NCBI RefSeq assembly: GCF_007994985.1
Contig: NZ_VOQF01000003.1
Location: forward strand, 62,001 to 126,000
Reading direction: 5' to 3'
From: Metabacillus litoralis
GTDB taxonomy: Bacteria; Bacillota; Bacilli; Bacillales; Bacillaceae
DNA length: 64,000 nt
Shown here: positions 1 to 64,000 of the stretch, piece by piece
Layout of the letters: every line of letters starts with the position of its first letter
Position numbering within the stretch: the first letter of the stretch is position 1
Made by a program: the position numbers and the translations under genes
Notes under the pieces: generated by a model
The model's database searches: none
What the model was told of the DNA's origin: nothing
The model's input: the letters and a program-made list of their open reading frames with translations, nothing else

Positions 1-1434
1 AGCCTCGACCATCCCATATTTACTGATATCTATTAAGTGCTTTGTAACAGAATTTGTCATATACTTAATTTCAGTCAAATCGTAACCCCAAATGGATTTT
101 TCTGATAAAATGTTTTTTACCAAATTTTTTATGCTATTATCACTTTCATTACAGTTACTCCATAGCTTTTGAAATAAAGCGATAATATCTTGATCATCTA
201 TAAGATTTATTTTTTCTTCTCCTCGATATCCACGGTAAAAATAAATCAATGAACTTAGTGAAAAAACAATTCCTTTTGGTAGCATGTTAAATTTCTTTTC
301 ATAATCCATTAAAGTTGGTAAAAGTCTTGTTTTAAATTTTGAAATAGAGTTTAACGAGATGCTTAATAAATAATGATGAATAAACGGATTTTTAAATCGA
401 TCACTTACATCGTTTGCATATTGCCTCATTTCTTCTTGAGGAAAATTCATGCTTGGTATTATTTCTTCATTGATTACTGTCTGTATATAATCTTTTACAA
501 CATCTGCTGTTACAGCTTCTCTAACAGTGTTCAAACCTGATAAAAAGGCTACAGGTGTCATTAATGTATGCGCACCATTCAATATTCTCACCTTCTTTAG
601 GCGGTAAGAATGTAAATCATTGACTATATGAACATTCAAGCCAATCTTATGAGCAGGAAATTCTTCCTTTAACAACTCTGGACCTTCTATAACAAACAGA
701 TGGTATTTTTCACCCACAACTATGAGGTCATCTCTATAACCCAATTCTTCCGTTTTTTCTTTTACACTATCCTTTGGAAAGCCTGGCACAATACGATCAA
801 CCAATGTATTGCAGAAGGTATTTGCAGCATTTAACCATTCACTAAATTCTTTAGGTAATGGCCAGTTTTTAGCATGCTTTTGAATAATGGTTTTTAATTT
901 CATGCCATTATCTTCGATTAATTCACAAGGAAGAATGATTAAACCCTTTGAAACATCACCATTGAAATATTGATATCTTTCGTATAAAAAAGCAGTTAAT
1001 TTTGCTGGAAAGCTTTTCTGAGGAACATCTGTTAATGTGTCATTTTGAACATACGATATCCCAGCTTCAGTTGTATTCGATATAATAAATCGCAAATCAG
1101 GATTTTTAGCCATGTTCAAATATTTTTCATATTCATTAAAAAGGTTAATTCCTCTACTTATTGACTGAATAACCTCATGCTCATTAATAGAAGTATTATT
1201 CATCATTCCTTGTAAATATAAGGTATACAACCCTTCCTGTTCATTGATTAAATCCACTGCACCATTCTCGGTAGATTGAACCACAACAACACTACCCTTA
1301 AATAGTCCATGCTTATTCATCTCATGAATTTGCCAGTCACAAAATGCTCGCAAAAAATTACCAGTTCCAAATTGAAGAACTTTTTCAGGAAACTCATGCT
1401 CAACATTCAATAAGGACTTTGATAGTCGTTCCAT
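1..1434 (-). CDS. uxaB: Tagaturonate reductase (altronate oxidoreductase), 3' end cut by window edge
   Basis: NAD-dependent reductase that converts D-tagaturonate to D-altronate in hexuronate catabolism, in the cytoplasm. The N-terminal region reads FGTGNFLRAFCDWQIHEMNK, the nucleotide-binding start typical of the mannitol dehydrogenase/UxaB family, followed by a polyol-dehydrogenase-like body. Start ATG is preceded by a GGGGGAG ribosome site. 478 codons are present and the frame is still open at base 1; family members are about 480 residues, so only a few residues are missing. It is the last visible gene of the uxaC-exuR-uxaB set; in B. subtilis uxaA follows. A cre/LacI-type operator lies immediately upstream of its ribosome site. 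Confidence 0.93.
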   Translation of the reverse strand, partial: MERLSKSLLNVEHEFPEKVLQFGTGNFLRAFCDWQIHEMNKHGLFKGSVVVVQSTENGAVDLINEQEGLYTLYLQGMMNNTSINEHEVIQSISRGINLFNEYEKYLNMAKNPDLRFIISNTTEAGISYVQNDTLTDVPQKSFPAKLTAFLYERYQYFNGDVSKGLIILPCELIEDNGMKLKTIIQKHAKNWPLPKEFSEWLNAANTFCNTLVDRIVPGFPKDSVKEKTEELGYRDDLIVVGEKYHLFVIEGPELLKEEFPAHKIGLNVHIVNDLHSYRLKKVRILNGAHTLMTPVAFLSGLNTVREAVTADVVKDYIQTVINEEIIPSMNFPQEEMRQYANDVSDRFKNPFIHHYLLSISLNSISKFKTRLLPTLMDYEKKFNMLPKGIVFSLSSLIYFYRGYRGEEKINLIDDQDIIALFQKLWSNCNESDNSIKNLVKNILSEKSIWGYDLTEIKYMTNSVTKHLIDISKYGMVEA

Positions 1435-1450
1435 TACATCTCCCCCTTTA

Positions 1451-1464
1451 TGCACACGTTAACA
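1451..1464. promoter_or_regulatory. cre/LacI-type operator before uxaB
   Basis: TGCACACGTTAACA matches the cre consensus TGWAANCGNTNWCA at 12 of 14 positions. The identical 14-mer lies in front of uxaC. It is either a CcpA site or the operator of ExuR (also LacI family); identity at both loci suggests a shared regulator. Confidence 0.6.
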
Positions 1465-1468
1465 ATGG

Positions 1469-1491
1469 ATTTCGGGGTCAGACCCCGAAAT
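1469..1491. repeat. Perfect 10-bp-stem palindrome (GGGGTCAGACCCC core) at the exuR 3' end
   Basis: ATTTCGGGGT-CAG-ACCCCGAAAT is a perfect inverted repeat with a 3-nt loop. It overlaps the last base of the exuR stop codon. A run of T follows only on the plus strand, so for the leftward genes it is not a textbook terminator; it may be a processing or attenuation hairpin or a dispersed palindrome. Confidence 0.7.
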
Positions 1492-2498
1492 CAATTTTTT
1501 ACCCTATCAACAGTTTGTCGATTAACTAATTCCGTTTTTAATAATAGTAGCTCTGAACGTTGAACAGCATTACCTTCCATTAACTTTAATAATCGTTTTG
1601 CTCCAACAGTACTTATTTGTTCAATTGGTCTTTTTACAGTTGTCAGTGCTGGTGTTGTATATTTAGAAAAACCGATATCATCAAAACCGATAATCGAAAA
1701 ATCATCTGGTACAGATAATCCTGCTTCAGTAATAGCCTTCATGGCTCCTATAGCCATATCATCATTTGAACAAAAAACCGCAGTTGGTCTTACTTTTAAT
1801 GAGATTAATTCATTCATTGCTTTATATCCACTTTCCATATCATAATTACCTTGAATCATATATTGTTGTGAAATCGTCAGCTTGTGCTCAATCATGCTAT
1901 CCAAATATCCTTGTTTACGTTCTATTGTTGAGCGAAAATGTGGAGTGCCTTCAATAATTGCAATTCTTTTATGATTGTGTTGTATAAGAAGATTTACTGC
2001 CTCATACGCCCCTTCACGATCATTTGATAAAATGTTTACAATCGATTGATCTTCAACAAGACGATTTAAAATAACAAGTGGAATTTCTTGTTTTCGAACA
2101 TGGTAAATAAATGAATTATCCACATCACTCTGACTCATAACAATTATTCCATCAAATCTTTTCCGGCTGATCGAACTAAAATCTTCTAATTCTTCAATTC
2201 CTTTAATAATTAAGCTATAATGATCATCAATTTGATTGGTAACACCTTTAATCGTTTCAGCAAGAAAACTTGACGAAGTTCCCTCTGTTAAACTAGTTAG
2301 AAACAATCCGATTGTATAAGATTTTTGCAAAACTAAACTTCTCGCATTTACATCAGGAGCATAGTTTAACTGTTGTGCAATTTCTTTAATTTTCCGTTTT
2401 GTATCTTCTTTCAATAGCGGACTATTGTTTAGTGCTCTTGAAACAGTAGTATGTGAAACATTAGCTAGCTTTGCAATATCCTTTATCGTAACTCCCAC
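1491..2498 (-). CDS. exuR: LacI-family repressor of hexuronate genes
   Basis: 335-residue DNA-binding repressor. The N-terminus VTIKDIAKLANVSHTTVSRA is a classic LacI helix-turn-helix and hinge helix; the rest is a periplasmic-binding-like effector domain (IGFDDIGFSKYTTPALTTV near the C-terminus). It very probably senses a hexuronate intermediate and controls uxaC/uxaB through the identical operators in front of both genes. GTG start with an upstream AGGTAGG-like ribosome site. It lies 57 bp after uxaC in the same direction, and its position between uxaC and uxaB matches the B. subtilis exu locus, though the transporter and other genes found there are absent between uxaC and exuR here. Confidence 0.88.
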   Translation of the reverse strand: MGVTIKDIAKLANVSHTTVSRALNNSPLLKEDTKRKIKEIAQQLNYAPDVNARSLVLQKSYTIGLFLTSLTEGTSSSFLAETIKGVTNQIDDHYSLIIKGIEELEDFSSISRKRFDGIIVMSQSDVDNSFIYHVRKQEIPLVILNRLVEDQSIVNILSNDREGAYEAVNLLIQHNHKRIAIIEGTPHFRSTIERKQGYLDSMIEHKLTISQQYMIQGNYDMESGYKAMNELISLKVRPTAVFCSNDDMAIGAMKAITEAGLSVPDDFSIIGFDDIGFSKYTTPALTTVKRPIEQISTVGAKRLLKLMEGNAVQRSELLLLKTELVNRQTVDRVKN

Positions 2499-2555
2499 TC
2501 AAACAACCTACCTTCAACACCTATTTAAGCTAGAATATCATAGCTTATTCTTAGG

Positions 2556-3968
2556 TTACAATGCAGAATCAAAGAGAAAGTAATCTCTTGCATTATAATA
2601 AGAAATCCCTTGGATAATTTCCCCTAACATATCTATATCATTTGGCACTTCTCCATTTTCGACCCATTCACCAATCAACTGACAAACCAGTCTTCTAAAA
2701 TATTCGTGTCTTGTATACGAAAGAAAACTTCTCGAGTCTGTTAACATACCAATAAATTGACTAAATAAACCAATACTAGCTAATGTCTTCATTTGATTTA
2801 ACATACCTTCTTTTTGGTCATTAAACCACCATGCTGTTCCAAATTGCATTTTGCCGCGAACTCCACCACCCTGATAACTGCCAATTATACTTGCAAGGGA
2901 TTCATTGTCTTTAGGATTTAGTGAATAAAGAATTGTTTTCGGCAGTTTATTTTCTTTATCTAAAACATCTAGTAATTGACAAAGTGGTTTTGCAATCTGT
3001 TCATCGTTCATACAATCAAAGCCTGTATCAGGACCAAGAAATTCTAGCATTCTCGTATTATTATTTCTCAATGCATTAATATGTAACTGCATTGCCCAAC
3101 CTAATTCAGCATATTTTTTACCTAGGAATACTAATGTAAAAGTTTTATACTTAGCTTCATCTTCTATAGATACCTTCTCACCCAGTAATGCTTTTTTGAA
3201 AATATTATTCACCTCAATTTGAGTAGCTTCAGCAAATAACATGGTATCTATTGCATGATCCGAAACTCTACCACCTAATGCATGAAAAAATTCAATTCTA
3301 GATTCTAGTGCATGTAGCAGATCCAAATAATTTTCAATCTTTGTTTTTGTGATAACAGATAGTTTTTCAATCCAATCCCTAAATGTATCTTTATTAAGTT
3401 CTAATGCTTTATCAGGTCGAAAACTTGGTAATACTCTTACATGAAAGTCATTTTCTTCAGCTAATTTTTGATGAAATTCCAATGAATCAACAGGATCATC
3501 TGTTGTACAAATAACCTCAACCTTAGACTTTTTTATTAATTCTCTTACAGTGTTATCCTTCTGTGACAACACCGTATTTACTTTCTCCCATATTTTTGGT
3601 GCTGTTTGCTCATTCAAAATCTCAGATATACCAAAATAACGCTGCAGCTCTAAGTGCGTCCAATTATAAAGAGGATTCCCAATCGTCATAGGCACTGTTT
3701 TTGCCCAAGCGATAAATTTTTCATAATCACTTGCATCACCTGTAATGTATTTTTCTTCAATACCATTTGCTCTCATAGCTCGCCACTTATAATGATCACC
3801 ATATAACCATGCTTCTGTTATATTCTTAAATTGTTTATTTTCGTAAATCTCCTTAGGACTAAGATGACAGTGATAATCAATAATAGGCATTTTTTTAGCA
3901 TAGTTGTGAAAAAGTGTTTCTGCTACCTTATTTGATAATAAGAAATTTTCTCCCATAAAAGTATTCAA
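2556..3968 (-). CDS. uxaC: Glucuronate/galacturonate isomerase
   Basis: Catalyses D-glucuronate to D-fructuronate and D-galacturonate to D-tagaturonate, the first step of the hexuronate pathway. The N-terminal metal-binding signature IDYHCHLSPKEI of the amidohydrolase-like uronate isomerase family is present and the length (470 residues) is normal. The frame can be opened upstream at a GTG (3998), but that codon lies inside the operator; the TTG at 3968 has an AAAGGGGAG ribosome site 6 nt away and gives the family N-terminus (NTFMGENF), so I use it. First gene of the uxaC-exuR-uxaB unit. Confidence 0.95.
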   Translation of the reverse strand: MNTFMGENFLLSNKVAETLFHNYAKKMPIIDYHCHLSPKEIYENKQFKNITEAWLYGDHYKWRAMRANGIEEKYITGDASDYEKFIAWAKTVPMTIGNPLYNWTHLELQRYFGISEILNEQTAPKIWEKVNTVLSQKDNTVRELIKKSKVEVICTTDDPVDSLEFHQKLAEENDFHVRVLPSFRPDKALELNKDTFRDWIEKLSVITKTKIENYLDLLHALESRIEFFHALGGRVSDHAIDTMLFAEATQIEVNNIFKKALLGEKVSIEDEAKYKTFTLVFLGKKYAELGWAMQLHINALRNNNTRMLEFLGPDTGFDCMNDEQIAKPLCQLLDVLDKENKLPKTILYSLNPKDNESLASIIGSYQGGGVRGKMQFGTAWWFNDQKEGMLNQMKTLASIGLFSQFIGMLTDSRSFLSYTRHEYFRRLVCQLIGEWVENGEVPNDIDMLGEIIQGISYYNARDYFLFDSAL

Positions 3969-3993
3969 TTTTTTCTCCCCTTTGAATGTTTTA

Positions 3994-4007
3994 TGCACAC
4001 GTTAACA
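3994..4007. promoter_or_regulatory. cre/LacI-type operator before uxaC
   Basis: TGCACACGTTAACA, identical to the site before uxaB. It sits just downstream of the predicted uxaC transcription start, where a bound repressor would block elongation. Confidence 0.65.
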
Positions 4008-4017
4008 TTACAATTTA

Positions 4018-4046
4018 ATGATAAATCATAATTTCCGAATAATCAA
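4018..4046 (-). promoter_or_regulatory. Predicted SigA promoter of uxaC
   Basis: On the minus strand: TTGATT, 17-bp spacer, TATCAT. Transcription would begin about 7 nt on, immediately before the operator. Confidence 0.55.
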
Positions 4047-4184
4047 TGTATTACCTGAATTAACTTTACATTATTTAGTATCATAGTATTAACTTGACGC
4101 GAAACATTTTAAACAATTCTTCATCTCATTAGCTGTCATTCTATATAATTTCTGATGTTCCGGTACATTGTGTCCTAATCATGA

Positions 4185-4216
4185 CAAAAGAAGACACATC
4201 CATTAAGAAATGTGCC
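4185..4216 (-). terminator. Rho-independent terminator of the pentapeptide-repeat gene
   Basis: Minus strand GGCACAT ... ATGTGTC stem followed by a T-rich tract, 22 bp after the stop codon. Confidence 0.65.
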
Positions 4217-4237
4217 TTTTATATAAAACTTATAATA

Positions 4238-4681
4238 TTATGTTCTATTCTTTAGTAAATCTTCAACTAAAACACCGTTTATTTTCAAACCAGTAATATT
4301 ACAATCTTCAATCTCCATATTCGATAAATTACATTTTCTAAGTTGAGCATTTGCCAAATCACAATTTTTAAAACTGATCGGATCATATTGACCATCTGCC
4401 TGGTAATTTGCTTCACCTTCGATGGGAAGAACAATATTATGAAATTCAGTTCCATATAAATGAACAGAGTTAATAGAAGCATATGTAAAATTTGCATGCT
4501 GAATTTTTGCTCCCGATAAATTCACATCATTGAATACCATGTCTATCATATTCACATTATTAATTTTTGTTTTAGCCAAACTAACATTGTCTATGTCGAG
4601 AGACTCAGCATTTACTTCATTCCACTTAGATCCTGAAATATCTGTCGATTGCAAATCTAATTTTTGGATTTTTAAAGCCAA
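4238..4681 (-). CDS. Pentapeptide-repeat-like protein
   Basis: 147 residues built of imperfect A(D/N)LXX-type repeats over almost the whole length (ANFTYASINSVHLYGTEF; CDLANAQLRKCNLSNMEI), which should fold as a right-handed quadrilateral beta helix. No signal peptide or membrane segment. AGGAGG ribosome site. Such proteins include DNA-gyrase-protecting mimics, but nothing in this one specifies a target. It stands alone between the uxa genes and the cadmium unit, with its own terminator. Confidence 0.8.
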   Translation of the reverse strand: MALKIQKLDLQSTDISGSKWNEVNAESLDIDNVSLAKTKINNVNMIDMVFNDVNLSGAKIQHANFTYASINSVHLYGTEFHNIVLPIEGEANYQADGQYDPISFKNCDLANAQLRKCNLSNMEIEDCNITGLKINGVLVEDLLKNRT

Positions 4682-4820
4682 TTGTAAAATCCTCCTTTAT
4701 ATTATATTTATTTAAAATACAATATAAAAAATTCTACAAGATCTAGTTATCTCCTTCTATTTTTTTGTAAATTAATGTTAATTAATTCAAAATAGAATTT
4801 CAAATTCTTCTAGAGATTTT

Positions 4821-4970
4821 TTAATGTGTGTCAATATTCCCCTCTAATATCCTACTTTTATTTGAATCATTATCAACATCAGAGCTACCTAAATTTGTTA
4901 TTAAAATATTAATAACGATAAATAAAATAAATAGTAACCAAACCCACCATTTTGATAGAACTTTTTTCAT
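4821..4970 (-). CDS. Small single-pass membrane protein (49 aa), unknown function
   Basis: Starts MKKVLSKWWVWLLFILFIVI: a short basic N-terminus followed by one hydrophobic segment (about residues 8-26), then a polar tail (SSDVDNDSNKSRILEGNIDTH). GGGTGAG ribosome site 9 nt before ATG. I recognise no family. It is encoded divergently from the cadmium resistance unit, and nothing ties it to that function. Confidence 0.6.
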   Translation of the reverse strand: MKKVLSKWWVWLLFILFIVINILITNLGSSDVDNDSNKSRILEGNIDTH

Positions 4971-5119
4971 ATTAAAATTTCTCACCCTTTCTATTTTTTC
5001 GTAAAGTAAATAAATAATTCACTAACAATATTTGATGGTGATTATTATGTACTATATATTTCTCTGTCTTAAAACTAGTATATCCTTACTCACTACTATT
5101 TCCACCTTAAGAAATTTGT

Positions 5120-5148
5120 TTGACACACATATTAGCTATTGTTAATAT
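5120..5148 (+). promoter_or_regulatory. SigA promoter of the arsR-cadA unit
   Basis: TTGACA, 17-bp spacer, TAATAT. Near-consensus, upstream of the palindromic operator. Confidence 0.8.
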
Positions 5149-5158
5149 GATATCAATA

Positions 5159-5180
5159 TATATTAGTAATTACTAATATA
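5159..5180. promoter_or_regulatory. 22-bp perfect palindromic operator for the ArsR-family repressor
   Basis: TATATTAGTAA|TTACTAATATA is a perfect dyad beginning about 10 bp after the -10 box and ending 12 bp before the arsR start codon. Its placement and symmetry fit autoregulation by the ArsR/SmtB dimer encoded next. Confidence 0.8.
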
Positions 5181-5192
5181 ACGGAGGTAAAC

Positions 5193-5513
5193 ATGAAAAA
5201 AATAGATGTTGATATGAAAGTTAAATTTCTACGTGGATTTTCAGATAAAACACGTATTCAAATACTTGAAGCTATAAAAACTGAAGAAAAAACCGTATCT
5301 CAAATCGTAAAGGAATTAAACGGGAATCAATCTAATATTTCTCAACATTTAACCTGTTTAAAAGGCTGTGGTTTGATTGTTGGTAGACAAGAAGGAAAAT
5401 ATGTTTTTTATAGCCTAGCTAGTGAACAAATCCGAGAATTACTAACGATGTTTGATGTAGTACTTGGAGATGTTCAAAATCAAGTAGCCTGTTGTGAGCG
5501 TCATCTTGATTAG
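5193..5513 (+). CDS. ArsR/SmtB-family metalloregulator, CmtR-like (cadmium/lead type)
   Basis: 106-residue winged-helix repressor that should release DNA on binding soft metal ions and so induce the efflux pump. The recognition region SNISQHLTCLKGCGLIVGRQ carries Cys55 and Cys59 in the CxxxC arrangement of CmtR (Mycobacterium), and the C-terminal tail holds Cys100-Cys101, a likely third ligand source. The N-terminal CadC-type cysteine is absent, so this is a CmtR-type rather than classical CadC site (inference). GGAGG ribosome site; the stop codon overlaps the ribosome site of the ATPase gene, so the two are translationally linked. Confidence 0.87.
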   Translation: MKKIDVDMKVKFLRGFSDKTRIQILEAIKTEEKTVSQIVKELNGNQSNISQHLTCLKGCGLIVGRQEGKYVFYSLASEQIRELLTMFDVVLGDVQNQVACCERHLD

Positions 5514-5522
5514 GAGTTGGTG

Positions 5523-8063
5523 ATGATTATGTCAGATAAATGTTGTGATACAAATAAGTCAGTGGAAAATGATCAAGCTTGTTGTAATACCAATATGAAA
5601 GATCTTACTTCTAACACAAATTGTTGTAGTAATGACCATGCAAATAAAATTGAAGAAAAAAAGGAAGTAAAGCAAACTTGCTGTAATGTCACAAAAGAAG
5701 AATATCGTCAATCTAAGGTTGATATTAATCGCACAGTTTTTAGTACTGACAAAGAATCATTAGATAAATTCGAATACCTTATACATGGTATGGATTGTCC
5801 CTCTTGTGCCCTAACCATAGAAAAAGGGTTAAATAGATTAAAGGCTGTTCGAGAAGTAAAAGTGAATTATAATACGGCCAAACTCCATGTACTTGTTCAT
5901 AGAAACTCCGCTTTTGAAATAGAAAATCAAGTAAAGCAACTTGGATTTACAATAGAAGCACTGACAAAAAATAAAAACCTACAAACCTATAATATTGAAG
6001 GCATGGATTGTGGGAGCTGTGCTAAAAGCATTGAAAATCATCTGAATACCATTTCGTCTGTAAAAAGTGTTTCAGTAAACTTTTCTACTGGCAAAATGAA
6101 GCTCGATCATGAAAATAGTGTCGATGAAATCATCTCAGAAGTAGCAAAAATAGGGTTTAAGGCGACGTTACAGACAAAAGGGAACACCAGCCAAACTCCC
6201 AAAAAAAATAATGAATTTGGATCAATTATTGTTTCAGGAGTATTAATTGCACTTGGATTTATTGGTTCGTATACAGATATTTCTCCTATGATGTCAACTT
6301 TCTTATATGCTTTCGCAATGGTTTTAAGTGGCTATAAGCCTGTAAAAAGTGCTTTTTATTCGATAAGAAGTCGTTCATTAGATATGAATGTTCTTATGTC
6401 AGTTGCAGCAATTGGAGCTGCTCTGATTGGTGAATGGCTAGAAGGTGCAACAGTGGTATGGTTATTTGCTCTAGGTACAACACTTCAAAACAAATCAATA
6501 GAGCATACGAGGAATTCTATTCGTAACTTAATGGATTTAGCTCCAGCAGAAGCTTGGGTTAGAGTTGGAGAGACTTTAACAAAAAAGCCTGTTGAAGACA
6601 TTTCAATCGATGAAATCATTATTGTAAAACCAGGCGATAAAATACCGTTAGATGGTGAAATTATCGTTGGCGAATCAAGTGTTAATCAAGCACCCATAAC
6701 CGGAGAATCTATTCCAGTTGATAAAAATATTGGTGATTCCGTTTATGCAGGATCAATTAATGAAAATGGTTCAATTGAAATAAAAGTAACTAAATTAGTT
6801 GAAGATACAACAATAGCTAAAATTATTCACCTAGTTGAAGAAGCGCAAGAACAAAAAGCTCCAACACAAGCTTTTGTAGATAAATTTGCAAGTATTTATA
6901 CTCCGGTTGTGTTTATTTTAGCACTACTAGTAATGATAATACCCCCTCTTCTCACTCTTGGTTCCTGGGGTGAATGGTTTTATAAGGGTTTGGAATTATT
7001 AGTTGTTGCATGTCCCTGTGCTTTAGTTATTTCTACTCCAGTCGCTATCGTATCTGCAATCGGCAATGCGGCAAGGAACGGTGTGTTAATTAAAGGTGGT
7101 ACATTCTTAGAAACTGCAGGATCAATTAATGCAATAGCTTTTGATAAAACCGGGACATTAACAGAAGGAAAACCAGCTGTAACTGAAATTAAACCATATA
7201 ATATGACAGATAATGAACTTTTATCAATTGCTTTAACATTAGAAGAACACTCTTCACATCCAATCGCCAAAACAATTGTAAATTATGTAAAAGAAAAAGG
7301 TATTTCTTCTAAAAAAGGTGATTTGTATAAAAGTATTGTTGGTAAAGGTGTTCAAGCTACCGTTGAAGGAAATGTATATTATGCTGGTAATCTAAAACTA
7401 TTTGAAGATATGAATATAGCTTTAGATCATGTTAAGAAAGATGTTGAAAGTATTCAAAATCTCGGTCGCACAGTAGTCATTATCGGTACAAAACATGATA
7501 TAAAAGGATTGATATCTGTTTCAGATACAATTCGGAAAACCACTGTACACGCTTTGAACTCATTAAAGCAAATAGGTGTGAAGCAAGTTGTTATGTTAAC
7601 AGGTGATAATGATGGCACTGCTAGATTAATTTCAAAAGAAGCAAATATTAATCGTTATTTTTCTGAGCTATTGCCTGAGGATAAAGTAAGTGTTATTAAA
7701 CAATTACAAAATGAAGGTCTAAAGGTTGCAATGGTTGGAGACGGAATTAATGATGCTCCTGCACTTGCTACAGCAGATTTAGGAATTGCTATGGGTGGAG
7801 CTGGTACAGATACTGCGATGGAAACTGCTGATATTGTACTTATGGCAGATAACCTTGAAAAACTTCCTCATACAATGAAGCTAAGTAGAAAAGCATTAAC
7901 CATTATCAAACAAAATATCTGGTTTTCATTGATCATTAAATTTATTGCATTGGCCCTCATATTCCCAGGTTGGCTAACACTGTGGTTAGCTGTTTTAAGT
8001 GATACCGGTGCAGCTATAATTGTGATCTTGAATGCATTACGTCTCTTAAAAGTTAAACAATAA
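5523..8063 (+). CDS. cadA: Cadmium/zinc/lead-exporting P1B-type ATPase
   Basis: Membrane pump exporting Cd2+/Zn2+/Pb2+ with ATP. About 846 residues, longer than staphylococcal CadA (about 727) because of a cysteine-rich N-terminal tail with four CC pairs followed by two HMA domains (GMDCPSC and GMDCGSC). Core signatures: CPC ion site (VACPCALVI), phosphorylation loop AFDKTGTLTEG, SSHP, MLTGDN and VGDGINDAPALA, with about eight membrane segments. ATG chosen at 5523, 6 nt after AGGAG; an ATG two codons later is possible. Coupled to the ArsR-family repressor gene, whose stop codon overlaps its ribosome site. Confidence 0.93.
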   Translation: MIMSDKCCDTNKSVENDQACCNTNMKDLTSNTNCCSNDHANKIEEKKEVKQTCCNVTKEEYRQSKVDINRTVFSTDKESLDKFEYLIHGMDCPSCALTIEKGLNRLKAVREVKVNYNTAKLHVLVHRNSAFEIENQVKQLGFTIEALTKNKNLQTYNIEGMDCGSCAKSIENHLNTISSVKSVSVNFSTGKMKLDHENSVDEIISEVAKIGFKATLQTKGNTSQTPKKNNEFGSIIVSGVLIALGFIGSYTDISPMMSTFLYAFAMVLSGYKPVKSAFYSIRSRSLDMNVLMSVAAIGAALIGEWLEGATVVWLFALGTTLQNKSIEHTRNSIRNLMDLAPAEAWVRVGETLTKKPVEDISIDEIIIVKPGDKIPLDGEIIVGESSVNQAPITGESIPVDKNIGDSVYAGSINENGSIEIKVTKLVEDTTIAKIIHLVEEAQEQKAPTQAFVDKFASIYTPVVFILALLVMIIPPLLTLGSWGEWFYKGLELLVVACPCALVISTPVAIVSAIGNAARNGVLIKGGTFLETAGSINAIAFDKTGTLTEGKPAVTEIKPYNMTDNELLSIALTLEEHSSHPIAKTIVNYVKEKGISSKKGDLYKSIVGKGVQATVEGNVYYAGNLKLFEDMNIALDHVKKDVESIQNLGRTVVIIGTKHDIKGLISVSDTIRKTTVHALNSLKQIGVKQVVMLTGDNDGTARLISKEANINRYFSELLPEDKVSVIKQLQNEGLKVAMVGDGINDAPALATADLGIAMGGAGTDTAMETADIVLMADNLEKLPHTMKLSRKALTIIKQNIWFSLIIKFIALALIFPGWLTLWLAVLSDTGAAIIVILNALRLLKVKQ

Positions 8064-8100
8064 ATAATCGAAAATGCTCTAAAATGCCGTTATTCTATTT

Positions 8101-8130
8101 ATTAAGGCTCTTTTTTGAAAGAGCCTTAAT
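8101..8130 (+). terminator. Hairpin terminator after cadA
   Basis: Perfect 13-bp stem ATTAAGGCTCTTT / AAAGAGCCTTAAT with a TTTG loop; the following tract is A+T-rich rather than pure T. Confidence 0.65.
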
Positions 8131-8160
8131 AAATTACAAGCAACCATCACTCCACTTTTA

Positions 8161-8191
8161 AAAACAAAAAAGAGAAACATCTGGATGCTTC
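8161..8191 (-). terminator. Terminator of the prolyl 4-hydroxylase-like gene
   Basis: Minus strand GAAGCATC / GATGTTTC stem followed by TCTTTTTTGTTTTT. Confidence 0.75.
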
Positions 8192-8212
8192 CCTATCACA
8201 ATTTATCATATC

Positions 8213-8863
8213 TTATCTAACAGCTTTTCTTCTCATCCATTGTGTTGCAGCCCATTTATCACCAATTAAAACTGGTGCACCACCATGTAAAGTAAGTTCA
8301 TTTAACGTTTGATCATTATAGAAATACTCAAAATAAACTGCCATCCCTTTTTTAGCTGAAACAGAAAAGTTAAGCTTAGGAAAATATGTTTCTCCTCCTA
8401 ATTCTACATCATTCAAATACATAACTAATGTACTAATTCTAGGATTACTAACAGCATTGCTTGTTGACGAAAAAAAATCAAAATGAGCTTTATACTCCTG
8501 ACCAATTTTGTAATTTAAAATTTGAAGTCCTTCAGCATGGTCAAAGGGCATACTCATAATCTGTGATAACCTCTTTTCAATTCTCGTGACAACTTCACTT
8601 TCTCCATCCTGAAAAAACATGCTACTGCTTGTTCTCAATTCTTCTGTACTTCGTGAATTACCTATTTTTGACCGTTGAATTCTATCTTTCGACAAGCTAA
8701 TAAGATCATCACACTCTTCATCACTCAATACATTACCTAACACAACGATTAACGGCTCTTCTATTTTAGCTATAATTGATATTTCTCTGTCTTCTGTTTG
8801 GATTACATTACCATCATGATTGAATATTGTTTGTTCTTTAATTGGTAATTCTTTATCATCCAT
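8213..8863 (-). CDS. 2-oxoglutarate/Fe(II) dioxygenase, prolyl 4-hydroxylase type
   Basis: 216 residues, the size of the Bacillus anthracis collagen-like prolyl 4-hydroxylase. The double-stranded beta-helix shows the iron facial triad: H and D in AHFDFF and the distal H in LTLHGGAP, plus the 2-oxoglutarate lysine in GDKWAATQW; RTSSSMFF is also typical. Likely hydroxylates proline in a protein substrate (collagen-like exosporium proteins or EF-Tu have been proposed in relatives). I use the ATG with GAAAG 6 nt upstream; a TTG two codons earlier is possible. Monocistronic with its own terminator. Confidence 0.87.
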   Translation of the reverse strand: MDDKELPIKEQTIFNHDGNVIQTEDREISIIAKIEEPLIVVLGNVLSDEECDDLISLSKDRIQRSKIGNSRSTEELRTSSSMFFQDGESEVVTRIEKRLSQIMSMPFDHAEGLQILNYKIGQEYKAHFDFFSSTSNAVSNPRISTLVMYLNDVELGGETYFPKLNFSVSAKKGMAVYFEYFYNDQTLNELTLHGGAPVLIGDKWAATQWMRRKAVR

Positions 8864-8869
8864 TGTCAA

Positions 8870-9425
8870 CTTTCATCAACCTCTTTAAATTTTAATAGTT
8901 AATTGTAGATTAAGCCAATCGCTTTTGATCAAGTTGATCATGTTAAGGTTGTTATGTACCATCCTTGGAAACATAAGCAGGCTTATATACTTAGTTCCTC
9001 ATTTGTTACAGATCTATCTTACTCTTTCTACTATTTAAATGCATTTTTATAATTTTACACCTAGCATTTGATTGTGACTACTATTTTATTTTTTATATGA
9101 TAAAACAGTAAATGTCAATTTTAACAATTTCTTCACTTACTTAAACAAAACAGCTCCTTCAGGTTATTATGACAAATTCTATTTAAAAGGTTATATTTCT
9201 CTTAGATAGCTCCACATTTATACTTTTGTCCAGTGCAAATTTATCGATTACGCATATACTATCATACACCTCAGCAGTAACAATTATATCTTCCTCATTA
9301 TATAGGACATTCTCAGGAGTGTCCTTTACTTTTTTTCTGTGTTGATTTGTTGTTCAAAACGTCCAATCAATCTATTAATTATCATCATATTATAAATTAA
9401 CCTCATCGTAAGGGAGGTGTAAAAT
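8870..9425. other. Intergenic region with an orphan terminator
   Basis: No coding region was found. It contains an orphan terminator-like hairpin at 9304-9337 (AGGACA ... TGTCCT followed by a T-rich tract on the plus strand) with no gene in front of it, and the ribosome site of the YjcZ gene at the right end. A short transcript ending at the orphan hairpin is possible. Confidence 0.5.
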
Positions 9426-9539
9426 ATGAGTGTAGGTGGATACGCAGGAGCTGGATTTGCTTTAATCGTAGTTCTATTTATCCTATTAATCATCGTTGGT
9501 GCTGGCGGATATGTCGGTGGTGGATACGGTGGTTATTAA
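9426..9539 (+). CDS. YjcZ-family small sporulation-associated protein (37 aa)
   Basis: MSVGGYAGAGFALIVVLFIL begins this 37-residue protein; the tail is glycine/tyrosine-rich (GAGGYVGGGYGGY). This Gly-Tyr plus single hydrophobic segment pattern is the YjcZ/YtxH-like small membrane protein family that is widespread in Bacillus and often present in many copies, with sporulation-linked expression known for some. AGGGAGGTG ribosome site at good spacing, and a strong terminator follows 9 bp after the stop codon, so it is a one-gene transcript. Confidence 0.88.
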   Translation: MSVGGYAGAGFALIVVLFILLIIVGAGGYVGGGYGGY

Positions 9540-9548
9540 ATAAGCTTG

Positions 9549-9592
9549 GCAGACTACTTTATTACTATAAAGTAGTCTGCTTCTGATCTTTT
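9549..9592 (+). terminator. Terminator of the YjcZ-family gene
   Basis: 13-bp perfect stem GCAGACTACTTTA / TAAAGTAGTCTGC, 6-nt loop, T-rich tail. Confidence 0.9.
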
Positions 9593-9612
9593 AACAGGTC
9601 ATTTTATATGTA

Positions 9613-9797
9613 GGCTCTGTTAAACTTTGTTGTTGATTTCCGTTACAGGCATTCGCTTTCCGCGGGCGGTCCGGGAGCCTCCTCGTAAGCTGCGCGCCTG
9701 CGGGGTCTCCCTATGACACGCTTCTCTCGCAGGAGTCTCATGCCTTCCACTCCAATCAACAATATGCTAAAAATCAACATTAAACTTTAACATAGCC
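9613..9797. mobile_element. 185-bp MITE-like element with 27-bp inverted ends and 8-bp target duplication
   Basis: Left end GGCTCTGTTAAACTTTG..., right end reading inward GGCTATGTTAAAGTTTA...; 23 of 27 positions match. The flanks carry the exact direct repeat TATATGTA (9605-9612 and 9798-9805). The interior is much richer in G+C than the surroundings and has no coding capacity. GG(C/T)TCTGTT-type ends with 8-bp duplications recall the IS6/IS26 family, so an IS6-like transposase may move it (inference). A solo left-end fragment is present near 60.0 kb. Confidence 0.82.
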
Positions 9798-9824
9798 TAT
9801 ATGTATACAAAAGATTTATTAGAA

Positions 9825-9864
9825 AAACAAAAAAGTGTATAAATCCCATATGGAACTTATACAC
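9825..9864 (-). terminator. Terminator of corA
   Basis: Minus strand: GTGTATAAGTTCC / GGGATTTATACAC stem with ATAT loop followed by TTTTTTGTTTTT. It lies 93 bp after the corA stop codon and just inside the flank of the MITE-like element. Confidence 0.88.
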
Positions 9865-9956
9865 CAATATTACTTGACTTTATATACGCTTTTTTACTGT
9901 ATTTGGTCTTTTTTTAAAATCTTACATCCTAGCCATAACTTACGAAAAAAACTCGA

Positions 9957-10895
9957 TTAAAAAAATCTTTTTCTCCAAAATATAATGGCAGTAACACTGG
10001 ATAATAGAAATGAAATAGTAATAGCAATTAAGAATGAATAATTATATTCTTGAAACGGGATAGATACATTCATTCCATAGAAGCTTGCTACCATTGTTGG
10101 TAGGGATAAAATAATAGTAAATGATGTTAAAAATTTCATAACAATATTCACATTATTGGAAATAATAGATGCAAATGCATCCATCATACCACTTAAGATG
10201 GAGGTATGTGTTTCAGCCATTTCAATTGCCTGCTGGTTTTCGATTATAACATCCTCTAATAATTCCTGATCATCTTCATACATTTTTAAATAATTGCTTT
10301 TTAACATTTTTTGCATAACAATATTATTTGATTTTAAAGAGGTTGTGAAATAAACTAAGCTTTTTTGTAAATTTAAAAGTGAAAAAAGTTCTTTGTTTCT
10401 CATCGATTGATGAAGCTCATTTTCAATTTTATCGATCTTTTTACTGATTTGTTTTAAATATCTTAAATATGAAGTTGACATTAAATATAGAATTTGAAAA
10501 GCAAATCTTGTTCGTTTATATGTGTGAAAGTTTTTTATTTTACCTTCTGAAAAAGCATGAAAAATTGGATTATCCTTTAAACAAACCGTAACAAAACAAT
10601 TTTTAGCAATAATTATTCCAAGTGGAATTGTATCATAAATAGATTGATCATTTTCATCCACAGATAATAAAGGGATATTTACGATAATTAATATATTCTC
10701 TCCATCTTTTTCAATTCTAGAACGCTCTTCTTCATCTAAAGGATCTCTTAAAAACTCAGGAACTATATCTAATTCTGATGAAACTTTCTGGATTTCTAGC
10801 TCATTAGGTGAAATTAAATTCACCCAGCATCCAGAAGAAATTTGATTATCTTCTCTTAATTGTCCTTCTTCATTTGACACTAAAATTTTTAACAT
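9957..10895 (-). CDS. corA: CorA-family divalent cation (Mg2+/Co2+) transporter
   Basis: 312-residue channel-forming transporter. A long cytoplasmic N-terminal domain with coiled helices (about residues 1-250) is followed by two C-terminal membrane segments, with the selectivity loop YGMNV just after the first, the defining CorA signature, and a short basic tail (FWRKRFF). Length is typical. AGGAGG ribosome site. It stands 28 bp downstream of a 40-codon reading frame that may act as a leader. Closest B. subtilis relative by architecture is YfjQ. Ion specificity cannot be read from sequence. Confidence 0.9.
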   Translation of the reverse strand: MLKILVSNEEGQLREDNQISSGCWVNLISPNELEIQKVSSELDIVPEFLRDPLDEEERSRIEKDGENILIIVNIPLLSVDENDQSIYDTIPLGIIIAKNCFVTVCLKDNPIFHAFSEGKIKNFHTYKRTRFAFQILYLMSTSYLRYLKQISKKIDKIENELHQSMRNKELFSLLNLQKSLVYFTTSLKSNNIVMQKMLKSNYLKMYEDDQELLEDVIIENQQAIEMAETHTSILSGMMDAFASIISNNVNIVMKFLTSFTIILSLPTMVASFYGMNVSIPFQEYNYSFLIAITISFLLSSVTAIIFWRKRFF

Positions 10896-10923
10896 AATTA
10901 AACCTCCTCTATTTGTGAGAAAG

Positions 10924-11046
10924 TCAAAAAAAACGCCATAAAAAAAGTGAATTTTTACTTGTATCCATACTCTTAAGAAATGACTCCTTATTGACTATCC
11001 TATTTGATGAATCTGGTTCTGGTTCGTTCAAGTTATAACTACTCAT
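10924..11046 (-). CDS. 40-codon small ORF upstream of corA, possible magnesium-responsive leader peptide
   Basis: AAAGGAG ribosome site and ATG start; the peptide begins MSSYNLNEPEPDSSNR and ends SLFLWRFF. The stop codon is 28 bp before corA, in the same direction. The early acidic-proline run EPEPD resembles the ribosome-destabilising sequences of the Salmonella MgtL leader, and a leader frame (corL) is known before Salmonella corA. No homologue recognised; it could instead be an ordinary small protein gene. The link to Mg2+ control is inference from position and composition. Confidence 0.55.
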   Translation of the reverse strand: MSSYNLNEPEPDSSNRIVNKESFLKSMDTSKNSLFLWRFF

Positions 11047-11309
11047 AAAAATTCAACTCCTTTATTTAACTAATCATTTTATTATCCTATTGTACTTTAA
11101 GTTTTCTATTTTGTAACTAAACGAAACAAACCGTTTCTTATTTAAAATTGAAACCAAGTAAAAACAAGACACATCTCATTTTATTAAATATGCCTTGGAC
11201 TAAAAAAAATATATATAAGAGATTTAGATTCAATTTAATTAAAGAATGAGCGTTAAGTCTCTCAAAGAGATCGAGACTTGAAGAGAAATGGGATGAGATA
11301 AAAACAATT

Positions 11310-11948
11310 CTATTTAATCACTTTCGAAACAGTCATACCATCACCTATAGGTATAAGGACTGATTCCAATTGTGGATGATTAGCAACCTTTTCATTGAAT
11401 TTTTTCATTATTTCAGTATATGGCTTTGGTTGAACATCATCATCTGCAACACTGCCACGGACAAGCACGTTATCAGTAACGATTAACGCACCTAATTCTG
11501 CAAGTTTAATACAGTATTCTAGATAGTTGTCATAATTAATTTTATCAGCATCTATAAAGCAAAAATCAAACCTTTGTTTTTCTATTAATAGCTTTTCTAA
11601 GCTATGTAGTGCTTCACCTGTAATATATGAAACTTGAGCACCAAAACCTGCTTTAGATAAATTAGTATGTGCTAACTTTGCGTACTTTTCTTCTAATTCA
11701 AGTGAAGTTATTCTCCCTTCACTTGTAAATCCTCTTGCAAGACAAATTCCACTATAGCCTCCAAGAGCCCCAATTTCCAACACATTTTTAGCTCCTGAAA
11801 TTGATATCAGCATAGATAAAAGTTTTCCAGATGACGGAGAAACCGATATAGCAGGCATTTCATTCTCTTCTATTGATAAAATAACTTCTTCCAAAATAGT
11901 GTCTTGTTTTGTAAATATTGAATCTATATACCGATTAATTTTCTTCAT
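11310..11948 (-). CDS. SAM-dependent O-methyltransferase (caffeoyl-CoA OMT-like family)
   Basis: 212 residues. Motif I of class I methyltransferases is visible as VLEIGALGGYSGICLA, followed by the acidic ribose-binding residue in ITSLELEEKYAKLA and the metal-binding DADKINYDNYLEYC, as in the metal-dependent small-molecule OMT family that also holds the tRNA methyltransferase TrmR. Substrate unknown. ATG chosen because the upstream TTG sits too close to its AGAAAGG. The start overlaps the 3' end of the preceding small gene by 14 bp, so the two are translationally coupled. Confidence 0.85.
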   Translation of the reverse strand: MKKINRYIDSIFTKQDTILEEVILSIEENEMPAISVSPSSGKLLSMLISISGAKNVLEIGALGGYSGICLARGFTSEGRITSLELEEKYAKLAHTNLSKAGFGAQVSYITGEALHSLEKLLIEKQRFDFCFIDADKINYDNYLEYCIKLAELGALIVTDNVLVRGSVADDDVQPKPYTEIMKKFNEKVANHPQLESVLIPIGDGMTVSKVIK

Positions 11949-12321
11949 TAAAATCAAGACCTTTCTGGTTAGATTCTAATAGCTTCTCACCCTTACTTTT
12001 TTCAGAAGAATATCCTTTGCCCTTTTTGAATGATTCTAGTGACTCACCTTCTTGAATTTCAAATAATTGTGTAAACTCGTTGATGACCATATCAATCGCT
12101 TTTAATTCACCTACTATAACTTGATGAATAGATTGAAATTCTGGTTGATCTAATTGTTGCTTTATTGTTGATCTTTTAACATTCATCATTTCTAAAAAAG
12201 CTAGTGCTCTTCCTCTTCGAAACGTTTTAGGTCCTCGGTGATGTGAAGGATGTCCTTTTCCTTTAAACCGATCTCCCCTAAGATGTTCTTTGTTTTTATG
12301 ATTTTCCAAATCTTCCTTCAT
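11935..12321 (-). CDS. Small basic protein coupled to the O-methyltransferase, possible regulator
   Basis: 128 residues; I cannot assign a family with certainty. The first 40 residues are rich in His, Arg, Lys and Gly (GHPSHHRGPKTFRRGRA), followed by a predicted helical region (FLEMMNVKRSTIKQQLDQPE ... ELKAIDMVINEFTQLFEI) and a charged tail. ATG with AAGGAG 8 nt upstream. Two TGTATACA octamers one helical turn apart sit directly before its ribosome site, suggesting tight control, perhaps by itself. It overlaps the methyltransferase gene. The arrangement suggests a regulator/enzyme pair, but this is inference. Confidence 0.7.
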   Translation of the reverse strand: MKEDLENHKNKEHLRGDRFKGKGHPSHHRGPKTFRRGRALAFLEMMNVKRSTIKQQLDQPEFQSIHQVIVGELKAIDMVINEFTQLFEIQEGESLESFKKGKGYSSEKSKGEKLLESNQKGLDFNEEN

Positions 12322-12336
12322 GAAAATCACTCCTTA

Positions 12337-12354
12337 TGTATACAAATGTATACA
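12337..12354. promoter_or_regulatory. Paired TGTATACA operator
   Basis: Two identical palindromic octamers TGTATACA, 10 bp centre to centre, immediately upstream of the AAGGAG ribosome site of the small-protein/methyltransferase pair. Spacing of one helical turn is typical of a site for a dimer of dimers. Confidence 0.6.
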
Positions 12355-12513
12355 ATTGGTCAACAAACTTTTAATTGTAGTGATTTATTCTATTTACACT
12401 AAATAGACGCTGAACATATATAAAGAAATCACCCATAAAGTCGAATAATCAAATATAATTCTAAACTAATAAATAGATAATAATGCTTACTCAAAATCAG
12501 TAAATCTGGAAAA

Positions 12514-12680
12514 GTTAGTCCGTTCCATTATGCAAAAGACGATTACTTTCAACTAGTTCTTAAAAATAGTATTAAAATAAAGAATCTATTGAAAAAAGCA
12601 AATAAACCCGAACTATTAGGCAAAAGATTAAGTGAACTAATTCCTAATAATTCGAGTTTTTATTAGCTTAAATACTTATG
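12514..12680. repeat. Hairpin-repeat family copy 1, decayed longer element
   Basis: Stem ACCCGAACTATTAGG (12606-12620) / CCTAATAATTCGAGT (12643-12657), with conserved flank ATTAGCTTAAATACTTATG to the right. To the left, blocks such as ACTAGTTCTTA and CCGTTCCATTA match, in inverse orientation, the composite element near 46.4 kb, so this is a shortened and diverged copy of it. The conserved flank supplies the stop codon of the adjacent acetyltransferase gene, and the hairpin probably ends its transcription. Confidence 0.75.
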
Positions 12681-13576
12681 ATTTTATTACTTTTAGTTAA
12701 CTTATAGTAATCCATTTTAGATTGTTCAACAAAACCACAAGATTTATAGAGATTTAAAGCGGTTTTATTCTTAACAGCCACTTGAAGCATGATTTCCTTA
12801 ACCTGTTTTTCTTTTAATTTATTTACTGCCTTTAATATTATCTCTTTTCCAAAACCTTTTCTTCGATATTGCGGCAAAACTCCTAATCCATAAATACCAC
12901 CTATACCATCATCAACACCTATTTGCACTTTTCCTACAACTTCCTCACCTAGCTCTACAATATAGATATCAACACCTCGCCTCGCTTCTTCTTCAGGAGA
13001 AATTAGGTCAGTAGCATCTAAAATCATATCGAAATAAATTGCGTTTTGTCTTGCAATTTCCAAAGCATCTTTATTAGTTGCTTTTCTAAATGTTAATACA
13101 TCTGATTCAAATTCATTTTTTATTAACTCTTTCTTTAAAAACATTTCATATTCAGAGTTATCATACTGTGCGCTAGTTTGCTTGATAAACTCTATCCCTG
13201 AAAAGGAGTTATGATCACTTAATAAAAGCATATCCTGTATTTTTCTTTTGTGCCACTCATCTTTTACTAAAGAAAATAACCGATTGAACACACCCATTCT
13301 TCTATAATGAGGATGAACCAAACCATTTACTTCTAAGGCTTCACCACTAAATTGACAAATACCAATATAGCCTATTAGAGTTTTGTCATCATAAAACATA
13401 AATTCATTAATTCTTTCTGTGTTATCTGATTTTACAGATGATTTCATTTTATAATCAAGTTCAAGCTTCAATGTTATATCTTCTTCCAAACAATATTTCA
13501 TAAGATCTTTTATGTCTTCATAATCTTCTTGGGTTAAATGACTTTTTAATTTTATACTCGGTTGTTGGATCTTCAT
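12668..13576 (-). CDS. Tandem GNAT-domain N-acetyltransferase
   Basis: 302 residues with two GNAT folds. N-terminal domain: acetyl-CoA loop region VHPHYRRMGVFNRLFS around residue 95. C-terminal domain: LGVLPQYRRKGFGKEI plus the LYKSCGFVEQSK end motif, a complete R/Q-x-x-G-x-G/A site. Substrate unknown. ATG with an AAGGAG somewhat far upstream (13 nt). The last codons and stop lie inside a dispersed hairpin repeat, so the C-terminus may have been altered by that insertion. Confidence 0.85.
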   Translation of the reverse strand: MKIQQPSIKLKSHLTQEDYEDIKDLMKYCLEEDITLKLELDYKMKSSVKSDNTERINEFMFYDDKTLIGYIGICQFSGEALEVNGLVHPHYRRMGVFNRLFSLVKDEWHKRKIQDMLLLSDHNSFSGIEFIKQTSAQYDNSEYEMFLKKELIKNEFESDVLTFRKATNKDALEIARQNAIYFDMILDATDLISPEEEARRGVDIYIVELGEEVVGKVQIGVDDGIGGIYGLGVLPQYRRKGFGKEIILKAVNKLKEKQVKEIMLQVAVKNKTALNLYKSCGFVEQSKMDYYKLTKSNKIISI

Positions 13577-13677
13577 TTATTAATCTTTTCTCCTTATCAA
13601 TTAGGAAATGACTTAATAATTTCTATGCATTCTTATGTACTTCATTATTCTAATTACATCAGGTATAACAAAATAAA

Positions 13678-14655
13678 CTATTTTACACTCAAAATAATCT
13701 TCCCAATATTTTTGTTACCTTCCATGTATTCATGGGCTTCTTTAATCTTTTCTAGTGGCAGGACTTTGTCAATAATAGGTTTAATTTGTTCTGATATAAA
13801 AAGTGGCACAACTTTTTGTTCAAATTCTTCTGTTAGTTGTTTTTTATATTCGTCACTTCTCGGAGTAAGAAGTGTTGCCTTTAATTGAATTCTTTTCATT
13901 AGTAAATTCATTAAATTTACTTTTTCAACTACTGGACCACCTAAGATTCCGATTAAAATCCAGCGACCATCTGTGTTCATACTCTTTAAATTTTTTTCCC
14001 AATAAGAGGCACCTACAAAATCTAATATGACATCAACACCCTTTCCATTTGTTGCCTTTAATACCTCTTCCTCAAAAGCTTGTTCTTTATAATTGATACA
14101 TATATCAGCACCAAGTGAACAACAAAAATTAACTTTTTCGGTTGAACCTGCTGTGGCTATTATTTTTGCTTTCGTCATTTTTTTAGCTAGTTGAATAGCA
14201 GCTGTTCCTACACCACTTGCTCCAGCATGTATAAGGACTGTTTCATCATCCTTTAATTCCCCTAACCAAAATAATGTTTGATAAGCAGTTAAAAAGACTT
14301 CTGGAATTGCCGCTGCTTGTTCAAAGGATAGGTGATCTGGAACAATCATTATCCGGTTAGCAGGCATTGTGACATACTCAGCATAACCACCACCATTTAC
14401 AAGTCCCATAACCCTAGTTCCTATCTTAATTTTTGCTTCTTCTGTTGTTTCAACTACTTCTCCTGCAACCTCAATACCTAATATAGGATTTTCCAAATAC
14501 CCTGCTTTCCCTTCTCTTGCTATAATATCTGAACGATTTATTGCAGATGCTTTTACTTTTATTACAACTTCACCGTTTTTTGGTGTAGGCATTGGATAAT
14601 CCGCTACTATTAATTGATCAGCACCACCAGGTTGTTTTACTATTACTGCTTTCAT
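13678..14655 (-). CDS. Zinc-independent quinone oxidoreductase (MDR superfamily, NAD(P)H dependent)
   Basis: 325 residues starting MKAVIVKQPGG. The N-terminal GroES-like domain contains AINRSDIIAREG, the quinone reductase family signature, and the Rossmann domain has the nucleotide site HAGASGVGTAAIQLAKK. Cysteine zinc ligands of true alcohol dehydrogenases are absent. It resembles the PIG3/TP53I3-type quinone reductases. The start is the ATG with AAGGAG 8 nt upstream; a longer reading by 23 codons lacks a ribosome site. It stands alone. Confidence 0.88.
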   Translation of the reverse strand: MKAVIVKQPGGADQLIVADYPMPTPKNGEVVIKVKASAINRSDIIAREGKAGYLENPILGIEVAGEVVETTEEAKIKIGTRVMGLVNGGGYAEYVTMPANRIMIVPDHLSFEQAAAIPEVFLTAYQTLFWLGELKDDETVLIHAGASGVGTAAIQLAKKMTKAKIIATAGSTEKVNFCCSLGADICINYKEQAFEEEVLKATNGKGVDVILDFVGASYWEKNLKSMNTDGRWILIGILGGPVVEKVNLMNLLMKRIQLKATLLTPRSDEYKKQLTEEFEQKVVPLFISEQIKPIIDKVLPLEKIKEAHEYMEGNKNIGKIILSVK

Positions 14656-14921
14656 ATTTCTTTCTCCTTTCAAGGCATAAAAACCTCTATTTAAAGTTAG
14701 TTTAAAGTATCCAAAGCCAGACATCTAACCTTTCACTAACATGATAATTCTTTTATTATTCATACATTCCTTTTCAAGAAAATCTATTCTCTTTCCTCTA
14801 TTTCACTTCAATATTTATATTTCACTATGTACTTGTTAGAAACCAATAATCCCAATTTTCTTCATAGAAAACTACTAAATATGATATCATCTCTATGATA
14901 TGTTCATTAGGAGGATTTTGT

Positions 14922-16058
14922 TTGAATTGGTTAGTTAAAAAGTATAAAGAAATATCAAATAAACATAAAGGATTTTACTTTTTTATTGGGTTTTGTTTTA
15001 TTTTCTCCATGGTTTTTGTACATAATAATCATTTATTTTATGAACGTTCCATTGCAAAAGTCAAAGAAGCAAAACTACAAGAAACAGTTGATGTGACAGA
15101 TATTCATGGAAATGAGGATAAGCTATTCACGCAAAATATTATAGCCGAATTAAAAAATGGAGAAAATAAGGGAGAACTGATCTCCTTAACGAATGAGTAT
15201 TCATTATCAGGTGCGTATGACCAAGAGTACCATGTTGGAAATGAGTTGTTCGTATCAATAGATTCCACGGAAGATAGTACTACTTTATCTGGATCGATCA
15301 GAGATGTAAAACGTGATAAATACATACTGTTTATCTCCTGGATTTTTATATTTGTTTTACTTATTGTTGGGAAAAAACAAGGACTTCTTTCAATCATAAG
15401 TTTAATTGTCAATGCTGCACTATTATCTTTTGCATTAGATATTTATTTGAATACCTCAGGAATTAGTTTGTTATTTCTTTGCAGTATAAGTGCGATATTA
15501 TTTACAATTATTTCTTTATTACTTGTTAATGGTTTAAATGGGAAAACATATGCAGCAATAATTGCTACCTTACTTGGAACATCTAGTTCACTTATTATAA
15601 CTATTTTAGTTATGTTTCTAACGTCAGAGAAGGGATTACGTTATGAAGAAATGCAGTTTCTTACTCAACCGCCTCAAATTGTGTTTATGGCAGGAGTTTT
15701 AGTGGGATCTCTTGGAGCGGTAATGGATGTCGCAATAACCATGTCATCTTCCATTTTTGGATTATTTGAAGAGAATAATAAAATATCAATTAAAGCTCTA
15801 AAAAAATCCGGTTTAGAAATTGGAAAGGATATAATGGGTACGATGACAAATATCTTGTTTTTCGCTTATGTTAGTGGTTCCATTCCAATGCTCGTTTTAT
15901 TTTTAAAAAATGCTTCGCCCTTGGGCTATACTTTATCCATGAATCTCTCTTTAGAACTAACTCGGGCCTTAGCAGGTGGTATTGGAATTGTTTTAACGAT
16001 TCCATTAGGCTTATACACATCTCTTTTTTTCATTAATAGAATGAGGGCAAAAATATGA
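14922..16058 (+). CDS. YibE/F-family membrane protein, first of a pair
   Basis: 378 residues. TTG start 7 nt after AGGAGG. A first hydrophobic segment near residue 20 is followed by an extracytoplasmic domain of about 100 residues, then seven or so membrane helices (from FISWIFIFVLLIVGKKQGLL). The motif MDVAITMSSSIFGL with GKDIMGTMTNILFFAYV is the hallmark of the YibE/F family, whose role is not established. Its last 4 bases overlap the start of a second YibE/F gene, so both are likely made together, perhaps as one complex. Confidence 0.87.
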   Translation: MNWLVKKYKEISNKHKGFYFFIGFCFIFSMVFVHNNHLFYERSIAKVKEAKLQETVDVTDIHGNEDKLFTQNIIAELKNGENKGELISLTNEYSLSGAYDQEYHVGNELFVSIDSTEDSTTLSGSIRDVKRDKYILFISWIFIFVLLIVGKKQGLLSIISLIVNAALLSFALDIYLNTSGISLLFLCSISAILFTIISLLLVNGLNGKTYAAIIATLLGTSSSLIITILVMFLTSEKGLRYEEMQFLTQPPQIVFMAGVLVGSLGAVMDVAITMSSSIFGLFEENNKISIKALKKSGLEIGKDIMGTMTNILFFAYVSGSIPMLVLFLKNASPLGYTLSMNLSLELTRALAGGIGIVLTIPLGLYTSLFFINRMRAKI

Positions 16059-16828
16059 ATGTACTACTAGTATTAGGCGCAATTTTATTTATTTTAATGG
16101 TAGCTATTGGTGGGAAAAAGGGAGCTCGTTCCTTCATTGGCTTATTTCTAAACTTTATTGTGCTTTTTCTAACCACTCTATTTATGACAGATCCCAATGC
16201 GGATCCAATTATTTTAACAATAATAGCTAGTGCATTTATTAGTTGTATCAATTTATTCTATATTAATGGAGTAAACGATAAAACCAAAACTGCATTTCTC
16301 TCTACAATTCTTACACTATCAATTTTACTGTTACTTATTACTTTGGTAACAAAATACACAATGACTCAGGGATTTGGTGAAGAAGAAACAGGCGAATTTG
16401 GAGCATTTTCACTTTACATAGGCGTGGACTTTGTAAAGATAGGTGCTTCAATGATCATAATGAGTACAATCGGGGCAATTATTGATGTTGCCATTTCAAT
16501 TTCCTCTCCAATGCGTGAAATGTTAATTCATAACCCTTTAATGGAAAGAAGAGCATTATTTAAATCTGGTATTACGATCGGAAGAGATATTTTAGGTACA
16601 AATACAAACACTTTATTTTTTGCCTTCTTTGGAAGTTATTTAGGGTTACTTATATGGTTTAAAGATTTATCATATTCCTTCGGAGAAGTTATCAATTCAA
16701 AAGTATTTAGCGCAGAATTGATTACGATCCTTTGTGCTGGTATTGGCGTTGCACTTGTTATTCCAATAGCATCTTGGATAACTGCCTATTTTTTCGTAAA
16801 GGCCAGAGATAAAAATAACATGATATAA
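16055..16828 (+). CDS. YibE/F-family membrane protein, second of a pair
   Basis: 257 residues, almost entirely hydrophobic, about seven membrane helices, lacking the N-terminal extracytoplasmic domain of its neighbour. The family motif recurs as IDVAISISSPMREM and GRDILGTNTNTLFFAFFG. ATGA overlap with the preceding gene indicates translational coupling. The pair is the usual Firmicutes arrangement (one long, one short YibE/F protein). Function unknown. Confidence 0.87.
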   Translation: MNVLLVLGAILFILMVAIGGKKGARSFIGLFLNFIVLFLTTLFMTDPNADPIILTIIASAFISCINLFYINGVNDKTKTAFLSTILTLSILLLLITLVTKYTMTQGFGEEETGEFGAFSLYIGVDFVKIGASMIIMSTIGAIIDVAISISSPMREMLIHNPLMERRALFKSGITIGRDILGTNTNTLFFAFFGSYLGLLIWFKDLSYSFGEVINSKVFSAELITILCAGIGVALVIPIASWITAYFFVKARDKNNMI

Positions 16829-16929
16829 CTAAAAAAGTAATGTTTATACAATTTAAAGGTTGCTTTCCTTGAATTGAACTGCCAGAATTAAGAGGATATA
16901 GTTTTTTACGAAAGGTAAATGGTGACCAC

Positions 16930-17355
16930 ATGATTGAAGTAAAAAATTCAACACTTAGTACAGGAGAATTTACTCGAGGCGTATTTGCAACAAGAGATAT
17001 TGCAAAAGGTGAGCTTTTACATGAAGCTCCTGTTATAGCATATCCAAATGAACAACATGAGTTGATCGAGCAAACTTTATTAGCTGATTATGCATTTGAG
17101 TATGGTATAAATCATACATGTATACTTTTAGGTTATGGGATGATGTTTAATCATTCTTATGAACCAAATGCAACATATGATATTAATTTCCCAAATCATA
17201 CTTTTGATTTTTTTGCTTATAGAGATATAAAAGCCGGAGAAGAGATTTTAATAAACTATAATGGTGAAGTCGATAATGATGATCCGCTCTGGTTTAACGA
17301 AGATTATGACGAAGCTGTTGCTAAAATAGCAGCTGAAGAAGCTGAAAAGAAATAA
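16930..17355 (+). CDS. SET-domain protein (putative protein-lysine methyltransferase)
   Basis: 141 residues forming little more than a SET domain: N-terminal STGEFTRGVFATRDIAKGE, the pseudoknot motif MMFNHSYEPNATYDI (canonical NHS..PN) and GEEILINYNGE (canonical GEEl.i.Y). Residues that bind SAM and shape the lysine channel are therefore kept. Bacillus relatives are small, stand-alone and uncharacterised; a bacterial protein substrate is likely. The acidic, alanine-rich tail ends EEAEKK. Followed by a bidirectional terminator. Confidence 0.88.
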   Translation: MIEVKNSTLSTGEFTRGVFATRDIAKGELLHEAPVIAYPNEQHELIEQTLLADYAFEYGINHTCILLGYGMMFNHSYEPNATYDINFPNHTFDFFAYRDIKAGEEILINYNGEVDNDDPLWFNEDYDEAVAKIAAEEAEKK

Positions 17356-17409
17356 AAAAATGAGCGTATCAACAATTAGGGTATCATTTGTTGGTACGCT
17401 CATTTTTTT
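17354..17409. terminator. Bidirectional terminator between convergent genes
   Basis: Long stem AAAAAAATGAGCGTA-CAACAA / TTGTTG-TACGCTCATTTTTTT, serving the SET gene on the plus strand and the SRPBCC gene on the minus strand. Confidence 0.9.
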
Positions 17410-17875
17410 AGGAAACTTGAACTTCATTTTCCACATATTCTTTTAAATTATTGTATTGTTCTTCATAAATAAACTTACTAAACCTTCCAAATATCTTTGT
17501 CATTATTTTATAAAATATATTACTTGGTATTAAACTTGCTTCAACAACCAATCTAGTACCACTATATTCTCGTGTTAGTAAGTATTTTGAAATACTTACT
17601 CCTTCCTTCGATGTTGAATGCATAATAATTTTATAGGGCGCTTCATATTCAACAATTTGTGTTTCAACTGTGATGGTTTTTTTCTCTAATTTCTGAACAG
17701 TTTTAAAGGAGACGCCTGTTTTATACATATGCTGATCTTCAGCAGACTCGTAGATATTTTCAATAAACATAGTGTTCCACTGTTTAATTTTATCATCATC
17801 ATTCACATACGAAAATACAATATCTATTGGTGCATCTATATACTCATCGTAACGATAAACTACTATTTCTTCCAT
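17408..17875 (-). CDS. SRPBCC/START-like domain protein
   Basis: 155 residues. The start EYIDAPIDIVFSYVNDDDKIKQW is typical of the polyketide cyclase/dehydrase-like SRPBCC fold (ligand-binding helix-grip), and the remainder alternates beta strands with a long C-terminal helix. No catalytic residues can be named. GAGG ribosome site. Single gene sharing a terminator with the SET-domain gene. Likely binds a hydrophobic ligand, but this is only a family statement. Confidence 0.75.
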   Translation of the reverse strand: MEEIVVYRYDEYIDAPIDIVFSYVNDDDKIKQWNTMFIENIYESAEDQHMYKTGVSFKTVQKLEKKTITVETQIVEYEAPYKIIMHSTSKEGVSISKYLLTREYSGTRLVVEASLIPSNIFYKIMTKIFGRFSKFIYEEQYNNLKEYVENEVQVS

Positions 17876-18129
17876 TTACGATCCTCATTTCTAGAAAAAT
17901 CTACTAAACTTATAATATAATGTTTTCTATTATTAAACAACAGAGATTTCACTGTTTCCTTCTTCAGTTTTAATTTAGATGAAGTAATCAATTAGTCTGT
18001 TGGTACACACTAAAATGATTTCTTCTCGGTAAGAAAATAAAACAAAGAAATTGACGTTATGTTTAAAAAAGAGAATAATAAAACAATAAATTAACCTACA
18101 ACCTAGCGTTTAAATAGTCAGGAGAGAAT

Positions 18130-18639
18130 ATGATGGATAAAAGAGATGAAAAGAAATGCGTAGATTCACTTGTTATAAAAACAAGCCGGGTTTTTCCAAT
18201 TGATACAAACAATCATAATACCTTATTTGGCGGAAAGTTAATGAGCTATATCGATGATGTTGCATCAATTTCTGCAGCAAAGCACTCCCGTTGTGATGTT
18301 GTTACTGCATCTACAGATTCTGTAGATTTTTTAGTCCCAATCCGCACAAGTGAATCAGTTAGCCTTGAATCTTATGTGTCATCTGTAGGACGATCATCAA
18401 TTGAGGTATTTGTAAAAGTTATTACTGAAGATTTAATTACTGGTAGACGTCAATTAGCAGCAACCTCATTTTTAACATTTGTTGCGTTGAATCAAGAAGG
18501 GAAACCTGTTGTTGTACCAAACGTTGTTCCTGAATCAGATGAAGAAGTAATGCTCTTTAACACTGCACCACAAAGGGTAAAGGTTCGAAAAGAACGCCGT
18601 GAACATAGTGAAGCCTTTGCTAATGTAGTTAAGCTTTAA
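18130..18639 (+). CDS. ykhA: Acyl-CoA thioesterase, hotdog fold (YkhA/YciA type)
   Basis: 169 residues. The hotdog signature NTLFGGKLMSYIDDVASISA holds the catalytic region of the hexameric YciA/BACH-like thioesterases, and the second half VDFLVPIRTSESVSLESYV follows the family. Hydrolyses acyl-CoA esters in the cytoplasm, helping control the free CoA pool. ATGATG start; AGGAGAG ribosome site. Terminator follows. Symbol by analogy with B. subtilis YkhA (172 residues). Confidence 0.85.
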   Translation: MMDKRDEKKCVDSLVIKTSRVFPIDTNNHNTLFGGKLMSYIDDVASISAAKHSRCDVVTASTDSVDFLVPIRTSESVSLESYVSSVGRSSIEVFVKVITEDLITGRRQLAATSFLTFVALNQEGKPVVVPNVVPESDEEVMLFNTAPQRVKVRKERREHSEAFANVVKL

Positions 18640-18707
18640 TTAAATATAAACACCTATTTAGATTAATCAGTCTGAGGGCTTGTAAATATACTATTTCTAC
18701 AAACAGG

Positions 18708-18737
18708 CACAAACCAATAATATGGTTTGTGTTTTTT
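18708..18737 (+). terminator. Terminator of the thioesterase gene
   Basis: CACAAACCA / TGGTTTGTG stem followed by TTTTTTCTG. Confidence 0.88.
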
Positions 18738-19163
18738 CTGTATTGCCTAGTTAAGCCAACTTAAAAATTTTTTTCATACACAAAAGAGAATTATTATATG
18801 ATATTTATATTTACATTGTGATAACAATAAACTAAATCTATTTTTATAAAACTTACCAAAAAAACTACTTACACTCCTTTTAAATTAGTGCTGTTAATAT
18901 TGATTTCTTTTACAAGAATTCAGTTTCATGCCTTTCACAATCAACAAAGAGCTTAAAATAATCTAAAAAGTTTCATAATAAATTTGAATTAGGCTGAGGT
19001 TTTTTAAAGAAGTTTTATCATATACTTATTTATGTGAACTATATATATAGAAGATGCTATTATTTACATTATTTTCACATAAAAAATTACTTTCTTCACA
19101 TATACCCTATTAGAAAATATGGTATGATTTCGTTATTACTTTAATAGAAGGAGATTTTTCAAC
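18738..19163. other. Intergenic region, no gene seen
   Basis: Very A+T-rich stretch. I see no reading frame with a ribosome site, no strong hairpin and no repeat-family copy. The promoter of the downstream UPF0316 gene must lie at its right end (AAGGAG just before the ATG). Confidence 0.5.
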
Positions 19164-19727
19164 ATGCTTTTACAAGCTTTACTAATTTTTGTTCTTCAAC
19201 TGATCTATGTACCAGTACTTACGATGAGAACAATACTTCTAGTTAAAAATCAAACAAAAAGTGCAGCTGGTGTTGGTTTATTAGAAGGGATAATTTATAT
19301 TGTTAGTTTAATTTTTGTCTTTCAAGATCTTTCTAACATTTATAATATCGTTGCATATATAGTTGGTTTCAGTGTAGGACTGCTTCTAGGCGGAGCACTT
19401 GAGCGAAAATTAGCAATTGGTTATATAACATACCAAGCTAATATTCTAGATAAAAATATGGATCTTGTTAATGCACTTCGAACTGCTGGTTTTGGTGTTA
19501 CTGTTTTTACAGGTGAGGGTATTAACACACCAAGATATCGTCTGGATATTGTAGCAAAGCGTTCAAGAGAAGATGAACTGCTAGAAATTATTGAAAGTTA
19601 TGAAGAAAAGGCCTTTTTAATGTCCTATGAAATTAGATCATTTAAAGGTGGGTATTTAACAAAGTCAATGAAAAAAAGAGCAGTCAGTTTTTTCAAAAAA
19701 AAGAAAAACAACGAAGCTCAACAATAA
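19164..19727 (+). CDS. UPF0316/DUF2179 membrane protein
   Basis: 187 residues. Three hydrophobic helices in the first 85 residues ([47 protein letters not shown]) are followed by a cytoplasmic DUF2179 domain ([20 protein letters not shown]) of the kind proposed to sense a ligand. Same build and size as B. subtilis YebE. AAGGAG ribosome site. A dispersed hairpin repeat 38 bp downstream likely ends transcription. Function unknown. Confidence 0.88.
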
Positions 19728-19759
19728 TAACTCGTTTACAGGATAACTTCATACAAAAT

Positions 19760-19841
19760 AAAAGACCCGAATTATTAGGATCAATTGTAATATCACCTAA
19801 TAATTCGGGTTTATTATTAGCTTAAATACTCTTGTCACAGC
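19760..19841. repeat. Hairpin-repeat family copy 2
   Basis: Fully paired stem ACCCGAATTATTAGG (19765-19779) / CCTAATAATTCGGGT (19796-19810); right flank ATTAGCTTAAATACTCTTGTCACAGC matches the conserved flank GCTGGGACATAAGTATTTAAGC of other copies, read on the minus strand. Lies 38 bp after the UPF0316 gene and probably serves as its terminator. Confidence 0.8.
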
Positions 19842-20002
19842 ACATTAAAAAAACGCCTGTTATCACTATTCTAATATGGCTTTATCGGTAATCCAATATT
19901 ACCCCTAAACAAAAGCTACTTCTTTAACGTAATACTAAACAATACAATACAAATTGAGTGTAAATCAATTTTAAGACTTGTGATTATTCCTGATTAATTT
20001 TA

Positions 20003-20503
20003 TTACTTCATTCTTACTCCACTGATAATGAAACTAGCAACACTGCCTAATAGTCCCCCTCTCACTACATCAAGAGGATAATGAGCACCTACCCAAACAC
20101 GCGAAATCCCCATAACTGTTGATAAAATAAACATAAATTTCCCTAATACTTTATTATATAGAAAAAAACATGTTGAAAGAGAAAATGCTAACAATGAATG
20201 CTTACTTATGTAGGAAGAATCAAGCTTCGAAGGAAGTAAAACATTTACGTGACGTATAATAAATGGTCTAGGACGATATTTCACTTTTTTCACAAGAAAG
20301 TTCAAACATAGATTAACTATAATTGTATATACCACATTAAGAAATAGATCTCTTCTTATTTTCTTCGGTTCAGAGATCAATAAGAAAATGAATGCTAAAG
20401 GATAAATATATCTCATTTCATTTGATGCGTAGATCATACCTTTATCTACAACTTCACTTTTCCCTGCCATTTTGTTAATAAATTCAAATAACTTTTTGTC
20501 CAT
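20003..20503 (-). CDS. PAP2-family phosphatase (undecaprenyl-diphosphatase-like)
   Basis: 166 residues with four to five membrane helices. The three phosphatase motifs are visible: KKVKYRPRP (K-x6-RP), YISKHS in place of PSGH (Ser and His kept, Pro and Gly replaced), and SRVWVGAHYPLD (SR-x5-H-x3-D). By analogy with BcrC it would dephosphorylate a lipid pyrophosphate such as undecaprenyl pyrophosphate at the outer membrane face. Start is the ATG after AGGAGAG; an upstream in-frame start lacks a ribosome site. The altered second motif leaves substrate uncertain. Confidence 0.82.
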   Translation of the reverse strand: MDKKLFEFINKMAGKSEVVDKGMIYASNEMRYIYPLAFIFLLISEPKKIRRDLFLNVVYTIIVNLCLNFLVKKVKYRPRPFIIRHVNVLLPSKLDSSYISKHSLLAFSLSTCFFLYNKVLGKFMFILSTVMGISRVWVGAHYPLDVVRGGLLGSVASFIISGVRMK

Positions 20504-20697
20504 AATTTCTCTCCTAGATATAGATTCAAGATCTAGTATGAGCAATACATCAGTAAGAAATGTTGTAAAAAACTGGTATACAATACAATCATATTCTTAC
20601 CAACCTCTTCCCACTCCCATATAACCAAAGTTTCAAAATAATTTTTTTATAAATGAGCACAATATCTTTGAGAAAAACGAAGGGAGGAAAATCTAAA

Positions 20698-20823
20698 ATG
20701 ACGAATAAAAACGATAATAGAGAACGTAAAAACAAATATCCAAACAATAAAAAGCAGGATGCAGAAATATCTAAAGAGATTAATATAAGAAGCGAAATAA
20801 CAAAAAAAGATTTAGGTAAATAA
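20698..20823 (+). CDS. Small hydrophilic protein (41 aa), unknown function
   Basis: MTNKNDNRERKNKYPNNKKQ at the N-terminus; rich in Lys, Asn, Glu and Asp with no hydrophobic segment. GGGAGG ribosome site 10 nt upstream of ATG. A hairpin (AATAGGAAT ... ATTCCTATT) follows within 20 bp. The composition recalls small sporulation proteins, but I recognise no family. Confidence 0.6.
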   Translation: MTNKNDNRERKNKYPNNKKQDAEISKEINIRSEITKKDLGK

Positions 20824-20976
20824 AAGCATAAGTCAATAGGAATAGGAAATGATCTTGTTTCCAATTCCTATTTGGCTTATAACCTAGGGGGAGCAATGGT
20901 TTTCCCCACAAGTCTATGTTGCCCTAAGCTAAACACTATAACTTACTATTTTTTTGTGATTTTTTTCACATGAAAT

Positions 20977-21030
20977 ACCCCAAGTAAAAGTACCTCTTCA
21001 CATGGAGATGCTGACCTTTTACTTTGGGTT
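20977..21030 (-). terminator. Possible terminator hairpin after the DEAD-box gene
   Basis: ACCCCAAGTAAAAG pairs with CTTTTACTTTGGGTT with a small bulge; no clear T-run follows on the minus strand, so termination is uncertain. Confidence 0.4.
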
Positions 21031-21046
21031 ATCACTTTAACTTATA

Positions 21047-22387
21047 TTATCTACCTCTTCTATTGTCTCTACCTGATGATGTTCTTCCGCTTCTCTTTTG
21101 ATTATCTCCTGTTTGCTTATTTCTAGATGGAGTGTTTCTTTCTTCTTGGTTTCTTCTACTGCTACTTCCACTATTGCTTCTTCCAACAGTAGTATTAGGA
21201 CGTCTGGATTTTTTTATTTCGTTTTTTCGTTCTTGAGCATAATCCTCACGATCAGGTACACTAATTCCTTTGATTACCTGCTTTTCTAAAGATTGATTTA
21301 TGCCTTTTTCAATCATTTGAAGAAATTCAACATCTTTAGGAGCGACCAATGTATACGCAACACCCTCTCCACCTGCACGGCCTGTTCGTCCTATTCGATG
21401 AACATAGCTTTCTACATCATGAGGGATATCATAGTTAAATACATGTGTTACTCCCTCAACATCTAAACCTCTAGCAGCTACATCTGTCGCAACTAAAAAT
21501 TGAATTTTTGCGTCACGAAATCGTTTCATTGCTTTTTCTCTTTTAGCTTGTGTTAAGTCACCGTGTAATTCATCTGACTCAAATCCATTTGCAATGAGTG
21601 CCTCTTGGAGCTTTTTAGCTCTAATTTTAGTTCTACAAAAAATAATCCCTAGAAATGGTCGTTGCTCTTTTAAAAGATGAATCAACGTATCTTGCTTTCG
21701 TCTATCTGTTGTTTCAATGACAATTTGGTTAATTTCTTCAACAGTTACTTTCTTTGCTTTAATTTGAATTGTTTCTGGATTGTTCATATATTTCTTAGCC
21801 AAAGCACGTATTTCACTTTGCATCGTTGCTGAAAATAACATGGTTTGTCTTGATGAAAGTGTTTCATAAATAATATTCTCAACTTCAGGTAAAAAGCCCA
21901 TATGTAACATTTGATCTGCTTCATCTAACACAAACATTCTTACAGTAGAAAGATCAATTGTTCCGCGTCTAATATGATCGAGTAATCTCCCAGGTGTTGC
22001 AACAACTATGTGCTGTGAGCCTTTTAGTTTTTTCAGTTGTTGCTCAACATCTTGTCCACCGTACACAGCAAGTACGTTAACACCTTCAAGGTTTTCAATC
22101 ATTTTCTTTGTTTCTTTTGAAATCTGTTGTGCTAATTCACGTGTAGGAGTTAAGATTAACGTTTGAACTTCTGAGCTTTCAACATCAATTCTTTCTAATA
22201 TCGGGAGAACAAAGGCTAGTGTTTTCCCTGTACCAGTCTGTGCTTGAGCAATTATATCTTTTCCCTCAAGAACAAGTGGTATCGTTTTTTCCTGAATAGG
22301 TGTAGGATTTATAAGTCCTAAAGACTTTAATGTATGATTAATTTGTTTTTGAATTCCTAATTGTAAAAAATCTGGCAAGCTGATCAC
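21047..22387 (-). CDS. DEAD-box ATP-dependent RNA helicase
   Basis: 446 residues. All helicase motifs are present: Q motif [11 protein letters not shown], Walker [44 protein letters not shown] and [10 protein letters not shown]. The C-terminal 70 residues are basic and low in complexity (Arg, Ser, Gly, Asn), an RNA-binding tail as in CshA/CshB-type helicases. Acts in RNA unwinding, cold adaptation or ribosome assembly; paralogue identity (CshA-E) cannot be set by eye. Start could be this GTG or a TTG three codons later, which has better spacing from AGAG. Confidence 0.92.
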
Positions 22388-22637
22388 ATCTCTTTTCTAT
22401 TTTAATTCTTGTTTTTGACAAATGCTTAATAACTATAGCATATTAAATAGTATTTTACAGATTGATTATATTTATCATATAACATTTTTATTAAACTTCT
22501 AAATTTAACTCCTGTAAATTCCGTGTTTTTTTGTATCAGGCAAGACTATTCGTAACAACTTCATTTTTAAATACATAATTACATAGTTGTCCTACATAGC
22601 CTTTAAGGTGGTTTAATTTAAAAGGAGGTTTTTTTCA

Positions 22638-22910
22638 ATGACGAATAATAATGATGAAAGAAATAATGGATTAATTAAAGGTGTAGCAAATGAAGCTAAT
22701 GATTTTGTTCACAACATCTTAGATACTTCAGGAAAAATTGTGAAATCAGTTTCTGGTGAAGGTGGTCTCGTAGGGAAAACTGTTGACTCTTCAGGAAGAA
22801 TTGTAAAAAAAATCTCTGACACAGGTAATAATGTAATTGGTCAAACCGTTGATAGTTCTTCAAAAGTATTTAAAAATGTAACTGATAAAGCATTTAAAAA
22901 GAACAAATAA
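22638..22910 (+). CDS. Small protein with ~21-residue internal repeats, unknown function
   Basis: 90 residues. Three tandem repeats with the core D(T/S)S(G/S)(K/R)(I/V)(V/F)K: LDTSGKIVKSV, VDSSGRIVKKI, VDSSSKVFKNV, spaced by Gly/Asn-rich linkers (GEGGLVGKT, DTGNNVIGQT). No signal peptide or membrane segment. AAAGGAGG ribosome site and a terminator hairpin after the stop. Both the N-terminus MTNNNDERNNG and its neighbour at 20.7 kb (MTNKNDNRE) start alike. I recognise no family. Confidence 0.75.
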   Translation: MTNNNDERNNGLIKGVANEANDFVHNILDTSGKIVKSVSGEGGLVGKTVDSSGRIVKKISDTGNNVIGQTVDSSSKVFKNVTDKAFKKNK

Positions 22911-22940
22911 AATACATTGAATATTAATTAAATAACATAG

Positions 22941-22969
22941 GGAGCCTTCTATTTGTTCATGAAGGCTCT
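22941..22969 (+). terminator. Hairpin after the 90-residue repeat protein gene
   Basis: GAGCCTTC / GAAGGCTC stem 30 bp after the stop codon; the tail is A+T-rich, not a pure T-run. Confidence 0.6.
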
Positions 22970-23048
22970 AAATTAATTTTCTCTGAATAAGAAAAAATAA
23001 ACTGTTGTTTTATCTGAGTAAATTAGCACTTAGGGCACATTATAAAAT

Positions 23049-24617
23049 TTAAAGTTTTTTTACTTCCTCATGGTGTAAATGCTCACGTAACAAAAACTTC
23101 TGAATCTTACCACTAGCATTTCGCGGTAATTCTTCTACAAAAATATATCGTCTTGGTCTTTTATAAGGAGCAAGTTTCTCAGAATTTTTACAAAACAATT
23201 CAAGTTCCACAGCTGTTACATTTTGTCGCTTTTTCACCACAATAGCAATTACACGCTCACCCCAAAGTTCATCAGGCTCTCCAAGAACAGCAACATCTAA
23301 TATTCCATCATGCTCATAGAGGTAATCTTCTACTTCACGTGGATAGATATTTTCTCCACCACTTATAACCATATCATCAACTCGATCTGCGACATATAAA
23401 TATCCATCATGATCTACATAACCTAAATCACCAGAATGATACCACCCTTTATATAATGCTTTTTCAGTTGCTTCTTCTCTATTAAAATACCCAATCATCA
23501 TACAAGGACCTTTTACTATAATTTCACCAACCTCACCTGCTGGTAGTATATCCTCTGGCTCTGATGGTCCATTATCATTCGGTTTAACAATTCGAATTTC
23601 GTGATTAAAACAAGCTCTTCCAGCTGATCCTGCTTTTGTAAGCTGCTCTTCTTTACCTAAAAAAGTTATTGCCGGCCCCATCTCTGTCATACCGTATGCT
23701 TGTACAAGGTCTATTCCTAACCTCTCTTTACAGGCATTAACCAAAATTGGCGCCATTGGGGCAGCTCCGTATAAACCTATCTTTAATGAAGATATATCAT
23801 AATCATCAAGTTTTTCTTGAAGTAGCATATTCCACATAGTAGGTGCAGCAAATAACATCGTTATCCGTTCCTCTTTTATTTCTTCAAGAACTTTGTTCGG
23901 ATCAAAATGATGGATAATCACATTTGTAGCACCAGCATGAACACGCGGTAAAAAACTACAATGAAGTTCAGCACAATGAAACATAGGTGCAGTTACTAAG
24001 CCCACATCTTCAGTTTTAATACCTATTGAACTTATACAAATTAAACTTTGTTCAACCATATCGCGATGTCGATGCATCACACCTTTAGGACGACCAGTTG
24101 TTCCACTAGTATACATAATAGCATAGGTATCATTTTCGGACAGATCTAATGAGGTAGGATTGGCAGGTAAAGCAAGCTGGGTAATTTCATGATAGCTTGA
24201 AGCATAGGAAGGGATTGGTTCATCAATTGACCAAAATGCCATATTTGGAAATTGTGCATGAACTTTTGTTATTTCATCTTCGAGAGCTTTCTCAAACACA
24301 ATTATCTTAGGTGCAGCATCTTTTAAAATATAAGCTATTTCTTCAGCTTTTAAACGAAAATTAATTGGATTAAGAATTGCCCCAATTTTTGCTGTCGCAA
24401 AATACACTGTAGCTAGTTCATACGTATTAAATAACAATGTTGATACCCTATCACCTTTCCTAACTCCTGCAGAAGATAAAGCATTGGCAAGTTTATTTAC
24501 CTGCTCATTCCACTGATTATAAGTCCAACGAATATTTCTAGAACGATCTACTAGAGCTAATTTGTTACCGAATTTCAACACTGTTTGTTCATATAATTCA
24601 CCGATTGTTAAGTACAC
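23049..24617 (-). CDS. AMP-forming acyl-CoA synthetase (fatty-acid:CoA ligase family)
   Basis: 522 residues. Adenylation signatures: YTSGTTGRPKGVMHRH (P-loop-like A3), YGMTEMGP (A5), YHSGDLGYVDHDGYLYV (A7) and the C-terminal lysine in NASGKIQKFLLREHL. Activates a carboxylic acid, probably medium/long-chain, to its acyl-CoA through an acyl-AMP. GTG start 5 nt after GGAGG; an ATG two codons earlier is too close to the ribosome site. A 13/14 match to the CcpA cre site lies 21 bp upstream, suggesting carbon catabolite repression. Exact substrate unknown. Confidence 0.88.
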   Translation of the reverse strand: MYLTIGELYEQTVLKFGNKLALVDRSRNIRWTYNQWNEQVNKLANALSSAGVRKGDRVSTLLFNTYELATVYFATAKIGAILNPINFRLKAEEIAYILKDAAPKIIVFEKALEDEITKVHAQFPNMAFWSIDEPIPSYASSYHEITQLALPANPTSLDLSENDTYAIMYTSGTTGRPKGVMHRHRDMVEQSLICISSIGIKTEDVGLVTAPMFHCAELHCSFLPRVHAGATNVIIHHFDPNKVLEEIKEERITMLFAAPTMWNMLLQEKLDDYDISSLKIGLYGAAPMAPILVNACKERLGIDLVQAYGMTEMGPAITFLGKEEQLTKAGSAGRACFNHEIRIVKPNDNGPSEPEDILPAGEVGEIIVKGPCMMIGYFNREEATEKALYKGWYHSGDLGYVDHDGYLYVADRVDDMVISGGENIYPREVEDYLYEHDGILDVAVLGEPDELWGERVIAIVVKKRQNVTAVELELFCKNSEKLAPYKRPRRYIFVEELPRNASGKIQKFLLREHLHHEEVKKL

Positions 24618-24637
24618 ACACATTCCTCCCTTTACTA

Positions 24638-24651
24638 AGAAAGCGGTTACA
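24638..24651. promoter_or_regulatory. CcpA cre site before the acyl-CoA synthetase gene
   Basis: AGAAAGCGGTTACA matches TGWAANCGNTNWCA at 13 of 14 positions. It sits close to the start codon, as expected for roadblock or promoter repression. Confidence 0.65.
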
Positions 24652-24810
24652 TCGTAATTTAACTTAGGCTCTGTATATGTTTATTTCTAGCCTAGAAATG
24701 AAATTCCTTGTTTTTTAAAAAAGTTCCGTTAGCTTAATTTTTTCTTACACAGATTTTCAACTTCGTGACGGAATCTTATATTATTCGATAGTAAAACTAT
24801 AAAAAAATTC

Positions 24811-24848
24811 AAAAAAACCTGAGTTGAATCCTATAGGATTCACTCAGG
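24811..24848 (-). terminator. Terminator of the 65-residue protein gene
   Basis: Minus strand CCTGAGTGAATCC-TATA-GGATTCAACTCAGG stem followed by TTTTTTT. Confidence 0.92.
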
Positions 24849-24854
24849 CTCAGC

Positions 24855-25052
24855 TTAACTACCCATTTTTCTTCGAGTATTAGAAGGCTTTTTCGATTGT
24901 TGGCTTTTCATTTTTTGATTAGCACCTAGCCCTTTATTCTTTGATTGATTACCATTTTCTTGAGCTGACTTCTTATTAGCAAGCTGTTGTTTCATAAGCT
25001 CTTGCAAACTTACCTTCTTTTTTTCTGATGTATTTTGATCATTTTTTTCCAT
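24855..25052 (-). CDS. Small basic, Lys/Gln/Asn-rich protein (65 aa), unknown function
   Basis: 65 residues without hydrophobic segments: an acidic-basic start (MEKNDQNTSEKKKVSLQELM), a short helix (LQELMKQQLANKK) and a disordered tail ending NTRRKMGS. AAGGAG ribosome site and an excellent terminator 7 bp past the stop show that it is expressed as a single gene. Composition is like small nucleic-acid- or ribosome-associated Bacillus proteins, but I recognise no family. Confidence 0.72.
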   Translation of the reverse strand: MEKNDQNTSEKKKVSLQELMKQQLANKKSAQENGNQSKNKGLGANQKMKSQQSKKPSNTRRKMGS

Positions 25053-25418
25053 GATTAATCTCCTTTTATATCAAATCTCTTTATTCATTATAATATATAT
25101 TAAAGATTTTAACACCTACATAAAATTATAAACATTATGAACATAGATTATTTAATGATTTTAAATTTTAATAATAATATTTGGTTGTCAAAATTAATAA
25201 ATTTAATAGAATAAAATAAATTTTGATAATACGATTGACTTTATCACTTTTTTATAAAAAGCAACTTTGAGTGATTGAATTATATTTTGGAATCATTGGA
25301 ATTTGTTCAATTATTTTTATTAAAAACTTTTCAAAAAAATATTTTTCTTTGTATTTTAGATAAGCTTATATTTCTCAAGTGAAAATTTAATTGTGACAAT
25401 AGTTTCAAATCATCTACA
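25053..25418. other. A+T-rich intergenic region
   Basis: Long stretch of poly-A/T-rich DNA with no reading frame carrying a ribosome site and no repeat copy. The only signals are the leftward ribosome site at the left end and, just to the right, the promoter of the FbpA-like gene. Confidence 0.5.
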
Positions 25419-25466
25419 TTGACATTTTCCAGTAAATTCTTTATCATTATATTGTAAACGCTTACA
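25419..25466 (+). promoter_or_regulatory. Promoter with a perfect CcpA cre over the start site
   Basis: TTGACA, 17-bp spacer, TATCAT, then TGTAAACGCTTACA (25453-25466), a 14/14 match to TGWAANCGNTNWCA. The cre lies at the expected transcription start of the FbpA-like gene, so strong catabolite repression is predicted. Confidence 0.75.
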
Positions 25467-25482
25467 AATTAGAGGTGATGGT

Positions 25483-25641
25483 ATGTATAATGTTTCAAAT
25501 TTAATTAATACATCAAAAGTAAAGATCATCGATGCTCTTTTACTTAATAATATTTATAAAATGCCTGATGGAAGACAATTTTATGAAGCATCAGAGGAAG
25601 AACTAGCAGACGTTCTATATATTCACGAGCAAGAACACTAA
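25483..25641 (+). CDS. FbpA-like small protein (Fur-regulated basic protein family)
   Basis: 52 residues. The pattern KVKIIDALLLNNIYKMPDGR followed by QFYEASEEELADV matches the small FbpA-type family (helix, then hydrophobic-Y-K...DGRQLYE...LxELE). In B. subtilis FbpA helps control the iron-sparing response. This member is acidic at its C-terminus, unlike basic FbpA. AGAGGTGATG ribosome site. Its promoter carries a perfect cre rather than a clear Fur box, so catabolite rather than iron control is suggested. No terminator recognised immediately after it. Confidence 0.7.
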   Translation: MYNVSNLINTSKVKIIDALLLNNIYKMPDGRQFYEASEEELADVLYIHEQEH

Positions 25642-25818
25642 ATACTCACTAAGGGTTAGATCCAATAATTGAATCTAACCCCCTTATAAATAAAGCAGGT
25701 TTCCTTTTCTTACTGTCTCTCAACATAACTCTTTGATTAGAAAATAATGATTTTGATTAATAAATCTTTTCATTATGAGAAAAACTAAAACAAGTTATTA
25801 AGAAAGAAGGTTTCTGAG

Positions 25819-25965
25819 ATGAAAAAGGAAGAAAACTGCATTGAAGAAGAAGATTACATAAGTCATATGCTAAATGAACAAATTACAAGAATTTGTGTGA
25901 CAGAAGAAGTTGAACGAATGAGAGAAGAAAATGATCTTAATGAAAAAGACAATGAGATTCAATAA
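25819..25965 (+). CDS. Small acidic protein (48 aa), unknown function
   Basis: MKKEENCIEEEDYISHMLNE starts this Glu-rich peptide, which ends NEKDNEIQ. It is probably helical with one Cys near each of residues 7 and 26. The ribosome site (GAAGG) is weaker than the neighbours'. The terminator stem overlaps its last codons and stop. No family recognised; the well-placed terminator supports a real short transcript. Confidence 0.55.
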   Translation: MKKEENCIEEEDYISHMLNEQITRICVTEEVERMREENDLNEKDNEIQ

Positions 25966-25983
25966 TCCCATTGTCTTTTTCAT
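25940..25983. terminator. Bidirectional terminator between convergent genes
   Basis: Perfect 15-bp stem ATGAAAAAGACAATG / CATTGTCTTTTTCAT, 14-nt loop. Serves the 48-residue gene on plus and the aldo/keto reductase on minus. Confidence 0.88.
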
Positions 25984-26009
25984 TGCACATAGTCCATTTT
26001 GCGGTAGAC

Positions 26010-26990
26010 TTACGGCATTTTTTGTCCACGAGCTGATGTAAATAATGAATACCATTCCTCACGAGTCATATCCTCAGATTGATGTACTGCTTCAGCACAA
26101 TTGGAAATACGTTCTGGATTTGTCGTCCCGATAACAGGCTGAATTGATGCAGGATGTCTCATTAACCAACCAAGAACGATCGCTTCTTTCGTCGTATTTT
26201 TTTCATTAGCCATCTTCTCTACTAATTCAATCGTTTTTAGATCAGCTTCTGATAAGTTATCCAACTTGCGCCCAGTATACATACCATTTGCTAAAGGAGA
26301 CCATGCTTGAAGCTGAATATTCTCCAAACGACTATGCTCCATTATTCCATCTGCAAAGTTTACACTGTTACCAGCTTTTTGATTCACTAATATCCCTTGC
26401 TCCACAAAATCATTTCTTCTTAAACTCATTTCAAGTTGATTCACAATCATTTGCTCAGAGCTGTATGCTTCAATTAATTTTATTTGTGCAGAACTCATAT
26501 TGGAGACTCCAAAGTGACGAACTTTTCCGGAAGTTTTCAATTCTTCAAATGCTTCTGCTACTACCTCTGGCTCAATTAGTGGATCTGGTCGATGTAAAAG
26601 CAATATATCTATATACTCTGTATGTAATCGACCTAAAATAGCGTCAACAGATGACAATATATGATTTTTTGAAAAATCATATCGTTGTGGTCCTAATTCA
26701 TCCTGAAAGCGGATACCACATTTTGATTGAATAACCATATTTTCACGTAATGATGGTCGAGTATTTAGTATTTCTCCAAACACCTTTTCTGCTTTTCCCA
26801 TTGTATAGATATCTGCATGATCAAACATAGTAATCCCAATAGCTTGAGCTGCATCAATTGCTTTTTCTGCTTTAAGAATATCTTCACTTGTAATGGGATC
26901 TGAATTCCACCCACCACCAAAGCCCATACATCCTAAAATAAGACGACTACTTGTAATTTCACGTTTTTGTAACGGCATAATTGATTTCAT
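26010..26990 (-). CDS. Aldo/keto reductase
   Basis: 326 residues, (beta/alpha)8 barrel NADPH oxidoreductase. N-terminal LGCMGFGGGWNSD, the DHADIYTMGKAE segment (catalytic Asp and Tyr), the lysine in IQSKCGIRF and the histidine in LLHRPDPL form the usual tetrad; VIGTTNPERI near the end is the cofactor-phosphate loop. Resembles B. subtilis YcsN. Substrate unknown. AGAGGAGG ribosome site 6 nt before ATG. Single gene. Confidence 0.9.
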   Translation of the reverse strand: MKSIMPLQKREITSSRLILGCMGFGGGWNSDPITSEDILKAEKAIDAAQAIGITMFDHADIYTMGKAEKVFGEILNTRPSLRENMVIQSKCGIRFQDELGPQRYDFSKNHILSSVDAILGRLHTEYIDILLLHRPDPLIEPEVVAEAFEELKTSGKVRHFGVSNMSSAQIKLIEAYSSEQMIVNQLEMSLRRNDFVEQGILVNQKAGNSVNFADGIMEHSRLENIQLQAWSPLANGMYTGRKLDNLSEADLKTIELVEKMANEKNTTKEAIVLGWLMRHPASIQPVIGTTNPERISNCAEAVHQSEDMTREEWYSLFTSARGQKMP

Positions 26991-27118
26991 TACAATCCTC
27001 CTCTAATATTTAGATTAACTTGTTCCGTTTATACATTTAATAGACTATACTAATTAATCTTCAAAGAAAAGTAGTTGTATAATATGATCTCTAATAGATA
27101 TTTTCAAAAAAAGACCCT

Positions 27119-28216
27119 TTACTTTTTATCGTGCACCTCTGCAATCACATTGATTAAACTTTGATCTCCAGGAGCATCATGACCAATTTCCCATATCATC
27201 ATCCCACCTAAGCCATTGTCACTAGCTAATTTGGTTTTTCTTTGTATGGTTTTTATACCATTATAATGATATATAACTTGATTAATAATTGCCCGATCTC
27301 GTTCTGAATTTGTACTGTTATGTTTAATGATTTCATTGTAAGCTAATTGAGCCTCATTTTCTTCCTCTGGCTGAGCATAAAAAGGAACACCTAATACAAG
27401 TTTATTTCTTGGAATATCAAGAGAATCAAACAAATTTACCCAATAATCTACAATATCCCGTGTGAAGGAAAAAGGTGATAAAAAAGCTGCATCATATTGA
27501 TCATCCCATTGCCCATCATACGCCATAATATTTACATGATCTACATATTTAAACATCTCTGTATCATATACAATGCTATTAACTTCCTCACCTGTTACAC
27601 TATGTACTTTTGAATAGACTGCAATTGAAAGCTCCTTTGATTCTTTATGAAGTTGCTTGCTTAACTCCTGGATAAACGCTACCAATGCCTCTGAATCCTC
27701 TTGTGTCCGTGGATGCTCAAAATCGATATCAATGCCGTCAAGAGCCTGCTGCTTTGTTATCTTCATTATTTCATTGATCAAATTTTCGCGGGAGAATTCC
27801 CGTGATATCGCCTCTTTAAAATATTCATAAGACGTACCTCCCTGAATATGATACCAGCCCCCAACTGCTAGAAATACCTTAGTGTTATCTTGTTCTGCCT
27901 TTTCTTTAATAGTTTGTAAATTTGCCATTGCTGCTTCTCCATTCATCAGTAGCTTTCCATCTTTGGTAGGATGTGCGAATGAAAAGATAACATGAGTAAG
28001 CCCTTTTAAATTGATTACTAAAGGATCACGAAAATCCTGCACATATCCAATAATCTTTGTTCCACCAATTTCAGGTGCTTCTTTTGTCATGATATAATTC
28101 TTTGAATTTTGTTCACTCTCTAATTTTTCATGAAACTTTGTAAAATAGGTCCCAAGCACAAATCCTCCAACAAAAACAAGAAAAGTAATAGAAAATAACA
28201 AGTATTTATTTTGCAA
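27119..28216 (-). CDS. Membrane-anchored GH18 glycoside hydrolase (chitinase-like), last gene of biosynthetic operon
   Basis: 365 residues. A signal anchor (LFSITFLVFVGGFVLGTYF, about residues 7-25) puts the catalytic domain outside the membrane. GH18 signatures: FLAVGGW and DGIDIDFEHP with the DxxDxDxE set D160/D163/D165/E167, so the acid catalyst is kept; MAYDGQWDD and MMIWEIGHD also fit. No LysM or chitin-binding domain. TTG start 6 nt after GGGGTGAG. It lies 38 bp after the GNAT-like gene in the same direction and is probably co-transcribed, which suggests a sugar-containing product or cell-wall target. Confidence 0.85.
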   Translation of the reverse strand: MQNKYLLFSITFLVFVGGFVLGTYFTKFHEKLESEQNSKNYIMTKEAPEIGGTKIIGYVQDFRDPLVINLKGLTHVIFSFAHPTKDGKLLMNGEAAMANLQTIKEKAEQDNTKVFLAVGGWYHIQGGTSYEYFKEAISREFSRENLINEIMKITKQQALDGIDIDFEHPRTQEDSEALVAFIQELSKQLHKESKELSIAVYSKVHSVTGEEVNSIVYDTEMFKYVDHVNIMAYDGQWDDQYDAAFLSPFSFTRDIVDYWVNLFDSLDIPRNKLVLGVPFYAQPEEENEAQLAYNEIIKHNSTNSERDRAIINQVIYHYNGIKTIQRKTKLASDNGLGGMMIWEIGHDAPGDQSLINVIAEVHDKK

Positions 28217-28254
28217 TCACAACTCACCCCCTTAGCATCATATTCTTCCCAACA

Positions 28255-29394
28255 TCAAAACCCTTTTTTCTTCGCAAGAGGCTCTACAATTTTATCCATT
28301 ATCAATTTAATGATCTTCCACGACAACTTCTTGCTTAAAGATAAATGTTTTTGATAAAAATAAGTGTATTCAATTTCTTGAACAGATCCACGTTTTCTTT
28401 TGAATTCACCAGCACCAGCACTACGATGTCCTATATAATGGTGACCCATAATCTGTTGAGTAATAAGAAACGAAAGAACCCTATATAAGCCATCGCTTTT
28501 CTCTCTTGTTGTTTCGTACCCTAAAATAGGTGTTGTTAATACATTACCTCTGATTAACATGCCTACAATTCCTAAGACAATGTCATTTTTACAGATAAGC
28601 TTAAAGCTAAATAATTGATTTAAATAGATATTTCGATAAAAGTCCAATGTAAACTGAGGATTATTAGCAGAGTATTTTTGTATATATAATGAATTATATA
28701 GCTCTCGAATTCTTTCAATATCCACTTCAGCTACTTGTTTCACTTGATAGTTCTTATTTAAAATTATCTTTTCATCTTGTTTGAGAAGTTTTTTTTGTTT
28801 AGCAGTAAGCTGGTTGTCTTGATTTAGATTAAATAAATAGATGGAGCGTGACATTACGTTTTGATAACCTATTTCTTGTAGAAACTTACTTAAGTTATGG
28901 TGTAAACTATTGTTTATAGATCGAAAAAGAATTGTATGTTGTTTAAATTTCTCCGTTAAAAAGAGCGTTAACCTCTGCAATTGGTCAAAGGAAAGTGAAG
29001 GTTCTAGTAAATTTGTTGATAAAAACCAATTATTCACAACAACTACTTTATTGATATTACTTTTTTGTAAAACAAAACCCAAACCGTCAATAATAGCTCC
29101 TAAAAGCTTTTCAAGGGGTTTATTATGAAGCTCCCATAGCTCTTCCTTTGCATAGCTTATATAGTGAGTAAAAGGTGACGCTACATATGAATTGGTAAAC
29201 TCAGTATCGTTAACTGAAAGTGGAAGGATAATATCATCAATCTCAACTAAGTAAAGATCAGCTTTAACATTTTCAATGAATTTAGATACCCCATTTTTCA
29301 TTAATGGCTCGAAATATTGTTTTATCAACCTACCATCTTTTATACTTCCCCAATCAATTTCATCCATTGTGAGCTCATCATACATTTTGATCAT
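28255..29394 (-). CDS. GNAT-like (FemAB/N-acyltransferase superfamily) protein of the biosynthetic operon
   Basis: 379 residues. The C-terminal half (about 200-350) looks like an acyltransferase fold: FSFKLICKNDIVLGIVGMLI, then LYRVLSFLITQQIMGHHYIG and HRSAGAGEFKRKRGS, resembling the end of FemAB/GNAT-like acyltransferases that accept large acyl donors. The N-terminal half is a second, poorly conserved domain. ATG with AAAGGA 8 nt upstream. The start overlaps the preceding gene by 17 bp. A role in transferring the activated acyl group to an amine is inferred from the operon; no substrate is known. Confidence 0.65.
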   Translation of the reverse strand: MIKMYDELTMDEIDWGSIKDGRLIKQYFEPLMKNGVSKFIENVKADLYLVEIDDIILPLSVNDTEFTNSYVASPFTHYISYAKEELWELHNKPLEKLLGAIIDGLGFVLQKSNINKVVVVNNWFLSTNLLEPSLSFDQLQRLTLFLTEKFKQHTILFRSINNSLHHNLSKFLQEIGYQNVMSRSIYLFNLNQDNQLTAKQKKLLKQDEKIILNKNYQVKQVAEVDIERIRELYNSLYIQKYSANNPQFTLDFYRNIYLNQLFSFKLICKNDIVLGIVGMLIRGNVLTTPILGYETTREKSDGLYRVLSFLITQQIMGHHYIGHRSAGAGEFKRKRGSVQEIEYTYFYQKHLSLSKKLSWKIIKLIMDKIVEPLAKKKGF

Positions 29395-30718
29395 GATGAT
29401 TTTCCTTTAAAAGACTTTCAATTCGCTTTAATTTCCGATCAGAAGGTTTTAGGTCGTAAGGAAGAAAAGAAAAAGAAGGTATAATTAATTCATATGATTT
29501 CCAAAGCTTGACCATTTCTGCCCTCACTTCCTCTTTCACTTCCTCTAGTTGTCCATTCACTTTTAAGTGAATATTAATTTTCAGCATATCAACTTGTATT
29601 ACTTTATATTCAACAATCTTATCTGAAGCAAACATTATAGCTCTTCTAATAAAATCTGGAAAAAGAGTACATCTATCAGTACTTGTATTTTTTAACCCTA
29701 AAAAAAGATCATCACAACGACCATCAATTCTTTGCAAGGCAAGAAAAGGAGATCCACAGGGACATGGTGCTTTGCTTTCAATTAAAATATCATTTAAGCG
29801 ATATCTAATAATAGGCTGTGTTGTTCTGGTAAAATCAGATATTATCGGTACAAATATTCCTTTTTCTTCATCTAAATATTCTTTATGTATCATGACAATA
29901 TCTTCATTCATATGAAGAGTTCCATGTGAACAAGTAGCCGCTAAAAATCCTTCTGTACTTTGATAAACTTGATGAAGCTTTTGATTATAAATCTTTTCAA
30001 TATAATATTTATCTATATCCTCTAACACTTCTGCAACTGAAACAATTTTACTTGGACTTACGTTAATTATTTTTTGCTCCTGCCACTCTGCAAGTAATCT
30101 TAAAAAAGAAGGAGGACCTATGATTATTGTAGGTTGAAGATCATTTAGCTTTTTTTGATGTGCTATAAACTCATCTAGTAAATCAAAATAGTGGAATGTT
30201 ATTCTTCCATTCTCTGTTGATGAGTACAAATTATTATTTGCTCTTAAAAAAAAAGCTATTTTATGATGCTCAAATAAATGTCCTGGAAGTAATTTAGCTA
30301 ATACTGTTCCAACCCACTTTGCTGATTCTTTATCACTGATAAGAAATATCCCTCTGTTTCCACTAGTACCTGATGAAAGACCCATTGAAATACCGTTAAG
30401 CTTTGGTGAGAAATCCCTTGTCTTTTCAGCTTCTAATGCAAGGTGATAGGCTTGATCTTTATTGATATTAGCCGTATTTAACGTATTGAAATTTTCCATC
30501 ATTTCACGTTTAGAAATAATCGGGAGATGCTCCAAGTTACCATCAAAATGCGTTATCTTAGCTTGATAAAACTCCCTATAAAAAGCTGAATGCTTAAAAA
30601 CAAAAGCCATATGCCTTTTTATTTGTATTTTTTGGTAATGCTCTAATTGTTTACGCGTCTTAAATTTTCTTAGATATTTTGTTTTAAAATAATGCTTCAT
30701 TATTTCTATTTTATTCAT
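29378..30718 (-). CDS. Coenzyme F390 synthetase/PaaK-like adenylate-forming enzyme
   Basis: 446 residues. Phosphate-binding loop MGLSSGTSGNRGIFLIS (S/T-G-T-S-G), a TEGFLAATC segment corresponding to the adenylation A5 motif, DFTRTTQPIIRYRLNDI and CPCGSPFLALQRIDGRCDD, all in the pattern of the CoF synthetase family related to phenylacetate-CoA ligase. It should activate a carboxylate as acyl-AMP. ATG with AGAAGGA; the longer frame upstream has no ribosome site. Overlaps the MBL gene by 8 bp and the GNAT-like gene by 17 bp. Confidence 0.82.
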   Translation of the reverse strand: MNKIEIMKHYFKTKYLRKFKTRKQLEHYQKIQIKRHMAFVFKHSAFYREFYQAKITHFDGNLEHLPIISKREMMENFNTLNTANINKDQAYHLALEAEKTRDFSPKLNGISMGLSSGTSGNRGIFLISDKESAKWVGTVLAKLLPGHLFEHHKIAFFLRANNNLYSSTENGRITFHYFDLLDEFIAHQKKLNDLQPTIIIGPPSFLRLLAEWQEQKIINVSPSKIVSVAEVLEDIDKYYIEKIYNQKLHQVYQSTEGFLAATCSHGTLHMNEDIVMIHKEYLDEEKGIFVPIISDFTRTTQPIIRYRLNDILIESKAPCPCGSPFLALQRIDGRCDDLFLGLKNTSTDRCTLFPDFIRRAIMFASDKIVEYKVIQVDMLKINIHLKVNGQLEEVKEEVRAEMVKLWKSYELIIPSFSFLPYDLKPSDRKLKRIESLLKENHHDQNV

Positions 30719-31562
30719 AAATATATCCTTCTTTTGCAAGATTCGCAGTTTTTTTACAATGAGTAGGTAAGATATCAATTTCTGGTGCTTGTTTTGATAA
30801 TTCATGAAGCTTCAATACATTATTCTTATAAGAATTGACATCTTCAATTAATAAATTTGCAATTTTATGAGGAAAAATAGCGTTTTCGTATGCTTCACTT
30901 ACCCAAACGGCATCAGCACAAAGTAATACTTTTTTACCACTATCAAGCTGAACAAAAAGTCCACATTGACCAATTGCGTGTCCAGTTAAATCAATTGCAA
31001 TCACTGAATTGTCACCAAAAAGATCTCTTCCTTCATAAAAAGGTCCATAGCTATTGTCTAACTTTATTAGATCACAATCATTAATGAACTTTATTCGTTT
31101 TTCAATATCTTTTGGTAATATCTCTAATAAACAGCCCTTCATCAGAGCCTGTAGGTTTGTTAATCCACTGATATTTGTAAACGCTTCTTTAGATGTTAGA
31201 ATATTTGCCTTAGGAAAATCCTTTAAGCCTGCTGTATGATCACCATGAAAATGCGACAAGATAACCGTTGAAATTTCGTCAGCACTTATCCCATCAGACT
31301 CCAATTGATTTTTTAACGACTGTTGCTCCCCAAAGTATACAGGTGTTAATTTCGAATAAATGGAATAAGGAAATTTTTTTGTTTCTTGTAAAAAATAAGA
31401 AGCATATCCTGTATCAAACAATATATATCCTTTTTTAGGATGTTTTAATAATGCAGCAGTAGCTGAAAATGTAATTGTTTTGAGAGACTTTCTCGGATTT
31501 ACGACTTTTTCTGGATGTGTACAATATCCGCACTCATATATTTTTAATGAATTAATTGGCAT
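30711..31562 (-). CDS. MBL-fold metallohydrolase (lactonase/AHL-lactonase-like)
   Basis: 283 residues. Dinuclear metal site LSHFHGDHTAG (H104, H106, D108, H109), a later metal histidine in DLTGHAIGQCGLF, the bridging Asp in LLCADAVW and the terminal His in LPTHCKK: the complete N-acyl homoserine lactonase-like set. Probably hydrolyses a lactone or thioester in the pathway of its operon; quorum quenching is an alternative but the context argues against it. GGTGGA ribosome site. Overlaps the SDR gene by 11 bp. Confidence 0.83.
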   Translation of the reverse strand: MPINSLKIYECGYCTHPEKVVNPRKSLKTITFSATAALLKHPKKGYILFDTGYASYFLQETKKFPYSIYSKLTPVYFGEQQSLKNQLESDGISADEISTVILSHFHGDHTAGLKDFPKANILTSKEAFTNISGLTNLQALMKGCLLEILPKDIEKRIKFINDCDLIKLDNSYGPFYEGRDLFGDNSVIAIDLTGHAIGQCGLFVQLDSGKKVLLCADAVWVSEAYENAIFPHKIANLLIEDVNSYKNNVLKLHELSKQAPEIDILPTHCKKTANLAKEGYIYE

Positions 31563-32544
31563 ATCGTTTCCACCATTCGGTAAATTTCTGTGTGCCTTTT
31601 TCTATCGTTACTGCTGGTTTATAACCTAATTCTTCTTTCGCTTTTTGAATGTCTAGTGTTTGCGATTGTGAAAGCACACTAACTGTATATCTTGTGAGAA
31701 TTGGTTCTTTTCCACCTAAGAAAATCATTGAGCTATATTCTAACAATTGTGCAATAAGAAAAGCCTGTTTGTAGGAAATCTCTTTATATGTAAATTCCTT
31801 TTCTAGCTGTTTCATAACATCTTCTAAAATGCTATATAAATTCACTCGTTCTCCATTTGTTATATTGTATTTTTCTCCTAATGTTTCATTACTCGAATTC
31901 ATACATAAAAGCAATGCATCGACAACATTTTCAACATACGTTAAGTCAATCTCTACATTGCCACTACCGATCTTTGGAAACATACCTTTTTCACAAACTT
32001 TAATTAACCTTGGTAATATTGCGTTATCACCTGGTCCAAATATTGCCCTAGGTCGAATGATGATTGTTGGAAGTCCTTCTTGAAATGCTTTGTCCACTTC
32101 AATTTCTGCAAGATATTTTGTTTTTGCATAATGATTCACAAACCTCTCTGGCAAGGAATCTGTTTCCTTCACATTTACTCTTTCATCATAATAAAATGAA
32201 ATACTTGGTGTTGAAACATGAATAAGTCGTTTTACATTTGCTTGTTTACAACCTTCAATCACATTTTTGGTTCCCTCAACATTCGCTAAATAAAAATCTT
32301 TATATCTTCCCCAAGGTGATGAAAGAGCACCACAATGGAAAACAAATTGTTGGTTCTGACACAACTGAAGAATTTGTTCTTTATTTTCTAAGGCTGCCTT
32401 TTTAAAATGTATACCCTTAGTTGATAGAAATCTACCAATATCAGAATTACGACCAACTCCTGTAACATGATAGCCTAATGATACAAGTCGCAGTGCTAAT
32501 TTTTGACCTAGAAAACCGGTAGCACCTGTTACTAAAACGTTCAA
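31552..32544 (-). CDS. NAD-dependent epimerase/dehydratase (extended SDR, OleD/3-beta-HSD-like)
   Basis: 330 residues. N-terminal NAD(P) site VLVTGATGFLGQKLALRL, NVEGTKNVIEGCKQA, a serine in LIHVSTPSI and the catalytic Tyr-Lys pair in NHYAKTKYLAE, then RPRAIFGPGDN. This order is that of 3-beta-hydroxysteroid dehydrogenase/OleD-like extended SDRs, which reduce beta-ketoacyl products of thiolase-type condensation. ATGA overlap (4 bp) with the ATP-grasp gene. Reduction of the KAS III product is the likely job (inference). Confidence 0.82.
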   Translation of the reverse strand: MNVLVTGATGFLGQKLALRLVSLGYHVTGVGRNSDIGRFLSTKGIHFKKAALENKEQILQLCQNQQFVFHCGALSSPWGRYKDFYLANVEGTKNVIEGCKQANVKRLIHVSTPSISFYYDERVNVKETDSLPERFVNHYAKTKYLAEIEVDKAFQEGLPTIIIRPRAIFGPGDNAILPRLIKVCEKGMFPKIGSGNVEIDLTYVENVVDALLLCMNSSNETLGEKYNITNGERVNLYSILEDVMKQLEKEFTYKEISYKQAFLIAQLLEYSSMIFLGGKEPILTRYTVSVLSQSQTLDIQKAKEELGYKPAVTIEKGTQKFTEWWKRYAN

Positions 32545-33707
32545 AGAATTTCACCATCCCAGCTGATATCACTTGTTGATTGTGTAAGTATGTTTTGTTT
32601 ATTTCTTCTACTTTCTGTCCACAGTTGGAAAATACTAACGAATTGATAAAAAAAGGGGGTCTTATCATAACTTCGATAAGTGATATCTTTATAGAAAATC
32701 AGAATATACATCCAGCGTTTAAATGTTTTTAGAGATTTTATTTGTTTTGTTCCGTACAGAAGTAAGCCTAGCTTTATTGCTTCCTTACTATTCTTTTTGG
32801 GATATATCAATTGTTTATTTTCGTTTGTGATAACATCAGTTAATTCATGATCGAATAAGTGTAAACCACTGGTTGCTCTCGGATTACATTCAATTGGAAT
32901 AGCACGGTCATATTCATCAATAATAAAATCAAATGAAATCTGCCCGGTAAAATAAAGTTTTTTCACGATAGCTGCAACTAACAATTCAATATCATTTCTA
33001 TCATGGTGTTCAAAAGAAAGTGCGGCACCTATACCAGCAGGAAATTCAGTTTTATAAACAGTATGTGCTACAATTATCCCTTGCTTCACAATTGAATAAG
33101 AACAATATTGCTCTCCCGTTATTTTTTCTTGAAGAAGCCATGTTGAATCAAAAGAAACATCGTCTGGTAATTCGTTAATAGAGTTTATAAATAAAACAGA
33201 ATCTCCAAACCTTGAAAAAACCCTTTTTGCAACTAATTCTCCTTTTACTTTATTCTCCAAATCTTTCAAAATCGTTTTATTTGTTAGTAACCAGGTTTCA
33301 GGAACCTTGTATCCTAGGTTCTTGAGCAAACTGATACACTTATATTTATTATGGAGCACTAGTAGCTTTTGAATATCATCAACAAAAACTTCACAATCTT
33401 CACTAAGCACCTTCCGATATTGTGCTATATAAAAAATTTCCTCACATGTTGGTAGGAGTAGATTAATATTGTTTTGTTTAATAATTTTCTTCAATGCTTT
33501 AATAAATTCTAACGTTTTATATTTAGGTGACGGTAAAAGGTAGAATTCCAAAATACTATTCGACTTTTTCGATATTGCATATGAAACACTATCTGCTGCA
33601 TATACTTCATATCCTGCTTTTTTGAACATTCTGCATAAATGAAGACTTACTGGAGCTCTTACACCTGTAATTAATATCTTTTTTGGCTTTGATAATTCAA
33701 TACTCAA
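32541..33707 (-). CDS. ATP-grasp ligase of the biosynthetic operon
   Basis: 388 residues. The N-terminal pre-ATP-grasp domain starts ILITGVRAPVSLHLCRMFKK, and the ATP-grasp core runs from GELVAKRVFSRFGDSV to the Mg-binding FDFIIDEYDRAIPIECNPRA, with Glu and Asn in the ECNPRATSG motif as in carbamoyl-phosphate-synthase-like ligases. Forms an amide or ester from a carboxylate via acyl phosphate. TTG start 9 nt after GGAGG, which lies within the end of the KAS III gene (11-bp overlap). Confidence 0.82.
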   Translation of the reverse strand: MSIELSKPKKILITGVRAPVSLHLCRMFKKAGYEVYAADSVSYAISKKSNSILEFYLLPSPKYKTLEFIKALKKIIKQNNINLLLPTCEEIFYIAQYRKVLSEDCEVFVDDIQKLLVLHNKYKCISLLKNLGYKVPETWLLTNKTILKDLENKVKGELVAKRVFSRFGDSVLFINSINELPDDVSFDSTWLLQEKITGEQYCSYSIVKQGIIVAHTVYKTEFPAGIGAALSFEHHDRNDIELLVAAIVKKLYFTGQISFDFIIDEYDRAIPIECNPRATSGLHLFDHELTDVITNENKQLIYPKKNSKEAIKLGLLLYGTKQIKSLKTFKRWMYILIFYKDITYRSYDKTPFFYQFVSIFQLWTESRRNKQNILTQSTSDISWDGEIL

Positions 33708-34686
33708 GAATTATTCCTCCAATAGATAAACCAGCAGACGTTCCTAGTAATAAGACATAATCTCCTCTTTTAATTTTATCTTGCTTTACCGCTTCATATA
33801 AAGCCATAGGAATTGACGCTGCAATCATGTTTCCATAGTTCTCAATAATACTCATAAATCGCTCTTCTGGAACTTCCAGTTTTTTTCGAATGATTTTCAT
33901 TGCGGATGCACTCGCTTGATGAGGAATAACAAGGTTTATATCAGACATTGATAAACTTGTATTTTTAAATAAACGCTCTAAAAAAGCTGGTAAATATTTA
34001 TATGACAATTTAAAGATCCCTCTGCCATTCATATTAAAAAGAAAATCCCCAGCTGTATTTTCATCATAAAGTCTCGGATGGATTTTAGTTCCTCCTCCTC
34101 TTATTTCCGATAAATGTGCACCTTCACTATACGTTTCCATATGCGAACTAATTATTCCAGATTGAGTAGTGGATTTCGTTAAAACAACAGCAACTGCACC
34201 ATCCCCAAACAAAATACTACTTTCCTTTTGAGACCAATCCAAGCCAACAGAAGATATTTCTGAAGAGATTAGTAACACATTTTTATATTTGCCTGCGTCA
34301 ATTGGGTATGAGATCATATCCAAAGCAGTTACAAAGCTTAAACATGTAGAGTTTACATCAAAACAAGGAATGCCAGATTGCTCAAGACCTAGCTGTTTTT
34401 GTATTAATGAAGCATTACAAGGAATTGCCTGTTCAACCGTCCCACTCGCACTGATTATACAATCAATATCAGAAAATGTAAGACCTGCCTGATCTAATGC
34501 ATTAATTGCTGCATGAGCCCCCATATATGAAGCTGTTTCTTCTTCTATAAAATACCGTTTCTTTACACCTGACTTTTTTTCGGACCAACCATTAGGAGCA
34601 GAGATTTTGCGATCTATCTCGTCGGAATGGACCGTTCTCTTTGGAACATACGAACCAATACCAATTATTTTTATATGACGTTTCAT
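33697..34686 (-). CDS. KAS III-like 3-oxoacyl-ACP synthase (FabH/OleA-like), first gene of biosynthetic operon
   Basis: 329 residues, thiolase fold. The catalytic triad Cys-His-Asn is intact: FDVNSTCLSFVTA (C115), VIPHQASA (H256) and IENYGNMIAASIP (N286); the end LLGTSAGLSIGGIILEY fits. Condenses an acyl-CoA/ACP starter with a second acyl or malonyl unit. It differs from housekeeping FabH in sequence and sits first in a seven-gene operon, so it is pathway-specific. ATG with GAGGTG 6 nt upstream; a GTG three codons earlier is disfavoured because it is part of that ribosome site. Confidence 0.85.
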   Translation of the reverse strand: MKRHIKIIGIGSYVPKRTVHSDEIDRKISAPNGWSEKKSGVKKRYFIEEETASYMGAHAAINALDQAGLTFSDIDCIISASGTVEQAIPCNASLIQKQLGLEQSGIPCFDVNSTCLSFVTALDMISYPIDAGKYKNVLLISSEISSVGLDWSQKESSILFGDGAVAVVLTKSTTQSGIISSHMETYSEGAHLSEIRGGGTKIHPRLYDENTAGDFLFNMNGRGIFKLSYKYLPAFLERLFKNTSLSMSDINLVIPHQASASAMKIIRKKLEVPEERFMSIIENYGNMIAASIPMALYEAVKQDKIKRGDYVLLLGTSAGLSIGGIILEY

Positions 34687-34884
34687 TACTAGCACCTCAG
34701 AAATATTTCTTATTCTATTATTATATTAGCTCTTTTGAACCTGTAAGATAAATCCTTTGAAATAAGATTTACTTTTAAAAACCCCTGATCTTAAGCTATC
34801 AAACAGTGAAAATGTAATAGGAAGATATTCATATGTTATTTTACCTCTTATTTCTAATTTGGAAAATACTATCTTTTAGCTATA

Positions 34885-34923
34885 ATAAAATAAAAATCCT
34901 AGAGTTAATTAAAACCCTAGGAT
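34885..34923 (-). terminator. Terminator of the YkuI-like gene
   Basis: Minus strand CCTAGGGTT / AACTCTAGG stem with one mismatch followed by ATTTTTATTTT. It separates the EAL gene from the biosynthetic operon. Confidence 0.78.
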
Positions 34924-34931
34924 GTAGAAAT

Positions 34932-36128
34932 TTATTCACTTACAAGAATATCAATAAAAAGATAGGCATTTTCAGTAATTGGATAAGAGAAGGTCTGAAC
35001 AGCCTCACCTGATTCAATATCACTATACGTATCAGATAGAATACCTTTTGATTCTTCGTCCATTCGCACTAAGTTTTCAATAAAGAATGGTCTCCAACTC
35101 CAATTTCTTCCTTTATAATCATTGTTCAGAATCCAAACGTCATTATTTCTCGTTACGTTTGAAGAAATTTGATAGCCATGATCATCTGTAATATATATTC
35201 TTATACAAAAGGAATCTAATTTTCCAGCAACATTTATAGTCCAACTATCCAAATCAAATACATCTTCCATTGGTAATTCCTTAATTAATTTCTCTACTTC
35301 AAAGTTTAAATGATAAGCAAGACGATACTCAGATTGATATTTCTTCCTTTCTAACTGGATGAAATTATAAATATCCTTTTTAAAGCGATCTTTAAAGGTT
35401 TTTTTCTCTAAGAATGAAGAATCTGGTTTTGCTAAGAAATATCCCTGGTAATAACGACCATTATTTTTCCAAGAATAGTGAAACTGTTCACGATCTTCTA
35501 CTGCTTCAAACAGCAATTCAGCACCAATTTTTCGGGATAATAATGCTAATGAGTATAAAACACCATCATATGAGGTTGAATGTTCATGATTTTTAAGTGC
35601 CTGAATATCAACTTTAAGAATATCTGGTTCAAGCATTGCTATTCGATCAAGATTGCTAGCCCCAATTCCTACATCATCAATCGCAATTTTCACACCCATC
35701 GATTTAAGCTTTTTACAAAGAGTTACAACCTTGTGCATAACCCCTTTAACATTATGCTCTGTCACTTCTATGACAATTTGAGAAAGATCTAAGCCCTTAT
35801 TTTTATATGTGATCAGTCTAGATAGGAGACTCTCATCTTGATCTATTAAAATATGATTAACATTAACATTAATAAATAAAAGTGTTTTCTCATTGTGCTT
35901 TAAAAGATATTCTAATGCTACTGTTTGTATATATCCATCCACTTGCAAACTAAATTCTATAGGTACAGTTGGATCATGGAAAAATGCTCCAAGACTCTTT
36001 ATTCCATTATTTGTTTCAATTCTCCCTAAAACTTCATAGCCTATAACCATATGACTGTCTGCACTAAAAATGGCCTGATAATAAGGCTTTACTTTACTCA
36101 AATCTGTTATGATATCTAATGCATTCAC
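34932..36128 (-). CDS. ykuI: EAL-domain protein with C-terminal PAS-like domain (YkuI-like)
   Basis: 398 residues. EAL fold: EVLGR in place of EALLR, FINVNVNHI, VIEVTEHN, the metal motif region IAIDDVGIGASNLDRI (canonical DDFGTG altered), DILKVDIQALK and LLFEAVED. The C-terminal 150 residues match the extracytoplasmic-like PAS fold of B. subtilis YkuI. YkuI binds cyclic di-GMP, but its phosphodiesterase activity has been hard to show; the altered motifs suggest a receptor here too (inference). Own terminator. Confidence 0.87.
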   Translation of the reverse strand: MNALDIITDLSKVKPYYQAIFSADSHMVIGYEVLGRIETNNGIKSLGAFFHDPTVPIEFSLQVDGYIQTVALEYLLKHNEKTLLFINVNVNHILIDQDESLLSRLITYKNKGLDLSQIVIEVTEHNVKGVMHKVVTLCKKLKSMGVKIAIDDVGIGASNLDRIAMLEPDILKVDIQALKNHEHSTSYDGVLYSLALLSRKIGAELLFEAVEDREQFHYSWKNNGRYYQGYFLAKPDSSFLEKKTFKDRFKKDIYNFIQLERKKYQSEYRLAYHLNFEVEKLIKELPMEDVFDLDSWTINVAGKLDSFCIRIYITDDHGYQISSNVTRNNDVWILNNDYKGRNWSWRPFFIENLVRMDEESKGILSDTYSDIESGEAVQTFSYPITENAYLFIDILVSE

Positions 36129-36216
36129 CTAATCATCTCCGACAAAATAATAAACTCATTCACATGTCAGTAATTATAACATATAATGTCAACGTTAATG
36201 AATAGAATGCTATTTT

Positions 36217-37461
36217 TTATCTATTATATGCAGGTTGTGCTTGGATCTTTTTCATAAAAGTACTTCTTGCGAAAAACGGATACGTTATAGCTGTCAAAAG
36301 TAATATAATACCAGATAATTCCATTGTTAAAATGACATTTAATTTAGTACCAACTAATCCACCTATTAGTGTTCCTGTTAATATATATAAATTAAAAAAG
36401 GAATAAAAGATTGCCGTTCCTCTCCCCCTAATCATCTCAGGTATATTCTGCAGAAATATAGTGCTAGTCGGAATTATTAATAGTGCATTGGTAAGTCCAA
36501 GGAACAAGCACCAAACTATCAATATCCCAAGATATATTTGCAATTCTAAAAAGAAGACTTTCTCAACAACGAACACGAACATATTACATAGACCTAGAGC
36601 AACAATTGAAGCATATAAAAATTTATAATGAGTGTATTTTTTTATTAAAACAGAACTAATTATTGCTCCTACTACAGTTCCGAAAGCATATACACCCTCC
36701 ATTAAGCCAAACTCAAGATTTGTAAGTTGAAATACTTGTAGAAGTACCGCTTTATAATTCGTTAAAAACATTCCTACTGAAATCAAAACTGGTAATAATA
36801 AAATCATTAAAAAGAGCAAAATTGGTACTCTGAACATTTCAGAAACACCTATGAGTAACTGTTTCACATAAGAATGGTTCTGGGTGGAAACTTCTTGCTT
36901 TCTAATAACAGTTAGGCTCAAGATTAATGTTGCTGAAACGATATAAGAGATCGCATCAAGAAATAATACGATTGTAATAGATTGAAAAGCTAGTAAAACA
37001 CCGGCAATAATTGGTCCTGCTAGCTTTATAACAGCTAGTGTTGTTTGAAACAACGCAATACTCTCAGGTATACGGTGAAATCCTACGATAGTAGGGATAG
37101 AAGCCATCCTTGCAGGCTCAAAGATAGCGGTACCGACTCCCTGAAGACAAACAAGCACAATCAATAAAGTTGGACTTTCAATAAAAGCCATCATACAAAA
37201 CACAATAAAACACCTGAAAATATCAGCATAAAACATCACCCATCCTCTTGAAAATTTATCAATGAGCGGTCCAACAAAAGGTCCAAGAATAACACCTGGT
37301 AACAATTGCGCTACGAACACTAAGCTGATCAAAAACGGACTAGCTGTTGTTGTTCCAATTAAAAATAACACAGCAGTTAAAGTCATAACATCTCCTAAAA
37401 AAGAAACGACAACCGCCAACCAATAGCGTATATAAATTTTATCCTTTAAAAGTGTTAGCAT
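36217..37461 (-). CDS. MFS exporter (MefA/macrolide-efflux-like family)
   Basis: 414 residues with about 12 membrane helices. The cytoplasmic loop 2-3 motif GPLIDKFSRGWVMFYADIFR and the loop VGTAIFEPARMASIPTIV are typical of the MefA-like drug-proton antiporters. Its gene is divergent from an SgrR-type regulator 143-155 bp away, an arrangement like E. coli sgrR-setA, which hints at efflux of a sugar or sugar analogue (inference). AGGAGG-like ribosome site. Confidence 0.85.
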   Translation of the reverse strand: MLTLLKDKIYIRYWLAVVVSFLGDVMTLTAVLFLIGTTTASPFLISLVFVAQLLPGVILGPFVGPLIDKFSRGWVMFYADIFRCFIVFCMMAFIESPTLLIVLVCLQGVGTAIFEPARMASIPTIVGFHRIPESIALFQTTLAVIKLAGPIIAGVLLAFQSITIVLFLDAISYIVSATLILSLTVIRKQEVSTQNHSYVKQLLIGVSEMFRVPILLFLMILLLPVLISVGMFLTNYKAVLLQVFQLTNLEFGLMEGVYAFGTVVGAIISSVLIKKYTHYKFLYASIVALGLCNMFVFVVEKVFFLELQIYLGILIVWCLFLGLTNALLIIPTSTIFLQNIPEMIRGRGTAIFYSFFNLYILTGTLIGGLVGTKLNVILTMELSGIILLLTAITYPFFARSTFMKKIQAQPAYNR

Positions 37462-37616
37462 GTATTTACCTCCTTATTAGGATTTTACTAGCAAACATAT
37501 TTGCAGTTTCTATCGCATTTCAGATATCCGTTGTATTAAATGTAATACTGAAATAAAATGAATAAAAGTGAAAAAAATTTATAGTTTTTGCACCTTTTAT
37601 TTGAATGGAGAAAATC

Positions 37617-39386
37617 ATGAAAAAAATTGAGTATTTATTGTTATTAAGAAATGAGTTTATCATGAGGAAAAATAACGAAGAAATTAAGGTTACTTCTAAG
37701 GAACTATCAAGTATTTTATCTACTTCAGACAGAAATACAATTTACTTGATAAAAAATTTCATGTTCATGAATTATCTTAAATGGATTCCTGGAAAAGGTA
37801 GAGGAAATCGGTCTTCACTTATATTTTCTCTGACCTTTACAGAGGTTGCTAGCTTGTATGTTAAGGAAATGGTAACTGAAAATAAAGTAAAAGATGTCAT
37901 CAATTTTGCCAATTCATATTTATCAGAAGACGGACTACACGAGATTTACCGCCTCCTACATCAATCACTTGGACCACAAATAGAAATAAAAGATTCAGAG
38001 CTTACTAGCAGAATAAAACTGTTGATTCCACAAGAAATATCAACTTTGGATCCCATAAATGTGCAATTGTACTCAGAGGCACATCTAATAAGTCAAATAT
38101 ACAATACCCTTGTTATATTCGATGAAAAGCAAGAGAAACTGTTGCCTTCACTAGCTTATGATTGGCAACCAAAGGAAGGTGGAAAGAAGTGGACTTTTCT
38201 TTTAAGAAAGTCAGTGCAGTTTCATAGTGGTGATTTTCTTACGTCAAAGGATATAGCTTTTACTTTTAATAAACTACTTAATACTCCCTGTTCTACTATT
38301 CATTCCTTAATTAAAGATATTAAGGAAGTAGAAATTCTAAGTGATCATATTATTAGGTTTCATCTAACAGAAGTAAATTACTTTTTCCCAAGAGTCATTT
38401 CGTCTTTTCAATGTGCCATTTTACATCATCTCTATGATCATAGAGATAAGCCAAATGGCACAGGTCCTTTTTTTGTAAAAAAACATGATCAGCAATTTAT
38501 TCAATTAGAAGCATTTCAGTTTTATTTCCAAGAAAGAGCACTAATAGACCAAGTAGACATTTGGATGGATAAATTTTCACAACAGATACCTAATAATATG
38601 TCGCAATTAGAAACAACAGCTATTGAATCTAAGACAGAAGACATAACACATCACCAACAACTATTAGGTAGTAGATTTTTGATTTTTAATTCTGTGAAAA
38701 AATGTCCAGTTCTAGATAAAAATCTTCGTCTATCACTCATAAACTTAGTCAATCCTACAACAATGATTAAAGAACTAGGTGGCAATCGCATCTCAATAGC
38801 GAATAGTTTTCTACCAAAGATTAGTGTAAATAGTAAAACGAAGAACTTCTCTATAGAAAGAGCTAAGAATTTTCTAAAGGAAAGTAATTATTCTGGGGAA
38901 ACCCTACAACTATTTTATTTTCATTTAAACGAAGGTCATGAAACTGCTTCATGGATAAAAAAGCAAGCAGAATACATTGGTTTATCAATCAATATTAATC
39001 CAATTTCACCTGAAGCAATTCCTAAGCTTCAGGTGAACAGTCATGCTGATTTTATCCTTTTTTCATCTATATTAAGTAAAGACACTGAATTAAGCTTATT
39101 AACGCTTTTCGAAAGTGAGTTCTCTTTTATAAGACCTTATTTACCAAAAGAAGTAAAGAAATATATTGACAACCAATTAAGATTTTTTAAGCGAAGTGAA
39201 GATACAAACGAAAGATATCAATCATTACTGAAAATCGAAAGTTATTTAAAGGAAAACTTAGTTCTTCATTTTTTGTACCATTCAACTAATACACTAAATT
39301 ATCAATCTCATGTAAAAGGAATGGAATTTAATTCATATGGTTTAATAGATTTCAAAAAGATTTGGATTCAACCTGATTTTTTATGA
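37617..39386 (+). CDS. SgrR-type transcriptional regulator (HTH fused to solute-binding domain)
   Basis: 589 residues. The N-terminal ~110 residues form a winged-helix-like domain (VTSKELSSILSTSDRNTIYL) and the remainder is an SBP_bac_5 oligopeptide/nickel-binding-type fold (ISTLDPINVQLYSEAHLISQ; LAYDWQPKEGGKKWTFLLRK; GDFLTSKDIAFTFNKLL). No signal peptide, so it acts in the cytoplasm as a ligand-sensing regulator, as SgrR does for glucose-phosphate stress. ATG chosen with GGAG 6 nt upstream. Probably controls the divergent MFS gene. Confidence 0.87.
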   Translation: MKKIEYLLLLRNEFIMRKNNEEIKVTSKELSSILSTSDRNTIYLIKNFMFMNYLKWIPGKGRGNRSSLIFSLTFTEVASLYVKEMVTENKVKDVINFANSYLSEDGLHEIYRLLHQSLGPQIEIKDSELTSRIKLLIPQEISTLDPINVQLYSEAHLISQIYNTLVIFDEKQEKLLPSLAYDWQPKEGGKKWTFLLRKSVQFHSGDFLTSKDIAFTFNKLLNTPCSTIHSLIKDIKEVEILSDHIIRFHLTEVNYFFPRVISSFQCAILHHLYDHRDKPNGTGPFFVKKHDQQFIQLEAFQFYFQERALIDQVDIWMDKFSQQIPNNMSQLETTAIESKTEDITHHQQLLGSRFLIFNSVKKCPVLDKNLRLSLINLVNPTTMIKELGGNRISIANSFLPKISVNSKTKNFSIERAKNFLKESNYSGETLQLFYFHLNEGHETASWIKKQAEYIGLSININPISPEAIPKLQVNSHADFILFSSILSKDTELSLLTLFESEFSFIRPYLPKEVKKYIDNQLRFFKRSEDTNERYQSLLKIESYLKENLVLHFLYHSTNTLNYQSHVKGMEFNSYGLIDFKKIWIQPDFL

Positions 39387-39503
39387 TAAGTTTTTTTGAG
39401 AACATTTAGATAATAAACTGCATTAATTGGAAGAATAATAAGAGCAAAAGCAAAAATGTATTTTAAAATGAAATGCGTAGAACAATTTCATTTGATTAAT
39501 CAA

Positions 39504-39665
39504 GGCTCTTTTCTGAAAGATTGTTGCTATGTAACCAAAATTTACAGTAGTTACAGTGTATTTTCACATATAAAGCTAACATTTGATGAAGAAAAGATGC
39601 AACTAGACTGACTACTGTGCTGATTTCTCGAGTATATAATAGCAACAAAGTTTGCGAAAACAGCC
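39504..39665. mobile_element. ~162-bp MITE-like element with GGCT...AGCC inverted ends
   Basis: The extended ends (39502-39530 and 39639-39667) are inverted repeats matching at 24 of 29 positions: AAGGCTCTTTTCTGAAAG... against AAGGCTGTTTTCGCAAAC.... Flanks TTAATCAA (39496-39503) and TTAAACAA (39666-39673) look like an 8-bp target duplication with one change. There is no real gene inside. The end design is like the element at 9.6 kb. Confidence 0.68.
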
Positions 39666-39670
39666 TTAAA

Positions 39671-39714
39671 CAAAAAGAAGCTATCCAAAGCAATTTAATT
39701 GGTAGCCTCTTTTC
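39671..39714 (-). terminator. Terminator of the DUF418/small membrane protein genes
   Basis: Minus strand GAGGCTACC ... GGATAGCTTC stem followed by TTTTTGTTT; it abuts the MITE-like element. Confidence 0.75.
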
Positions 39715-39759
39715 ATTAATTATTTAGTGGCAATTTTCTAATCATTACGATGAGAACTG

Positions 39760-39930
39760 TTATTTTCTTGATTGATAGTCAGGAGCAATTAATATTCCTA
39801 TTAACACCAGTCCATATCCACTCATACGATAAATTCGATTATCATCTAAATTAGATGTTATATACAAACCAAAAATAGTGATAAACATCCCAATTAATGC
39901 GATCATGATGCCTACTATTATTCTTTTCAT
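39760..39930 (-). CDS. Small membrane protein (56 aa), unknown function
   Basis: MKRIIVGIMIALIGMFITIF at the start is one membrane helix and GYGLVLIGILIAPDY a second, with the charged loop NLDDNRIYRM between. AAGGGATGG ribosome site. It follows the DUF418 gene by 15 bp on the same strand and shares its terminator, so the two form a small operon. Family not recognised. Confidence 0.68.
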   Translation of the reverse strand: MKRIIVGIMIALIGMFITIFGLYITSNLDDNRIYRMSGYGLVLIGILIAPDYQSRK

Positions 39931-39945
39931 TTTAATACCATCCCT

Positions 39946-41127
39946 TTATAATTGAACAGAATTTTCGTGATTATGATCTTTTTTTCGTTTAAGAGTAATA
40001 TTAGTACCAAACCTTAACACTTTTTCCACAGGACCCATTTTAAAATATTTAAGATACCACGAGCTAACATACAGTTGTAGCGTAAATACTCCTAGAGCTA
40101 TCAAACTAGCATTTATTAGTCCAAGCTTTCCAAATTGTCCAAGTCCATAGCCATAGAAAATAAATGTAAAGATTATTGTTTGAAGTAGATAATTACTTAG
40201 TGAGAGTACCCCAATATCTTCAAACTTTTTAACTAATTTGTAGTTTTGAGTAATGGTATATAATAATGCAAACAAACAGATATATCCTAAAGCTAAGAGA
40301 TTTCCTCCAAGCATCCCCATTACCCCACTCCATGAACCATCTGGAACAAATAAATAAACACTTTTGAAAATAATGCCAATAGGCAACAAAACAGAGGCTC
40401 CAACACAATAATAGATCTTCTCTCTTTCTAAATTCATGAACCAGTTTCTTTTAGCAGCATACATACCAATTAAAAATAATGATGCGGAGAATATAGGCAT
40501 AAGTAAAACAATAATGAAAAATAACTCATCTGAAAGATCAAGTGGCATTTCAGTTATTCGATGATGCCTAATCTCTGAATAGCTGCCGTTTCCATAAACA
40601 TCAATTGTTTGAAGAACATACTCTTTCATTTGATTTTTTTCTGAAGGAGTTTCTTCAATAACACCTCCATAACCTATTAATGAAGTGAGAAAAAGTAATA
40701 GCATCCCCCATATTAATAAGGTTTTTGGCTTTCTATTTAAAAACATTAAAAGAAAGATCATCATACATCCATAAAAAAGTAATATATCTCCTTCCCATAA
40801 AAACTCTGAATGAAGGAAACCAAGAACCACTAAGATGATTGCTCTTTTTATAAAGGTCCTTTTTATTTTCATTCCTTTCATCTGTAAGCTCTCATTCATC
40901 TTTATCATGGAATAACCAAAAAGAAATGTGAAAATTGGCATAAAGCTACTTTCAACAAAAATCTTTATAACATAATAAAACACTTTATCGTTGGGTGAAA
41001 CAGAATAATATTGAAGCTCATCTTTTCCCCATATTCCATATTGAAAGATCAACATATTTGCCAGCAAAATACCTAACAAACTAAAACCTCTCAAAGCATC
41101 TATTGCTTTAACTCTTGAAGTTTTCAT
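39946..41127 (-). CDS. DUF418-family membrane protein (YeiB/YrkO-like)
   Basis: 393 residues with ten or so membrane helices. The start VKAIDALRGFSLLGILLANM is the defining signature of this acyltransferase-related membrane family, and the C-terminal DUF418 region ends VEKVLRFGTN. ATG chosen with AGAGGG 8 nt upstream. Divergent from a response regulator/sensor kinase pair; in B. subtilis YrkO (same family) lies next to YrkPQ and is controlled by it, so the same control is likely here. Function unknown. Confidence 0.85.
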   Translation of the reverse strand: MKTSRVKAIDALRGFSLLGILLANMLIFQYGIWGKDELQYYSVSPNDKVFYYVIKIFVESSFMPIFTFLFGYSMIKMNESLQMKGMKIKRTFIKRAIILVVLGFLHSEFLWEGDILLFYGCMMIFLLMFLNRKPKTLLIWGMLLLFLTSLIGYGGVIEETPSEKNQMKEYVLQTIDVYGNGSYSEIRHHRITEMPLDLSDELFFIIVLLMPIFSASLFLIGMYAAKRNWFMNLEREKIYYCVGASVLLPIGIIFKSVYLFVPDGSWSGVMGMLGGNLLALGYICLFALLYTITQNYKLVKKFEDIGVLSLSNYLLQTIIFTFIFYGYGLGQFGKLGLINASLIALGVFTLQLYVSSWYLKYFKMGPVEKVLRFGTNITLKRKKDHNHENSVQL

Positions 41128-41276
41128 TTTCAACCCTCTTCTCACATTGATACATTTACTTTACTTTCTCAAGCTTTCGTAAAAGAAACCACCATATTAC
41201 GAGCGGTTAAATTTTTACAATTTTGTTTAACTTCTGGTAAGGTTCATATGCTAGGATTGTTGTGAGGTGACACAAG

Positions 41277-41981
41277 ATGGAAGATAAAAGAATACTAATT
41301 GTTGATGACGAGAAAGCCATCGTAAAAATGTTGGAAACAGTATTGAGAAAGGAAGGTTTTCAACTAATAAATAAAGCTTTTTGTATAAAAGATGCATTAC
41401 AAATTTTACAGAATCATACTGTTGACATTATTATTTTAGATGTCATGCTACCAGATCAAAGTGGATTTGATGCTTTACCAAAAATAAGACAACTATCACA
41501 AGCATATGTCTTGTTTTTAACTGCAAAAACTTCTGATTTGGATGTTTTAACTGGTTTTGCAATCGGTGGCGATGATTATGTAACAAAGCCATTTAATCCG
41601 TTAGAAATTGTAGCTAGATTAAAAGCTTTCTTAAGAAGAACAACAAAAATGACTCAGTTACAAGAATATGCCATTACTAAATATGATTTTGGTCGTTTTA
41701 TTCTTTTTTCCGAATCAGGAGAATTATTTGTTGAGAATCAACCTGTCCTTTGTCCTGCACAAGTGTATATGTTGTTATTATATTTTTGTAAACATCCTAA
41801 TAAAATTTTATCAAAAACAGAATTACTTGAAGCTGTTTGGGGATTTGATCATTATGGTGATGATAATACTGTGGCCGTGCATATTCGCAGAATTAGAGAA
41901 AGAATTGAGCAAGATCCTAGTAACCCAAAACTACTCATTACAGTAAGGGGTTTAGGTTATAAATTAGTGAGGACTTCCTAA
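41277..41981 (+). CDS. OmpR-family response regulator (YrkP-like)
   Basis: 234 residues. Receiver domain with the acidic pair in LIVDDEKAIV, phosphoacceptor D55 in IIILDVMLPDQ, the Thr in FLTAK and Lys in YVTKPF. The C-terminal winged helix (HPNKILSKTELLEAVWGF, then DDNTVAVHIRRIRERIEQD) binds DNA. GAGGTGA ribosome site. The last base of its stop codon is the first base of the kinase start, so the two are coupled. Likely target: the divergent DUF418 gene. Confidence 0.92.
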   Translation: MEDKRILIVDDEKAIVKMLETVLRKEGFQLINKAFCIKDALQILQNHTVDIIILDVMLPDQSGFDALPKIRQLSQAYVLFLTAKTSDLDVLTGFAIGGDDYVTKPFNPLEIVARLKAFLRRTTKMTQLQEYAITKYDFGRFILFSESGELFVENQPVLCPAQVYMLLLYFCKHPNKILSKTELLEAVWGFDHYGDDNTVAVHIRRIRERIEQDPSNPKLLITVRGLGYKLVRTS

Positions 41982-43726
41982 TGAAATCACTTAGAAATAG
42001 ATTAATCTTTCATTTTTCATTACAATTCATTTGCATTTCTATTGCTATTGCATTAATTGTCGTTATTTTATTTATGTTACTTTTAACACATATTGTAAAC
42101 GAAGAGTTAAAAATGAATCTTACTGAAGGTTCACTCGAAGGAATCATAACTGAAACAGAAATTAAAAATGATCAAGCTGTTATTCCCCAAAATTGGAGAG
42201 GATTGCTTAAGAAAAAAAAGATGTGGGTTCAAATTATTAATAAAAACGGTCGTGTCATTGAAAGTTATAATACCCCCTCTGACATTCCAAAATATTATTC
42301 AATTAGTGAAATTCATACAATCAATCAAACAAAAATGGTAAATGAATATACTACTGTTTCTGATCTTGATACTACATATGCGGAGCCTTATTACTTTATA
42401 CTCGGTTTTGATGATTTACAAACAAAAAAACTAAAAAATCTTTTCTCTACCTATAGTGTTAATGGCAAAATTCCACAAAAGGATCTGCAAGAGATAGATA
42501 AAACATTACTAAAAAATAATGAAACAATTCATGTTATAAATGGTAATGGAGATATTATCCAATCTGTCGGGAACAAGGATGATCATATTGATCAATACCT
42601 ACCTTTAGATTTATTAGTTAGAGAAAAAGTACCTGGTCTTTACTTATCAGGAACCTCTTTTTATCACGATCCTATTTCAGATTTAATATGGTTACACATA
42701 ACTCCAAAAGAAAAAGAAGAACCGTCTAAGTTAACTACCTTAGAACAATTTGTTATTGCAACTGTTATAGTAGGCGCTACAGTTTTTACCCTTACAATCT
42801 CACTTTCTATATGGAACGGGTTTCGTTATGGACAGCCTTTATTAATTTTCACAAGCTGGCTAGAACGAATGGGTAACAGACAGTATGACGAAGTATTAAC
42901 TGAAAAGGAACGCAAAAAAATATTCCGTAGAAATGGTAAAGTACGTGTAAGGTACCGTTTATATCGAGAAGTAATAAACGCATTTTATGAAATGACAGAA
43001 AGACTATCAGCTTCAGAAAAAGAAAAACAACAATTAGAAAAAACGAGAGAAGAATGGATAACCGGAATTTCACATGATTTAAGAACTCCCCTTTCTTCAA
43101 TGAAAGGTTATGGCCATATCCTTGAAAGTGGTCATTATGATTGGTCTAAAGAGGAATTAATTGAGATTGGAAATACCATTATTGAAAAAAGTGACTATAT
43201 GCATACTCTTGTAGAGGATTTTATGCTAACATTTCAGTTAAAAAATAAAGCACTTCCCCTCACAATCGAGCTTACTAACATAAATTGTATAACAAATAAT
43301 ATAGTAACTAAATTTCAGAAAGATAGAACTATTACCAATACATCTTTTTATTTTCAACAAAGCTGTGAAGCAACCTATGTAGCAATTGATAAAAAATGGT
43401 TCGAAAGAATGGTGGATAACTTAATATTTAATAGTATTAAACACAACCCTCCAGGTGTTCTGATTACAGTAACCGTAAAGTATGAATCTGCTACAAACTG
43501 TACAATTTTATCTATAAAGGATAATGGAATAGGAATGGATAATAACACACGTGAACAATTATTTAGTCGCTATCATAGAGGAACTAGTACAGAAGAAAAA
43601 GTCGATGGTACTGGCTTGGGAATGAACATCGCTAAAGGAATTGCAGAATTACATAAAGCCACAATCGATGTAGAAACAGAATTAAATAAAGGAACAATTG
43701 TTAAAATAAGTTTCCCTCCGTCTTAA
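41981..43726 (+). CDS. Sensor histidine kinase, partner of the upstream response regulator
   Basis: 581 residues. Two membrane segments (about 10-36 and 255-278) flank a large extracytoplasmic sensor domain of about 215 residues. HisKA box with H365 in ITGISHDLRTPLSSM; HATPase boxes NLIFNSIKHNP, IKDNGIGMD and GTGLGMNIAKGI. It is considerably larger than B. subtilis YrkQ (432 residues), the extra length lying mostly in the sensor domain. Signal unknown. Confidence 0.9.
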   Translation: MKSLRNRLIFHFSLQFICISIAIALIVVILFMLLLTHIVNEELKMNLTEGSLEGIITETEIKNDQAVIPQNWRGLLKKKKMWVQIINKNGRVIESYNTPSDIPKYYSISEIHTINQTKMVNEYTTVSDLDTTYAEPYYFILGFDDLQTKKLKNLFSTYSVNGKIPQKDLQEIDKTLLKNNETIHVINGNGDIIQSVGNKDDHIDQYLPLDLLVREKVPGLYLSGTSFYHDPISDLIWLHITPKEKEEPSKLTTLEQFVIATVIVGATVFTLTISLSIWNGFRYGQPLLIFTSWLERMGNRQYDEVLTEKERKKIFRRNGKVRVRYRLYREVINAFYEMTERLSASEKEKQQLEKTREEWITGISHDLRTPLSSMKGYGHILESGHYDWSKEELIEIGNTIIEKSDYMHTLVEDFMLTFQLKNKALPLTIELTNINCITNNIVTKFQKDRTITNTSFYFQQSCEATYVAIDKKWFERMVDNLIFNSIKHNPPGVLITVTVKYESATNCTILSIKDNGIGMDNNTREQLFSRYHRGTSTEEKVDGTGLGMNIAKGIAELHKATIDVETELNKGTIVKISFPPS

Positions 43727-43747
43727 AAAAAGACCATTTCATTACAT

Positions 43748-43786
43748 ACGTGTTGGAATAGTTTATTTACCAATGTTCCAACACGT
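43748..43786. terminator. Hairpin between convergent genes
   Basis: Perfect 11-bp inverted repeat ACGTGTTGGAA / TTCCAACACGT with a 17-nt loop, between the kinase gene and the convergent DUF3891 gene. No clean T-run on either side, so termination is plausible rather than certain. Confidence 0.5.
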
Positions 43787-43799
43787 AAATTTATAAAAA

Positions 43800-44564
43800 C
43801 TATTGCTCATAAAGAACTCGAACTTGGCGAATGCTTATAGGTGTTTTAGCAAACGCTTCAATAATTCCGAGTTCTTGTATATGTTTTTTAAGTACAAATC
43901 TCATTGGAATTCTAACTATGAAATCCTTTTTAAAAGGAAAAGGTTTTACACTTATTTCATTTTGATTATGCCAAACAACCTGAAATTTATTCTCTGGTAA
44001 AAAAGAAAATGGTTGTGAGATCCCCTGCTGAAACCACTTATGAATTTTATTTCCTGTTGCACCAGCTTCCTGCATACATACAAATAAAGAAAGAGAATCA
44101 CATAATTTTAATAAATCATAATAAAATTTCATTCCATTATCATCACATTGAATCGTTGATTTAATATACTTCTGCCTTTTATGTTCATGATTAAGAAAGT
44201 TCGTTATCCTCAAATCTGCTTCTAAGTCATCGAAGAAATTCACGTAATGAATACTACAAATTAATGCAGCATATAAACTGCTATTTTGAATTTCATTCAA
44301 ACCTTTTGTATAAAATGATAATTTTATTGATTCAGGAAAATCAATAAAGCTATATGGTTGTGAAGATTTGTCATTCCACACTGGTGATGCATCCATATCA
44401 ATCCATGACCTATCATGTTGTGCAATAGCAAAAAGTGCATCTTCTTTCTTCTCGTTGTAAATAGATAATTCATCTTTCCAATGCTTTGCAAATGTTTCTG
44501 ATAAAAGTGCATGTTCATGTTGCTCAGTCATTACAAAAGATGTTGCTGTTTCATATACGATCAT
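43800..44564 (-). CDS. DUF3891-family protein
   Basis: 254 residues, soluble. The segment ALFAIAQHDRSWIDMDASPV with an HD-like pair is characteristic of the DUF3891 family; further His residues (ICSIHYVNFFDD) may help build a metal site as in HD-type hydrolases. Function unknown. Single gene, convergent with the histidine kinase gene. The ribosome site is weak (AGAGGGAGCTTT some 12 nt upstream). Confidence 0.75.
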   Translation of the reverse strand: MIVYETATSFVMTEQHEHALLSETFAKHWKDELSIYNEKKEDALFAIAQHDRSWIDMDASPVWNDKSSQPYSFIDFPESIKLSFYTKGLNEIQNSSLYAALICSIHYVNFFDDLEADLRITNFLNHEHKRQKYIKSTIQCDDNGMKFYYDLLKLCDSLSLFVCMQEAGATGNKIHKWFQQGISQPFSFLPENKFQVVWHNQNEISVKPFPFKKDFIVRIPMRFVLKKHIQELGIIEAFAKTPISIRQVRVLYEQ

Positions 44565-44715
44565 CTATTAAAGCTCCCTCTTTTATATTTGTAAAATAAA
44601 GATTATGATCTCCAATCAATAAAATCTGCAAAAAAACTTTCAATAAATGGTAATTTTCCCTTTTTATATTCATTTTAAGTGTACATGATTTTATTATATA
44701 AGGCGCACTATATTT

Positions 44716-45199
44716 ATGTACCAAATAACCCAACAACGTCAGCATACATTTATGAATGACTGTTACAATGTGATGGTAGAAGCATTTACTACTGGTAATG
44801 ATCCTACACATCCAACCCAAAGCTATAAAATGCAACAAAGCAATGATATTATCTATGGCTTAAAGCCTTAACAACCAAAAAACCAGTCCAAGCTGTTAAT
44901 GAACTTACAGAACAATGCATTTCAGGTTTTATGCTTTGTCAATGTAAGTCAATGTCAGGATGTCAGGATCATTAACTATGGCAGCGTGTGAAATTACTAA
45001 CCCTGTATTACGTGGTGTAGTAGCTGAGAGTGTACCTAACTTTATTGAAATGGCACACGAAATATTCTTATATCAAAACAAACACAACTACTACCAAGTT
45101 CCACAATTACAACAACAGGATATGAACCAAATGTTAAATGCATATACTACATCATCTAATAGTGGAGCAATGAATCAAAAACCTAAATATATGCAATAG
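44716..45199 (+). pseudogene. Decayed CotF-like spore coat protein gene
   Basis: Three reading-frame pieces together spell a CotF-family coat protein: CYNVMVEAFTTGNDPTHPTQ...IIYGLKP then stop (44869); TKKPVQAVNELTEQCISGFM in a shifted frame; and SLTMAACEITNPVLRGVVAE...NKHNYYQVPQLQQQDMNQML to the end in a third frame. At least two frameshifts separate them, and the normal N-terminal third is absent. The last piece alone has no ribosome site. In living relatives this is a coat protein of about 170 residues made during sporulation. Confidence 0.8.
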
Positions 45200-45247
45200 A
45201 TTAAAACATAAATTGAGGAAATTCCATTATTTAGTCTTGACTATTGC

Positions 45248-45276
45248 TTTACAAAGAGATTTGTACATGTTAAGAT
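45248..45276 (+). promoter_or_regulatory. Promoter of the candidate small RNA
   Basis: TTTACA, 17-bp spacer, TAAGAT. The start point would fall at about 45283, the first base of the long hairpin. Confidence 0.6.
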
Positions 45277-45282
45277 TTAAAA

Positions 45283-45385
45283 CATTATCCCCTTCGAAAC
45301 ATTCGCTTGTTGCGGGACACTTAACCATGTACGGGTCGAAGGGGATAATAAGTGACTACACGTTAAGTGTAGTCACTTTTTTATT
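45283..45385 (+). ncRNA. Candidate ~100-nt small RNA with long hairpin and strong terminator
   Basis: Directly after a SigA-like promoter comes a perfect 14-bp stem ATTATCCCCTTCGA (45284-45297) / TCGAAGGGGATAAT (45336-45349) closing a 38-nt loop, then with no gap an 11-bp perfect terminator stem AAGTGACTACA / TGTAGTCACTT (45350-45378) and a T-run. No credible reading frame lies inside. Promoter, structure and terminator in register argue for an independent RNA rather than a leader: the next gene starts 150 bp beyond the terminator. Family not recognised; I saw no riboswitch consensus. Confidence 0.6.
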
Positions 45386-45538
45386 TGAAATTTTTTTGAG
45401 ATACGATGATAGATTTAGTTTTTCTCCTAAAATAATAGTGATATTGCACTTTTTCTGATATTATAAAAGTATGTATGAATTATATTATTGAGTTTTGAAA
45501 TGACGACGATTAATGGTGTATTTCTAGGAGGAGCTACT

Positions 45539-45745
45539 ATGTTACATACAAATGAATTTTTGTATTTACCAACAGACGTCGGTACCATTCGTGTAGATAT
45601 TTATTACAAGCACGCTATTTTCCATGTTCAGGCCGAGTTGAATGGTTTAATGTCATCTTCTTACGACCGAAAGAAAGTTGAAGCCGTAAAGAAATCCTTA
45701 CTCCTTTTAGCTAAAGAACATCATGCTTTCGGGCATCACGAATAA
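45539..45745 (+). CDS. Small conserved-looking soluble protein (68 aa), unknown function
   Basis: 68 residues: MLHTNEFLYLPTDVGTIRVD, then a strand-rich stretch and a basic helix (YDRKKVEAVKKSLLLLAKEH) ending HHAFGHHE. ATG 7 nt after AGGAGG; a longer frame upstream has no ribosome site. No membrane segment. The next gene to the right is yneK. I do not recognise the family. Confidence 0.7.
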   Translation: MLHTNEFLYLPTDVGTIRVDIYYKHAIFHVQAELNGLMSSSYDRKKVEAVKKSLLLLAKEHHAFGHHE

Positions 45746-45862
45746 ACATTAATTAATTTAAAACAATTACTCATTACAACAGTAATCATTATGTTATTAA
45801 TATAAATATGTTTTACTGTCCATACCGATTTATTAAACTGTTTTTGTTTGAGGTGATAAAAA

Positions 45863-46288
45863 ATGTTAGATGGTTGGTTTATGTGGTTTATATTATTTTG
45901 GGTCGTATTCCTTATTTCAATGTTTGCAATCGGTGGTTTTTTCATGTTCCGAAAATTTTTACAAAGACTACCTAAAGAAGATGGGAAATCAGATTTAGAC
46001 TGGCAAGACTATTATCTAGAAAAAACGAAACATCTATGGAAGCAACAAGAGAAAGATTTATTAGAGGATTTAGTAGAACCAGTTCCAGAGTTATTCCGAG
46101 ATGTGGCCCGTGCTAAAATAGCAGGCAGAATTGGTCAGCTTGCTTTGAAAGAAAACTCATCAACAATTACATTAGACTTAATTATACGCGGATATATAAT
46201 GGCTACCCCTAAGAGAGATCATAAATTCTTAATGAAAAGATTAAAAGAAAAACAAATAGATTACTCTCCTTACAAAGCCTTATTTTAA
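45863..46288 (+). CDS. yneK: YneK-like DUF2621 membrane protein
   Basis: 141 residues. One N-terminal membrane helix (WFMWFILFWVVFLISMFAIG) is followed by a cytoplasmic domain (FLQRLPKEDGKSDLDWQDYY ... VPELFRDVARAKIAGRIGQL ... GYIMATPKRDHKFL), the DUF2621 layout. Size and place next to the ccd genes match B. subtilis yneK. Ribosome site GAGGTGA. A composite repeat element has inserted between it and ccdC. Confidence 0.87.
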   Translation: MLDGWFMWFILFWVVFLISMFAIGGFFMFRKFLQRLPKEDGKSDLDWQDYYLEKTKHLWKQQEKDLLEDLVEPVPELFRDVARAKIAGRIGQLALKENSSTITLDLIIRGYIMATPKRDHKFLMKRLKEKQIDYSPYKALF

Positions 46289-46325
46289 TTACGGGTATAG
46301 TATAGTATCTATTTTAGTTAATAAT

Positions 46326-46675
46326 AAAAGAGGCTGGGACATAAGTGGTAAAGCTGATGATAAACCCGAATTATCAGGTGATATATCAATTAATCATTCG
46401 CCTAATAGTTCGGGATTTTATTTGCTGTCATTAATAGATTATTTGATTTTGCATACTAATTCTAAGAACTAGTGGAATGGAGCGGAAGACACTCGACTCC
46501 TACGGGAATTGAGGAAAGGCTGAGACCCCGCAGGCATGCCGAGGAGGCTCAGCTTCCTCCCCGTGGAAAGCGAGTGTCTGCAGCGCAATGGAACGAACTT
46601 GTTTCTTTCAGCTTAACTGAATTTAGATTTATTCGTCTTTTGGTTGACTTCCTTAATTATGTCCCAGCATCTTTT
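46326..46675. mobile_element. 350-bp composite element with 19-bp inverted ends, containing hairpin-repeat copy 3
   Basis: Ends AAAAGAGGCTGGGACATAA (46326-46344) and, inverted, AAAAGATGCTGGGACATAA (46657-46675); 18 of 19 match. Inside are hairpin copy 3 (ACCCGAATTATCAGG at 46364-46378, CCTAATAGTTCGGG at 46401-46414) and a G+C-rich block of about 140 bp (46468-46610) with its own inverted design: ACTCGACTCC...GGAAAGCGAGTGT. No real gene. The AGGCTGGGACA end is seen widely in Firmicutes repeats. Its right end lies 6 bp from the ccdC stop codon. Confidence 0.75.
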
Positions 46676-46681
46676 AATATT

Positions 46682-47176
46682 TCAAGTAAGAACATTATTA
46701 TTTGATCCATTCAGCTTTTGTTGAACCTTCTGAAATGAGCGATACATAGAAATTCGCCATGGAACAATCATACCAAAAGCTAGAATCCAAAACATCCCAC
46801 TTAATTCTCCAATATCAATATGACTACTTAAAACTGATTTCATAATAATACGAACAATTAATAATCCTATTAAAATAAATACGAACGCTTTAGAACGTTT
46901 TAGATAAATTTTATCATCCCTAACTTCGAAGGAAGATGTTTTAATTAAGAATATTGAAAAAAACATACCAACTAATAAAGCTTCAATAACTTGAAAGCCT
47001 GAAACTCGGAAAAATGGATGAATAAACATAAGTGCGCCAGTACTCATAAAAATAGGTGGAAGTATAATTTTTTTTGCGGTCGCAGGCTTTTTAGCTGACC
47101 TCATTCTAATAAATAAGACAAACAAGGCCATAAAAACTGCAAAAATAGATGAAATAACTGTGGTCAAATATATCAA
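46682..47176 (-). CDS. ccdC: CcdC-like membrane protein
   Basis: 164 residues, five membrane helices (from YLTTVISSIFAVFMALFVLF). The stretch KKIILPPIFMSTGALMFIHP is typical of the CcdC/DUF1453 family. Third gene of the ccdA-ccdB-ccdC set in B. subtilis; ccdA is needed for cytochrome c maturation, while the role of ccdC is not established and its loss there has little effect. The stop codon is next to the composite repeat, so the last residues may be altered. Confidence 0.87.
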   Translation of the reverse strand: MIYLTTVISSIFAVFMALFVLFIRMRSAKKPATAKKIILPPIFMSTGALMFIHPFFRVSGFQVIEALLVGMFFSIFLIKTSSFEVRDDKIYLKRSKAFVFILIGLLIVRIIMKSVLSSHIDIGELSGMFWILAFGMIVPWRISMYRSFQKVQQKLNGSNNNVLT

Positions 47177-47330
47177 TTCCTTTACTAGACAGCTAATAGT
47201 CTTAGTATAAACGAAAATTACTAAATTACCTATAATCTTCTTTAAGCATTTTCACTTTGTAGTACAATAATATTAAGTAAAACTTCAACTAAAAAAGTTA
47301 CTAATCTCAATCAACATAGTTCAAAAACTA

Positions 47331-47371
47331 ATAAAAATAAAAAACCATTTAAGGTATGACTTAAATGGTTT
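47331..47371 (-). terminator. Terminator of ccdB
   Basis: 12-bp perfect stem AAACCATTTAAG / CTTAAATGGTTT followed on the minus strand by TTTATTTTTA. It separates ccdB from ccdC. Confidence 0.88.
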
Positions 47372-47380
47372 GCTCTATTA

Positions 47381-47740
47381 TTAACCTAGAACACGAGTAA
47401 TAGCTTCTAATACACGATTCTCATCAAAAGGTTTTACAATAAAATCCTTTGCACCTGACTCAATCGCTTCAACAACCATTTTTTGCTGCCCCATTGCTGA
47501 ACACATTATAATTTTCGCATCTGGGTATTGACTTTTAATTTCCCTCAGTGCTTCGATACCATTCTGCTCAGGCATCGTAATATCCATAGTAACTAAGTCA
47601 GGTTTCTCTTTTTCAAACAGCTCAACAGCTTGCAAGCCGTTTTCAGCCTCTCCGACGACCTCATGATTCGCCTTTATTAATATATTTGATAAAGTCATTC
47701 TCATAAACTTGGCATCATCAACAATTAATATTCTAGCCAC
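47381..47740 (-). CDS. ccdB: CheY-like single-domain response regulator (CcdB/YneI)
   Basis: 119 residues, a receiver domain only. Acidic pair in ILIVDDAKFMR, phosphoacceptor in LVTMDITMPEQ, Thr/Ser in MCSAMG and Lys in FIVKPF. GTG start 6 nt after AGGAGGAACT; an upstream in-frame ATG would add seven residues that overlap the ribosome site. Lies between ccdA and ccdC as in B. subtilis, where its partner kinase is unknown. Confidence 0.9.
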   Translation of the reverse strand: MARILIVDDAKFMRMTLSNILIKANHEVVGEAENGLQAVELFEKEKPDLVTMDITMPEQNGIEALREIKSQYPDAKIIMCSAMGQQKMVVEAIESGAKDFIVKPFDENRVLEAITRVLG

Positions 47741-47941
47741 GCCTAGTTCCTCCTCAAACATGATAAAGGAAGCCTGATGATTATAGTCAAACTTCTTCTT
47801 GTGAAGGCGATTGATCGTTGCAAATTAAGCAAAAGCCTAACAAGCAAAATCTATCACGCATACTTATATTATAACAAATATATTCACTTGGTATAGTAAA
47901 TATGGCATAAAATTGTTTTTTATAATATTTTTATCTCAGGA

Positions 47942-48649
47942 CTAAAATCCTGTAAAACCTCCAAAAATTCGCGTTAAGAAAATGATGATCGAGGTCATTA
48001 TATCAAAAAATAGGAGAATTCCCATAATGATCATAATGTATCCTCCAACTTTCATTATTTTGAAATTATGCTTTTTAATCCACCCCAGTTTGCCAATAAA
48101 AAACGATAAGACAAGGAACGGAACAGCAAAACCTAAAATATAAGCAATCATATAAATCATTGCAGAATTTGGATTTGAAGCTGCCATCCAAATAACAGCA
48201 GATAAAATCGGCCCAGTACACGGTGTCCATCCAGCAGCAAATGCCATTCCAATTAAAGATGAACCAAGATATCCAGCTGGACGATTCTTAAATTCAAATC
48301 GACGTTCTTTCATTAAAAAACTTGGTGTGAAAATTCCAATAGTCATTAAACCAAAAACAACAATTAGTATTGCTCCTATTTGTCTGATAAGGTCCTGATA
48401 ATTTTGAAAAATCTCTCCAATGAATGACGTACCAAAACCTAAGGCAATAAAAATTGCTGAAAAACCTATCAAGAAAAAGATAGTATGTAGTAAACTCCTT
48501 TTTTGCAAGAGAGCATTTTCTGATTTTATTTCAGTAACAGAAACTCCTGTTATATACGATAGGAAAGCAGGATATAGTGGTAAGCAACACGGAGAAATAA
48601 AAGATAAAAATCCAGCTCCGAAAGCTAAAAAAACATTTACATCAGCCAT
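47942..48649 (-). CDS. ccdA: Thiol-disulfide interchange membrane protein CcdA
   Basis: 235 residues, six membrane helices. The two redox cysteines stand in [17 protein letters not shown] and [13 protein letters not shown], the DsbD-beta/CcdA signature. Carries reducing power from cytoplasmic thioredoxin to the outer face for cytochrome c maturation and spore cortex assembly (StoA path) in B. subtilis. ATG with GGAGG 6 nt upstream. First gene of the ccd set. Confidence 0.93.
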
Positions 48650-48886
48650 GGTATTCCTCCTATAGAGAGTGTCTTCTCTATTCTAGCAAATTAACCAATA
48701 AATCAATAATTAAAAGTTGTGACACTTTTATGTCAATTTAATAACAACTTACATATTCTCTTTTCATACATACTAAATAGGCATTATAATAGATTCATTG
48801 TTGTTACATTATCTTCCTTTGAACCAATTCCAAATAAAGGGTATAATTAATGTACAATAAATTATTTACAGAAAGGACAAGTTCTC

Positions 48887-49075
48887 GTGTCTAAACAAGA
48901 ATTACTCCAAATAATTGAAAAGAAACGAGCTGAACTAATTGACATTGTCCTAAAAAATGGGCTAAATTCAACTATATCATTAAAATATAGTCAAGAACTT
49001 GATAAACTACTAACACAATATATTAGAGATGACCATAATTCGTCAAAAACAAAAAACAAACAAGCTTGTTCCTAA
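48887..49075 (+). CDS. ynzD: Spo0E-family aspartyl phosphatase (YnzD-like)
   Basis: 62 residues. The conserved signature SQELDKLLTQY of the Spo0E family lies near residue 42 after a helical hairpin. Such proteins remove phosphate from Spo0A~P and restrain sporulation. GTG start with GAAAGGAC upstream. Position between ccdA and yneF matches B. subtilis ynzD. Own terminator. Confidence 0.87.
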   Translation: MSKQELLQIIEKKRAELIDIVLKNGLNSTISLKYSQELDKLLTQYIRDDHNSSKTKNKQACS

Positions 49076-49080
49076 AAAGT

Positions 49081-49107
49081 AAAAGCACGCTATAATTGCG
49101 TGCTTTT
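49081..49107 (+). terminator. Terminator of ynzD
   Basis: AAAAGCACGC-TATAATT-GCGTGCTTTT, perfect 10-bp stem with T-run. Confidence 0.92.
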
Positions 49108-49150
49108 ACTATGCATTTATTTTTCGATACCCGATCTATCTCTCGTATAT

Positions 49151-49180
49151 CAAAAATAAAAGCCCGTAAAACGGGATTTT
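49151..49180 (-). terminator. Terminator of yneF
   Basis: Minus strand CCCGT-TTT-ACGGG then CTTTTATTTTT, overlapping the yneF stop codon. Confidence 0.82.
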
Positions 49181-49397
49181 ATTTCATTTGGCCATTCATA
49201 GATTTTAGCATTTGATTAATTTTCTTTTGAGATGGCTTCATACCCATTTGCATCATCATCATTTTTAACATTTGCTCATTAATTGGTGGATTTTTCTTTA
49301 GATAAGTCATCATATATTTACGCGCGATGAAAAATCCTAGAGCAACACCAGCAAGTAATGCTAGGATGCCTACTAGAATAACAACCCATAATTCCAT
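49179..49397 (-). CDS. yneF: YneF-like small membrane protein (UPF0154)
   Basis: 72 residues. One N-terminal membrane helix ([20 protein letters not shown]) followed by [20 protein letters not shown] and [20 protein letters not shown]-like helices, the UPF0154 pattern. AGGAGG ribosome site. Between sirA and ynzD as in B. subtilis. Function unknown. Confidence 0.92.
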
Positions 49398-49482
49398 TAT
49401 ATTTCCTCCTTCATGTTGTCTATCTTACAGTGTACTAAACCCTATGACATTATACAACATTTGCAGTATAATTTCCTCACTT

Positions 49483-49932
49483 TTATACAAAATTTCTTTC
49501 TTTAATAGGATTTAACCATCCATACCGTTCACCTTGTAAATCCATCGCTAAAAAACAAGGATCAAATTTTCTTAATACTTCAAAGAAAATAGTTTCTGCC
49601 TCATAACTTCCATCAGAAGAAAGCTCTAAATGCGAGTCCTTAACAATTAGCGTTGCATTACCTCTATTACCACGAATTTCAATTTTATGTATATGATGTA
49701 AATTCTGATAGTCTTGTCTAGCCGATAAATGAGTACTAAGTAATTGATGAATAAATAATATTGGTATAGGTTTTGTTATATAATTCACTTGTTTTTCAAG
49801 TGTATCTACATGGTTAGATCGAACTGTTGTCCAGTGAAAGTCCTGAAACAGATGATAGATTTTTGATTCTCGACCAAAGTAGTGACTTGCAAATTCTTCT
49901 TCTATTAAATAAATATAATAGTGCCTCACCAT
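49483..49932 (-). CDS. sirA: Sporulation inhibitor of replication SirA
   Basis: 149 residues. Binds DnaA and blocks new rounds of replication when sporulation starts. The N-terminal HYYIYLIEEEFASHYFGRES is the SirA signature, followed by LFQDFHWTTVRSNHVDTLEK and YITKPIPILFIHQLL. I use the ATG with GAGGTGA 6 nt upstream; the longer frame by six codons is less well placed. In B. subtilis the transketolase gene lies directly upstream; here it is absent. Confidence 0.92.
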   Translation of the reverse strand: MVRHYYIYLIEEEFASHYFGRESKIYHLFQDFHWTTVRSNHVDTLEKQVNYITKPIPILFIHQLLSTHLSARQDYQNLHHIHKIEIRGNRGNATLIVKDSHLELSSDGSYEAETIFFEVLRKFDPCFLAMDLQGERYGWLNPIKERNFV

Positions 49933-50204
49933 TTCTCTCACCTCATCCATTCTAATACAATTATTATAAAAGAAATTGAAAGCAATAATTGTCTGAAAGC
50001 GGAGAAAGAAGCCACTAGTTTTGTCGAAATAATATATCTAGTAAATTAATACTAAAACATTATATTATTTTGGTTAAAAAAAGAAATTTTGTTTGAGTTT
50101 TTCAATATAATCTTTTGATCTCTAGTAAGAGCTTTTCCGAAGTATATAATAAGTAGTAAGTTCTTAATTATAGTATTGTCCCACTAAATTGTAGGTTTTT
50201 AAAA

Positions 50205-50338
50205 ATTTGACCAATAGTATGCAAAATTTAAAAATCTATTGCAGACAGCAAAAAAAAGACCCGAACTATTAGGCGAAGAAATAATTGAAAATCACCAAAT
50301 AATTCGGGTCTATCATTAGCTTAAATACTTAGATCCCA
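50205..50338. repeat. Hairpin-repeat family copy 4
   Basis: Stem ACCCGAACTATTAGG (50259-50273) / CCAAATAATTCGGGT (50295-50309), with right flank ATTAGCTTAAATACTTAGATCCC. To the left, AGTATGCAAAATTTAAAAATCTATTG is a match to the interior of the composite element near 46.4 kb. On the minus strand the stem is followed by eight T, so it likely terminates ynzC. It occupies the gap where transketolase would be expected; no other gene is seen in 49933-50344. Confidence 0.78.
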
Positions 50339-50344
50339 TTCTTT

Positions 50345-50575
50345 TTAATGTAAGTTTTTATTTTTCTCATTTTTCAACTTCTGAGGGGTCACATCATTCC
50401 CATTCGGATCTACAACAGTTACACCTTTTAATGTATTTTTCATAGAAGAGCGAAATACTTGTAAATATTCTTCTCGAAGTGACTTCTGCTCTACCTTTTC
50501 CTCTTCCGATAATCCACTTGATTTTGCTTTTTTGGATAACTCATTTATACGATCAATTTTTAATTTAGGTAACAT
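50345..50575 (-). CDS. ynzC: YnzC-like protein (DUF896/UPF0291)
   Basis: 76 residues. KIDRINELSKKAKSSGLSEE and LREEYLQVFRSSMKNTLKGV followed by DPNGNDVTPQKL are diagnostic of the DUF896 family, a helical hairpin protein. In B. subtilis ynzC (with yneA and yneB) belongs to the LexA regulon operon. ATG with GGAGAG 8 nt upstream. Role unknown. Confidence 0.93.
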   Translation of the reverse strand: MLPKLKIDRINELSKKAKSSGLSEEEKVEQKSLREEYLQVFRSSMKNTLKGVTVVDPNGNDVTPQKLKNEKNKNLH

Positions 50576-50770
50576 CAATATATCTCTCCCTTCTTTATAC
50601 TTTTAAAGTAAAAGTATAAAGTAATACTTATTCGTAATATCACTTCTGCTAGTAGATGGAACCTTAAAGATTATAAAAGTTAGCTCATTACTAGAACATA
50701 CAAGTCATAATACTAAAAGAAGAGAAAAAAAACAACTTATTGATATAAGCTAAATTGAAGTCACATAACT

Positions 50771-51442
<672 letters not shown>

Positions 51443-51490
51443 TCACCGCCAAACTATTCAGACTTTATTTCTCATTTATATCTTTCACAT

Positions 51491-51799
51491 TTATTCACTT
51501 GCTATTTGCTCAATATGATAAAAATCAGTTTTTTCAATTGGAACAACTACCAAATCTCCCGGTTTAATTAATGTAGAATGAATATTATTTTTTTCTTGTA
51601 CCCATTTTACAAAATCCTGTTTCGAAATCTCCGTCTTTTTCTGAAATTCATCTGCTATACTCCATAGACTATCGCCTTCCTTAATTTCAACTTTATGATA
51701 GTTTTCCAGACTGTCTGCTCCCGTATATGAAACAATTAAAGTAATTGCTAGTATAGATACAATAAAAGTTAGGATATAACATACTGATAATTTATTCAT
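51491..51799 (-). CDS. yneA: SOS cell-division suppressor YneA
   Basis: 102 residues. N-terminal membrane anchor (VCYILTFIVSILAITLIVSY) followed by a LysM domain (VEIKEGDSLWSIADEFQKKT ... LIKPGDLVVVPI) on the outer face. Halts division during DNA damage in B. subtilis. ATG with GAGGTG upstream; a longer frame runs through the promoter and is not real. Divergent from lexA with three LexA-like boxes between. Confidence 0.93.
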   Translation of the reverse strand: MNKLSVCYILTFIVSILAITLIVSYTGADSLENYHKVEIKEGDSLWSIADEFQKKTEISKQDFVKWVQEKNNIHSTLIKPGDLVVVPIEKTDFYHIEQIASE

Positions 51800-51813
51800 T
51801 ATAATCACCTCAT

Positions 51814-51827
51814 AGAATATTTGTTCG
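51814..51827. promoter_or_regulatory. LexA box 1 (weak)
   Basis: AGAATATTTGTTCG, 12 of 14 match in the fixed bases and ends of CGAAC-N4-GTTCG, between the yneA -10 and its start codon. Confidence 0.55.
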
Positions 51828-51842
51828 CCTTTTGATACTTTT

Positions 51843-51871
51843 ATTATAATAGGAACAAACGTTCTAGTCAA
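51843..51871 (-). promoter_or_regulatory. yneA promoter with LexA box 2 in the spacer
   Basis: Minus strand TTGACT, 17 bp, TATAAT. GGAACAAACGTTCT (51852-51865), core GAAC-N4-GTTC, fills the spacer, so LexA would exclude RNA polymerase. Confidence 0.85.
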
Positions 51872-51880
51872 GGCTTTTCT

Positions 51881-51920
51881 CGAACTTATGTTTGTACTCA
51901 TAGGTAAATGATGCTATAAT
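51881..51920 (+). promoter_or_regulatory. lexA promoter with LexA box 3 over the -35
   Basis: TTGTAC, 17 bp, TATAAT for lexA; CGAACTTATGTTTG (51881-51894), 13/14 to CGAAC-N4-GTTCG, overlaps the -35. Gives autoregulation. Confidence 0.85.
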
Positions 51921-51956
51921 ACACATATATTACATGGATCCGAGGTGTCACAAAGG

Positions 51957-52577
51957 ATGACGAAACTATCAAAAAGACAACAAGATATATTAACATTTAT
52001 AAAAGATGAAGTTCAGAAAAAAGGCTATCCACCATCCGTTCGTGAAATTGGGGAAGCAGTAGGACTAGCTTCAAGTTCAACTGTTCATGGTCATTTGGCT
52101 AGACTAGAGTCTAAAGGTCTAATTAGAAGAGATCCTACAAAACCGCGTGCAATTGAAATACTAGAAGAAGATAAACATATAATTCCTAAGAGCAATGTCA
52201 TTAACGTTCCTATAATCGGAAAAGTAACAGCAGGTTTACCTATAACAGCTATCGAAAATGTTGAAGAATATTTCCCTCTGCCAGATCGATATGTAACACC
52301 AGAAGAACAGATATTCATGCTGGAGATCATGGGTGAAAGTATGATTGAAGCTGGAATTCTTGATGGAGATCTAGTAATTGTCAAACAACAACAAACAGCT
52401 AATAATGGGGATATTGTTGTCGCAATGACAGAGGATGATGAAGCAACTTGCAAACGATTTTTCAAAGAAAAAGATTATATTCGACTTCAACCTGAAAACT
52501 CTACAATGGAACCTATTATTCTACGTAATATAAGTATACTAGGAAAAGTTATTGGAGTTTATCGCTCAATACACTAA
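51957..52577 (+). CDS. lexA: SOS repressor LexA
   Basis: 206 residues. Winged-helix domain ([20 protein letters not shown]) and self-cleaving protease domain: Ala-Gly cleavage site in [10 protein letters not shown], catalytic Ser in [14 protein letters not shown] and Lys in TCKRFF. Represses SOS genes until activated RecA triggers cleavage. ATG chosen to give the family N-terminus [14 protein letters not shown] lies 9 nt upstream, and a GTG four codons earlier overlaps it. Divergent from yneA. Confidence 0.97.
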
Positions 52578-52607
52578 AAAAGCTTACCCCAAAGGGTAAG
52601 CTTTTTT
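52576..52607 (+). terminator. Terminator of lexA
   Basis: 14-bp perfect stem AAAAAAGCTTACCC / GGGTAAGCTTTTTT overlapping the stop codon. Confidence 0.95.
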
Positions 52608-52745
52608 AGTAACATAAATTATATACTTTTTGCACTCAATATTAAAATAATGGTTTATAGCTCACCAACACTTTAAAAATATAATATTTATACTATTTTA
52701 TAATTATAAAACCTAGTAACCGATAGAAAAAGTTTACTGACATAG

Positions 52746-52780
52746 AAAAGACCTTTCGTTAAATAAACGAAAGGTCTTTT
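52746..52780 (-). terminator. Terminator of glnA
   Basis: 15-bp perfect stem AAAAGACCTTTCGTT / AACGAAAGGTCTTTT just after the glnA stop codon. Confidence 0.92.
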
Positions 52781-52784
52781 CTTT

Positions 52785-54119
52785 TTAATACATTGATAAA
52801 TATTGTTCTCTTTCCCATGGGTGAACTTGCGTACGGAACATATCCCACTCAATTTCTTTAGCTTCGATGAAATGCTCAAATAAATGTTCTCCAAGTGCAT
52901 TTTTCATCGTGCTATCAGCTTTTAATAAATCTAATGCTTGAGCAAGTGTTGCTGGTAAATCAACAATACCATTTTCAACACGCTCTTCTTTAGACATTAC
53001 ATAAATGTTACGATCTATTGGTTTAGGAGCTTCTAAATTATTTTTAATTCCATCAAGACCAGCTGCTAAAAGTACACTCATTGCTAAGTAAGGGTTTGCT
53101 GCAGGATCAACACTACGTACTTCAACACGAGTACTTAAACCACGAGATGCTGGAATACGAATAAGTGGACTTCTGTTTTGTGCAGACCAAGCAACATAGC
53201 ATGGTGCTTCATAGCCTGGTACTAAACGTTTGTATGAATTAACTGTCGGATTTGTAACTGCTGTAAATGCTGGTGCGTGTTTAATAATACCTGCAATAAA
53301 TTGTCTAGCAGTATCACTTAGTTGAAGATCAGCATTTGTATCTAAGAATGCATTTTCACCTTTACGGAATAAAGATAAGTTCATATGCATACCTGATCCA
53401 TTAACACCAAATAATGGTTTTGGCATGAATGTCGCATGTAAACCATGTTTACGAGCAATTGTTTTAACAACTAGTTTGAATGTTTGAATATCATCACAAG
53501 CTCTAATCGCTCCCGCATATTTGAAATCAATTTCATGCTGACCTGGTGCAACCTCGTGATGAGATGCTTCAATTTCAAAGCCCATTTCTTCTAGCTCTAA
53601 AACGATATCACGGCGACAGTTTTCTCCTAAATCAGTAGGTGCTAAGTCAAAATAACCACCATTATCGTTTAGTTCTAATGTAGGTTCGCCTTTTTCATCT
53701 AATTTGAATAAGAAGAATTCCGGCTCAGGTCCTAAGTTGAAATCAGTGAATCCTAACTCTTCCATTTCAGCTAAAAGACGACGTAAATTATTACGTGGAT
53801 CTCCAGCAAAAGGAGTACCATCTGGGTTATAGATATCACAAATGAATCGTGCTACTTTTCCTTTTTCAGCAGTCCAAGGGAAAATAACAAAAGTGTTAAT
53901 ATCTGGATATAAGTACATATCAGATTCCTCAATACGTACGAAACCTTCGATTGAAGATCCGTCAAACATCATCTTGTTATCTAGTGCTTTATCTAGCTGA
54001 CTAACTGGGATTTCAACGTTTTTAATCGTACCAAGAATATCAGTGAATTGAAGTCGAATGTATTTTACGTTGTTTTCTTTAACTAAGCTTACAATATCTT
54101 GTCTTGTGTATTTAGCCAT
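52785..54119 (-). CDS. glnA: Glutamine synthetase, type I
   Basis: 444 residues, the GSI-alpha size. Makes glutamine from glutamate, ammonia and ATP. Signatures: [19 protein letters not shown] and [11 protein letters not shown] (metal-binding Glu), [15 protein letters not shown] and RIPASRG; no adenylylation-site tyrosine context is needed, since Bacillus enzymes are controlled by feedback and by protein contact with GlnR/TnrA. Second gene of the glnRA operon, 57 bp after glnR. Confidence 0.98.
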
Positions 54120-54176
54120 TGTAAATCTCCTCTCCTAATCAGGTAAAAATTTTATTTTAATTTTGGTTGCTCATAA

Positions 54177-54581
54177 TTAATGGAAAAACCTTGACATATC
54201 GCCCTGTCTTAAAGTCGGACGGTTAAATCGCCCAGCCTGCATGAGCTCAGACTTTAATAGTTTACGCAATTCAGCATCACTTAAGTCAGGCTTTTCAACA
54301 GTTTTAGGTTCTTCATGTTTTCCTTCAGCATGTGCGTGTTCTGCTCGTGAGAAAATCTGTTTAATACCAGCTAGATTCACACCTTGTTCGATAAGCGCCC
54401 TAATCTCTAGTAACTTATCAACATCGTTAAATGAGAATAGTCTTCTGTTACTTTCTGTTCTTGCAGGAAAAATCAATTCATTTTCTTCATAATATCGAAT
54501 TTGCCTAGCAGATAAATCTGTGAGCTGCATAACAATTCCTATTGGGAATAAATGCATTGAGCGGCGAATATTATCACTCAT
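54177..54581 (-). CDS. glnR: MerR-family nitrogen repressor GlnR
   Basis: 134 residues. N-terminal MerR-type HTH ([20 protein letters not shown]), linker, and the C-terminal tail ending GDMSRFFH that contacts feedback-inhibited glutamine synthetase. Represses its own operon when nitrogen is plentiful. AAGGAG ribosome site. First gene of glnRA, with a near-consensus promoter and GlnR box upstream. Confidence 0.97.
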
Positions 54582-54615
54582 GTTATTTGCTCCTTTTGTT
54601 TAACTAACTAATTTT

Positions 54616-54666
54616 ATTATAATTAACGTCATATAATATGTCAACACCATGTTAGAATTATTAACA
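54616..54666 (-). promoter_or_regulatory. glnRA promoter and GlnR/TnrA box
   Basis: Minus strand TTGACA (54639-54644), 17 bp, TATAAT (54616-54621): full consensus. TGTTAGAATTATTAACA (54650-54666) exactly fits TGTNA-N7-TNACA and lies just upstream of the -35. Confidence 0.9.
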
Positions 54667-54692
54667 TGGTAAATGCAAGTTTTTTTCTATTT

Positions 54693-55961
54693 TTATAGTG
54701 AAAGTAATTGCTTTTCAATCAATGAATCTATTGCAAGAGATATTGCAATTTTTACATGAGAATAGGTAAGTCCACCTTGTACGTATGCAACATAGGGTGC
54801 CCTTAATGGCCCATCAGCTGTAAGCTCTATACTTGCTCCTTGAATGAACGTACCAGCCGCCATAATGACATCATCTTCATAACCCGGCATATAATTAGGA
54901 TATGGTGTTACGTGTGAGTTAATTGGTGATGCATATTGAATAGCTTGACAAAATGCTACCATTTTTTTGGGGTCATTAAACTGAACTGATTGAATAAGGT
55001 CAGTTCTTTTGCTATCCCATTTAGGTGATGTATCCATCCCAATTTCTTGGAGAAGCGCAGAAGTAAAAACAGCCCCTTTTAATGCTTCTCCTACAACATG
55101 TGGTGCTAAAAAGAATCCCTGATACATCTCCTGTAAACTATATAAGGAGGCACCAGCTTCAGCACCTATACCCGGCGAAGTCATACGATATGAACACGCC
55201 TCAACTAAATGTTTTTTTCCTACTATGTATCCTCCTGTTTTAGCTATCCCACCACCAGGATTTTTAATTAAAGAACCAGCAATTAAATCTGCTCCTATAT
55301 GACATGGTTCAAATTCCTCTACAAATTCACCATAGCAATTATCAACAAAAACCACTACATCTTCTTTGATTGATTTAACAATATCAATCATTTCATGAAT
55401 TTCCTCGATTGTAAAGGATGGTCTATTTGCATATCCCTTCGATCGTTGTATACCAATCATTTTAGTTTTTGAACTTATCACCCTTCTAACAGAATCAAAA
55501 TCGACGCGTCCATTTTCCTTTAAGTCAACAGTCTGATAATCGATGTTATATTCTTTTAAGGAACCTACTCCATTACCTCTTATTCCTACAATTTCCTCAA
55601 GTGTGTCATATGGTTTTCCTGTTATGTATATTAACTCATCTCCAGGTCTCAAAATACCAAATAACGCTATTGAAATCGCATGTGTTCCAGAAATGATTTG
55701 TGGACGAACTAAGCCCGCTTCCCCACCAAATACATCTGCATATATTTGCTCTAGCGTGTCTCTACCAGCATCATCATAACCATATCCTGTTGTAGGAATA
55801 AAGTGGGAATCACTGACACGATGCTTTTGAAAGCTTTGTAAAACCCTAAATTGATTGGATTCACTTCTTTTATCAATCATATCGTGAACATCACTAATTT
55901 TATTTTCAATTTTTGAAACCAGTGGTGCTAGTTGTGCACCACTTTTTAAATGATTAAACAT
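54693..55961 (-). CDS. ynbB: YnbB-like PLP-dependent enzyme (methionine gamma-lyase family, 'aluminum resistance protein')
   Basis: 422 residues, fold type I. PLP lysine in [20 protein letters not shown]; aspartate in [19 protein letters not shown]-terminal [20 protein letters not shown] is diagnostic of the family. Exact reaction is not established. ATG chosen 8 nt after AGAGGG; overlaps the end of hflX by 8 bp, so they are coupled. The same hflX-ynbB-glnR-glnA order occurs in B. subtilis. Confidence 0.92.
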
Positions 55962-57237
55962 GTTCTTGTCCCTCTCCATTGTACATCTCTAGTTGACCAT
56001 TAATTGAATGTGATGGAAGTACATATCCTTCAACATTATACATTTCATCTTCTTCAGAAAAATGAAATGAAGTAATAAGCGTTTCTGATTTTAATTGAGA
56101 AAGAACTCTACCTTCATTTGCAGGTATTTCCACTGCATAATGATTCATACCACCCTTTGCTAGCTCCTCAACTTTTTTCATTAGCTTCTCCAAGTCTTCT
56201 TCCGAAAAAGCAGAGATTGACACATAATCTTCCATAGGTGATGGTACAAATGATGCGGGTGTTAGATCTTTTTTATTATAAACTGTTAATATTGGTATTT
56301 CAGAGACATCAAGCTGATCTAGTAATTTATATACTGTCTGCTCATGATTAGCATAATCCTCATTTGAACTATCCACTATATGTAAGATTAAATTAGCTTC
56401 TTTCACTTCTTCAAGTGTTGAACGGAATGCTGCAACAAGAGTAGTTGGTAAATCCTGAATAAATCCTACTGTATCAGTAATTAACGCTTGATACGAAGAA
56501 GGCAACAAAACTTTCCGTGTCATCGGATCTAAAGTTGCAAATAACAAATCCTCTTCAAAACTTCCCGCTGTTGTTAACCGATTAAAGATTGTAGATTTAC
56601 CAGCATTTGTATATCCAACAAGGGCTAGTTGAAATGCTTGATTTTTTTGACGACGCTCTCTATATCGATTTCTGTGGCGAACAACGGAAGAAAGCTGTTG
56701 TTTAATTTCATTTATTCTGTTTCGAATATGTCTTCTGTCAGTCTCAAGCTGAGTTTCTCCAGGTCCTCTTGTACCAATTCCTCCACCTTGACGTGATAAG
56801 GAAATACCTTGTCCAACTAGTCTAGGTAATAAATACTGAAGCTGCGCTAATTCAACCTGTAGCTTACCTTCTTTAGATTTAGCACGTTGGGCAAAAATGT
56901 CCAAAATCAATTGAGTGCGATCGATAATTCGAACATTTAAAATTGTCGATAAATTCCTTAGTTGACTAGGTGACAATTCATCGTTAAAAATGACTATATC
57001 TGGTTCGAGCTCTTCAACTACATTTAAAACTTCGTCAACCTTTCCCTTTCCTATATAGGTAGCAGGATGGGGACGTTCTCTTTTTTGAGTAATAATTGTA
57101 AGTACTTCTCCATTTGCAGTTTTTGTTAAAGATCCTAGTTCTTCCAATGAGTAAACAAAATGTTCATCATTCATTGTTTGGAGTTGACACCCTACTAGGA
57201 TAACTTTTTCTTTTAAAACATCAAGTGTATTATTCAA
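55954..57237 (-). CDS. hflX: GTPase HflX (ribosome-splitting)
   Basis: 427 residues. N-terminal HflX domain ([54 protein letters not shown]) and GTPase domain with G1 [13 protein letters not shown]3 [10 protein letters not shown] and G4 YNKKD. Splits stalled or hibernating 70S ribosomes. TTG start with an AGG-containing ribosome site. B. subtilis synonym ynbA. Confidence 0.94.
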
Positions 57238-57445
57238 TGAGAAAACCTATCCTTTCGCCATTTTTAGCTCTATAATCATATCAAACATTTTACCATATCT
57301 CTAATTATTTCTTTAGTATAATCAAAAACAAGAATCTTCATTTATAATTTAAGTTTATCATAATAAAAAAATCAATTGACCTTTATTCCTACACACTATA
57401 AAATCAATTTCGAGTTACACCTTAAGAAGAACATGGGGGATATAA

Positions 57446-58084
57446 ATGACGTGGGAAGTTTTAAGTATTATTGGTACAATCGCTTTTGCCATTAGTGGTG
57501 CTATCGTTGCTATGGAAGAAGAATATGACATATTAGGTATTTATATTTTAGGTATTGTTACTGCATTCGGTGGAGGAGCCATACGAAATTTATTAATAGG
57601 CGTCCCAGTTTCAGCACTATGGGAGCAAGGACTTCTCTTTCAAGTAGCTTTATTTTCAATGACCATTGTATTTCTGTTTCCGAATAAACTTCTTAAGCAT
57701 TGGCATAAATGGGGAAATTTAACTGATGCAATTGGACTTTCTGCATTTGCCATTCAAGGAGCACTTTATGCTGTTGAAATGGATCATCCGATTAGTGCTG
57801 TTGTTGTAGCAGCTGTTTTGACAGGTAGTGGTGGTGGAATAGTCCGTGATCTTTTAGCAGGTCGAAAGCCACTTGTACTTCGTGCTGAAATTTATGCATT
57901 TTGGGCAATACTTGCTGGTCTATTAATTGGATTTAACATTGTATCTGATCCAGTTGGTTTATATACGTTATTTGTTACAATTGTTCTCCTTCGAGTATTT
58001 TCATACACTTATAAATGGAAACTTCCAAATAGAAGCTTACATAATGCCACGTCATCGTCAGGAGATAAAGACCTTTCTCAATAA
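57446..58084 (+). CDS. UPF0126/TRIC-type membrane protein (YvgT-like)
   Basis: 212 residues, about seven membrane helices in two related halves: IGTIAFAISGAIVAMEEEYD with FGGGAIRNLLIG, and IGLSAFAIQGALYAVEMDHP with GSGGGIVRDLLAGRKP. The repeated GGG-x-x-R-(N/D)-LL motif is the hallmark of this glycine/TRIC channel family. Transported substrate not known here. GGGGGAT ribosome site. Shared bidirectional terminator. Confidence 0.9.
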   Translation: MTWEVLSIIGTIAFAISGAIVAMEEEYDILGIYILGIVTAFGGGAIRNLLIGVPVSALWEQGLLFQVALFSMTIVFLFPNKLLKHWHKWGNLTDAIGLSAFAIQGALYAVEMDHPISAVVVAAVLTGSGGGIVRDLLAGRKPLVLRAEIYAFWAILAGLLIGFNIVSDPVGLYTLFVTIVLLRVFSYTYKWKLPNRSLHNATSSSGDKDLSQ

Positions 58085-58114
58085 AAAACCTGGAAGATAA
58101 TTTCCAGGTTTTTA
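58083..58114. terminator. Bidirectional terminator
   Basis: 12-bp stem AAAAACCTGGAA / TTCCAGGTTTTT between convergent genes. Confidence 0.92.
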
Positions 58115-58118
58115 TACT

Positions 58119-58457
58119 TTAACTAATTTTTTTCAGCATTTTATCTGTTTGACTTACTTTACATTTGATATACGTCTGAGTAGTATCGAATAAATCAGCA
58201 ACAAATAATGTAGCACCATAGTATGTTTTATCATTTAACATTTCAGTATTTACAATATAATCATATATCACAGACTCTATGTCATTTAAGAATGGTAATA
58301 ATGTTCTATAATTAACTAAAATTTGATGAATCTGTATAATTAAAAATGGATTCTTATTAAATCTTTCTTCTAATTGATCAATCACATATTCATTAAGTGA
58401 CAATTCATTTTCAACAAGGTATTTTAACTCTTCCAAAAATAGTTTGTTATCACTCAT
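58119..58457 (-). CDS. Uncharacterised helical protein (112 aa)
   Basis: 112 residues, predicted all-helical and soluble: FLEELKYLVENELSLNEYVI, IIQIHQILVNYRTLLPFLND, YGATLFVADLFDTTQTYIKC. Hydrophobic/charged spacing suggests a four-helix bundle like the DUF1798-type small Bacillus proteins, but I cannot confirm the family. ATG after GGGAGTG. Single gene with a shared terminator. Confidence 0.7.
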   Translation of the reverse strand: MSDNKLFLEELKYLVENELSLNEYVIDQLEERFNKNPFLIIQIHQILVNYRTLLPFLNDIESVIYDYIVNTEMLNDKTYYGATLFVADLFDTTQTYIKCKVSQTDKMLKKIS

Positions 58458-58466
58458 TCTGATCAC

Positions 58467-58862
58467 TCCCTCTTATAGTTCATATCTTAACATTGTAAGG
58501 GATATTATGAAAGCGTTTCCAACATTATTTTCTATAGTTATTTTCGATTGGAATGTTGGTTTTCCATCACAATTGAGCATTAGTCACATATTTATACAAT
58601 TACCCTTTTCATTCAACTCACCATTATATTTAATTTTAATAAGAGTAAGGTTATATAACATACAATTAACAATAAAAAATGTCTGTTTTAACCATGTCTT
58701 AATATAAATTAAATTCTTTATTTATACACTCATTACTGTTGGAAGTTTTCCTTATTTTCATTACCTTGTTAAGCTAAGCATACTTAAAATTTTTTCTTCT
58801 CACCGAAATAAATTAACGGAATAAGTTATATTATCTTAACGGTGAAAGGTGTGTTCATTACC
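58467..58862. other. Intergenic region, no gene seen
   Basis: A+T-rich. Frames open in it lack ribosome sites and carry no protein-like pattern. The right end holds the AAAGGTG ribosome site of the holin-like gene. Confidence 0.5.
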
Positions 58863-59246
58863 TTGAAGTGGAAAAATTACGGACTATGGGTGTCTATTGC
58901 ATCTGTTATGTATATGATATTGAAAGATCTTGGATTACAAATTGACCTAACTCAATGGGAAACATATGTTACATCAATACTAGGGATTCTCGTGACACTA
59001 GGGATCATTTCAAATCCTGAAAGTGGTAAAGGATTCTTTGATGCTAAAACCAAATCTACAGAGAATGTTTCTTTAACTAATAGCACTAACAAAGTAAATC
59101 AATCAGCTAATGTTATTGAAAATTCGGGTTCAGTAGTTGAAAACAATAATAATCAAATGCATCAATCTGAATCGACGGATAGTCAAGAAATTCCTTTCGA
59201 TGAAGAACTTATGCCAGATAGAAAATATGCGCCCTATGAAAAATAG
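58863..59246 (+). CDS. Phage-holin-like membrane protein with Asn/Ser-rich tail
   Basis: 127 residues. The first 60 (LKWKNYGLWVSIASVMYMIL ... SILGILVTLGIISNPESGKG) resemble the phi-LC3-type holin family: two membrane helices and the terminal L-G-I-x-x-(D/N)-P-x-x-x-G-K/T-G signature. The C-terminal half is a polar, Asn/Ser/Gln-rich linker ending PDRKYAPYEK. No endolysin or phage gene is near, so this is a lone cellular or relic holin. TTG start 11 nt after AAAGGTG; an in-frame GTG seven codons earlier is less likely. Confidence 0.75.
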   Translation: MKWKNYGLWVSIASVMYMILKDLGLQIDLTQWETYVTSILGILVTLGIISNPESGKGFFDAKTKSTENVSLTNSTNKVNQSANVIENSGSVVENNNNQMHQSESTDSQEIPFDEELMPDRKYAPYEK

Positions 59247-59379
59247 ATCGAACTAAATTTTTAACAAAATCCATACATTAAATTCATCTGGCATCCTTCT
59301 TATATAGAACAGTGCCATTTATATGGTTTGAATTCTGTTCACAGCAACAAGCCTTAAGTAAAGAGCACTTGCATATATA

Positions 59380-59485
59380 ATAAAAAAGGCAGGCACATAA
59401 GTATTTGAGCTAATGAAAACCTGAATTATTGGGGATGAATCAATTAATTCTTCACCTAATAGTTCGGGTCTTTATATGCTGTCGT
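59380..59485. repeat. Hairpin-repeat family copy 5
   Basis: AAAAAAGGCAGGCACATAAGTATTTGAGC at the left is a variant of the AAAAGAGGCTGGGACATAAGT end; stem ACCTGAATTATTGGG (59419-59433) / CCTAATAGTTCGGGT (59455-59469), then TATATGCTGTCG. The inverted partner end is not evident. It lies 134 bp after the holin-like gene. Confidence 0.78.
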
Positions 59486-59531
59486 TCAGAACATGCCTTA
59501 AATTGACACATATACATATCTATTAACCTTC

Positions 59532-59864
59532 TTATCTTTTAAGCTTTTCAACCTTTACAAGACCACCTACATGATTTTCTTGCTCTACATATGCAATGAT
59601 TTTATCATTTATTTTTATATGATCTTGAATAGGATGTTTCATTTTTTCACTATCAAAGTAAATTTTTGTTTTCCCATCAATCGATTGTCCGTAATACTCA
59701 GTTCCCTTGATTTCTGTAATTAAATAAGTGAATGTTTTGTATTTCTCTAATTCCTCTACATTATCTACTTCATGTTTTTCATTATCAATTGGTTTTACAA
59801 AGTAAATTGCTAAAGCTATCAAAAAGCTAGATAACATGAGCAGAATAATCAGCTTAATTTTCAT
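59532..59864 (-). CDS. Small membrane-anchored protein (110 aa), unknown function
   Basis: 110 residues. N-terminal signal anchor (KLIILLMLSSFLIALAIYFV), then a beta-rich extracytoplasmic domain (YKTFTYLITEIKGTEYYGQS ... IYFDSEKMKHPIQDHIKIND) that looks OB-like. No lipobox cysteine. ATG 4 nt after GGAGGG; the frame continues upstream without a ribosome site. Family not recognised. Confidence 0.7.
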   Translation of the reverse strand: MKIKLIILLMLSSFLIALAIYFVKPIDNEKHEVDNVEELEKYKTFTYLITEIKGTEYYGQSIDGKTKIYFDSEKMKHPIQDHIKINDKIIAYVEQENHVGGLVKVEKLKR

Positions 59865-59970
59865 TTTCCCCTCCAAAAATTTAAAATCTATATGATGTAT
59901 GCTAATAGCAGGAAAAAAAGAACGGCTTAAACCAAGTTTTAAAAATTTTATATTTATATAATTTGCCATA

Positions 59971-60012
59971 TTAAGATTTGATGTTAATTTCTATTACAGG
60001 CATTCGATTTCC
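59971..60012. repeat. Solo end fragment of the 9.6-kb MITE family
   Basis: 59982-60012 matches 9631-9661 at 27 of 31 positions (core TTACAGGCATTCG), and the bases before it resemble the inverted end. The rest of the element is absent, so this is a decayed remnant. Confidence 0.65.
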
Positions 60013-60036
60013 CGATATAAAAAACAATGCTTAAAC

Positions 60037-60066
60037 ATTAAAAAGCTAACTCCGTAGAGTCAGCCT
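60037..60066 (-). terminator. Terminator of spoVK
   Basis: Minus strand GCTGACTC / GAGTTAGC stem followed by TTTTTAATG, 30 bp after the stop codon. Confidence 0.82.
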
Positions 60067-60095
60067 TTCAGTATCATTTAAATAATCTAAAAATG

Positions 60096-61058
60096 TTAAG
60101 TAGGTTTTTCATTTGATAATACTAAATCTTGACTTTTAATCGTTAACAAATCTTCACGATGATAGGAATCTGTTAACAATAACCTCATTGCTTGTGCTCT
60201 TATTGATTTTTCTATGATATTTCTTACATAACGTCCATTACTAAATTTTGCGGGATGTGTCATTGTTTTAACATCCATAAGATGCTCTTTAAATTTTATC
60301 ATCGCATCTTGATTAAAGCGATACTCACGCTCAGTAATCATTCTGTTTGAAATTTCCATTAAATCATCTACAGAATAATCTGGAAAATCAACAACAAGAG
60401 GAAATCTTGATAATAAACCTGGATTTAATGATAAGAAATTATCCATTTCTTTAGGATAGCCAGCAAGTATTAGAACAAAATCATGTTGTTTATCTTCCAT
60501 ATGCTTTACTAACGTATCAATGGCTTCCTTACCAAAATCCTTTTCTCCACCTCTTGCAAGTGAATACGCCTCATCAATAAACAAGATACCTCCAAGAGCC
60601 TTCTTTATTAAATCACGTGTTTTTTGTGCTGTATGACCTATATACTCTCCCACCAGGTCTGCCCGCTCTGCCTCAATAAGGTGACCTTTTGATAACACAT
60701 TCATTTGAAAAAATAATTTACCTACTAATCTAGCAACAGTTGTTTTTCCTGTCCCTGGATTTCCTTTATACATCATATGAAGTGCTTGCTTTCCTGCCTT
60801 TAACCCCTGTTCCTCACGTTTTTTATTAATAAAAATCCAAGCATATATCTCTTTTATCATTTTCTTCATCTCATTCATACCAACTAGAGAGCTCATCTCT
60901 TCTTCAATCTCTCTAAGTATCGCATGCTTCACTTCAGCTTTTGGAATTTTAAGATCATAAGAAGATGAACTGGTTTCAGCATTTTCTTTTGATTGATTAT
61001 TTAATATTATGTTAATCTGTCCATTTGTCTTATACGTGACTGCTCGATCATATTCCAT
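60096..61058 (-). CDS. spoVK: Stage V sporulation protein K (AAA+ ATPase)
   Basis: 320 residues. Walker A YKGNPGTGKTTVARLVG, Walker B GILFIDEAYSLARGG, sensor region LILAGYPKEMDNFL and arginine in NPGLLSRFPLVVDF: CbbX/SpoVK-type AAA+ protein. Expressed in the mother cell in B. subtilis and needed for spore maturation. ATG with GAGGTGA upstream. Gene order hfq ... spoVK ... hflX as in B. subtilis. Confidence 0.95.
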   Translation of the reverse strand: MEYDRAVTYKTNGQINIILNNQSKENAETSSSSYDLKIPKAEVKHAILREIEEEMSSLVGMNEMKKMIKEIYAWIFINKKREEQGLKAGKQALHMMYKGNPGTGKTTVARLVGKLFFQMNVLSKGHLIEAERADLVGEYIGHTAQKTRDLIKKALGGILFIDEAYSLARGGEKDFGKEAIDTLVKHMEDKQHDFVLILAGYPKEMDNFLSLNPGLLSRFPLVVDFPDYSVDDLMEISNRMITEREYRFNQDAMIKFKEHLMDVKTMTHPAKFSNGRYVRNIIEKSIRAQAMRLLLTDSYHREDLLTIKSQDLVLSNEKPT

Positions 61059-61429
61059 GAAAGTTCACCTCACAATCTGTTACTTATTATACGTGGGCTC
61101 AATTTTTATTGTGACATTGACCTAAATGAATATGTTATATCTATTGGATGAACGTTTGCGGATTCAGAAGAAATCTGTTGGTTTTTGCGGTTTCCCAAGA
61201 AATATTCATTCCTTTATTTATATTCATATAAAAATCTTTTACAACCTATGCTATGATTTTTTTAATAAAGATTGATTTTTTTGCTTAGATTTTTAGGGTG
61301 TATTCCTCATTGTTCCATACTCTCTGAACTTAAAGATCGTCAAGCTATAACTGACAAATCTTTTAAACGGATCTTTTGAAAAAAATTCTTTAGACTAACC
61401 TAACTTAAAGGTGAAATAAGGACTGAATA
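61059..61429. other. Intergenic region, no gene seen
   Basis: Region between hfq and spoVK. In B. subtilis several small genes (ymzA, nrd genes and others) lie between these two; none is seen here. No repeat-family copy recognised. Confidence 0.5.
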
Positions 61430-61468
61430 AAAAAAGAACCGATAAGAGCTACTTATCGGTTCTTTTTT
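61430..61468 (-). terminator. Terminator of hfq
   Basis: AAAAAAGAACCGATAAG / CTTATCGGTTCTTTTTT, 11-bp core stem plus T-run. Confidence 0.93.
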
Positions 61469-61479
61469 ATGTATATATT

Positions 61480-61704
61480 CTACTCAAGTTCTAGTTGAAT
61501 ATTTTTTTGTGGCGAAAATGTCGATATCGCATGCTTATAAATTAATTGTTGCTTTCCTTCTGATTCTAACAAAACAGTAAAGTTATCAAAGCCTTTTACT
61601 AATCCTCTTAATTGAAAGCCATTTAATAAAAACACAGTTACAAACGTACCATCCTTACGAAGTTGGTTAAGAAATTGATCTTGAATATTAATTGATTGTT
61701 TCAT
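61480..61704 (-). CDS. hfq: RNA-binding protein Hfq
   Basis: 74 residues. Sm1 motif ([20 protein letters not shown] ... [14 protein letters not shown]) and Sm2 with IYKHAIST, where the YKH triad binds uridine-rich RNA. Forms a hexamer; its role in Bacillus small-RNA control is limited but it binds many RNAs. GAGGAGG ribosome site. Follows miaA by 38 bp, co-transcribed as in most bacteria. Confidence 0.97.
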
Positions 61705-61742
61705 GTTTCGTCCTCCTCTTTTCTCTATACCATTAAATTCGA

Positions 61743-62687
61743 TTAAAGTTCTAGCTTTCCTGCTATGTATGAAAAAATTTCATCTACCTTTTGTTCATGG
61801 TGAATAGGTGGTGTCATATCAAACCATTTTACTTCCATTTTATTGCGGAACCAGGTAAGTTGTCGCTTGGCATACCTTCTAGAATTTTGTTTAAGTTGGA
61901 GAATTACCTCATCAAGTGTACAGCTACCATCTAAATAATCAAAAAATTCTTTGTACCCAATGGCTTTAGCTGCCTGACTATCTCTGAGACCTTTGTCAAA
62001 TAATTCCTTAGCTTCTGTTAGTACACCTTGCTCTACCATAATATCCACTCGATGATTAATTCGGTCATATAATACATCACGATCCATCGACAATCCAATG
62101 AGAGCAACATCATAAAGAAGGTGTTTTTCTTGATCGTTTATGTATTCAGACATTGGTTTTTTTGTGCACTCATATACTTCTAGTGCTCGTATAACTCTTC
62201 TTGAATTATTAGGGTGTATATTTTTTGCTGACACTGGATCAATTAACACTAGCTGTTCATGTAATACTTTTTCCCCTTTTTCTTCAAGCAATTTATACAT
62301 TTTCTCACGGAAGACTGGATTTGATGGTGATTCAGTGAATTGATAATCATATAAAACTGATTGAATGTATAAGCCTGTACCACCAACTATCATTGGCATT
62401 TTATTACGTGAAGTAATGTTATTAATCAATGGTCTAACAGTTTCTTGAAATTCTGCAACAGAAAAATCTTCATTAGGGTTTTTTATGTCGATAAGATGAT
62501 GAGGAATATTTTCCATTTCATCCTTTCTAATTTTCGCTGTACCAACATTCATACCCTTATAAATTTGCATTGAATCACCACTTATAATTTCACCGTTCAT
62601 ACGATGTGCTAGATCAATGCTAAGTTTTGTTTTACCAACTGCTGTTGGTCCGATGATGACGACGAGTTTCTCTCTATCCAATAACAA
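61743..62687 (-). CDS. miaA: tRNA dimethylallyltransferase
   Basis: 314 residues. P-loop [15 protein letters not shown], catalytic Asp in [29 protein letters not shown] and [15 protein letters not shown]-terminal [14 protein letters not shown]. Adds the isopentenyl group to A37 of tRNAs reading UNN codons. Upstream of hfq as in B. subtilis; the mutL gene expected before it is not here, since a DUF2294 gene precedes it. Confidence 0.97.
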
Positions 62688-62907
62688 TCACTCTTTCACA
62701 TAGAATAGATTCTACGTTCATCATCTTATCATGTGTTTGATGTGAACACCAGATTATTGTAACCTTTTTAATATAAATGTAAACATTTGAAAGAATATTT
62801 ACTAACCCATAATTAAGTATTATGTTATTTGTTCTAATAGTTAACATAATATTATTATGGTTTAATTTCTATTCATGCCTTTTGACTATTTTTTTGCCTG
62901 GAAATGG

Positions 62908-63279
62908 TCAAGAACTAAATGTTTTCTCATAATTATTTGTTAATTTAAACACCATAATTCTCTCACCAGTACTTGTACTTATATCTGTATGAAAGCTTTT
63001 CACTTTTTCGCCAGTTATGTTTAATATAATACCCTTTAAATTCTCGACACCAGATTCAACACATGCAGTTCTTGTTCGCTTAATTGATAACAAACCATCT
63101 TTCGTTTCAGAAACTACATATTCAGCTGGTGTTAAAATTCCTTTAAGATTTATGATAATCATATCTCGTAAAATATCTGATTTAACTGTAATTGATCCCC
63201 TCCCAAGGAAATCCTTTTCCCATTGTGTAATTTCTTTACTAATTTCAGCTTCTATTGTGCCTTTAGATGTTGTTGTCAT
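62908..63279 (-). CDS. DUF2294-family protein
   Basis: 123 residues. EISKEITQWEKDFLGRGSIT, IINLKGILTPAEYVVSETKD and SFHTDISTSTGERIMVFKLT follow the DUF2294 (Na-translocating-decarboxylase-linked name in databases, function unproven) pattern. Soluble. ATG after AAGGAGG. Single gene between miaA and the divergent TerC-family gene. Confidence 0.85.
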   Translation of the reverse strand: MTTTSKGTIEAEISKEITQWEKDFLGRGSITVKSDILRDMIIINLKGILTPAEYVVSETKDGLLSIKRTRTACVESGVENLKGIILNITGEKVKSFHTDISTSTGERIMVFKLTNNYEKTFSS

Positions 63280-63479
63280 ATTATCCTCCTTCTACTAAAA
63301 GCAATCATATATGTATTCGTAATATTTTACTTCAATCGCTTAAAAGGTATCCATTATCCTTTACAACCAATCTTCTTACTATTTATCAGTATTGTATTAC
63401 CAATAATCACCTATCATACACAAATCTAGATAGTACAAAATAGTTTTATGAAAATCTCTAGAACAGGAGATGACTGAAG

Positions 63480-64000
63480 ATGGATGTTGGGTTATTGTTA
63501 GAATATCTATGGGTATTAATTGTACTTATTGGTCTAGAAGGAATTTTGGCTGCAGATAATGCTTTGGTCATTGCTATAATGGTCAAGCATTTACCAGAGG
63601 ATCAACGTAAAAAGGCTTTATTCTACGGTCTTGCTGGGGCGTTCGTTTTCCGATTTGGGTCACTATTTATTATTTCATTTCTTGTAGACGTTTGGCAGGT
63701 ACAAGCGATTGGATCCATTTATTTACTATTCATTTCCCTTAATCACTTATTCAAAAAGTTTGTTCTCCGTAAAGGAGAAAATAAAGAATTAGGTAAAGAA
63801 AAACAAGGATCAAGTTTTTGGGTCACAGTTTTAAAGGTAGAGTTAGCAGACATAGCATTTGCCGTTGATGCAATTTTAGCTGCTGTAGCATTTGCCATTG
63901 CACTTCCAGAAACACCGTTACCACAAATAGGTGGATTAGATGGTGGGCAATTCTTAGTAATCTTCCTAGGTGGATTAATCGGTTTAATTATCATGAGGTT
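63480..64000 (+). CDS. TerC-family membrane protein, 3' end beyond window
   Basis: 173 codons visible, frame open at the window end. Four or more membrane helices; the two family motifs with acidic metal-site residues are present: GLEGILAADNALVIAIM and VELADIAFAVDAILAAVAFA. TerC/Alx proteins (B. subtilis YceF, YkoY, MeeF/MeeY) export manganese or help metallate exported proteins. AGGAGATG ribosome site 9 nt before ATG. No yybP-ykoY riboswitch was recognised in the 200 bp upstream. Confidence 0.9.
   Translation, partial: MDVGLLLEYLWVLIVLIGLEGILAADNALVIAIMVKHLPEDQRKKALFYGLAGAFVFRFGSLFIISFLVDVWQVQAIGSIYLLFISLNHLFKKFVLRKGENKELGKEKQGSSFWVTVLKVELADIAFAVDAILAAVAFAIALPETPLPQIGGLDGGQFLVIFLGGLIGLIIMR

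Follow-up and report, generated by a model that had tools for sequence, protein, structure and literature searches.

The window, a stretch of 64,000 nucleotides of Metabacillus litoralis DNA, bears seven genes on a single strand (Table 1), which a preliminary description had read as an interlocked biosynthetic operon. All seven are present, and the rechecked coordinates give the joints reported before—overlaps of 11, 4, 11, 8 and 17 bp and one gap of 38 bp—whereby the 8-bp overlap between the MBL and ligase genes presupposes a ligase start at 30718. The reading as a biosynthetic operon holds, and PKS, NRPS and terpene genes are indeed missing among its seven genes. As the interlocked joints leave no space for a carrier-protein gene, the carriers of fatty-acid synthesis would serve. 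The original gene labels agree with Pfam and NCBIfam, except that Pfam returns no match at E 1e-3 for the GNAT-like protein and the ligase. A pattern scan places a terminator-like hairpin ahead of the KAS III gene, parting it from the EAL gene upstream, with promoter-like hexamers beyond the hairpin; promoter-like sites are not commoner than in shuffles (60 vs 69), and terminator-like sites number 8 vs 5.2. The window holds no RNA family at gathering score and no tRNA gene, and the plasmid collection no near-identical copy.

Table 1. Genes and predicted signals of the operon in the window
Feature	Position	Strand	Remarks
KAS III (core)	34695 (GTG) or 34686 (ATG) to 33697	-	likely start ATG at 34686
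ATP-grasp enzyme (Bacilli add-on)	32541..33707	-	
extended SDR, OleD-like (core)	31552..32544	-	Pfam Epimerase and 3Beta_HSD
MBL-fold hydrolase (core)	30711..31562	-	Pfam Lactamase_B; HxHxDH motif
F390 synthetase-related adenylate-forming ligase (core)	29378..30718	-	TIGR02304; upstream start at 30805 possible
FemX/MprF-like double-GNAT transferase (Bacilli add-on)	28255..29394	-	
membrane-anchored GH18, neighbour	27119..28216	-	Pfam GH18, 158.8 bits
terminator-like hairpin, parts EAL gene from operon	34896..34923	-	pattern scan
promoter-like hexamers CTTACA, 16, TATAAT before KAS III	34720..34747	-	pattern scan, consensus match only

The co-occurrence of these genes in relatives, a check proposed in the preliminary description, shows that they remain together very widely, though not as a unit of seven. 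The core of the system, and the unit found across phyla, is made up of four genes—KAS III, extended SDR, MBL hydrolase and F390-related ligase (TIGR02304)—to which the ATP-grasp enzyme and the GNAT-like protein are add-ons. Our class sample comprises 299 Bacilli-class genomes, 49 of which carry the ligase; the SDR and MBL genes adjoin it in 49/49 and the KAS gene in 48/49, the ATP-grasp gene in 37/49 and the GNAT gene in 21/49. Among 80 named loci, 73 bear the complete core with its genes in order and on a single strand, including 3 with an SDR match of 61 residues only. The core extends to Escherichia coli, Pseudomonas FeN3W, Paracoccus, Ketogulonicigenium, Paraburkholderia and Rhizobium, and further to Fusobacterium and one Sericytochromatia genome (L137). 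In E. coli, it is positioned between narI and tRNA-Tyr genes, and a core-related island occurs in 672 of 5,426 complete genomes (about 1 in 8). On the phylum level, 245 of 398 genomes match the ligase family at E<=0.001, mostly under the cut-off, and these weaker matches are probably generic PaaK-like ligases; 9/398 phylum genomes and 1/14 control genomes exceed the TIGR02304 cut-off. Four of the passing genomes lie outside the class, three of which were examined: G620 carries the core with the ATP-grasp gene. In G605 and G646, the core is missing, and the TIGR02304 member is a distant one.

Some loci mark exceptions. Two cyanobacteria (L132, L133) carry the ligase alone, the MBL match is missing from L123 and L128, L134 lacks an SDR match and has a short KAS, and in L165 the KAS is missing within the stretch retrieved. 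In Pseudomonas Leaf58, the four genes are scattered over about 10 kb, and on the M301315 plasmid the ligase is present while KAS, SDR and MBL are not annotated in the stretch examined. The divergences of the four core proteins correlate at 25 loci for all six gene pairs (Mantel r 0.86–0.90; 0/2000 permutations for each pair), a test in which joint inheritance and species divergence are not separable. At Metabacillus loci, some flanking genes are conserved as well (aldo-keto reductase, EAL, MFS), as would be expected if the genes were chance neighbours or followed a general conserved chromosome order without shared function. We give this explanation hardly any credence: SDR, MBL and ligase are kept together in every ligase-bearing genome of the class sample, which excludes chance clustering, and the core stays intact across chromosomal settings and phyla while the flanks differ.

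The catalytic residues of KAS III, MBL and GH18, described before as intact, belong to motifs kept throughout their aligned relatives: C115/H256/N286 of KAS III (C118/H259/N289 counted from GTG) in 95/95, the metal motif HxHxDH of the MBL enzyme in 90/90 and DxxDxDxE of GH18 in 8/8. The KAS matches NCBIfam PRK07204 with 549.8 bits (cut-off 402); 16 records of the phage collection match it too, with 27–31% identity among the ten matches listed. Its nearest solved relatives are MxnB and CorB of myxopyronin and corallopyronin synthesis, and MxnB clusters with 25 core KAS, apart from three FabH. OleA and the pyrone synthase PpyS use a catalytic Glu (Glu117, with Pro next to it, and Glu105, respectively; available text of PMC4578411). 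This column, located via CorB Val94, corresponds to residue 91 of the window protein and is occupied by Ile in 73 and Leu in 22 of 95 KAS, always followed by Pro. The core KAS are hence neither OleA nor PpyS/PyrS pyrone synthases, and the OleA-type condensation suggested earlier is rejected as the catalytic Glu is missing from 95/95. MxnB and CorB likewise carry an aliphatic residue at this position; the window KAS is related by sequence to these two-chain condensing enzymes.

For the SDR, the best NCBIfam model is OleD, in line with the OleA/OleD-like pairs named in the preliminary description; Tyr and Lys are conserved in 93/93, and at 228.6 bits it stays below the cut-off of 580 and is not assigned as a 2-alkyl-3-oxoalkanoate reductase. 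The ligase scores 544.8 bits against TIGR02304 over residues 32–466 (cut-off 251.9) and is by score a member of this family, whose name states no established function, whereas the model of true F390 synthetases (TIGR03335) gives 34.7 bits with a cut-off of 458.7. The SSGTSG loop, TE, RLND and a C-terminal Lys are functional motifs of adenylate-forming (ANL) enzymes; all are kept in the window ligase, which places it in this class, with Glu and Asp in 89/89 aligned rows and Lys458 in 86/89 (3 gaps). The phage collection contains no relatives of the ligase.

Taken together, these proteins resemble the oleABCD and oleACD systems of long-chain olefins and beta-lactones, which also combine a thiolase-fold condensing enzyme, a related extended SDR, an adenylate-forming enzyme and a hydrolase in one operon. 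An ole-type pathway would agree with the OleD-like SDR and with functions ordered condense, reduce, adenylate as in oleACD, and the available part of PMC7064751 mentions a cluster of ole type that includes a glycosyltransferase. However, the OleA Glu is replaced, the ligase belongs to the PaaK/F390 type and has no OleC among its NCBIfam matches, the hydrolase is an MBL enzyme and not OleB, and the SDR falls under the OleD cut-off. We therefore consider an ole-type pathway with OleA-type condensation unlikely.

An MxnB/CorB-like two-chain condensation might instead yield a pyrone- or lactone-like signal, tuned by a lactonase-like MBL enzyme. The KAS relationships described above fit such a product, the MBL hydrolase is nearest to quorum-quenching lactonase models, and pyrones act as signals (available text of PMC4578411). 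On the contrary, the operon has no PKS to provide chains—it lacks the PKS context of MxnB and CorB and carries reductase, hydrolase and ligase partners—and the SDR would eliminate the keto group required for pyrone closure. There are also no conserved receptor or regulator genes, and the MBL enzyme scores far under the cut-offs of the AHL lactonases AttM and AiiA (82.9 and 55.5 bits vs 390 and 375), so that it is not assigned to these. We regard a signal of this kind as rather doubtful.

The ATP-grasp enzyme lies barely above the cut-off of NCBIfam PRK06849 (407.3 bits vs 406). It has the fold common to amino-acid ligases and is alike in fold to PylC, RizA and BacD at about 15% identity, and GAR synthetase, PurK and biotin carboxylase reach almost the same scores. 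For the GNAT-like protein, a PDB sequence search with its profile gave a single chance-level match, hence its fold was predicted. The predicted fold contains two GNAT domains arranged as in FemX, with the FemABX/MprF architecture, so that a FemX/MprF-type double-GNAT transferase fits better than the GNAT-like acyltransferase of the preliminary description. The likeness to FemX, MprF and Sbb17 covers almost the whole protein at about 10% identity; these enzymes are aminoacyl-tRNA-dependent, and the window protein resembles them in its predicted fold. The acyl-CoA-using N-myristoyltransferase shares the architecture with a lower Z (13.4).

The GH18 protein, a member of its family, had been counted as part of the system. 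Its distribution speaks against this: it lies near the core in 1/49 class loci—the window itself—and in 7/80 named loci (five Metabacillus, two Bacillus sp.), and it still adjoins cores without the ATP-grasp and GNAT genes (L063, L064). It is therefore rejected as a system member and is probably a local bystander. A role of the operon in the modification of the wall or its precursors would have the ATP-grasp enzyme and the FemX-like GNAT attach amino acids to a lipid-linked precursor and GH18 trim glycans outside. With GH18 missing from 48/49 class loci and many lineages bearing the core without ATP-grasp and GNAT, this role appears very improbable; moreover, we know of no place for KAS III, SDR and MBL in wall assembly.

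The partners of the core change by lineage: many Bacilli bear the ATP-grasp enzyme with the FemX-like double GNAT, E. coli bears PAP2, FA_hydroxylase and FA_desaturase, Rhizobium DUF3419 with the GNAT, Paracoccus a sulfotransferase (as annotated), and other loci the glycosyltransferases GT21 and GT28/EryCIII-like. DUF3419 at core loci recalls BtaA and may supply a 3-amino-3-carboxypropyl group. A constant core with changing partners points to a lipid backbone whose decorations can be swapped; the lipid-like product proposed earlier is also what the partner genes point to.

On balance, we lean toward an operon that makes a fatty-acid-derived, decorated small molecule by means of a portable four-gene core and a Bacilli-type decoration pair. 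KAS III would couple an acyl thioester drawn from fatty-acid metabolism with another carbon unit, which may be malonyl-ACP or, as for MxnB, a beta-keto thioester; the product would be a beta-keto thioester, whose keto group would be reduced by the OleD-like SDR. Hydrolysis by the MBL enzyme, of the thioester or else of a lactone, would then free a hydroxy acid, which the F390-related enzyme would turn into an acyl-adenylate for transfer to an acceptor. Among named MBL models, lactonases and not thioesterases come nearest, which counts against thioester hydrolysis. In Bacilli, the ATP-grasp enzyme might form an amide-type bond and the double GNAT attach an aminoacyl or acyl group, resulting in an amino-acid-decorated lipid; elsewhere, other partners would be employed at this last stage. 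The order of reduction, cleavage and adenylation is a guess, and the ligase could also act first, supplying the starter acyl-CoA.

A bolder and more tentative possibility is that the four enzymes build a hitherto unrecognised lipid backbone of bacteria—a hydroxy lipid akin to ceramide but made without serine palmitoyltransferase—with the same acceptor decorated per lineage. The modules would then add a sugar (GT21, GT28), a 3-amino-3-carboxypropyl group (DUF3419), sulfate, or an aminoacyl group (ATP-grasp and FemX-like GNAT), and in E. coli would act by hydroxylation, desaturation and PAP2. If true, a single lipid class would be common to Bacilli, Fusobacterium and Proteobacteria, with E. coli contributing about one in eight of its complete genomes.

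The literature searched, with most subscription papers outside its scope, does not describe the F390 synthetase-related family or the core operon; in the available texts, F390/CoF synthetase appears in annotation mentions, one of them where fatty-acid-synthesis gene clusters are discussed (PMC2649909, PMC9823363, PMC5467263). Since the four-enzyme core is intact from Bacilli to Proteobacteria, including E. coli, its product should benefit the hosts. With a constant core and variable partners, a comparison of the products of two lineages would separate core-made from partner-added atoms. The core thus offers a route to the function of TIGR02304, a family whose name states none.

The seven genes of the operon run on one strand. 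Of their six joints, five are overlaps (11, 4, 11, 8 and 17 bp) and one is a gap of 38 bp. Recomputed from the window, the run and its joint sizes agree with the preliminary description, whereby the 8-bp overlap requires the lower of two start positions in the ligase frame (see the table). Judging from a preceding GAGGTG, the KAS III gene probably begins at the ATG listed there. A pattern scan places a terminator-like hairpin between the upstream EAL gene and KAS. GH18 is followed by an aldo-keto reductase gene, and scans of the interval separating the two found neither a terminator-like site on the operon strand nor an inverted repeat; hence, the transcript may continue past GH18. The source genome comprises 4.88 Mb in 75 contigs, and the closest named relative at this locus among the matches listed is Metabacillus crassostreae (94% ligase identity). 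Downstream lies a long AMP-forming acyl-CoA ligase gene, with genes of comparable length at a similar position in loci L060, L061, L063, L064, and L072; it could supply acyl-CoA to KAS or reflect mere synteny.

Coordinates of the operon and of neighboring or related features
Feature	Locus	Position	Strand
Seven-gene operon	Window	34695-27119	Minus
KAS III start (ATG, probable)	Window	34686	Minus
Ligase start, 8-bp overlap	Window	30718	Minus
Ligase start, alternative	Window	30805	Minus
EAL/YkuI gene, upstream of operon	Window	34932-36128	
AMP-forming acyl-CoA ligase	Window	23049-24623	Minus
Classical short-chain dehydrogenase (example)	L118	11332-12312	
Short KAS match, then MBL	L134	8788-9992	
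211-215-residue protein, Fusobacterium	L141	4196-4843	
211-215-residue protein, Bacilli	L053	13210-13845	
Ligase and distant ATP-grasp relative, pMPPla107	L142	9968-11266; 12186-13556	
Distant ligase, membrane protein gene	L181	8554-11152	
Distant ligase, membrane protein gene	L182	8252-10871	

In 299 evenly drawn genomes of the class Bacilli, the F390-related ligase (TIGR02304) was found in 49 at E<=1e-20. At this threshold, it was found in none of the seven listed genomes that represent other genera of the family; within the genus itself, 16 of 21 genomes carry it, the window's genome counted. The surroundings of all 49 loci were retrieved and searched for partner families: SDR and MBL accompany every ligase, and KAS is found at 48 loci, L165 having none within its fetched stretch. 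The remaining partners vary—ATP-grasp (37/49), GNAT (21/49), a second SDR (18/49), and a GT28-type glycosyltransferase (11/49). Ten of the 49 loci, in genomes of 1.8-2.2 Mb that all belong to a single family, read GT28-SDR-MBL-ligase-KAS without ATP-grasp. A classical short-chain dehydrogenase family lies near the core in 42 of 112 loci; in the class loci, it and GNAT are nearly exclusive (GNAT alone 18, dehydrogenase alone 15, both 3; n = 49).

Among the named loci—the best 80 of at least 586 stretches passing the ligase profile—73 carry the whole four-gene core, collinear and all on the same strand. ATP-grasp is present in 73 of these 80 and GNAT in 50, once on the opposite strand. Outside the 73 with an ordered core are short or cut contigs (L068, which loses KAS at the contig end, and L131), two cyanobacterial ligases without the rest of the core (L132, L133), and L123, L128, and L134 with no recognized MBL or SDR. 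In L134 (Paenibacillus woosongensis), a KAS match of only 154 residues is followed by MBL with no SDR match between; either the operon is shortened here or the assembly is faulty. Three of the 73 (L087, L090, L106) have an SDR match of just 61 residues; these are Brevibacillus loci, the match sits between ATP-grasp and MBL, and their genomes bear a second operon copy with a full SDR (L101, L092, L093). The full seven-gene order recurs in L060, L061, and L072 of the 80, and in L062 with an inserted GGDEF gene and an ATP-grasp gene split over two frames. GH18 was described as part of the system, a view not borne out by its occurrence near the core in 7 of these best 80 and in 1 of the 49 class loci, the window itself. 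In Bacillaceae, cyclic-di-GMP genes repeatedly adjoin the operon. On the upstream side, the window, L060, and L061 have an EAL/YkuI gene, and L074 and L077 have EAL genes (26-27% identical); on the downstream side, L062 has a GGDEF gene, as perhaps does L070, judged by gene start only.

The catalytic base is Glu105 in PpyS and Glu117 in OleA, and MxnB and CorB carry Val94 there, according to PMC4578411; according to PMC7064751, Glu117-Pro occurs in all OleA proteins aligned in that paper except two. Residue 91 of the window KAS corresponds to CorB 94, as read from the ungapped start of their alignment. Across 95 KAS proteins, drawn from the window, from 75 of the 80 named loci (KAS near full length) and from 19 further loci, this position is occupied by Ile (73) or Leu (22), with Pro next in every case. 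Since Ile or Leu replaces the catalytic Glu throughout, an OleA/PpyS enzyme is ruled out, and the earlier OleA comparison falls; KAS may instead work in a FabH-like or MxnB-like mode. Other active-site residues are kept: KAS Cys/His/Asn in 95/95, SDR Tyr/Lys in 93/93, MBL HxHxDH in 90/90, and the ligase C-terminal Lys in 86/89, with gaps in the remaining three. In a 29-row tree of small sampling—with long branches for MxnB, L055, and L145, and two chains transcribed by eye—25 core KAS plus MxnB split from three FabH (branch 100/100). Pairwise distances of the four core proteins over 25 loci across sampled lineages correlate with r 0.86-0.90 for all six pairs, and 0 of 2000 permutations reached the observed r; uncorrected for the species tree, this fits joint inheritance of the core.

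Beyond Bacilli, tblastn against plasmid records gave 29 records with a ligase relative, of which 11 were examined together with one Escherichia coli chromosome. Two of the 11 are themselves Bacilli (Pontibacillus, Paenibacillus) with KAS-ATP-grasp-SDR-MBL-ligase, the order also found in G620, a Bacillota genome outside the class. The core is joined by PAP2, fatty-acid hydroxylase, and desaturase genes in E. coli, where the island occurs in 672 of 5,426 complete genomes (at least 80% of it in 671); by TetR and sulfotransferase genes in Paracoccus and Ketogulonicigenium; by DUF3419 and then GNAT in Rhizobium; and by ATP-grasp, GNAT, and one further gene in Paraburkholderia. In Bacilli, a Rieske oxygenase follows GNAT in L088 (Pfam) and in L046 and L049 (similarity). 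A 2.1-Mb unannotated Fusobacterium record filed as plasmid reads SDR, GT21, 215-residue protein, SDR, MBL, ligase, KAS; the 211-215-residue family between GT21 and core has no Pfam match, and its Fusobacterium and Bacilli members are 40% identical. Pseudomonas FeN3W has the core without ATP-grasp. Counter to the pattern, the four genes are dispersed across ~10 kb in Pseudomonas Leaf58, and the M301315 plasmid stretch holds the ligase and a distant ATP-grasp relative with no annotated KAS, SDR, or MBL. On plasmid pMPPla107 (Pseudomonas amygdali), a TIGR02304-type ligase and a distant ATP-grasp relative lie amid hypothetical genes. No core was found at the more distant ligases of G605 and G646 (~290 and ~282 bits), likewise Bacillota outside the class. 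In L181 and L182, a distant ligase overlaps a probable membrane protein gene with the core absent, a second setting for the TIGR02304 family.

As the core is constant and several lineages add chain-modifying and head-group-type partners, we infer a lipid product; in Bacilli, the presence of ATP-grasp and FemX-like genes points to decoration of an amino-acid type. One among several possible orders would be condensation, reduction, hydrolysis, and re-activation—a step logic like that of the Ole pathway, although the enzyme families differ. The proposed scheme of condensing, reducing, activating, and joining holds in outline, but without GH18 and OleA, and its scope was too narrow. The enzymes are individually of known kinds; their arrangement is, as far as our searches go, undescribed in the literature. 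Its breadth, its clean conservation, and the directly testable question it poses make this operon notable.
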